IMG/VR virus record: IMGVR_UViG_3300042691_027081
Location: 1-23,156 of that record
Length of the DNA: 23,156 nucleotides
DNA from: a virus
Strand: one strand, 5' to 3'
In this document: piece after piece, positions 1 through 23,156 of the stretch
How positions within the stretch are numbered: the first letter of the stretch is position 1
Layout of the letters: each line of letters opens with the position of its first letter
The notes under the pieces: model-generated
The model's database searches: none
What the model was told of the DNA's origin: nothing
Seen by the model: only the letters and a program-made list of their open reading frames with translations
Made by a program: the position numbers and the translations under genes

Positions 1-1
1 A

Positions 2-904
2 GAAGACATGCGTCGTGCTTGCCGCATACTTCAGCGTTCTTTATGTAATATTCTTGATTATCAAGACTTCTTAAGTATTCAAAGTAAACTTAGCAATGAC
101 GAGATTCAACCATTAGGGATTGGTGTTACTAATCTAGCCTACTGGCATGCCAAGCGTAGTCTTAAATACGGCGAGAAGGATGCACTACAAGATGTTAAAT
201 CTTGGATGGAGCATCAAGCATATTATCTAACAGAAGCTACTGTTGAGTTGGCTAAAGAACGCGGCGCTTGTACACATAGCGATAAGACACGTTACGGGCA
301 AGGAACATTCCCTTGGGAACTACGTGCTAAAGGTGTAAATGAATTAGCAGACTTTACCCCAGAACTAGATTGGGAACCTTTACGTAAGGAGATGAAAGAA
401 CATGGTGTACGAAATGCTACTCTTATGGCTATTGCTCCAGTTGAGTCTAGTAGTGTTGTTATTAATAGTACAAATGGCATTGAAATGCCAATGAGTTTAA
501 TTTCAACTAAAGAATCAAAAGCAGGATCATTTACACAAGTAGTTCCAGAATACCATAAGTTAAAGAACAAGTATCAACTAATGTGGGAACAGAAAGACTG
601 TGATGGTTATTTGAAGACTGCGGCTGTGCTTGCGGCTTACGTTGACCAAAGTATTAGTACAAATACATTCTACAATCCAGCACACTTTCCAGAACGTAAA
701 GTGCCTACAACATTAATTGTAAAAAATTTAATGCAGGCACAGTTATGGGGAATTAAAACATTTTACTATAGTTTAATCAACAAAGCAGGAAGTAAAGCAA
801 TTGAAGTAGCACAAGAAGTTAATGGATATCATGTTGCTGGAATGAACGGACATCAGGTTAGTGTAGAACTGTTAGAAGAAGATTGCGAGGCTTGTAAATT
901 ATAA
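2..904 (+). CDS. nrdA: Ribonucleoside-diphosphate reductase alpha subunit, C-terminal part (partial at window start)
   Basis: Large catalytic subunit of aerobic class Ia ribonucleotide reductase, which makes dNDPs from NDPs for phage DNA synthesis. The frame is open to the window edge, and the family is about 750 aa, so the first ATG at 8 is internal. Visible family features, counted from that ATG, are the NATNGIE-like block (NSTNGIEMPMSLISTKESK, about residues 153-171), the radical-transfer tyrosine pair YY at 253-254 (E. coli Y730/Y731), and the C-terminal CEACKL tail whose two cysteines re-reduce the active site. The active-site cysteine of the finger loop lies upstream of the window. The stop overlaps the next ATG (TAATG), and nrdB and a glutaredoxin follow, so this is one reductase operon. 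Identity is near certain. Confidence 0.96.
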   Translation, partial: EDMRRACRILQRSLCNILDYQDFLSIQSKLSNDEIQPLGIGVTNLAYWHAKRSLKYGEKDALQDVKSWMEHQAYYLTEATVELAKERGACTHSDKTRYGQGTFPWELRAKGVNELADFTPELDWEPLRKEMKEHGVRNATLMAIAPVESSSVVINSTNGIEMPMSLISTKESKAGSFTQVVPEYHKLKNKYQLMWEQKDCDGYLKTAAVLAAYVDQSISTNTFYNPAHFPERKVPTTLIVKNLMQAQLWGIKTFYYSLINKAGSKAIEVAQEVNGYHVAGMNGHQVSVELLEEDCEACKL

Positions 905-1563
905 TGTTAGAAACTTGTTGCGATATTTTAGTAGACGCTTATAAGCGTAATTGGATTACCAGTAGAGATGGTAACATTAGTATTCGGCATCACGACCGTG
1001 ATCATTTTTATGTTACTCCTAGCGGTGTACGTAAACAGAACATGCAGCCAGAGATGTTTAAAAAAATTAAAATCTGGCGTACAATCAACAGTGGGGTAGG
1101 CACTGGTGTTTTTAACTATAACTGGGAAGTTATTGAACAAACTGACCTTAGTGGAAATCTTGAACCTAGCGGCGAGATGCCTTTACACTTTGGTCTGCAA
1201 AAAGAACTGGGTCAGCACAAAGACGATGTCCGTGTTGTAGTACACGTTCATCCTACCTACTGTGTTGCCGCCATGCATGCCGGAATTGATTTAAGCACTA
1301 TTGTAAATGACTTTCCAGAACTTAGCAGATATACGCGAGTAGCACCAAATGTAGGAGATGTTCCGCCGATCAGTCAAGAATTAGGCGATGCTTGCCATCG
1401 TAATTTAAAGTTGGATAAAGATGGTAATATTTCTTACGATATTGTAGGTATTAAAGGTCACGGAGTAGTTGCTATTGATAGCACACCATGGCGAGCATAT
1501 GAACACATAGAAAGACTAGAACATATTTGCAAGATAGTACTTGCATCAGGAAAACATAAATGA
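904..1563 (+). CDS. Class II aldolase/adducin-family protein
   Basis: A 219 aa protein of the zinc-dependent class II aldolase/adducin family (fuculose-phosphate aldolase, ribulose-phosphate epimerase, MtnB dehydratase relatives). The sequence shows the N-terminal RDGNISIR block (residues 21-28), the TPSG substrate loop (38-41), the catalytic glutamate in SGEMPLH (E91), the zinc histidines in HVHP (H114, H116) and a third histidine in KGHGVV (H186). The metal site therefore looks intact and the enzyme active. The substrate cannot be told from sequence. It starts inside the nrdA stop and its own stop overlaps the nrdB start (ATGA), so it is translationally coupled between the two reductase subunits. 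That position suggests a sugar-phosphate or nucleotide-salvage role, which is inference only. Confidence 0.85.
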   Translation: MLETCCDILVDAYKRNWITSRDGNISIRHHDRDHFYVTPSGVRKQNMQPEMFKKIKIWRTINSGVGTGVFNYNWEVIEQTDLSGNLEPSGEMPLHFGLQKELGQHKDDVRVVVHVHPTYCVAAMHAGIDLSTIVNDFPELSRYTRVAPNVGDVPPISQELGDACHRNLKLDKDGNISYDIVGIKGHGVVAIDSTPWRAYEHIERLEHICKIVLASGKHK

Positions 1564-2660
1564 GCAAACAACAATATAATTTAAACACAAAGACAGACTA
1601 CCTTCACCGTAAAATGTTCTTAGATCCAGCCGGGCCAGTTACTATTCAACGTTTTGAAGAAGTAAAGTATAACAAAATTGCAGACTTTGAAACTACAGCA
1701 CGTGGTTTCTTTTGGGTGCCAGAAGAAATTAGCCTAGCAAAAGATGCAAATGATTTTAAGGATGCATCAGATGCAGTTAAACATATCTTCACTAGCAACC
1801 TGCTTAGGCAAACTGCTCTTGACAGTCTGCAAGGCCGCGGCCCAAGTCAAATCTTTACTCCGGTCGTAAGCCTTCCAGAATTAGAAGCACTGGTCTATAA
1901 CTGGACATTCTTTGAAACAAATATTCACAGCCGTAGTTATAGTCACATCATCCGTAACATCTACAACGTGCCTAAGGAAGTGTTTAACACTATCCACGAC
2001 ACTAAAGAAATTGTAGACATGGCAAGTAGTGTAGGAAAATATTATGACGACTTGCATGTTATCAACTGCCGTAAAGAAGCAGGCGAGAAGATTAACGAAA
2101 AGACACATATCAAAGCAATTTGGTTGGCCTTGAACGCTAGCTATGCCTTAGAAGCGTTCCGCTTTATGGTATCATTTGCCACAAGTCTAGCAATGGTAGA
2201 GAACAAGATCTTTATTGGTAATGGCAACATTATCAGTTTGATTCTACAAGACGAATTGCTACACAAAGGGTGGACCGCTTTCTTAATTAATCAAGTATGC
2301 AAGGAAGATGCTCGATTTGCAGAAGCCAAACAAGAGTGTGAGGCAGAGGTGTATCAACTATATATGGATGTTATACGTGAAGAAAAGGAGTGGGCCGACT
2401 ATTTGTTTATTAAAGGTCCTGTGATTGGACTTAACGCAAATATTCTTAAAGACTTTGTTGACTATACAGCGTTTGGTGCATTAAAAGATATTGGTATAAA
2501 ATATCAGCATCCTGCTCCAAAGTCAACTCCTATTCCTTGGTTTAACAAACACAGCGATACAAGTAAAAAACAAACAGCATTACAGGAAAGTGAAAGCACC
2601 AATTATGTAATTGGCGTGATGTCCGATGCGATTGATTATGACGAACTACCTGTATTATAA
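1560..2660 (+). CDS. nrdB: Ribonucleoside-diphosphate reductase beta subunit (diiron radical subunit)
   Basis: A 366 aa small subunit of class Ia ribonucleotide reductase, which holds the diiron centre and stable tyrosyl radical. By comparison with the E. coli ligands D84, E115, H118, Y122, E204, E238 and H241 I place D88, E119, H123, radical Y127, E198, E232 and H235. The helix-B motif reads ETNIHSRSY where E. coli has ETIHSRSY. There is thus one extra residue between the Glu and His ligands, while D88 to E119 keeps the E. coli spacing of 31. The C-terminal tail (NYVIGVMSDAIDYDELPVL) resembles the NrdA-docking tail of the family. The start overlaps the aldolase stop by 4 nt. Length is normal (E. 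coli 376 aa). Confidence 0.95.
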   Translation: MSKQQYNLNTKTDYLHRKMFLDPAGPVTIQRFEEVKYNKIADFETTARGFFWVPEEISLAKDANDFKDASDAVKHIFTSNLLRQTALDSLQGRGPSQIFTPVVSLPELEALVYNWTFFETNIHSRSYSHIIRNIYNVPKEVFNTIHDTKEIVDMASSVGKYYDDLHVINCRKEAGEKINEKTHIKAIWLALNASYALEAFRFMVSFATSLAMVENKIFIGNGNIISLILQDELLHKGWTAFLINQVCKEDARFAEAKQECEAEVYQLYMDVIREEKEWADYLFIKGPVIGLNANILKDFVDYTAFGALKDIGIKYQHPAPKSTPIPWFNKHSDTSKKQTALQESESTNYVIGVMSDAIDYDELPVL

Positions 2661-2679
2661 TTAACTTTTAGGAAACACT

Positions 2680-2916
2680 ATGATTAAAGTTTACACAAAA
2701 AATAATTGCCCATTTTGCGATAGAGCCAAAGCTCTTTTAGAAAGCAAAGGAAAAATGTATATTTCTGTCAACATTGAAGAAAATGAGACTGAAAGAGATT
2801 TTTTAATTGGACAAGGTTTAAAATCCGTTCCACAAATTTTTAAAGATAACACACTTATTCCAGGCGGCTTTCAAGCATTATCTACACAATCTGAAGACTT
2901 CTGGAACACACTATAA
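2680..2916 (+). CDS. Glutaredoxin
   Basis: A 78 aa dithiol glutaredoxin with the CPFC redox motif at residues 10-13, a SVPQIF block containing the cis-proline, and GGFQ near the C-terminus, all standard for the thioredoxin fold. It probably reduces the C-terminal cysteines of NrdA, as T4 NrdC does. It lies 19 nt after nrdB, with AGGAAA about 6 nt before the ATG, and continues the reductase operon. Length is typical of phage and small bacterial glutaredoxins. Confidence 0.93.
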   Translation: MIKVYTKNNCPFCDRAKALLESKGKMYISVNIEENETERDFLIGQGLKSVPQIFKDNTLIPGGFQALSTQSEDFWNTL

Positions 2917-2925
2917 AGGAAAACT

Positions 2926-3216
2926 ATGTTAATAGATAAAGGCGTATCAGTAGGCGAAGTAATTACACTTAAACTTACAAGCGGTGAAGAAATTGTTGCT
3001 AAACTTACAGAAGAAACAGCAACTTATTATAAACTAAGTAAACCTATGGTTATTGGCATGGGTGCAAAAGGTCCAGGACTAATGCCTTACTTGTTTACAG
3101 TACATCCAGACAAAGAAGTAAAACTTTTAAAAATTACAGTTACAGTTGCCGAAGCAACAGACAAGCAATTTGCAGATCAATTTATAGAATCTACATCAGG
3201 TATAAAACTAGTATAA
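2926..3216 (+). CDS. Small beta-rich protein, possibly Sm-like fold
   Basis: A 96 aa protein of unknown function. The first half (GEVITLKLTSGEEIVAKL) alternates hydrophobic residues around a turn, in the pattern V-x-L-x-x-G-x-E-x-x-A-x-L seen in Sm/LSM or SH3-like barrels. The second half has further predicted strands (EVKLLKITVTVAEA) and ends in GIKLV. No cysteine or catalytic motif is visible. It follows the glutaredoxin by 9 nt with AAAGGAAA ahead of the ATG, so it is probably the last gene of the nrd operon. The Sm-like assignment is only a pattern resemblance; RNA binding should not be assumed. Confidence 0.7.
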   Translation: MLIDKGVSVGEVITLKLTSGEEIVAKLTEETATYYKLSKPMVIGMGAKGPGLMPYLFTVHPDKEVKLLKITVTVAEATDKQFADQFIESTSGIKLV

Positions 3217-3219
3217 ATA
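3212..3219 (+). promoter_or_regulatory. Candidate T4-type late promoter (TATAAATA)
   Basis: This is an exact match to the T4 late -10 box TATAAATA. It lies across the end of the 96 aa gene, 19 nt before the ATG of the putative structural gene at 3239. Position and downstream gene type fit late transcription. The motif is short and AT-rich, so a chance match is possible. Confidence 0.45.
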
Positions 3220-3238
3220 CCTAAAATAGGAGAATTAT

Positions 3239-3964
3239 ATGCCAGGAGTTTTATTAACAGCGACTCTTTCTACAGGTGGTACAGTTGTAGTAGATGATAC
3301 CATCGCAGTTGCAGCCATCGCAGCTCTTACAGAGGCCATGTCTGAATTCACTGCACTTGCCGCTAATATTCCAGGAACTCCAGCATCTAACCTAGCTACT
3401 ATTGCAGAAGCCACAAACGACATGGCAAATATGATGACAGATGTTATTACACAGCAACAAGAAATTAACAGGAATATAGAATTATTAGTAAGATCAATGA
3501 CCAGAGTTTCTACAAACATAGGAACTGGAGTAACCACAGCTCAACTAGCATATTTAGATCAGTCAAAAGCTAATCTATTTCAACAGACACAGTCGCAGGA
3601 TGCTCTCGCAAGAGCAGGGTTGCCTCCAACTACAGTAACACCTGGCGATATTTCCCAGCGTGTTACAGGAACAGCTAAAGACATTGGTGATTTACAGTTA
3701 CAAAGTAAAGTGGCAGGACTAACTCAAGACGGGTTGGCCTATGTAGGAGATCTGGTTACTGATGTAGGAACTAATCTTATTGAAGAAGCATTAGATGCCA
3801 CAGGTATCTCGGGGCTTTGGAATACAGCAAAGCAAAAGTTTAACGCTTTATTTCCAAAAATTACAACAGCTAGAAAGAAAGCTGTTCAAACTAATGCCGT
3901 TAAACGCGGAGCAACTTCAGGACGCCCAACTATCCAAGTTCCAATTGACATTGATCAAGGCTAA
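3239..3964 (+). CDS. Hypothetical protein, possibly virion-associated
   Basis: A 241 aa protein that I do not recognise. It is rich in Ala, Thr and Val, with no signal peptide or clear membrane segment. An N-terminal region of short hydrophobic Ala-rich stretches (residues 1-55) is followed by a predicted helical or coiled-coil stretch (NDMANMMTDVITQQQEINRN, about 60-80), a central helical part, and a basic tail (TTARKKAVQTNAVKRGATSG). The composition resembles phage structural or baseplate-associated proteins, and the next gene, one base away, is a PAAR protein. A baseplate or tail role is therefore plausible but unproven. The start is supported by AGGAG 6 nt upstream and by the late-promoter-like box at 3212. 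Confidence 0.75.
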   Translation: MPGVLLTATLSTGGTVVVDDTIAVAAIAALTEAMSEFTALAANIPGTPASNLATIAEATNDMANMMTDVITQQQEINRNIELLVRSMTRVSTNIGTGVTTAQLAYLDQSKANLFQQTQSQDALARAGLPPTTVTPGDISQRVTGTAKDIGDLQLQSKVAGLTQDGLAYVGDLVTDVGTNLIEEALDATGISGLWNTAKQKFNALFPKITTARKKAVQTNAVKRGATSGRPTIQVPIDIDQG

Positions 3965-3965
3965 T

Positions 3966-4220
3966 ATGAGTAAAGACAGCGTAGCAAGAGTTGGCAAAGA
4001 TATTGGTAGCAATAAAATATTTAAAACTGGATCAACTAATGTGTCGGTTAACGATACAGACGTAGTATTTGAAACCAGTACAAATTCATCTGGCGTACTT
4101 GTAATAGCTGGATCCCAAACGGTTTTTGTCAATGATAAAGGTATTGGCAGAGAAACCGATGGTATGAGCGATGGCGGCCTCATAACCTCAGGCAGTACTA
4201 ACGTATTTGCCGGGAAATAA
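3966..4220 (+). CDS. PAAR-motif protein, putative tail-spike tip
   Basis: An 84 aa protein whose repeats match the PAAR/spike-tip pattern: TGSTNVSVND, then VIAGSQTVFVNDKGIGRETD, then LITSGSTNVFAGK. GS-x-x-V-x-V-N-D and a following charged GIGRETD are typical of proteins that cap the central spike of contractile tails; T4 gp5.4 and T6SS PAAR proteins are the known examples. The metal-binding His/Cys seen in many PAAR proteins are not evident, so metal coordination may be absent. The ATG at 3966 lies one base after the preceding stop. A longer in-frame start at 3795 lies wholly inside the upstream gene and is rejected. Confidence 0.8.
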   Translation: MSKDSVARVGKDIGSNKIFKTGSTNVSVNDTDVVFETSTNSSGVLVIAGSQTVFVNDKGIGRETDGMSDGGLITSGSTNVFAGK

Positions 4221-4234
4221 CCCCACCAAAAAGT

Positions 4235-4264
4235 TTGACACTAAGTAGTACAGTCTGCTAAATT
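4235..4264 (+). promoter_or_regulatory. Sigma70-like promoter upstream of the histone-like gene
   Basis: A consensus -35 TTGACA at 4235-4240 is followed, after 18 nt, by TAAATT at 4259-4264 (4 of 6 to TATAAT). It begins TTGACACTA, as do the promoters at 5365 and 9626, and is preceded by CCCACCAAAA, which also precedes the one at 9626. It would drive the 66 aa gene at 4304. Confidence 0.6.
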
Positions 4265-4303
4265 ATAGCAGGAGTTACATACTCACCATTAAAGGAGAAC
4301 AAA

Positions 4304-4504
4304 ATGGCACAAAATAGACATCAAGAATTCACTGCTCTAGTTGAAGCAATGGAAGGCGATTTTGAAAAGTTTTATGATAAAGAAGTTGGCGCAGCAGGAA
4401 CCCGTGTCCGTAAGCACTTACAAGAGTTGGCAAAACTCTGCAAAGAAGTTCGTAATGACGTAACCGCAGTTAAAAACGCTCGTAAAGAGTCTTCTGGAAA
4501 GTAA
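4304..4504 (+). CDS. Hc1-like histone H1-type DNA-binding protein
   Basis: A 66 aa protein matching the short bacterial/phage family related to the conserved N-terminal part of chlamydial histone Hc1. Signature blocks are FTALVEAMEGDFEKFYDKE, then AAGTRVRKHLQELAKL and a lysine-rich end. It is predicted to be all helical. Family members are assumed to bind DNA non-specifically and compact it; here it could act on phage or host DNA. Its own sigma70-like promoter at 4235 and an AAAGGAG ribosome site 7 nt before the ATG suggest early, strong expression. The family call is good; the function is inferred. Confidence 0.8.
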   Translation: MAQNRHQEFTALVEAMEGDFEKFYDKEVGAAGTRVRKHLQELAKLCKEVRNDVTAVKNARKESSGK

Positions 4505-4505
4505 C

Positions 4506-4513
4506 AATAAATA
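4506..4513 (+). promoter_or_regulatory. Candidate late promoter box (AATAAATA)
   Basis: Seven of eight bases match the T4 late box, just after the stop of the histone-like gene and 27 nt before the small membrane-protein gene at 4541. Its relatives at 3212, 6878, 10851 and 14884 are also intergenic or overlap a stop codon. Confidence 0.3.
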
Positions 4514-4540
4514 TAGTTGTTCACATTTGGAGGAACGATT

Positions 4541-4657
4541 ATGTTAGAAACATTATTTTGGTTCGCCCTTGGCGCATTTGTAGGTTGGAACTTTCCACAA
4601 CCTGAGTTTGCAAAAACAATTCAGGCTAAAGTACTAGGAATGTTTAAAAAGGGTTAA
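4541..4657 (+). CDS. 38 aa small membrane protein
   Basis: A short gene with a strong ribosome site (GGAGGA about 8 nt before the ATG). It starts MLETLFWFALGAFVGWNF, one predicted transmembrane segment, and ends in a basic tail (FKKG). The stop is followed two bases later by the iscU ATG, so the two are likely co-transcribed. Single-pass proteins of this size are common in T4-like phages. No function can be assigned. Confidence 0.65.
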   Translation: MLETLFWFALGAFVGWNFPQPEFAKTIQAKVLGMFKKG

Positions 4658-4659
4658 TT

Positions 4660-5049
4660 ATGGCATATTCAGACAAAGTTATTGATCACTATGAGAATCC
4701 TCGTAACGTAGGTAGCTTTGATAAGAATGATACTGATGTTGGCACAGGCATGGTGGGAGCACCTGCCTGTGGCGACGTAATGAAGTTGCAAATCAAAGTA
4801 GGCGAAAATGGAATTATCGAAGATGCTAAGTTTAAGACTTATGGTTGCGGAAGTGCTATTGCGTCTAGTTCACTGGTCACTGAATGGCTTAAGGGCAAAA
4901 CACTTGACCAAGCAGGACAGATCAAGAATAGTGAGATTGCAACAGAGCTTGCACTCCCTCCGGTTAAAATACATTGTTCTATCTTAGCAGAAGATGCAAT
5001 TAAGGCGGCGGTAATTGACTACAAAGAAAAACATGGTATCACTAACTGA
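4660..5049 (+). CDS. iscU: Fe-S cluster scaffold protein IscU
   Basis: A 129 aa scaffold on which Fe-S clusters are assembled. All ligand residues are present at the same numbers as in E. coli IscU: C37 and D39 in PACGD, C63 in YGCGSA, and C106 in HCSI, next to an ALPPVKIHCS stretch equivalent to the HscA-binding LPPVK motif. The protein therefore looks functional. It overlaps iscA by 17 nt. No cysteine desulfurase is present in the window, so sulfur would have to come from a host desulfurase. The presence of a scaffold and carrier suggests support for host or phage Fe-S enzymes during infection. Confidence 0.95.
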   Translation: MAYSDKVIDHYENPRNVGSFDKNDTDVGTGMVGAPACGDVMKLQIKVGENGIIEDAKFKTYGCGSAIASSSLVTEWLKGKTLDQAGQIKNSEIATELALPPVKIHCSILAEDAIKAAVIDYKEKHGITN

Positions 5050-5359
5050 ACAAGCCGCAAAAAAAGTGTTATCACATTTAGAAAAAAGAGGCCAAGGCTA
5101 CGGCATTACTATTGGTGTTAAAACTACTGGTTGTAGCGGAATGGCTTACAAATTAGAATATGTAGACAGCCCACCGGTAACTAGAGATTGGATGAGTTAC
5201 GATAGTTACGGTGTTAAAATTTGGGTAAATGGTAGAGACTTGCCCTATCTTAATGGTTTAACAATGGATTGGAAAAAACAAGGCCTTAACGAAGGTTTTG
5301 ATTTTGTTAACCCAAACGAAAAAGATCGTTGCGGCTGCGGCGAAAGTTTTCGAGTATAA
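5033..5359 (+). CDS. iscA: A-type Fe-S carrier protein (IscA/HesB family)
   Basis: A 108 aa A-type carrier with the three conserved cysteines C34 (TTGCSGM), C100 and C102 (RCGCGESF), and the typical VNGRDLPYLNGLTMDW core. It passes Fe-S clusters or iron to target proteins. I choose the ATG at 5033, because family members begin with a short helix (SLTEQAAKKV) shortly after the start; the TTG at 5015 adds only six residues. It overlaps iscU by 17 nt. Cyanophages are known to carry A-type carriers; the pairing with IscU here is less usual. Confidence 0.93.
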   Translation: MVSLTEQAAKKVLSHLEKRGQGYGITIGVKTTGCSGMAYKLEYVDSPPVTRDWMSYDSYGVKIWVNGRDLPYLNGLTMDWKKQGLNEGFDFVNPNEKDRCGCGESFRV

Positions 5360-5364
5360 ATTTC

Positions 5365-5393
5365 TTGACACTAACCAAAAAATTCTGTATACT
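5365..5393 (+). promoter_or_regulatory. Strong sigma70-type promoter
   Basis: TTGACA (5365-5370), a 17 nt spacer and TATACT (5388-5393): a consensus -35 and a 5/6 -10. It lies just after iscA and would drive the 130 aa gene that starts at 5425. It shares the TTGACACTA start with the promoters at 4235 and 9626. Confidence 0.8.
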
Positions 5394-5424
5394 AGCAGAA
5401 TAGTAAAACTTTTGGAGAATAATT

Positions 5425-5817
5425 TTGAGTATGCATTTGGAAGGCCCATGGCTCAGCACCACTGGCAAAAAGAAAGGTAAACAGAAATTTGCTTCAGCAG
5501 AACACGCCCGCAAGGCTCGAGAACAAGAAGAGTCTTGGAAAGAGTTACAAAAGAAATGGGGACTTGAAGCAGAAGAAAAAAAGCGCAAACGTGCTTTGAC
5601 TGCCGAAGTATGGAAGCCAGACAACAAACCATATACTAGATATGGCACTGATGTCAAACACCCAAGTTTGCCATTTACCGGTGGTCCATGCACCGTTGCA
5701 CCAAAAAAAGTTTACACTGGAACTATGGTAAAAGGCATTGCAACCATGCATAAAAGCAACGCTGTACCTGTTTTTAGTGATGAACAAGCAGTAGATATTA
5801 GTAAAATGCGTCGTTGA
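5425..5817 (+). CDS. Conserved marine T4-like phage protein, function unknown
   Basis: A 130 aa basic protein. It begins SMHLEGPWLSTTGKKKGKQKF, has a Lys/Glu-rich helix (residues 27-58) and ends MHKSNAVPVFSDEQAVDISKMRR. I recognise this N- and C-terminal pattern from marine T4-like phages, where it has no known function. The start is TTG at 5425, 7 nt after GGAG, rather than the ATG at 5431, whose spacing of 13 nt is poor; the alternative removes two residues. The strong promoter at 5365 suggests early expression from host RNA polymerase. The charged helix may bind nucleic acid, but this is a guess. Confidence 0.8.
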   Translation: MSMHLEGPWLSTTGKKKGKQKFASAEHARKAREQEESWKELQKKWGLEAEEKKRKRALTAEVWKPDNKPYTRYGTDVKHPSLPFTGGPCTVAPKKVYTGTMVKGIATMHKSNAVPVFSDEQAVDISKMRR

Positions 5818-5819
5818 TT

Positions 5820-5837
5820 TAAAAACTTATGTTTTTA
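5820..5837 (+). terminator. AT-rich hairpin after the 130 aa gene
   Basis: TAAAAAC and GTTTTTA form a perfect 7-bp stem around TTAT, starting 3 nt after the stop. The U-rich 3' arm could act in termination, but there is no GC-rich stem, so efficiency is doubtful. Confidence 0.3.
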
Positions 5838-5866
5838 TACATGAACAACAGGCATAACTATATATT

Positions 5867-5970
5867 GTACCCCAAAGGTTTGGGGTACTTAGGCAGTAGG
5901 CTTTTAACGCATGAGGAGATGTATCGAAGCCGTATTTTAAAAGTGTCCCTAGCGAGGACTCATCCAGCGT
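5867..5970 (+). ncRNA. Possible structured RNA / leader of the endolysin gene
   Basis: This 104-nt stretch in the window's longest gap is dense in complementarity. GTACCCCAAA at 5867 and TTTGGGGTAC at 5879 make a 10-bp inverted repeat. ACGCATGA (5907-5914) can pair with TCAT (5960-5963) and, after a CCA bulge, GCGT (5967-5970). GTCC (5945) pairs with GGAC (5956). Two competing helices exist: GGCTT/AAGCC (5899/5927) and CTTTTAA/TTAAAAG (5901/5937). It ends just before the AAAGGAG ribosome site of the endolysin gene. I match it to no known RNA family, and it is not a tRNA (no T-arm or acceptor stem). Confidence 0.35.
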
Positions 5971-5983
5971 AAAGGAGAAAAAC

Positions 5984-6514
5984 ATGATACGCATTATCAA
6001 AATTTTAGTCTTTGCTCTAGCATCGGTGCTAGTTGCAATAGGCGGTTATAAAGCAGTTACATATAAGTTAGAATCACTAAAGACTGCTAGAATTGCAATA
6101 AGCCCAGTTACAGCAGAAATGAGACAGAAACAATTAGACTGTCTAGCTCGTAACATCTACCACGAAGCAGGCTACGAGCCATTCGAAGGTAAGGTAGCGG
6201 TTGCACAAGTTACAATCAATCGTGCAGAAAGCGGACATTTTCCCAGCGATATCTGCAAGGTAGTTTATCAAAAGAACATAGTTTATGAAAAAGTTCTTTG
6301 TCAATTTAGTTGGTACTGTGAAAGTGCTACACTGAAAAAACCAATGAATGGTCCAGTTTATTACGAGTCCATGGAAGTTGCCAAAAAAGTTCTCTTAGAA
6401 GGATTTAGATTACCTTCAGTTAAAGACGCACTATACTTTCATGGGGATTATATAAATCCTGGATGGAAAAGAGAAAGAGTAGCAAAAATTGGTCGTCATA
6501 TTTTTTACAAGTGA
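5984..6514 (+). CDS. Cell wall hydrolase, SleB/CwlJ family (putative endolysin)
   Basis: A 176 aa protein of the Hydrolase_2 (SleB/CwlJ) family, which cleaves peptidoglycan glycan strands. An N-terminal hydrophobic segment (IIKILVFALASVLVAIGG, residues 4-21) looks like a signal-anchor, so it may be exported by Sec and tethered to the inner membrane. The catalytic domain starts at about residue 50. It shows LDCLARNIYHEAGYEP with the predicted catalytic E61, then KVAVAQVTINR, CQFSWYC and a C-terminal IGRHIFYK. The next gene encodes a membrane protein that could be its holin. AAAGGAG lies about 6 nt before the ATG. Host lysis is the likely role. Confidence 0.85.
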   Translation: MIRIIKILVFALASVLVAIGGYKAVTYKLESLKTARIAISPVTAEMRQKQLDCLARNIYHEAGYEPFEGKVAVAQVTINRAESGHFPSDICKVVYQKNIVYEKVLCQFSWYCESATLKKPMNGPVYYESMEVAKKVLLEGFRLPSVKDALYFHGDYINPGWKRERVAKIGRHIFYK

Positions 6515-6523
6515 GAATAGATA

Positions 6524-6871
6524 ATGAATATAGAAATGTTTAAAGTGTCAGTTAAAAAATTCTTCCACGATCTTTTTGATTTAGATTTGTGGGTCAAAAA
6601 CATCAAAGAACACGCACCTCACATTTCAGCAGAAACTGCCGGCTGGGTTGCGGTAGTTCTGTTACATATGGCTACATTGCCAACCATGCTTGCTGTGCTT
6701 ACAGGATTGACTGAAAAAATGCCACCTGTAGATATGGTGCTTTTTAGCTGGTTAGGGCTATTTTTGTTCTTTATCAAGGCAACAATTCAGAAGGATTTGC
6801 TTAATATTGTAACAATTGGACTTGGGTTTTTTGTCCAAGCAGCCTTGCTGGCATTAATTGTTTTCAAGTAA
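6524..6871 (+). CDS. Small membrane protein, candidate holin
   Basis: A 115 aa protein with a charged N-terminal amphipathic region (residues 1-38) and three hydrophobic segments: about 40-60 (GWVAVVLLHMATLPTMLAVL), 70-87 (MVLFSWLGLFLFFIKATI) and 92-114 (LLNIVTIGLGFFVQAALLAL). It follows the endolysin by 9 nt. Size, number of segments and position suit a holin, but no family signature was recognised, so the call rests on context. Confidence 0.6.
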   Translation: MNIEMFKVSVKKFFHDLFDLDLWVKNIKEHAPHISAETAGWVAVVLLHMATLPTMLAVLTGLTEKMPPVDMVLFSWLGLFLFFIKATIQKDLLNIVTIGLGFFVQAALLALIVFK

Positions 6872-6877
6872 AATAGC

Positions 6878-6885
6878 GATAAATA
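6878..6885 (+). promoter_or_regulatory. Candidate late promoter box (GATAAATA)
   Basis: Seven of eight bases match the T4 late box TATAAATA, in the gap before the 204 aa putative structural gene and 26 nt before its ATG, followed by an AAAGGAG ribosome site. Confidence 0.4.
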
Positions 6886-6911
6886 CAAAATATATTTAAA
6901 GGAGCATTTAA

Positions 6912-7526
6912 ATGCCATCAGGATTTCAACAAGACGCTAATCAATTAGCACCCGGATTTTACAGAGTTGTACTAACAATGACAAGTACAACCTATTATCC
7001 AACCACAGCCGGCGCCGAAAATGACCGCGGTGGCGTTACACCAAATAGTTCAGACAGTTTTTCAACTGCTAACTTGCCTACTACACTAGCATACGGTCAA
7101 AACCGTGCTCGTGGCAATATGCGTTTCCGTAACATTGTTAACGCACTAACAGGCATAGCAGATTGCCAAATTATAGATATTGAAGTTGACAGTGACGAGA
7201 CCAACGGTGACGCACAAGCAACTACACTAGCATTTACTGCCAAATATGACCGCGATGCATTTATACCATCAACTGGTACAGACATTGCTGGCGGTAGTAT
7301 TACAACAAAAGCATTGTATCTTAAAAATGAAGTAGCAAAAGCAATTCGTTTGTCAACTACTGCCAATGCTCGTGTTTACAATGGAGCAACTGGTACTGAT
7401 AACATGTTGTCGATTACAGCAACCCATACTGGTGCAACAGCAACCCAGACATTAGGAACTGTAGCAGTAACACTTATCGACGGCACTGAATTAACAACAG
7501 CTGATTCATCAGGCGACGCAGAATAA
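6912..7526 (+). CDS. Putative phage structural protein
   Basis: A 204 aa protein starting MPSGFQQDANQLAPGFYRVV. I recognise this opening from marine T4-like phage genomes, where the protein is taken as structural without assigned function. It is rich in Thr, Ala, Asn and Gly, with alternating hydrophobic residues and no signal peptide or membrane segment, which suggests a beta-rich virion protein. A conserved-looking middle block (RARGNMRFRNIVNALTGIAD) is followed by an acidic beta segment. The late-promoter-like box at 6878 and AAAGGAG before the ATG support late expression. The exact virion location is unknown. Confidence 0.7.
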   Translation: MPSGFQQDANQLAPGFYRVVLTMTSTTYYPTTAGAENDRGGVTPNSSDSFSTANLPTTLAYGQNRARGNMRFRNIVNALTGIADCQIIDIEVDSDETNGDAQATTLAFTAKYDRDAFIPSTGTDIAGGSITTKALYLKNEVAKAIRLSTTANARVYNGATGTDNMLSITATHTGATATQTLGTVAVTLIDGTELTTADSSGDAE

Positions 7527-7534
7527 GGTAACTG

Positions 7535-8758
7535 ATGACTTTAGCCTGGTTACTACTACTAACTGGTTTAACAATCTCAGCGGTCGCAATCTATTACTCC
7601 GTAGTAGGTCTGGCCGCTATTTTCTCTGCGGCTGTGATTCCAATCATTATCATGGGCTCAGCTTTAGAAGTAGGCAAACTTGTCTGTGCCTCATGGCTTA
7701 AAGCCAATTGGGAACGTGCTCCACGTTTCATGAAGTACTACATGATTATTGCCGTTGTAGTTCTTATGTTGATTACCAGCATGGGTATCTTTGGTTTCCT
7801 ATCCAAAGCACATAATGATCAAAATCTAGTCAGCGGCGATGTTCAAAGTAAGATAGCACTATACGATGAAAAAATTAAAATAGCCAAGGACAATATCGAT
7901 GCTAACCGCAAGGCGCTTAAACAAATGGATGAAGCGGTGGACCAAGTTATGGCACGTAGCTCAGACGAGAAAGGTGCTGATAAAGCCGTTGCTGTACGTA
8001 GGTCCCAACAAAAGGAACGTGGTAGACTACTTTCTGAAATCGAAGCCGAACAGAAGAAAATTGTACAACTTAATGAAAGCCGTGCACCAATCGCAGCCGA
8101 AGTACGCAAAGTTGAAGCGGAAGTTGGGCCTATAAAATACATAGCAAAATTCATTTACGGTGATAAGGCCGCTGATGAGAATATGCTTGAAAAAGCAGTT
8201 ACATGGATCATTATTCTTATTGTTATTGTATTCGATCCGTTGGCTGTTATTATGTTATTGGCTGCGCAAATGACCTTCCAATGGCACCGAGAAAATAAAA
8301 ATACATTACGAGACGAATATGATTTTTCTAACGGAGTTCGTGGTCCAATTCTAAAAGAAGAACCCGAACCAACTAATGATTCTCCAACTGTATGGCCATT
8401 CCCATCAGTAAAACAACCTGTAGAAGTTCCAAACGAAACACCGTCGACTGCACTAGGAGGTGATATAACAGCGCCGGAGGAAAAAGCAATAAATTTGGAA
8501 CCAGACTTTCTTAAACAAGCTGAAGAGCGTGTTCAAGAACGTATTGAAGAAGTAAAGCAGGAAGAGCCATCTGTTCCAGTCATACCACTGGAGCAATGGA
8601 ACAAAATGATTGAGGAAGCTGAAAAGGCAGTTGAAGAAGAGAAAAAGGCTCAAGTTGAATCAGACTCTCCTGAGGCAGAAGAAACAGAAGAATCAAAAAA
8701 AAAGACATACATGACCAAGGACAACCAAGGACAGATTCAGATAAAGAACAGATCATAA
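7535..8758 (+). CDS. Multipass membrane protein with coiled coil (conserved in marine T4-like phages)
   Basis: In the 0 frame this is a 407 aa protein. Membrane segments lie at about residues 2-22, 25-47 and 66-90, followed by a long Lys/Glu-rich coiled coil (105-205), a fourth membrane segment (about 225-250) and an acidic Glu/Pro-rich tail. The N-terminal block with SALEVGKLVCASWL and ITSMGIFGFLSKAH is one I recognise from marine T4-like phages; no function is known. The 0-frame end after residue 390 is short and differs from the clearly coding -1 frame that continues to 9042. The A-run at 8695-8703 forms A AAA AAG in the correct phase, so the biologically complete form may be a frameshifted 502 aa product. 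Confidence 0.75.
   Translation: MTLAWLLLLTGLTISAVAIYYSVVGLAAIFSAAVIPIIIMGSALEVGKLVCASWLKANWERAPRFMKYYMIIAVVVLMLITSMGIFGFLSKAHNDQNLVSGDVQSKIALYDEKIKIAKDNIDANRKALKQMDEAVDQVMARSSDEKGADKAVAVRRSQQKERGRLLSEIEAEQKKIVQLNESRAPIAAEVRKVEAEVGPIKYIAKFIYGDKAADENMLEKAVTWIIILIVIVFDPLAVIMLLAAQMTFQWHRENKNTLRDEYDFSNGVRGPILKEEPEPTNDSPTVWPFPSVKQPVEVPNETPSTALGGDITAPEEKAINLEPDFLKQAEERVQERIEEVKQEEPSVPVIPLEQWNKMIEEAEKAVEEEKKAQVESDSPEAEETEESKKKTYMTKDNQGQIQIKNRS
8695..8704 (+). promoter_or_regulatory. Candidate -1 ribosomal slippery site (A AAA AAG) in an A9 run
   Basis: Nine adenines followed by G. Read in the frame of the 407 aa gene, the codons AAA AAG at 8699-8704 are preceded by A, giving the heptamer used by E. 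coli dnaX. A -1 slip here leads into the open frame 8704-9042. No strong stimulatory hairpin or upstream Shine-Dalgarno was seen. A homopolymer sequencing or assembly error would look the same. Confidence 0.5.
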
Positions 8759-9042
8759 CTGGTTACGTTCAAAATGCTGAACAGACTGAAGGAACGATTT
8801 GGTCAAGAATTTCTGGATTAAAACCCAAAGACGAAATGTACAGGCTGTACGACAAAGATCAATTTAAAGATTTGATAATTGATAGGTTTACAGACCCTGC
8901 ATTGTATGAATTTGTAGAAGAAACTAAATCTCGAGGACCAAAATTTGCAAATTATAGTCCAGAGCGTTTAAAAGACTTTGTAAGTAGGATATATGAACTT
9001 AGGAAAAATAACTCTAATAACCCCACCCGACAAACTTTTTAA
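8704..9042 (+). CDS. C-terminal extension of the 407 aa membrane protein, reached by -1 frameshift (or separate short gene from ATG 8836)
   Basis: The frame is open from 8674 and reads as protein before its first ATG at 8836, for example TGYVQNAEQTEGTIW and SRISGLKPKDEM. No ATG, GTG or TTG occurs between 8674 and 8836. If entered by a -1 slip at 8704 it adds 112 residues to the upstream protein (502 aa in total). Otherwise a 68 aa protein could start at 8836, but no good ribosome site precedes that ATG. The segment is charged and helical (YDKDQFKDLIIDRFTDPAL). I favour the frameshift or sequencing-indel reading. Confidence 0.55.
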   Translation, partial: DIHDQGQPRTDSDKEQIITGYVQNAEQTEGTIWSRISGLKPKDEMYRLYDKDQFKDLIIDRFTDPALYEFVEETKSRGPKFANYSPERLKDFVSRIYELRKNNSNNPTRQTF

Positions 9043-9409
9043 TTTAAATTTAAGTTATTTGTTAGTTAAACCTTCAAATTCTGTGAAACAACAATTTCAG
9101 TCAATACTTAGTAAATGTATTGATGATTTAAATGTATTCATTTTTGATGAAAAAGAAACAGATATAGCATGGATGCTAAGTGTTGCTCAACAAGTCGATG
9201 TTGTAGTTATTGATGTAGATAACTGTGATCCAATAACTCAAAAGTTTGTCACATTTTTACTAGCACAGCCCAATGCTCACTATATAACATTAGACGAAAC
9301 TACACCTTACAATCTAATAAGCAAAAACAGAATTTGGGATTTAGAAGGAATAGTTAATCAATTTAACGACGAAGACGAAGAGGACGACGAAGATGATGAA
9401 TTACAATAA
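8993..9409 (+). CDS. Conserved T4-like phage protein, function unknown
   Basis: A 138 aa protein starting MNLGKITLITPPDKLFNLN, a pattern I recognise from marine T4-like phages without known function. It has alternating predicted strands and helices, including VDVVVIDVDNCDPITQKFV (about residues 68-86), which suggests a Rossmann-like or receiver-like alpha/beta fold. It ends in a strongly acidic tail (residues 124-136). It overlaps the preceding frame by 50 nt and the S21 gene by 17 nt. The ATG at 8993 is preceded by TAGGAT at a short distance. Confidence 0.75.
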   Translation: MNLGKITLITPPDKLFNLNLSYLLVKPSNSVKQQFQSILSKCIDDLNVFIFDEKETDIAWMLSVAQQVDVVVIDVDNCDPITQKFVTFLLAQPNAHYITLDETTPYNLISKNRIWDLEGIVNQFNDEDEEDDEDDELQ

Positions 9410-9629
9410 GAGTAAAGGTACTGGAGTAACCGTTAAGGATCACGAAAATATCAACCAAGCTCTTAGGCGTTTCAAACGTAAAGTAGAAGATGCAGGAATT
9501 TTGGATGACTTGCGTAAAAAAGAATTCTACGAAAAACCAACAACAGCTCGTAAACGTGCCAAAGGTGCAGCCAAAGCACGTTGGAAGAAGAAACTCGAAA
9601 AAGAGCAACTCCCACCAAAATTATATTGA
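9393..9629 (+). CDS. rpsU: Ribosomal protein S21 homologue
   Basis: A 78 aa protein matching bacterial S21: NINQALRRFKRKVEDAGIL, then RKKEFYEKPTTARKRAKGAA and a basic C-terminal end. S21 binds the 30S subunit near the anti-Shine-Dalgarno and is involved in initiation. Phage S21 genes are known, including in pelagiphages, and are thought to enter host ribosomes and bias translation. All core basic residues seem present, so it should be incorporated. It overlaps the upstream gene by 17 nt. The ATG at 9393 is 8 nt after AGGA; the ATG at 9396 is an alternative. Confidence 0.93.
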   Translation: MMNYNKSKGTGVTVKDHENINQALRRFKRKVEDAGILDDLRKKEFYEKPTTARKRAKGAAKARWKKKLEKEQLPPKLY

Positions 9630-9654
9630 CACTAGTAATATTTTGTGTTATAAT
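9626..9654 (+). promoter_or_regulatory. Perfect-consensus sigma70 promoter
   Basis: TTGACA (9626-9631), a 17 nt spacer and TATAAT (9649-9654) match both hexamers exactly at optimal spacing. It overlaps the end of the S21 gene and would drive the exonuclease at 9685, with a start site near 9661. It shares TTGACACTA and the upstream CCCACCAAAA with the 4235 promoter. Confidence 0.88.
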
Positions 9655-9684
9655 TTATGCTAGTTCCTAAAATGAAAGAGCATA

Positions 9685-10272
9685 ATGGCAAATACAGATG
9701 TAATGATAGATTTAGAAACATTGGCGACATCTACGGATGCCGCCATTCTTACCATTGGAGCAGTAAAATTTGATCCATTTGGTAAAGACATTCAAGAACC
9801 AGCTATGGACAGTTTTTATGTTCGGGTTGATTTAGATAGCTGTCATGAAATTGGATTAGTTGTTAATGACGATACTATAGCTTGGTGGGGGCAACAAGAC
9901 CGAGCAGTCCAAGATGAAGCATTTGGTGAAGGTGCTGATAGATTACATATTAAAGATGCAATGGATCGGCTTTATAAATTTTGCTGGGGCACAAAACGTG
10001 TTTGGTCAAACGGCGCAGCATTCGATGTGCCAATTTGCGAAACTGCCTTTAAGCGAGTAGGAAAAGCAATTCCGTGGAGCTTTTGGCAAGTTCGCGATGT
10101 TCGCACAGCATTTGACATAGGCATTAATCCTCACCGTCCTCCTGTTACAAAACATCATGCATTAGAAGACGCATGGAATCAAGCAGTAGGCGTACAAAAT
10201 GTCTATAATACGCTACGCAGTTCTACTACCTATGACGGTAAAATGTTATCGCCTTTCAGCAACCAAAGATAA
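9685..10272 (+). CDS. DEDDh 3'-5' exonuclease (DexA/Rv2179c-like)
   Basis: A 195 aa exonuclease of the DnaQ/RNase T superfamily. The metal-binding residues appear in order: D9 and E11 in MIDLET, D114 in SNGAAFDVPI, and H157 with D162 in KHHALEDA. Overall layout resembles T4 DexA and the Rv2179c-type 3'-5' exoribonucleases. It could degrade host DNA, process replication ends or act on RNA; sequence does not decide which. It is expressed from the consensus promoter at 9626, so probably early. AAAGAG lies about 5 nt before the ATG. The HD phosphohydrolase gene follows after one base. Confidence 0.87.
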   Translation: MANTDVMIDLETLATSTDAAILTIGAVKFDPFGKDIQEPAMDSFYVRVDLDSCHEIGLVVNDDTIAWWGQQDRAVQDEAFGEGADRLHIKDAMDRLYKFCWGTKRVWSNGAAFDVPICETAFKRVGKAIPWSFWQVRDVRTAFDIGINPHRPPVTKHHALEDAWNQAVGVQNVYNTLRSSTTYDGKMLSPFSNQR

Positions 10273-10273
10273 A

Positions 10274-10855
10274 ATGAAAACACTCGAAACAGTTTCAGGT
10301 AAAAAAATTAATGTCACGGATCCAGATCCAGCCACAATAGACATTTCTGATATTGCATGGGCACTTAGTCGTATGCCTAGATTTTCAGGACATAGTATAC
10401 CTTATGTTCCGTATTCAGTAGCACAACATTGTATTCAAGTTATGAAAGAATTAGCACCGCACGGTCCTAGGATACAAATGCACGGACTATTGCATGATGC
10501 TGCAGAAGCATATATTAATGACTTGCCTAGCCCTATCAAACATATACCCGAGATACATGCCGTTATTAGCAAGTTAGAAGACAAACTAATGCTAACTATA
10601 TATGAAGCATTAGGCGTAGAACAGCCCACAGCAGAAGAGCATACGATTGTAAAAATTGCTGACAAACATCAGCAGGCAGTAGAAGCTTATAATTTTATGC
10701 ATTCTCGTGGTAATGACTGGAACTTACCTAAAGTAACATTTAAAAAATTACAAGAATTTGAACAGCCACTAACTAGTGTAAAAGCATATGATTTATTTTT
10801 ACAGCATTTTGAACTTTTACAAGAAGAATTAACAAAACAGAATTCTGTGGCATAA
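10274..10855 (+). CDS. HD-domain phosphohydrolase (YfbR-like)
   Basis: A 193 aa metal-dependent HD-superfamily protein. The H...HD...D motif is seen as H52 (VAQHCIQV), H74-D75 (LLHDAAEAY) and D130 (KIADKHQQ). The block [23 protein letters not shown] and the NDLPSPIKH segment match phage and bacterial YfbR-like 5'-deoxynucleotidases, which release deoxynucleosides from dNMPs. A role in recycling nucleotides from degraded host DNA would fit the reductase and exonuclease here. The ATG at 10274 follows the exonuclease stop; an upstream in-frame start at 10199 lies inside the exonuclease and is rejected. Confidence 0.82.
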
Positions 10856-10858
10856 ATA
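10829..10858 (+). promoter_or_regulatory. Candidate dnaK promoter: TTAACA...CATAAA, overlapping a late-type box CATAAATA
   Basis: TTAACA (10829-10834, 5/6 to -35) lies 16 nt from CATAAA (10851-10856, 4/6 to -10). This would start transcription at about 10863, exactly at the first base of the leader hairpin, the same geometry as at hsp20. The -10 also belongs to CATAAATA (10851-10858), a late-promoter-like box, so either polymerase form might use it. Confidence 0.4.
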
Positions 10859-10862
10859 AAAA

Positions 10863-10917
10863 TGTAGGACGCTTCGGGTTCTACAAGTTCTTGCTTAAAA
10901 TTAAGGAGATAAAAATG
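10863..10917 (+). promoter_or_regulatory. dnaK 5' leader: capped hairpin plus ROSE-like SD-masking hairpin (putative RNA thermometer)
   Basis: Hairpin 1 pairs TGTAGGAC (10863-10870) with GTTCTACA (10878-10885), with a bulged G and a C(UUCG)G cap. Hairpin 2 pairs UCUU-G-CUU (10889-10896, G10893 bulged) with AAGGAGA (10903-10909), covering the Shine-Dalgarno. UUGCU paired with AGGA through a bulged G is the hallmark of ROSE thermometers. The same two elements precede hsp20. This is inferred from sequence only. Confidence 0.65.
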
Positions 10918-12810
10918 AGCAAAATCATCGGTATTGATCTTGGCACCACAAACAGTTGTGTAGCCATTCTAGAAAACGGCGTAGCTAAAGTTATTGAAAA
11001 CTCAGAAGGCGCCCGTACAACACCTTCAATCGTCGCTTACACACAAGACGAAATTCTTGTAGGTGCAACAGCAAAACGACAAGCAGTTACAAATCCAAAA
11101 AGCACAATCTATGCAGCCAAACGGTTGATTGGTCGTAAGTTCTCTGAAAAAGAAGTTCAGAAGGATATCGACCTAATGCCTTACGACATTATGGAAGCTA
11201 AAAATGGCGATGCATGGATTCGCGCACAAGACAAAGAACTTGCACCACCACAAGTATCAGCCGAAGTACTTCGCAAAATGAAAAAGACAGCAGAAGACTA
11301 TTTAGGCACAGAAGTTACAAAAGCAGTTATTACAGTACCAGCTTACTTTAATGACAGCCAGCGTCAAGCAACTAAGGATGCAGGTAAGATTGCAGGACTA
11401 GAAGTATTGCGTATTATCAACGAGCCAACAGCGGCCGCACTAGCATATGGTGTAGATAAACAAGATACAAAGGATCGAAAAATTGCAGTATACGACCTAG
11501 GTGGTGGTACGTTTGATGTGAGTATTATTGAAATTGCCAACATTGATGGCGACAAACAAATCGAAGTACTATCAACAAACGGTGATACATTCCTCGGTGG
11601 TGAAGACTTTGACCAACGTCTAATGGATCACCTGGTTGATGAATTTAAGAAAGAAAACGGTATTGACTTAAAAAGCGACATGCTGGCCTTGCAACGTCTA
11701 AAAGACTCGGCTGAAAAAGCCAAGATTGAATTATCTAGCTCACAAAGTACTAGCGTAAACTTGCCGTATATTACAGCCGATGCTAGTGGACCCAAGCATT
11801 TAAATGTAACTATTAGTCGTGCCAAGTTTGAGTCAATGGTTGAGGATTTAATTCAGCGCAGTATCGAGCCTTGCAAAGTTGCTATGAAAGACGCTAATGT
11901 TAAAGCTAGCGATATCACCGAAGTAATTCTTGTTGGCGGACAAACACGTATGCCTAAAGTACAAGAAGCAGTTGAAAAATTGTTTGGTAAGGCACCACGT
12001 AAAGATGTTAACCCGGACGAAGCAGTAGCGGCGGGCGCGGCCATCCAAGGTGCAGTACTAAGTGGTGATAAAACAGACGTTCTATTGTTAGACGTTACTC
12101 CACTGAGCTTAGGTATTGAAACAATGGGCGGAATCTTTACAAAACTTATTGAAAAGAATACAACCATTCCTACTAAAAAATCACAAGTGTTTTCAACGGC
12201 AGAAGACAATCAGCCGGCTGTTGATATTAAAGTAGCACAAGGTGAACGTGAACTGTTCAAGTACAACAAAGCACTTGGTGAATTTAAACTTGATGGAATT
12301 AATCCAGCTCCACGCGGCCTTCCTCAAATTGAAGTTACCTTTGATATTGATGCTAACGGCATTATGAACATTAGTGCTAAAGATAAAAGCACAGGTAAAG
12401 AAAACAAAATTACTATCAAGAGTGATAGTGGTTTGAGTAAAGAAGATATCGAGCGTATGATTACAGAAGCAGAAGCAAATGCTGACGCTGACAAAAAGGC
12501 TCGTGAGCTAATTGATGCTAAAAATCAATCTGAAGGTGCTACACACAGTCTTAATAAAGATTTTGAAGAATTTAAAGATCAAATCACAGAAGATGAGAGA
12601 ACTAAATTCCAAGAAGCTGTTAAGTCTGTAGACGAAGCTCGCCTAGGAGAAGATGTAGAAGCAATCAATAAAGCCGTACAAAATATGTTTGAAGCAGCCG
12701 CACCTATTTTTACAAAGAAACAGGAAAAAGCTTCTTCAACCACAGCCCAACCAACTGAGGGCGAACAAACCGTTAATGCGGAGTTCAAAGAAGTTGATAA
12801 AAAAGACTAA
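10915..12810 (+). CDS. dnaK: Molecular chaperone DnaK (Hsp70), full length
   Basis: A 631 aa Hsp70 with a complete architecture. The nucleotide-binding domain includes [12 protein letters not shown] (residues 6-17), K69 in AAKRLIGR, the [10 protein letters not shown] phosphate loop and [11 protein letters not shown]. The interdomain linker and start of the substrate-binding domain follow ([16 protein letters not shown]). A helical lid and a C-terminal EFKEVDKKD tail, like the EEVD-type end of bacterial DnaK, complete it. [15 protein letters not shown] points to a beta/gammaproteobacterial type. The start is the ATG at 10915, 5 nt after AAGGAGAT; the TTG at 10891 lies inside the leader hairpin. 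No dnaJ or grpE is nearby, so host cochaperones are presumed. It probably folds virion or heat-stressed proteins. A full DnaK is unusual in a phage. Confidence 0.97.
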
Positions 12811-12822
12811 ATGTCTTATAAT
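12794..12822 (+). promoter_or_regulatory. hsp20 promoter within the dnaK 3' end
   Basis: TTGATA (12794-12799), a 17 nt spacer and TATAAT (12817-12822). The -35 is inside the last dnaK codons. The predicted start, near 12829, is at the base of the leader hairpin, so the transcript would begin with that hairpin. No sigma32-type (CTTGAA/CCCCAT) element is seen. Confidence 0.75.
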
Positions 12823-12827
12823 AGAAA

Positions 12828-12887
12828 TGTAGGGCGCCAATGGTTGGGCCCTACACAGTTCTTGCTTAATAAAGGAGATCTAAAATG
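12828..12887 (+). promoter_or_regulatory. hsp20 5' leader: covarying hairpin plus ROSE-like SD-masking hairpin (putative RNA thermometer)
   Basis: Hairpin 1 pairs TGTAGGGC (12828-12835) with GCCCTACA (12848-12855) and continues as CCAA/TTGG after a bulged G. Hairpin 2 pairs UCUU-G-CUU (12860-12867, G12864 bulged) with AAGGAGA (12872-12878) around an AAUA loop, hiding the Shine-Dalgarno. The shared 13-mer AGTTCTTGCTTAA is at 12857 here and at 10886 before dnaK. Pair changes between the two copies (A-U to G-C, G-U to G-C) keep helix 1. Confidence 0.72.
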
Positions 12888-13307
12888 ACACAATTAAGAA
12901 CTATTGATACAGCAGCTCTAGCTGGACTAAGTAGAGCACTAGTAGGATTTGATCGTTACTTCAACGTACCAAATCACCAAAATGGTAACTATCCTCCACA
13001 TAATATTGTGAAGTACAGTGAAAACCAATATGGTATTGAAGTTGCAGTAGCAGGTTTCAGCAAAGAAGAAATTACTGTAGAAGTTGATCAAGATCAACTA
13101 ACTATTACAGGTACTAAATCTACTGACGCTGATTCTTCTAAAGAATACTTACATCGTGGATTGGCTGCTCGAGACTTCGAACAAACATTTACTCTTGCTG
13201 AGTATATGGAAGTCAAAGGTGCAGAAGTTAAGGACGGTATGCTTAAAATTCAAATTGAGCGTATTGTGCCAGAAGCATTAAAGCCACGTCAAATCGAAAT
13301 TAAATAA
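12885..13307 (+). CDS. hsp20: Small heat-shock protein Hsp20/IbpA family
   Basis: A 140 aa alpha-crystallin-domain chaperone similar to IbpA. The N-terminal arm contains AGLSRALVGFDRYFN (residues 14-28). The crystallin domain runs from about 38 to 130, with NIVKYSENQYGIEVAVAGFSKEEI, DQLTITGTK and YLHRGLAARDFEQTFTLAEYMEV. A C-terminal I/V-x-P-like element follows (IVPEALKPRQIEIK). It holds unfolding proteins for Hsp70-dependent refolding, and the phage supplies dnaK just upstream. hsp20 genes are a hallmark of T4-like cyanophages and pelagiphages. It has its own promoter and a ROSE-like leader. The stop is followed by a GC-rich hairpin before clpS. Confidence 0.95.
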   Translation: MTQLRTIDTAALAGLSRALVGFDRYFNVPNHQNGNYPPHNIVKYSENQYGIEVAVAGFSKEEITVEVDQDQLTITGTKSTDADSSKEYLHRGLAARDFEQTFTLAEYMEVKGAEVKDGMLKIQIERIVPEALKPRQIEIK

Positions 13308-13316
13308 CTGTAACAC

Positions 13317-13336
13317 GGGGGAGGTAAAACTCCCCC
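13317..13336 (+). repeat. GC-rich hairpin between hsp20 and clpS
   Basis: GGGGGAG (13317-13323) pairs perfectly with CTCCCCC (13330-13336) around GTAAAA. In this AT-rich DNA it is striking. It lacks a U-tract, so it is more likely an mRNA-stabilising or processing hairpin, or a partial attenuator, than a full terminator. Confidence 0.6.
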
Positions 13337-13355
13337 ACAACCTAAAGAGAACGAA

Positions 13356-13658
13356 ATGCCCGGTACTGATATTCAACTAGACGAAAAAATTAAAGTAAAA
13401 GTAGCTGAACCAAAAAACTGGAAAGTTATTTTGCTTAACGATGACTCAACGCCGATGGAGTTTGTGATTTCCTTGCTAGTTGAGATTTTTAAACATACTC
13501 ATGATACAGCTAGAGATATTATGCTACAAGTTCACGAAACAGGTAGCGGCATTGCTGGTGTTTATAGTTTTGAAATCGCAGAAGCAAAGGCAGTGGAAGC
13601 AACTACACAAGCAAGAAGCAATGGATTTCCACTCCAAATTAAATTGGAGGAAGAATGA
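13356..13658 (+). CDS. clpS: ClpS, adaptor of the ClpAP protease
   Basis: A 100 aa N-end-rule adaptor. It has a short unstructured N-terminus (residues 1-20), then the core NWKVILLNDDSTPMEFVISLL. The DD-x-T-PMEF segment forms the N-degron pocket. HETGSGIAGVYSFEIAEAKA matches the family's HxxGxxxxGxYxxEIAExK block. ClpS delivers proteins with N-terminal Leu, Phe, Tyr or Trp to host ClpA and can block SsrA-tagged degradation, so a phage copy could redirect host proteolysis. It overlaps the heme oxygenase gene (ATGA). AAAGAG precedes the ATG. Confidence 0.93.
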   Translation: MPGTDIQLDEKIKVKVAEPKNWKVILLNDDSTPMEFVISLLVEIFKHTHDTARDIMLQVHETGSGIAGVYSFEIAEAKAVEATTQARSNGFPLQIKLEEE

Positions 13659-14209
13659 GTTTAAAAGATTTAACACACGAGCAACACAGACGAGCAGAAA
13701 CTAGACCCTTTGTTAAAATTCTATTTTCTGGGCATGTAAATCCAAAATTATATGCAACATACCTAAAAAATCAACACCCGCAATACGAAGTTTTGGAAGC
13801 CTGTGCTATGCCGCATCAATTGTTGCACGGCATTCCAGATATACGCAGGTCTCCTGCAATCCTAGAAGACTTCATTGAACTTTGGGGCAAGGACAACGAC
13901 GAACAACCGAAGATGTGTCCAGTAGTAAACGATTACATTAAGTATATTTTAAGTATTAAAGAAGATCCACATAAACTTATGGCTCATATGTATGTTCGAC
14001 ATATGGGAGATTTAAGTGGTGGACAAATGATTAGTAAACGGGTTCCTGGATCTGGGAAATATTATAAATTTAACGGTGATACAGAAGAAATTAAAAATGC
14101 CATCCGAGCCAAGTTAGATGATAGCATGGCAGACGAAGCAAAGGTTTGTTTTGATTTTGCAACTCGGTTTTTTGAAGAAATGATGGTTATTGCTAAAGAT
14201 TATGAATGA
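13655..14209 (+). CDS. ho1: Heme oxygenase
   Basis: A 184 aa HO-1 type heme oxygenase that opens heme to biliverdin, releasing iron and CO. The proximal heme histidine is H11 in THEQHRRAE. The distal helix has the diagnostic GDLSGGQ motif at 118-124 within AHMYVRHMGDLSGGQMISKR. The protein is shorter than most bacterial HO-1 (about 210-240 aa) but contains the core. It overlaps clpS by 4 nt and the bilin reductase by 8 nt, so product channelling to that enzyme is likely. Reducing power would come from ferredoxin. Known phage homologues exist in cyanophages and oceanic viral metagenomes. Confidence 0.93.
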   Translation: MSLKDLTHEQHRRAETRPFVKILFSGHVNPKLYATYLKNQHPQYEVLEACAMPHQLLHGIPDIRRSPAILEDFIELWGKDNDEQPKMCPVVNDYIKYILSIKEDPHKLMAHMYVRHMGDLSGGQMISKRVPGSGKYYKFNGDTEEIKNAIRAKLDDSMADEAKVCFDFATRFFEEMMVIAKDYE

Positions 14210-14888
14210 CAGCAAAGTCTGGGATACATTAATTGATATTCAACACCTACTGGAAGATTCGTTTAACAAAACTGGTACAGAAATATTTGAACCTGGAATG
14301 GATCGCTTTAATCAGCCTGGGTGGGTTAATCGCGTTTGGCGGTCCGATTCTTATCGTCGTGCTCATGTTGACGTTGTAGACGCTCGAGAAACTAAAGGAC
14401 TGTGGATGATGCATTGTTGCATCTTTCCACATACACACAATCCTGCTCCAATTTACGGCTTTGACGTTATAGCTGGTAAGAACAAAATTACCGGCTGTTT
14501 TCATGATTACAGCAAAGCAGGCGATGCTGACCATCCTATGATGGAATGGTTTGCTGGAGAGGTTAGCAAGTTAGAGTGGCGTAGAGAACGTGCTTTGCCT
14601 GAATGGGCTACTAACATATTCAGCAAAAGTATGGTTGCGGCAGGCAACGTACAAGACGAAGCAGAATTACAGCAAATTACAAACTTAGCTAAAACTACAA
14701 TAAATCACTATCTAAGCACAGTAGCTGAAACAAACAATACAACTACAGATACTACACTAGCACAGAACTATTACTGTGAAAATCAGAAGCAAAACCCTCA
14801 TACACCGCGTGTAATGGTTAGTTTAGGGCTTAGTGAGGACGATGTTAAACATTTCATACAGGAATGTCTCTTCCCTGAAATCGCATAA
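14202..14888 (+). CDS. Ferredoxin-dependent bilin reductase (PcyA/PebS/PcyX-like)
   Basis: A 228 aa enzyme of the FDBR family, which reduces biliverdin to phytobilins with ferredoxin electrons. PcyA H88 and D105 align with H71 (MMHCC) and D88 (GFDV) at identical 17-residue spacing; the PcyA E76 position seems to be Asp (D57, RAHVDV). RALPEWATNIFS and the C-terminal QNYYCENQKQN and FIQECLFPEI blocks are family features. Which bilin is made cannot be told. The pairing with heme oxygenase resembles the HemO-PcyX pair I recall from uncultured oceanic viruses, which yields phycoerythrobilin. The ATG at 14202 is chosen over the TTG at 14190. Confidence 0.88.
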   Translation: MNDSKVWDTLIDIQHLLEDSFNKTGTEIFEPGMDRFNQPGWVNRVWRSDSYRRAHVDVVDARETKGLWMMHCCIFPHTHNPAPIYGFDVIAGKNKITGCFHDYSKAGDADHPMMEWFAGEVSKLEWRRERALPEWATNIFSKSMVAAGNVQDEAELQQITNLAKTTINHYLSTVAETNNTTTDTTLAQNYYCENQKQNPHTPRVMVSLGLSEDDVKHFIQECLFPEIA

Positions 14889-14891
14889 ATA
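14884..14891 (+). promoter_or_regulatory. Candidate late promoter box (CATAAATA)
   Basis: Seven of eight bases match the T4 late box. It overlaps the bilin reductase stop and lies 8 nt before the ATG at 14900, so transcription would start almost at the start codon. Confidence 0.35.
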
Positions 14892-14899
14892 TTGTTACT

Positions 14900-16804
14900 A
14901 TGCGATTTTTTGAATTTAAAGTTCCACTATTAGAATACACATTAGAAAAAGACATTTCAACATCAGCAATGATGTTTGATTTGCAGTCTATTGCGGATAT
15001 TGCAGAACAGATTCCGCCTGAGAATCAAAATATTGCTAACAAAGTTCTAGCAAATCTGCAAAATACTGAGAGCAAAATTACTAATCAATTAGCAAAAGCT
15101 GGTATTGAGTTGCCGGCTGCTGAAGTTGCTCCTGAACCAGTGGCTGAGCCACAACAACCAATTGCTCCTACAGCACAACAGCCTGCGCCCCAAGAAATTC
15201 AGCCGCAACAACAAGCACAACCAAACGAAATTGAAAGAATTTCTCAATTAGCTGGAGTTCCACAGGAACCTGTAGCACAGCAAGACCCGCCAGAAGAAGA
15301 AACAGACGACGAAGAAGAGCAGTCGCTTGCAGAAGCAAAAGATCCAACTGTCAATGCCTCTGAAATTAAGGCACTAGCAGAACGTTTAATGTCGCACATT
15401 GAATTCATTTTAAAATTACCAATTACTAAAACATTTTCTCATTCTCAGAAAATGGCTATGGTAGCTGATATTGAACACAGTATCAGAATTAACAAAGCTC
15501 TAATTAAACAGGTCAAGACTTTAACTGGCAAATTAAAAGCCAGCGAAGCAGATAAAGAAATTGCAAAAAACTTCTTAAGAAACGTTAACGGTTTATTAGA
15601 AGCATTAGGCAACAAAGTACAAGAATTTAAAGAAAGTTCAGTTGAAGAAAAGCAAGCATTAAGTTCTAAAGAACGCAGTCAAGTATTAAGCAAAGAAAAG
15701 AATGCTCGTGCATTTACTCAAAACTTAAAACATTTTATGTTTGGACTTATTATTGATATTACATTAAAACCAGAAATTCATCAAACTAACGAAACAGAAA
15801 TTCAAGAGTTTTTAGAAGCATGTGTGGCAGGTGATGTTATTAACATGTTATCATTAATTGCAGAAACTAACGGAAATGTAGAATCACATGTAAACGAAGA
15901 ATTTATTAAGTTGTTTAATATATTTAAAACTCAAAAAATCTTCTCATACAATCCTGGAAAAACTTCTGGTGCCATTGGTCCAGGAGAAATGGCGTTGTCT
16001 ATGATGGGCAATCCTGCACAAAAAGCTAAAAAAGGCGATTTATTAATTGGTGATAAAGAAATTGAAGTAAAGGCAGGTTCTACTTCAGGCGGTCGACTAA
16101 ACAGTAAGAAAATTACTAAACCAGCCGCAGCTTGGAAGAAGGCATGGACTCCTGGTATTCAGAAAATTGTAGATTCAATTCCAGCAGGAACTCCTATTAG
16201 ACTTAAGAATCAAGAAACTGGACAAGTTGTTGGAGTTCCTAAAGAAAATTTTACTGCTAACGTTGTTAACTATAAAACAGAAGTTACCGATACAGGCGAA
16301 AAAGTTAAAGGAGCAGGAAAAGAAGGTGCTCGCTATAACTTTAACGATACTGGATTAAATGCTTTAAACAACGACTTGTTGCGTCCTTTTAGTACACGAG
16401 CATTGACTTCTGAACTATTTTACGAAACATTTAGACGTATTATTCTTAATTTAGATCAAGTTGAAGATAGTTTAGGTCAAACAGCTATGGAGCTAATAGA
16501 TTCAGCAATACCTACAACTGAAGACGGACGTGATGGTGGTATTGATGTTGATTCTATGATTAAAGCATATACATTACTAGCTTATGAAAGTTATCATTTA
16601 GCTGACGGAATTACAACTATCATGTACTTAAACACCGAATCTTTAGATTATGCATTAGTTGAAGATGGCAATGATTTAGTTGATCGACTTGGGCAAGATA
16701 TAAAAATGACTGGTGGTTTTAACTTTAATGACGACCAGCAAACACCTACTCCAGCATATCTTGTAATGACACAAGCACAAGCGGCTAAAGCTGCTAAAGT
16801 CTAA
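14900..16804 (+). CDS. Large putative virion protein with PD-(D/E)XK-like nuclease motif
   Basis: A 634 aa protein starting MRFFEFKVPLLEY, an opening I recognise from structural or packaging-region genes of marine T4-like phages. A Gln/Pro/Ala-rich and then acidic linker spans about residues 72-145, followed by a helical domain (150-345). A GPGEMALSMMG block (360-370) precedes GD at 379-380, EVK at 389-391 and GGRL at 397-400. GD-x(8)-E-V-K is the core of PD-(D/E)XK nucleases, so a nuclease fold is plausible. No signal peptide is present. There is no clear Shine-Dalgarno before the ATG. Virion location and activity are unproven. Confidence 0.75.
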   Translation: MRFFEFKVPLLEYTLEKDISTSAMMFDLQSIADIAEQIPPENQNIANKVLANLQNTESKITNQLAKAGIELPAAEVAPEPVAEPQQPIAPTAQQPAPQEIQPQQQAQPNEIERISQLAGVPQEPVAQQDPPEEETDDEEEQSLAEAKDPTVNASEIKALAERLMSHIEFILKLPITKTFSHSQKMAMVADIEHSIRINKALIKQVKTLTGKLKASEADKEIAKNFLRNVNGLLEALGNKVQEFKESSVEEKQALSSKERSQVLSKEKNARAFTQNLKHFMFGLIIDITLKPEIHQTNETEIQEFLEACVAGDVINMLSLIAETNGNVESHVNEEFIKLFNIFKTQKIFSYNPGKTSGAIGPGEMALSMMGNPAQKAKKGDLLIGDKEIEVKAGSTSGGRLNSKKITKPAAAWKKAWTPGIQKIVDSIPAGTPIRLKNQETGQVVGVPKENFTANVVNYKTEVTDTGEKVKGAGKEGARYNFNDTGLNALNNDLLRPFSTRALTSELFYETFRRIILNLDQVEDSLGQTAMELIDSAIPTTEDGRDGGIDVDSMIKAYTLLAYESYHLADGITTIMYLNTESLDYALVEDGNDLVDRLGQDIKMTGGFNFNDDQQTPTPAYLVMTQAQAAKAAKV

Positions 16805-16826
16805 AAAGAATAAAATGCTCGCTTAA

Positions 16827-16878
16827 TTCGTTCTCTGCCGGTTGTAAATACTATACCGGACACCGGGAGCGAATCATG
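16827..16878 (+). promoter_or_regulatory. csgF leader with mutually exclusive hairpins covering the ribosome site
   Basis: CCGGT (16838-16842) can pair with either of two ACCGG copies (16855-16859 or 16862-16866). With the second copy, TTCGTTC (16827-16833) also pairs with GAGCGAA (16867-16873), giving a 12-bp bulged stem that buries the GGGAG Shine-Dalgarno. With the first copy the site stays free. This layout could control csgF translation. Confidence 0.5.
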
Positions 16879-17325
16879 AAATTCAAACTTTTTACCTTAG
16901 GCGGAATAATTCTGTCTCTATGCTCGCCAGCGTATGCAGAATTAGTACATCAATTCCAAAGCCCTGCCTTTATACCTGGCAATGGCTACAGTCAGCACGT
17001 TCTTAGCATCTATCAATTAGAAGAAAATAAAAAGAAAGAAATAAAAAGCGAAGAACTAGCCGCTATAGCCAAGGCAGAAGCAGCAGCCAAACAAACAAAT
17101 CTAAGTAAATTCCTAGTAAACGTAGAAGCACGTATATATGCTCAGTTATCTAAACAACTGGCAGATCAAATGTTTTCTGAAGGCGGCGGCGACAGCGGAA
17201 CTATGAATTTTCAAGGAACTAATATCAGTTGGGTAAAAACAGGTACAGATGTTACCCTTACGATTATAGAATCTAATGGCAGTCGTACAGAAATTGTTGT
17301 TCCTATAGCGAGCTTTGCATTCTAA
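16876..17325 (+). CDS. csgF: CsgF-like curli assembly protein
   Basis: A 149 aa secreted protein. The signal peptide is residues 1-21 (MKFKLFTLGGIILSLCSPAYA). The mature N-terminus ELVHQFQSPAFIPGNGYSQH corresponds to the TFQFRNPNFGG segment of E. coli CsgF, which inserts into the CsgG pore. A helical middle region (LSKFLVNVEARIYAQLSKQLADQMF) and a beta C-terminal part (NISWVKTGTDVTLTIIESNG) follow the CsgF order. In curli systems CsgF couples secretion to amyloid nucleation at the surface. It overlaps csgG by one base (TAATG). The ribosome site GGGAGCGAA is shared with two later genes of the module. Confidence 0.87.
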   Translation: MKFKLFTLGGIILSLCSPAYAELVHQFQSPAFIPGNGYSQHVLSIYQLEENKKKEIKSEELAAIAKAEAAAKQTNLSKFLVNVEARIYAQLSKQLADQMFSEGGGDSGTMNFQGTNISWVKTGTDVTLTIIESNGSRTEIVVPIASFAF

Positions 17326-18512
17326 TGAAAAAACTATTGTTATCATTGCTAGTAGCAGGAACATTATCAGGCTGTGCTACTGTTCATATGGATGCCGCTA
17401 GGGAAGAACCTATATCTTTGAAAACAAGAGAAAATCTTATAGAAAAACTTCCAGAGTTAGATGGTCCTTCAATGACTGTTGCAGTCTACGGTTTTATGGA
17501 CAAGACTGGACAAATGAAACCTAATGACAGACTGGCAGTATTTTCAAAGGCAGTTACACAAGGCGCTGAAGTATTTTTAATTAAAAGTTTACAAGACAGT
17601 AAAAATTGGTTTAAAGTAGTAGAACGTGTAGGACTAGATAATCTTGTAAAAGAAAGACAATTAATTCGAAATCAACGCGAAGTATACGAAGGCAAAGATG
17701 CCCGTCCTCTTAAACCTATGACAGTGGCAGGCATTATGATTGAAGGCGGCATTATTGGCTACGATAGTAATATACGTAGTGGTGGTAATGGTGCAAGATT
17801 TCTTGGTATTGGAGGAAGTCAGCAGTATCGTGTAGATGAAATTGTAATTAGTTTAAGATTAGTTAGTGTTAACAGTGGTGAAGTTTTGATTACAAATGCT
17901 GTGAGCAAAACAATTTACAGTACTCAACATAATGTAGGCGTACTTCGTTTTGTTGATGCTGGGACAAAAAGTTTAGAGTTAGAAAACGGTATGGCTTTAA
18001 ACGAGCCTACAACTTATGCAGTACGAGTAGCTATAGAACAAGCAGTACACGACATGATAGTCGAAGGTGAGAAAAAAGGCCTATGGAGGTACAAACTTGC
18101 TAAACCTGCTATTAAAGAGGAGAAGACAGATGAGTTGGTTCAACCACAAACCTCACAAACACCCCAAAGAGCCGCAGAGCCCCTACCATCCACACAGACA
18201 AACTCCAGCGTCAGAGAAAGCAATGGAGCAGGCCAAACAGACGAAACCAACAACCAGCGAGGCACTGAGGCTAAAGTAGAAACAGTAGTTCAGCGTGAAG
18301 AGAAAAAAACAGAGTTTACAACTGTGTATCTTAAACAAGATTCCTATGTTTATAAAGAACCAAACGAAAAAAGTCAAAGAACTTGGTTGTTGAAAAAAGG
18401 AACAGAGTTAAGCATACAAGGAACAGTTACCGAAGGATGGTATTTTGTAGTAGACGCCGAGAAGCGTAAAGGGTATGTGCGAACTGACGTGCTTTCAGAA
18501 CACAAATCATAA
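17325..18512 (+). CDS. csgG: CsgG-like curli secretion channel with C-terminal SH3b domain
   Basis: A 395 aa lipoprotein (E. coli CsgG is 277 aa). The lipobox is LSGC with C18. The CsgG domain spans about 45-265, with MTVAVYGFMDKTGQMKPNDR, the NNL/QLIRNQR-like KERQLIRNQRE segment, and IGYDSNIRSGGNGARFLGIG near the transmembrane hairpins. It is expected to form the nonameric outer-membrane pore for curlin export. A Gln/Thr/Glu-rich linker (265-329) leads to a bacterial SH3-like domain (330-395, TVYLKQDSYVYKEPNEKSQR ... GWYFVV ... GYVRTDVL), which may bind peptidoglycan. The SH3b addition is unusual. The linker also encodes a nested ORF in another frame. Confidence 0.9.
   Translation: MKKLLLSLLVAGTLSGCATVHMDAAREEPISLKTRENLIEKLPELDGPSMTVAVYGFMDKTGQMKPNDRLAVFSKAVTQGAEVFLIKSLQDSKNWFKVVERVGLDNLVKERQLIRNQREVYEGKDARPLKPMTVAGIMIEGGIIGYDSNIRSGGNGARFLGIGGSQQYRVDEIVISLRLVSVNSGEVLITNAVSKTIYSTQHNVGVLRFVDAGTKSLELENGMALNEPTTYAVRVAIEQAVHDMIVEGEKKGLWRYKLAKPAIKEEKTDELVQPQTSQTPQRAAEPLPSTQTNSSVRESNGAGQTDETNNQRGTEAKVETVVQREEKKTEFTTVYLKQDSYVYKEPNEKSQRTWLLKKGTELSIQGTVTEGWYFVVDAEKRKGYVRTDVLSEHKS
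18130..18279 (+). CDS. Possible nested 49 aa gene inside the csgG linker (different frame)
   Basis: The ATG at 18130 has an ideal ribosome site, GAGGAG, 7 nt upstream. The 49 aa product starts MSWFNHKPHKHPKEPQ and continues with PHRQTPASEKAMEQAKQ. It resembles small Trp/Phe/Pro-start phage proteins that I recall vaguely, in which a PHR...SP..E block recurs. It lies wholly within csgG in the +1 frame, and the local DNA is richer in C than its surroundings. It may be a real overprinted gene or the relic of an older gene now read as csgG linker. It could also be chance. Confidence 0.4.
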   Translation: MSWFNHKPHKHPKEPQSPYHPHRQTPASEKAMEQAKQTKPTTSEALRLK

Positions 18513-18554
18513 TTGAGTCAAGCATAGGAGAAAGTCTTTATTAAACTAAAATAT

Positions 18555-18590
18555 GGATGCATTAACAAACATAACTTGCATCCGGAGCGA
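18555..18590 (+). promoter_or_regulatory. Hairpin abutting the curlin ribosome site
   Basis: GGATGCA (18555-18561) pairs perfectly with TGCATCC (18577-18583), and the Shine-Dalgarno GGAGCGA starts on the very next base. This repeats the pattern before csgF and before the beta-barrel gene, where a hairpin arm touches GGAGCGAA. Confidence 0.45.
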
Positions 18591-18593
18591 AAA

Positions 18594-19265
18594 ATGAAAA
18601 AAAGAATCACAGGCGGTGGCGAGTTGTCGAGAAAACTACTTGCAATACTAATGACATCTGGAATGATGTCATCGGGAGCGTGGGCCAACGATGTTTATGT
18701 AGAACAAATTGGTGATAACTCATCGGTTTCAATCACACAAACAGGCGCTGGCAACTTAGTCAATGGTAACGTTGGTGGTAACGGTAATGCTGATGATGCA
18801 GCACTGATTAGAGGCGACCTTAACAACGTAACTATCAGTCAAATTGGTGCTAGTAATACACTTAGCATGATTATCAATAATGAATCCAATGGCACTGGCG
18901 CAACAGTAGTAGTTTCAGCAGACGGAAGTAATAACAATCAAACTATTGGTTGTGGAACTGCATTAAGTTCTGCTTGTAACGCCAGCATCATCAGATCTGA
19001 AATTACAGGTAATAACAACAATACTGTACAAACACTAAGTGGCGGCGTTGTTCAGAGCAAAATTGCTATTAACGGAAATTATAACAACGTAACGCATACT
19101 GCATCGGGAGTAGGTTTACATTCAGGAGAAATTACAGTTTCAGGTAGCGGCACAAGTACGATTGCTAATGCTGTAACCCTAACACAGAGTGGAGTATTCG
19201 CTAAAAATGCAGTTATTACCAGTAACGGTTCTAATAACAACGTTGTTGTTACTCAGTCCGATTAA
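18594..19265 (+). CDS. Curlin-repeat (CsgA/CsgB-like) amyloid subunit
   Basis: A 223 aa secreted protein. The signal peptide ends near residue 31 (MMSSGAWA). About seven imperfect Asn/Gly/Gln-rich repeats follow, such as VEQIGDNSSVSITQTGAGN, VTISQIGASNTLSMI, ITGNNNNTVQTLSG and ITSNGSNNNVVVTQSD. They match the curlin strand-loop-strand pattern that stacks into a beta-solenoid amyloid. Two cysteines (GCGTALSSACN) are unlike CsgA. CsgG and CsgF upstream supply export. CsgE and a separate minor subunit are not seen, so it may self-nucleate. The ATG at 18594 fits GGAGCGAAAA; the in-frame start at 18576 adds residues before a good signal peptide. Its last 59 nt overlap the FecR gene. Confidence 0.85.
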   Translation: MKKRITGGGELSRKLLAILMTSGMMSSGAWANDVYVEQIGDNSSVSITQTGAGNLVNGNVGGNGNADDAALIRGDLNNVTISQIGASNTLSMIINNESNGTGATVVVSADGSNNNQTIGCGTALSSACNASIIRSEITGNNNNTVQTLSGGVVQSKIAINGNYNNVTHTASGVGLHSGEITVSGSGTSTIANAVTLTQSGVFAKNAVITSNGSNNNVVVTQSD

Positions 19266-20310
19266 TAGCTTTGCCGGTGTTGGCAAAGTTACTGAACAGA
19301 CCGGGCCTACAGAAATTTTAAGGAATAAGAAAAGTATTCCTTCTAGTCTAAACACGGGCGTAGAGATGAATGACACCGTCTCTACAGCCAAAGCTAAAGC
19401 CGAATTAACTTTTGAAGATAAAACTACAGTCAAACTTACAGAACACAGTAAAATGATCATAGATGATTTTGTATATGATCCAAAGAAAGGTTCAGGTAAG
19501 TTGGCTTTAAATATGGCTTTAGGTACCGCACGTTATGCCAGCGGACAGATTGCCAAAAATAATCCTCAACAGGTAGCAATTAAAACACCAACCGCCAGTA
19601 TTGCTGTTCGTGGTACAGACTTTTCAATGACTGTGGACGAACTAGGAAGGAGTTTAGTTATGCTTCTTCCTAGTTGTGATCCCAAAGGCGGCTGTGTTAC
19701 TGGAGCAATTGAAGTTAGAAACTTTGGCGGCGTAGTTTTATTAGATGTTCCATACCAGGCTACACTAGTCAATAGTGCGTATACTCCTCCAACCGAACCT
19801 GTAGTAATTAAAATTGATCAAGCTAATATTAATAACATGTTGATCATCAGTAAACCAAAAGAAGTTGCAGATGCGGAAAATGCAGGTACCGTTAAGAAAG
19901 AAAAAGGTCTATTAGATTTTAATGAACTAGATTTTGACTTATTAAAATATTCTAAATTAGATGAAAATGCGTTGGACAAAAAAACATCACTAGATAGAAA
20001 TGACCTTGACGCTGATTTGTTAGCTTACAATTCATTAAACGAATTAGATAGACAAAATGCCAGTTTGTTAGGAGACGAATTAGATATACCTGTATTGCCA
20101 GGTTATAGTTCTAATAAGTCATTAGGACTATTATATTACTTTAATGACGATCAAAGTAAAGTCACTTTATATAAAGCAGGCACACATAATGCTACAGCAA
20201 CTTTTGATACAACAAAAAATGTTACTTTTACTTTAATACAAGATGGACAAACAATTATACAAAACGTTAATAAAGGATCGACTAGTACTATAATTATAGT
20301 ACAAAATTAA
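19207..20310 (+). CDS. FecR-domain secreted protein
   Basis: A 367 aa protein from ATG 19207. The signal peptide MQLLPVTVLITTLLLLSPIN...FA (1-23) is encoded out of frame inside the last curlin repeat. A FecR domain follows (about 26-150: VGKVTEQTGPTEILRN, TVSTAKAKAELTFEDKTTVKL, QVAIKTPTASIAVRGTDFSM). A less conserved part carries repeated Leu/Asp motifs (LLDFNELDFDLLKYSKLDEN), and the end is a beta segment. Stand-alone exported FecR domains occur beside CHASE2 proteins and surface structures in bacteria; here it may sense or scaffold in the periplasm. GGAG lies 12 nt before the ATG. A GTG at 19189 is the alternative start. Confidence 0.83.
   Translation: MQLLPVTVLITTLLLLSPINSFAGVGKVTEQTGPTEILRNKKSIPSSLNTGVEMNDTVSTAKAKAELTFEDKTTVKLTEHSKMIIDDFVYDPKKGSGKLALNMALGTARYASGQIAKNNPQQVAIKTPTASIAVRGTDFSMTVDELGRSLVMLLPSCDPKGGCVTGAIEVRNFGGVVLLDVPYQATLVNSAYTPPTEPVVIKIDQANINNMLIISKPKEVADAENAGTVKKEKGLLDFNELDFDLLKYSKLDENALDKKTSLDRNDLDADLLAYNSLNELDRQNASLLGDELDIPVLPGYSSNKSLGLLYYFNDDQSKVTLYKAGTHNATATFDTTKNVTFTLIQDGQTIIQNVNKGSTSTIIIVQN
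20267..20302 (+). promoter_or_regulatory. Candidate promoter with palindromic operator
   Basis: TTAATA (20267-20272), 16 nt, then TATAAT (20289-20294). The -10 lies within a perfect 18-bp palindrome, GTACTATAATTATAGTAC (20285-20302), like an operator. It sits in the last FecR codons and would give a leader of about 90 nt for the beta-barrel gene. The palindrome plus the T6 tract at 20317 could instead be a weak terminator. Confidence 0.4.
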
Positions 20311-20354
20311 ACACAGTTTTTTATTTCTATAACTTAGATTTAAATAATAGTACA

Positions 20355-20391
20355 CCAACACCAAAAAAAATAATAAAGTTGGGGAGCGAAA
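20355..20391 (+). promoter_or_regulatory. Hairpin and GGAGCGAA ribosome site of the beta-barrel gene
   Basis: CCAAC (20355-20359) can pair with GTTGG (20378-20382), whose last two G residues begin the Shine-Dalgarno GGGGAG. The helix is only 5 bp, the weakest of the three, but it keeps the same relation to GGAGCGAA as before csgF and the curlin gene. Confidence 0.35.
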
Positions 20392-22446
20392 ATGAAAAAA
20401 CAATTAATTGCAGCAATAGTTGCCGCTATGCTATCGGTACCGGCAATCGCAGGAAATGAAATATTAGTAAATGAATTTATAAAAGCAGGAGTAAATGAAT
20501 CAACAGGTACGCTGGGAAGTGGAGGAAACACCAATCCAGGACTACAGTACGATAACACTGGTACTGGAACATTTAACTCTGCATACGATTATCTAACACC
20601 AGGTTCGCCCTATGAGGGCTGGGCTGTTCGTATAGATAACGCAGACGGAACGAAGTTCAAGTTATACGGTAATAACAATGCTGGATTCCAAATGGACGGT
20701 AACATTCCTGTAACTGGAGCATGGGTTGGCACACCTACTGCGGCATCTGCGATATGGGCAGGTACAGCAACAGAATTTGGGATAAGACATACATACAGTC
20801 TACCATCCGCACAACGTTACTTAGACATTACTACACGCATTGAGGCTACTGCCGCAATGCCACATTTGTATTTTGGTCGTTATATTGACCCTGATGCTGT
20901 GGCAGCTCCTGGCGACAGTTCAGCAACTGATAACGTTCGTGGCTATGGCATCATTCCAAAGACCAACGTTGTATTCTCAGAAGCAACTGTGAGTCGGTAT
21001 GCTCTTGGTTTATACTCAGCACAAGTTGGAACTGTTAATACAAGTATCCAAGGATGGACAAGTGATCCAAAGAACTACTACCTAAACACAAACGGTCGTG
21101 CTGATGTTAGCAACGGTGATGACACAATTGGTATTGCGTTCTATGCAGCCAATGTTGCAGTAGGCGATATCTTAACATATAACTATGCTTACATTTTTGG
21201 ACCAAGTGCGTTTACTGCTGCCAACTACGCTATCACAGGCGGAGCAGGTGGTGGTACAGCAGGTACAAGTAGTTTTGGCACATTAGTCGACGTTGGTAGT
21301 GCTACTGATGCAGGATCAGGTACTACTACAACAACTCCGACTATTACTGGTACATCAACAGCAACCATTACTGTCAGCGATACCACTGCGATAAACACAA
21401 GTCTTCCAGTTATCACTGCTAGTCTAGCACATCACGAAGCAAGTGAAGCTAGTGGCAAGCAAACTATTGCTCGTGAAACAACAACAAATGTAACTACTCC
21501 ATACACACGTTCTGTTGTAACACTAGTTAGAACAACTAACACATGGAGTGACGGTACTACAACAACATCTGACAGCGCAACTACTACAACTGACACATTA
21601 GTTAATAATGTAGCTACTACTGTAGCTAATGATAGTTTCAGCGGACGTATTGATCAAATGTCATATTTAAATAATTTAAACAGACAACTAGATCGTGGAC
21701 TGAACATGGATGCTTTCCGTCAAGATGGTTACACAGATCAAGAGAAAAAGATAACTGTGTATGCAAATACCAGCGGTGCAAGATCAAACATAGACAATGG
21801 TTATAATGCTAGAAGTCAAGTCTATGGGCTAGGTGTTGAAAAAGAAATCAAACCAAATTGGAGATTAGGTGCTCAATATAATCGTGTGAATACTACTATG
21901 GATGGCACTGATTCTAAAACAGCACAAGACAAAAATCATGTTGGGTTGTTCTCTGTATATACAAACGACAAAGATGTTAAATTTGTTAACAACTTAGGTT
22001 ACTCTGACAACTCAGTTAAAGGCAATCGTACAATACCAGGTATTGATTTTAATAACAGTCATAGTACTAGAGGCGATAACTTATGGTTGAACAATAGAAT
22101 ATATGCTCCAGAGACAAAAGGATTCCGTCCATATGCTGGTGTTACAGTCGGGCGTTCAACAGTAGGTGGTTATACAGAAGCTGGTAGTATTCAAAGTGCT
22201 AGAACTGTAGCTAAAACTACAGACAACTACACATACGGTGAAGCTGGTGTACGTTATGAAAAAGAAATTGACAAGTTCCGTTTAATTGGTGATGTTAGCA
22301 CAACAACAGATTCTGTGACAACAGGCGCTGCTACAGTTGCTTATGCTCCAACAAAAACTGGTACTATCGCTTTAACAGCCGCAACACAGCATGGTAATAA
22401 TATTAACACTAACACAGTTTCGTTAAGGGGTATCATTAGATTTTAA
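20392..22446 (+). CDS. Outer-membrane beta-barrel protein, autotransporter-like
   Basis: A 684 aa protein with a clear signal peptide (MKKQLIAAIVAAMLSVPAIA, 1-20). A large Gly/Thr/Asn-rich surface domain (21-300) is followed by a Thr/Ser-rich stalk (about 303-413) and a C-terminal domain (452-684) of alternating strands such as KITVYANTSGARSNIDNG, YGLGVEKEIKPNWRLGAQYN and YGEAGVRYEKEIDKFRLIGD. It ends in the beta-barrel signature IIRF with terminal Phe. The overall layout is that of a type V autotransporter, with a passenger and a 10-12-strand translocator. It may be displayed on the infected cell next to the curli-like fibre. No protease or adhesin motif was recognised. Confidence 0.78.
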   Translation: MKKQLIAAIVAAMLSVPAIAGNEILVNEFIKAGVNESTGTLGSGGNTNPGLQYDNTGTGTFNSAYDYLTPGSPYEGWAVRIDNADGTKFKLYGNNNAGFQMDGNIPVTGAWVGTPTAASAIWAGTATEFGIRHTYSLPSAQRYLDITTRIEATAAMPHLYFGRYIDPDAVAAPGDSSATDNVRGYGIIPKTNVVFSEATVSRYALGLYSAQVGTVNTSIQGWTSDPKNYYLNTNGRADVSNGDDTIGIAFYAANVAVGDILTYNYAYIFGPSAFTAANYAITGGAGGGTAGTSSFGTLVDVGSATDAGSGTTTTTPTITGTSTATITVSDTTAINTSLPVITASLAHHEASEASGKQTIARETTTNVTTPYTRSVVTLVRTTNTWSDGTTTTSDSATTTTDTLVNNVATTVANDSFSGRIDQMSYLNNLNRQLDRGLNMDAFRQDGYTDQEKKITVYANTSGARSNIDNGYNARSQVYGLGVEKEIKPNWRLGAQYNRVNTTMDGTDSKTAQDKNHVGLFSVYTNDKDVKFVNNLGYSDNSVKGNRTIPGIDFNNSHSTRGDNLWLNNRIYAPETKGFRPYAGVTVGRSTVGGYTEAGSIQSARTVAKTTDNYTYGEAGVRYEKEIDKFRLIGDVSTTTDSVTTGAATVAYAPTKTGTIALTAATQHGNNINTNTVSLRGIIRF

Positions 22447-22478
22447 TAATAACAATAATAAGGCATAGCCTAACTCAC

Positions 22479-22501
22479 AGCCCTCTTCGGAGGGCTTTTT
22501 T
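22479..22501 (+). terminator. Strong rho-independent terminator
   Basis: AGCCCTC, a TTCG tetraloop, GAGGGCT and a six-T run. A 7-bp GC-rich stem with UUCG cap and U-tract is a textbook intrinsic terminator, 32 nt after the beta-barrel gene. It closes the curli-like operon. Confidence 0.93.
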
Positions 22502-22528
22502 ATTAAATATAGTTTTAAGGAGTAAGCC

Positions 22529-22822
22529 ATGCGTATATTAGCATTGGCGTTCCTAGTCTGCTTATCCAGCTTAGCCAACGCCCAGTTTAAATATGATTAT
22601 CCGTTGTTGTGTGATAGTACTTCAAAAATGATTGAAAGTCTTGGTAAAAATTATCAGGAAAAAATTCGCTGGACAGGCGCTCATGTTGATGATAAGTCAG
22701 TGTACAGTTTATGGATAAATGATCGCACAGGCAGCTGGACATTGTTAAAAATGAACACGGAATATGCCTGTATACTGGGCGTTGGTGACGAATCCAAATT
22801 AACCCTTGGAGAATCAGTCTAA
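22529..22822 (+). CDS. Small secreted protein, function unknown
   Basis: A 97 aa protein with a signal peptide (MRILALAFLVCLSSLANA, 1-18). The mature part has two cysteines (LLCDST and YACILG) that could form a disulfide, and a YSLWINDRTGSWTLLKMN block. I recall similar small secreted proteins with a GSWT motif and two cysteines in marine phages; none has a known role. TTTTAAGGAG lies 7 nt before the ATG. It follows the terminator, so it starts a new transcription unit, probably with the CHASE2 gene 18 nt downstream. Confidence 0.75.
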   Translation: MRILALAFLVCLSSLANAQFKYDYPLLCDSTSKMIESLGKNYQEKIRWTGAHVDDKSVYSLWINDRTGSWTLLKMNTEYACILGVGDESKLTLGESV

Positions 22823-22840
22823 AAATTAGGTAAATATTGA

Positions 22841-23156
22841 ATGATAAAAAAAATTCTAACAAGCCCGTGGACTGCTTTATTAACTCTAGCGTTAGTAGCA
22901 GGTATACGTATAGTAGACCCTACATTTGTTGAAAGCGTAAGACTGCGTTATTTTGACACACTAATTACTAGTAAAGCTCCAACAGACAACAACATCTATA
23001 CTGTAAATATAGATGAAGCCGCTTTAGACAAGTATGGACAATGGCCATTACCAAGGGCAGAATATGCAAAAATTATTAAAGATCTTTATGATCGTGGTGC
23101 TGGCCTTGTTGTGCTCAATGTTATCATGGCTGAGCCTGATCGCACTGGTGGCGATG
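22841..23156 (+). CDS. CHASE2-domain membrane sensor protein (partial, runs off the window end)
   Basis: The first 105 residues are visible. There is a signal-anchor (ILTSPWTALLTLALVAGIRI, about 5-24). The start of a CHASE2 extracellular sensor domain follows: RLRYFDTLITSKAP, IYTVNIDEAALDKYGQWPLPRAEYAKIIKDL and the acidic AEPDR. CHASE2 proteins usually end in an adenylate or diguanylate cyclase, a histidine kinase or a Ser/Thr kinase domain; that part lies beyond the window. In bacteria CHASE2 is often found beside FecR proteins, as here. There is no strong ribosome site (TAAATATTGA precedes the ATG). A nucleotide-signalling sensor carried by a phage would be unusual. Confidence 0.8.
   Translation, partial: MIKKILTSPWTALLTLALVAGIRIVDPTFVESVRLRYFDTLITSKAPTDNNIYTVNIDEAALDKYGQWPLPRAEYAKIIKDLYDRGAGLVVLNVIMAEPDRTGGD

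Follow-up and report, generated by a model that had tools for sequence, protein, structure and literature searches.

A two-hairpin, ROSE-like leader precedes hsp20 in viruses of aquatic bacteria and, in the freshwater phage group examined here, precedes dnaK as well. Both the structure and the conservation of this leader are shown. It is likely that the hsp20 and dnaK 5' leaders are ROSE-like RNA thermometers, with melting and heat-gated translation being inferred from tested bacterial elements. The analysis centers on a virus record of 23,156 bases, the whole of which is referred to as the window. The window encodes DnaK (10915-12810; 631 aa from the ATG at 10915; Pfam HSP70, E 2e-259) and, directly downstream, Hsp20 (12885-13307; 140 aa; Pfam HSP20, E 1.2e-18). 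Both genes, and all leader and promoter features described below, are on the + strand.

Results

The hsp20 leader

The hsp20 leader folds into two hairpins. Hairpin 1 (12828-12855) is GC-rich and contains a bulged G12836 within a YGCC..GGG module. Hairpin 2 (12860-12878), the presumed thermosensor, consists of UCUU-G-CUU paired with AAGGAGA, with G12864 bulged and an AAUA loop at 12868-12871. The pairs are U12860-A12878, C12861-G12877, U12862-A12876, U12863.G12875, C12865-G12874, U12866-A12873, and U12867-A12872. The AAGGAGA strand (12872-12878) is the Shine-Dalgarno (SD) sequence, located 6 nt before the ATG at 12885, and the opposing strand contains UUGCU (12862-12866), an anti-SD box matching the ROSE consensus U(U/C)GCU (PMC3669281, PMC11182007). 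The original prediction had described this pairing and its concealment of the SD, and it held exactly to the base.

As defined in PMC11182007 and PMC3669281, ROSE-like elements are recognized by U(U/C)GCU, a bulged G, and the SD. The hsp20 leader meets the criteria of this class: it is the 5' leader of a small heat-shock gene, it has a number of hairpins within the range of two to four with the SD in the last one, and its U(U/C)GCU box, here UUGCU, is imperfectly paired with the SD around a bulged G. The earlier identification of a bulged-G box of ROSE type was likewise upheld, and the two-hairpin anatomy matches that of E. coli and Pseudomonas ibpA.

A sigma70-type promoter (12794-12822) with 11 of 12 consensus matches, comprising TTGATA, a 17-nt spacer, and TATAAT, is located directly upstream of hairpin 1. 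A promoter of this type is found in 37 of 41 distinct relatives, with a 17-nt spacer in 34. This conservation is consistent with the earlier claim that a sigma32 promoter is absent. The accompanying claim that the transcript starts at the first hairpin holds as an inference from the position of the promoter.

A leader of the same kind on dnaK

The original prediction was confined to hsp20, and this scope is too narrow; a leader of the same kind before dnaK (10863-10909) had been missed, and it is likewise present in relatives. Hairpin 1 (10863-10885) is followed by hairpin 2 (10889-10909), in which UCUU-G-CUUA is paired with UAAGGAGA and which ends 5 nt before the ATG. A covariance model (CM) built only from phage leaders matched 10864-10909 with 37.3 bits (match R1). 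A terminator scan also flagged the hairpin at 10863-10885; it is followed by AGTTCTTGCT, ten bases identical to those after the hsp20 hairpin. The promoter is of a different type. A T4-late-type motif, CATAAATA, is located at 10851-10858, and the motif NATAAATA precedes dnaK in 31 of 38 distinct relatives. The presumed transcription starts from the hsp20 and dnaK promoters both fall near hairpin 1. From what is generally known of T4-like phages, the hsp20 promoter is inferred to be early and the dnaK promoter late.

The dnaK leader does not appear to be of bacterial origin. The UYGCU box was found in none of 80 bacterial dnaK loci, where the phage CM also gave no credible match, and a bacterial source was rejected on these grounds. 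Four jumbo-phage dnaK genes that were examined also lack the box.

Conservation and covariation

Viral hsp20 loci were gathered with the window Hsp20 (71 loci) and by three scans with cyanophage and pelagiphage Hsp20 proteins (154 additional loci). Nearly all readable leaders have hairpin 1 and, ahead of the SD, a box reading UUGCU or UCGCU; among the few exceptions, the leader of locus L237 has no recognizable element. Ten named phages contain the element: HTVC008M, Mosig, Melnitz-3, Sf-FR1, Bellamy, HTVC103P, C48C1, S-SKS1, Atu_ph07, and Phosso. In a pelagiphage-like group (L141-L148), UGUCU replaces UYGCU and, as read by eye, could still form a helix with AGGAGGUUAA that leaves a G unpaired.

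The structure of hairpin 2 is supported by covariation, and pairing between UYGCU and the SD is conserved across homologous phage leaders. The tally of hairpin 2 sequences was anchored on the UYGCU box, such that the core is fixed by the collection and only the flanking pairs provide an unbiased test. The pair adjoining the box is formed in all 125 distinct sequences, as C-G (104), A-U (14), or U-G (7), compared to a mean of 100 and a maximum of 109 when partners were shuffled. The second flanking pair, as U-A, A-U, C-G, or U-G, is formed in 100 of 125, compared to at most 93 with shuffled partners. Pairing in register reached 96%, versus no more than 65% when the strands were shifted by 1-3 nt and 52% when the bulge was removed. 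For example, AUCGCUU pairs with AAGGAU in HTVC103P, AACUUUGCUUU with AAAGGAGGUU in HTVC008M, and AACUUGCUU with AAGGAGUU in C48C1. Kinship among the sequences inflates these counts; nonetheless, the changes are distributed over distinct phage groups.

Covariation in hairpin 1 was assessed in the 19 leaders used to build the CM. An alignment of all 54 leaders with MAFFT misplaced the SD, and a subset with fixed spacing was used instead. Within this set 39 cells are changed on both sides of a pair, all in hairpin 1, with covariation at 7 of 9 pairs; none of 500 shuffles matched this number. Hairpin 2 is almost invariant in the same set and hence contributes little covariation information. It was also observed that hairpin 1 of the window and of related leaders contains a bulged-G module of its own, YGCY..RGG. 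The module was found in 148 of 169 leaders versus 5.6% of shuffles, and is present in the Rfam ROSE_3 consensus. The bulged G of hairpin 1 is the sole invariant column of the 54-leader alignment.

Restriction to chaperone genes

The pattern UYGCU..GGA precedes 164 of 494 distinct viral ORFs with an SD, and 159 of the 164 encode Hsp20 or DnaK, as judged from the starts of the proteins. Given this restriction and the 96% in-register pairing, the leader is not a chance occurrence. In 440 kb of loci the phage CM gave 128 matches, all of which are by position at hsp20 or dnaK starts except one inverted copy of the leader in locus L031 (4014-4058). Credible matches in 25 whole records were at hsp20 and dnaK genes. 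A second match in Atu_ph07, at 104901, lies within a CDS in antisense orientation and was taken as chance. In 240 betaproteobacterial genomes, the model matched four times, in each case at an hsp20 gene or the remnant of one. The bacterial hsp20 genes that follow a ROSE-like leader in L330 and L332 appear frameshifted or truncated.

Relationship to Rfam families and known thermometers

At gathering scores, Rfam identified no thermometer family in the window or in 31 other loci, with the exception of the E. coli control, and ROSE (RF00435) had no match in the window or related loci. At a relaxed threshold, ROSE_2 (RF01832) had the best match to the window leader among 4,227 families in an 86-nt search (22.1 bits, E 0.0049, full length). 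Since this score is below the ROSE_2 gathering score of 65 bits, the leader is called ROSE-like and not a member of the Rfam family. A search of a 301-base stretch did not list ROSE at E values up to 10; therefore, Rfam sensitivity depends on the size of the search. ROSE_3 (RF02523) was not among the matches listed for the window leader in the relaxed search. It is the nearest Rfam model for several other phage leaders, with 20.7-28.9 bits for Atu_ph07, S-SKS1, C48C1, Sf-FR1, L123, and L124, below its gathering score of 43, and it gave matches below gathering in two bacterial loci as well. Like the ROSE_2 match, the ROSE_3 matches were full length, and on several phage leaders one of these two families ranked best or close to best. 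The ROSE_3 consensus hairpin 1 reads GAUGCC..GGGUC with one unpaired base, like the phage hairpin 1.

The E. coli ibpA element, a ROSE_2 member (100.4 bits in the control region), has a hairpin 2 with a layout identical to that of the phage hairpin, UUCUYGCU-loop-AGGAG, with 3 bp, a bulged G, 3 bp, and a 4-nt loop. The phage sequence differs outside the core, and the predicted phage hairpin is weaker. In a 51-kb search with the phage-only CM, E. coli ibpA (10.8 bits, E 0.35) and ibpB (9.7 bits, E 0.7) ranked directly after the phage leaders, which is suggestive through position and not score. The short ROSE-like element of Pseudomonas ibpA also has two hairpins in a leader of approximately 60 nt, in which U(U/C)GCU forms an imperfect helix with the SD, as in the phages (PMC3669281). 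Unlike the Pseudomonas element, the phage elements are located in phages, lack a sigma32-type promoter, and are found on dnaK too.

Predicted melting

Hairpin 2 of hsp20 is part of the minimum-free-energy fold of the isolated leader across 10-42 C. Including coding sequence weakened the predicted closure of the SD, with a mean probability of GGAG being unpaired of approximately 0.25-0.34 at 15 C and 0.52-0.62 at 37 C. When 6-30 nt of coding sequence was attached, the dnaK leader was predicted to adopt alternative folds that leave the SD open or re-paired. Predicted melting of the phage leaders is gradual and dependent on RNA context. ViennaRNA melting curves do not separate known thermometers from controls, and ViennaRNA keeps the validated E. 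coli ibpA element shut even at 46 C. Since the same calculation fails to open ibpA, the folding energies neither prove nor refute thermosensing. The phage hairpins have a predicted mean of -4.4 kcal/mol at 25 C, compared to -4.6 for ibpA at 37 C. These model energies would be compatible with switches tuned to cooler water, a possibility for which the evidence is weak.

Discussion

A mechanism can be proposed from the arrangement of the two leaders and from tested bacterial elements. Transcription would start at or just upstream of hairpin 1, which would stay folded and probably stabilize the transcript. In hairpin 2, whose structure is supported by covariation, the U(U/C)GCU box conceals the SD by pairing with it around the bulged G plus one U.G or C-G pair. 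In Pseudomonas, the ibpA ROSE of 61-62 nt also has two hairpins, of which only hairpin II melts; when mutation completes the pairing with the SD, the hairpin is locked shut (PMC3669281). By analogy with such elements, a rise in the temperature of the infected cell would unfold hairpin 2, which is weak, and thereby free the SD and increase translation of both chaperones. One kind of RNA switch follows two types of promoter, so that temperature control would be superimposed on the timing of phage transcription. The original prediction that phage Hsp20 translation is heat-gated is supported, with opening by heat in the infected cell remaining an inference. Of the checks proposed with it that could be carried out, all but the Rfam gathering threshold favor a ROSE-like thermometer. 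Heat gating of the phage chaperones is strongly inferred and not shown, as no temperature response was measured.

Several alternative explanations were considered. The leader could be a binding site for phage Hsp20 itself, repressing translation until aggregates draw Hsp20 away, which would provide one aggregation-sensing feedback for hsp20 and dnaK and may act alongside temperature. There are no binding data, and this remains a possibility. In E. coli, translation of ibpA is repressed by IbpA itself via the mRNA 5' UTR; IbpA also suppresses ibpB, and R93 is essential (PMC10474464). Arginine is found at the R93 position in the window Hsp20 and in nine of ten named-phage proteins examined, and is absent from IbpB. 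The presence of the same leader on two chaperone genes also favors this explanation. However, the window Hsp20 has Q and T at the positions of R97 and K98, cationic residues needed in E. coli. It is less plausible that the hairpins are a fixed damper of translation or a 5' stabilizer without a useful temperature response, conserved because they keep the mRNA stable and its expression moderate. Stable hairpins at the 5' end can shield mRNA, as also suggested for Pseudomonas hairpin I (PMC3669281), and gradual predicted melting is compatible with such a role. However, the element is limited to chaperone genes, and the bulged-G UYGCU/SD architecture and the covariation are those of tested thermometers, making this explanation unlikely.

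The remaining alternatives have little support. The similar leader on some betaproteobacterial hsp20 genes raises the option that the element came from a bacterium together with hsp20 and persists only as a passive remnant. This is very unlikely, given that the element also precedes dnaK behind a different promoter type and that compensatory changes persist among Hsp20 proteins with less than 50% identity. A role as a transcription terminator or attenuator, or as the terminator of the upstream gene, is all but excluded. The only indication for it is that the terminator scan picked out hairpin 1 of dnaK. Hairpin 1 is not followed by a conserved U-run, on which basis the terminator reading was rejected; furthermore, the hairpin is downstream of a conserved promoter and the SD is within hairpin 2.

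The thermometer interpretation is therefore preferred, and it can be extended. One bolder possibility is a virus-borne chaperone regulon, in which ROSE-like switches set for cool water act on hsp20 and dnaK behind two promoter classes, Hsp20 may bind both leaders, and heat and aggregation jointly set chaperone supply for virion assembly.

The original prediction stated that no phage ROSE element was known. Neither a phage ROSE nor a ROSE-controlled dnaK was found in the literature searched, from which subscription journals were mostly absent. A 2013 study of cyanophage small heat-shock proteins does not mention a leader or thermometer. Phage lambda cIII, SPbeta blyA, and the fourU element of a sigma70 gene in gut Caudoviricetes also provide temperature control of phage mRNA (PMC11182007, PMC4166951), but these are not described as ROSE-type and are not on chaperone genes. 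Synechocystis hsp17 likewise has a leader thermometer on a small heat-shock gene; it is a single short hairpin (PMC4166951), whereas cyanophage leaders have the two-hairpin ROSE layout.

The ROSE-like architecture is widespread among phages, those infecting marine Synechococcus and Pelagibacter included, and extends to dnaK. The leaders suggest, by inference, that phages tune their own chaperones directly to temperature. If true, many aquatic viruses sense temperature directly through their own mRNA, a point relevant to infection in warming waters. In addition, the leaders supply a large natural collection of covarying ROSE sequences not captured by the Rfam models.

Additional features of the window and of another contig

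Directly downstream of hsp20, the window contains genes for a ClpS adaptor and a heme oxygenase (13356-14209), giving the order dnaK, hsp20, clpS, and heme oxygenase. In the G001 contig (L009), two inverted copies of the dnaK-hsp20 block at 21500-27500 and 33000-39000 (L344, L345) are 76% identical over 4.2 kb, and could be either a true duplication or the product of a chimeric contig; the inverted leader copy in L031 is similar. Elsewhere in the window, an IscU/NifU-type scaffold gene is located at 4660-5049, and curli-type genes (CsgF, CsgG, and a curlin repeat) together with an autotransporter-domain protein occupy 16876-22446 within the phage record.
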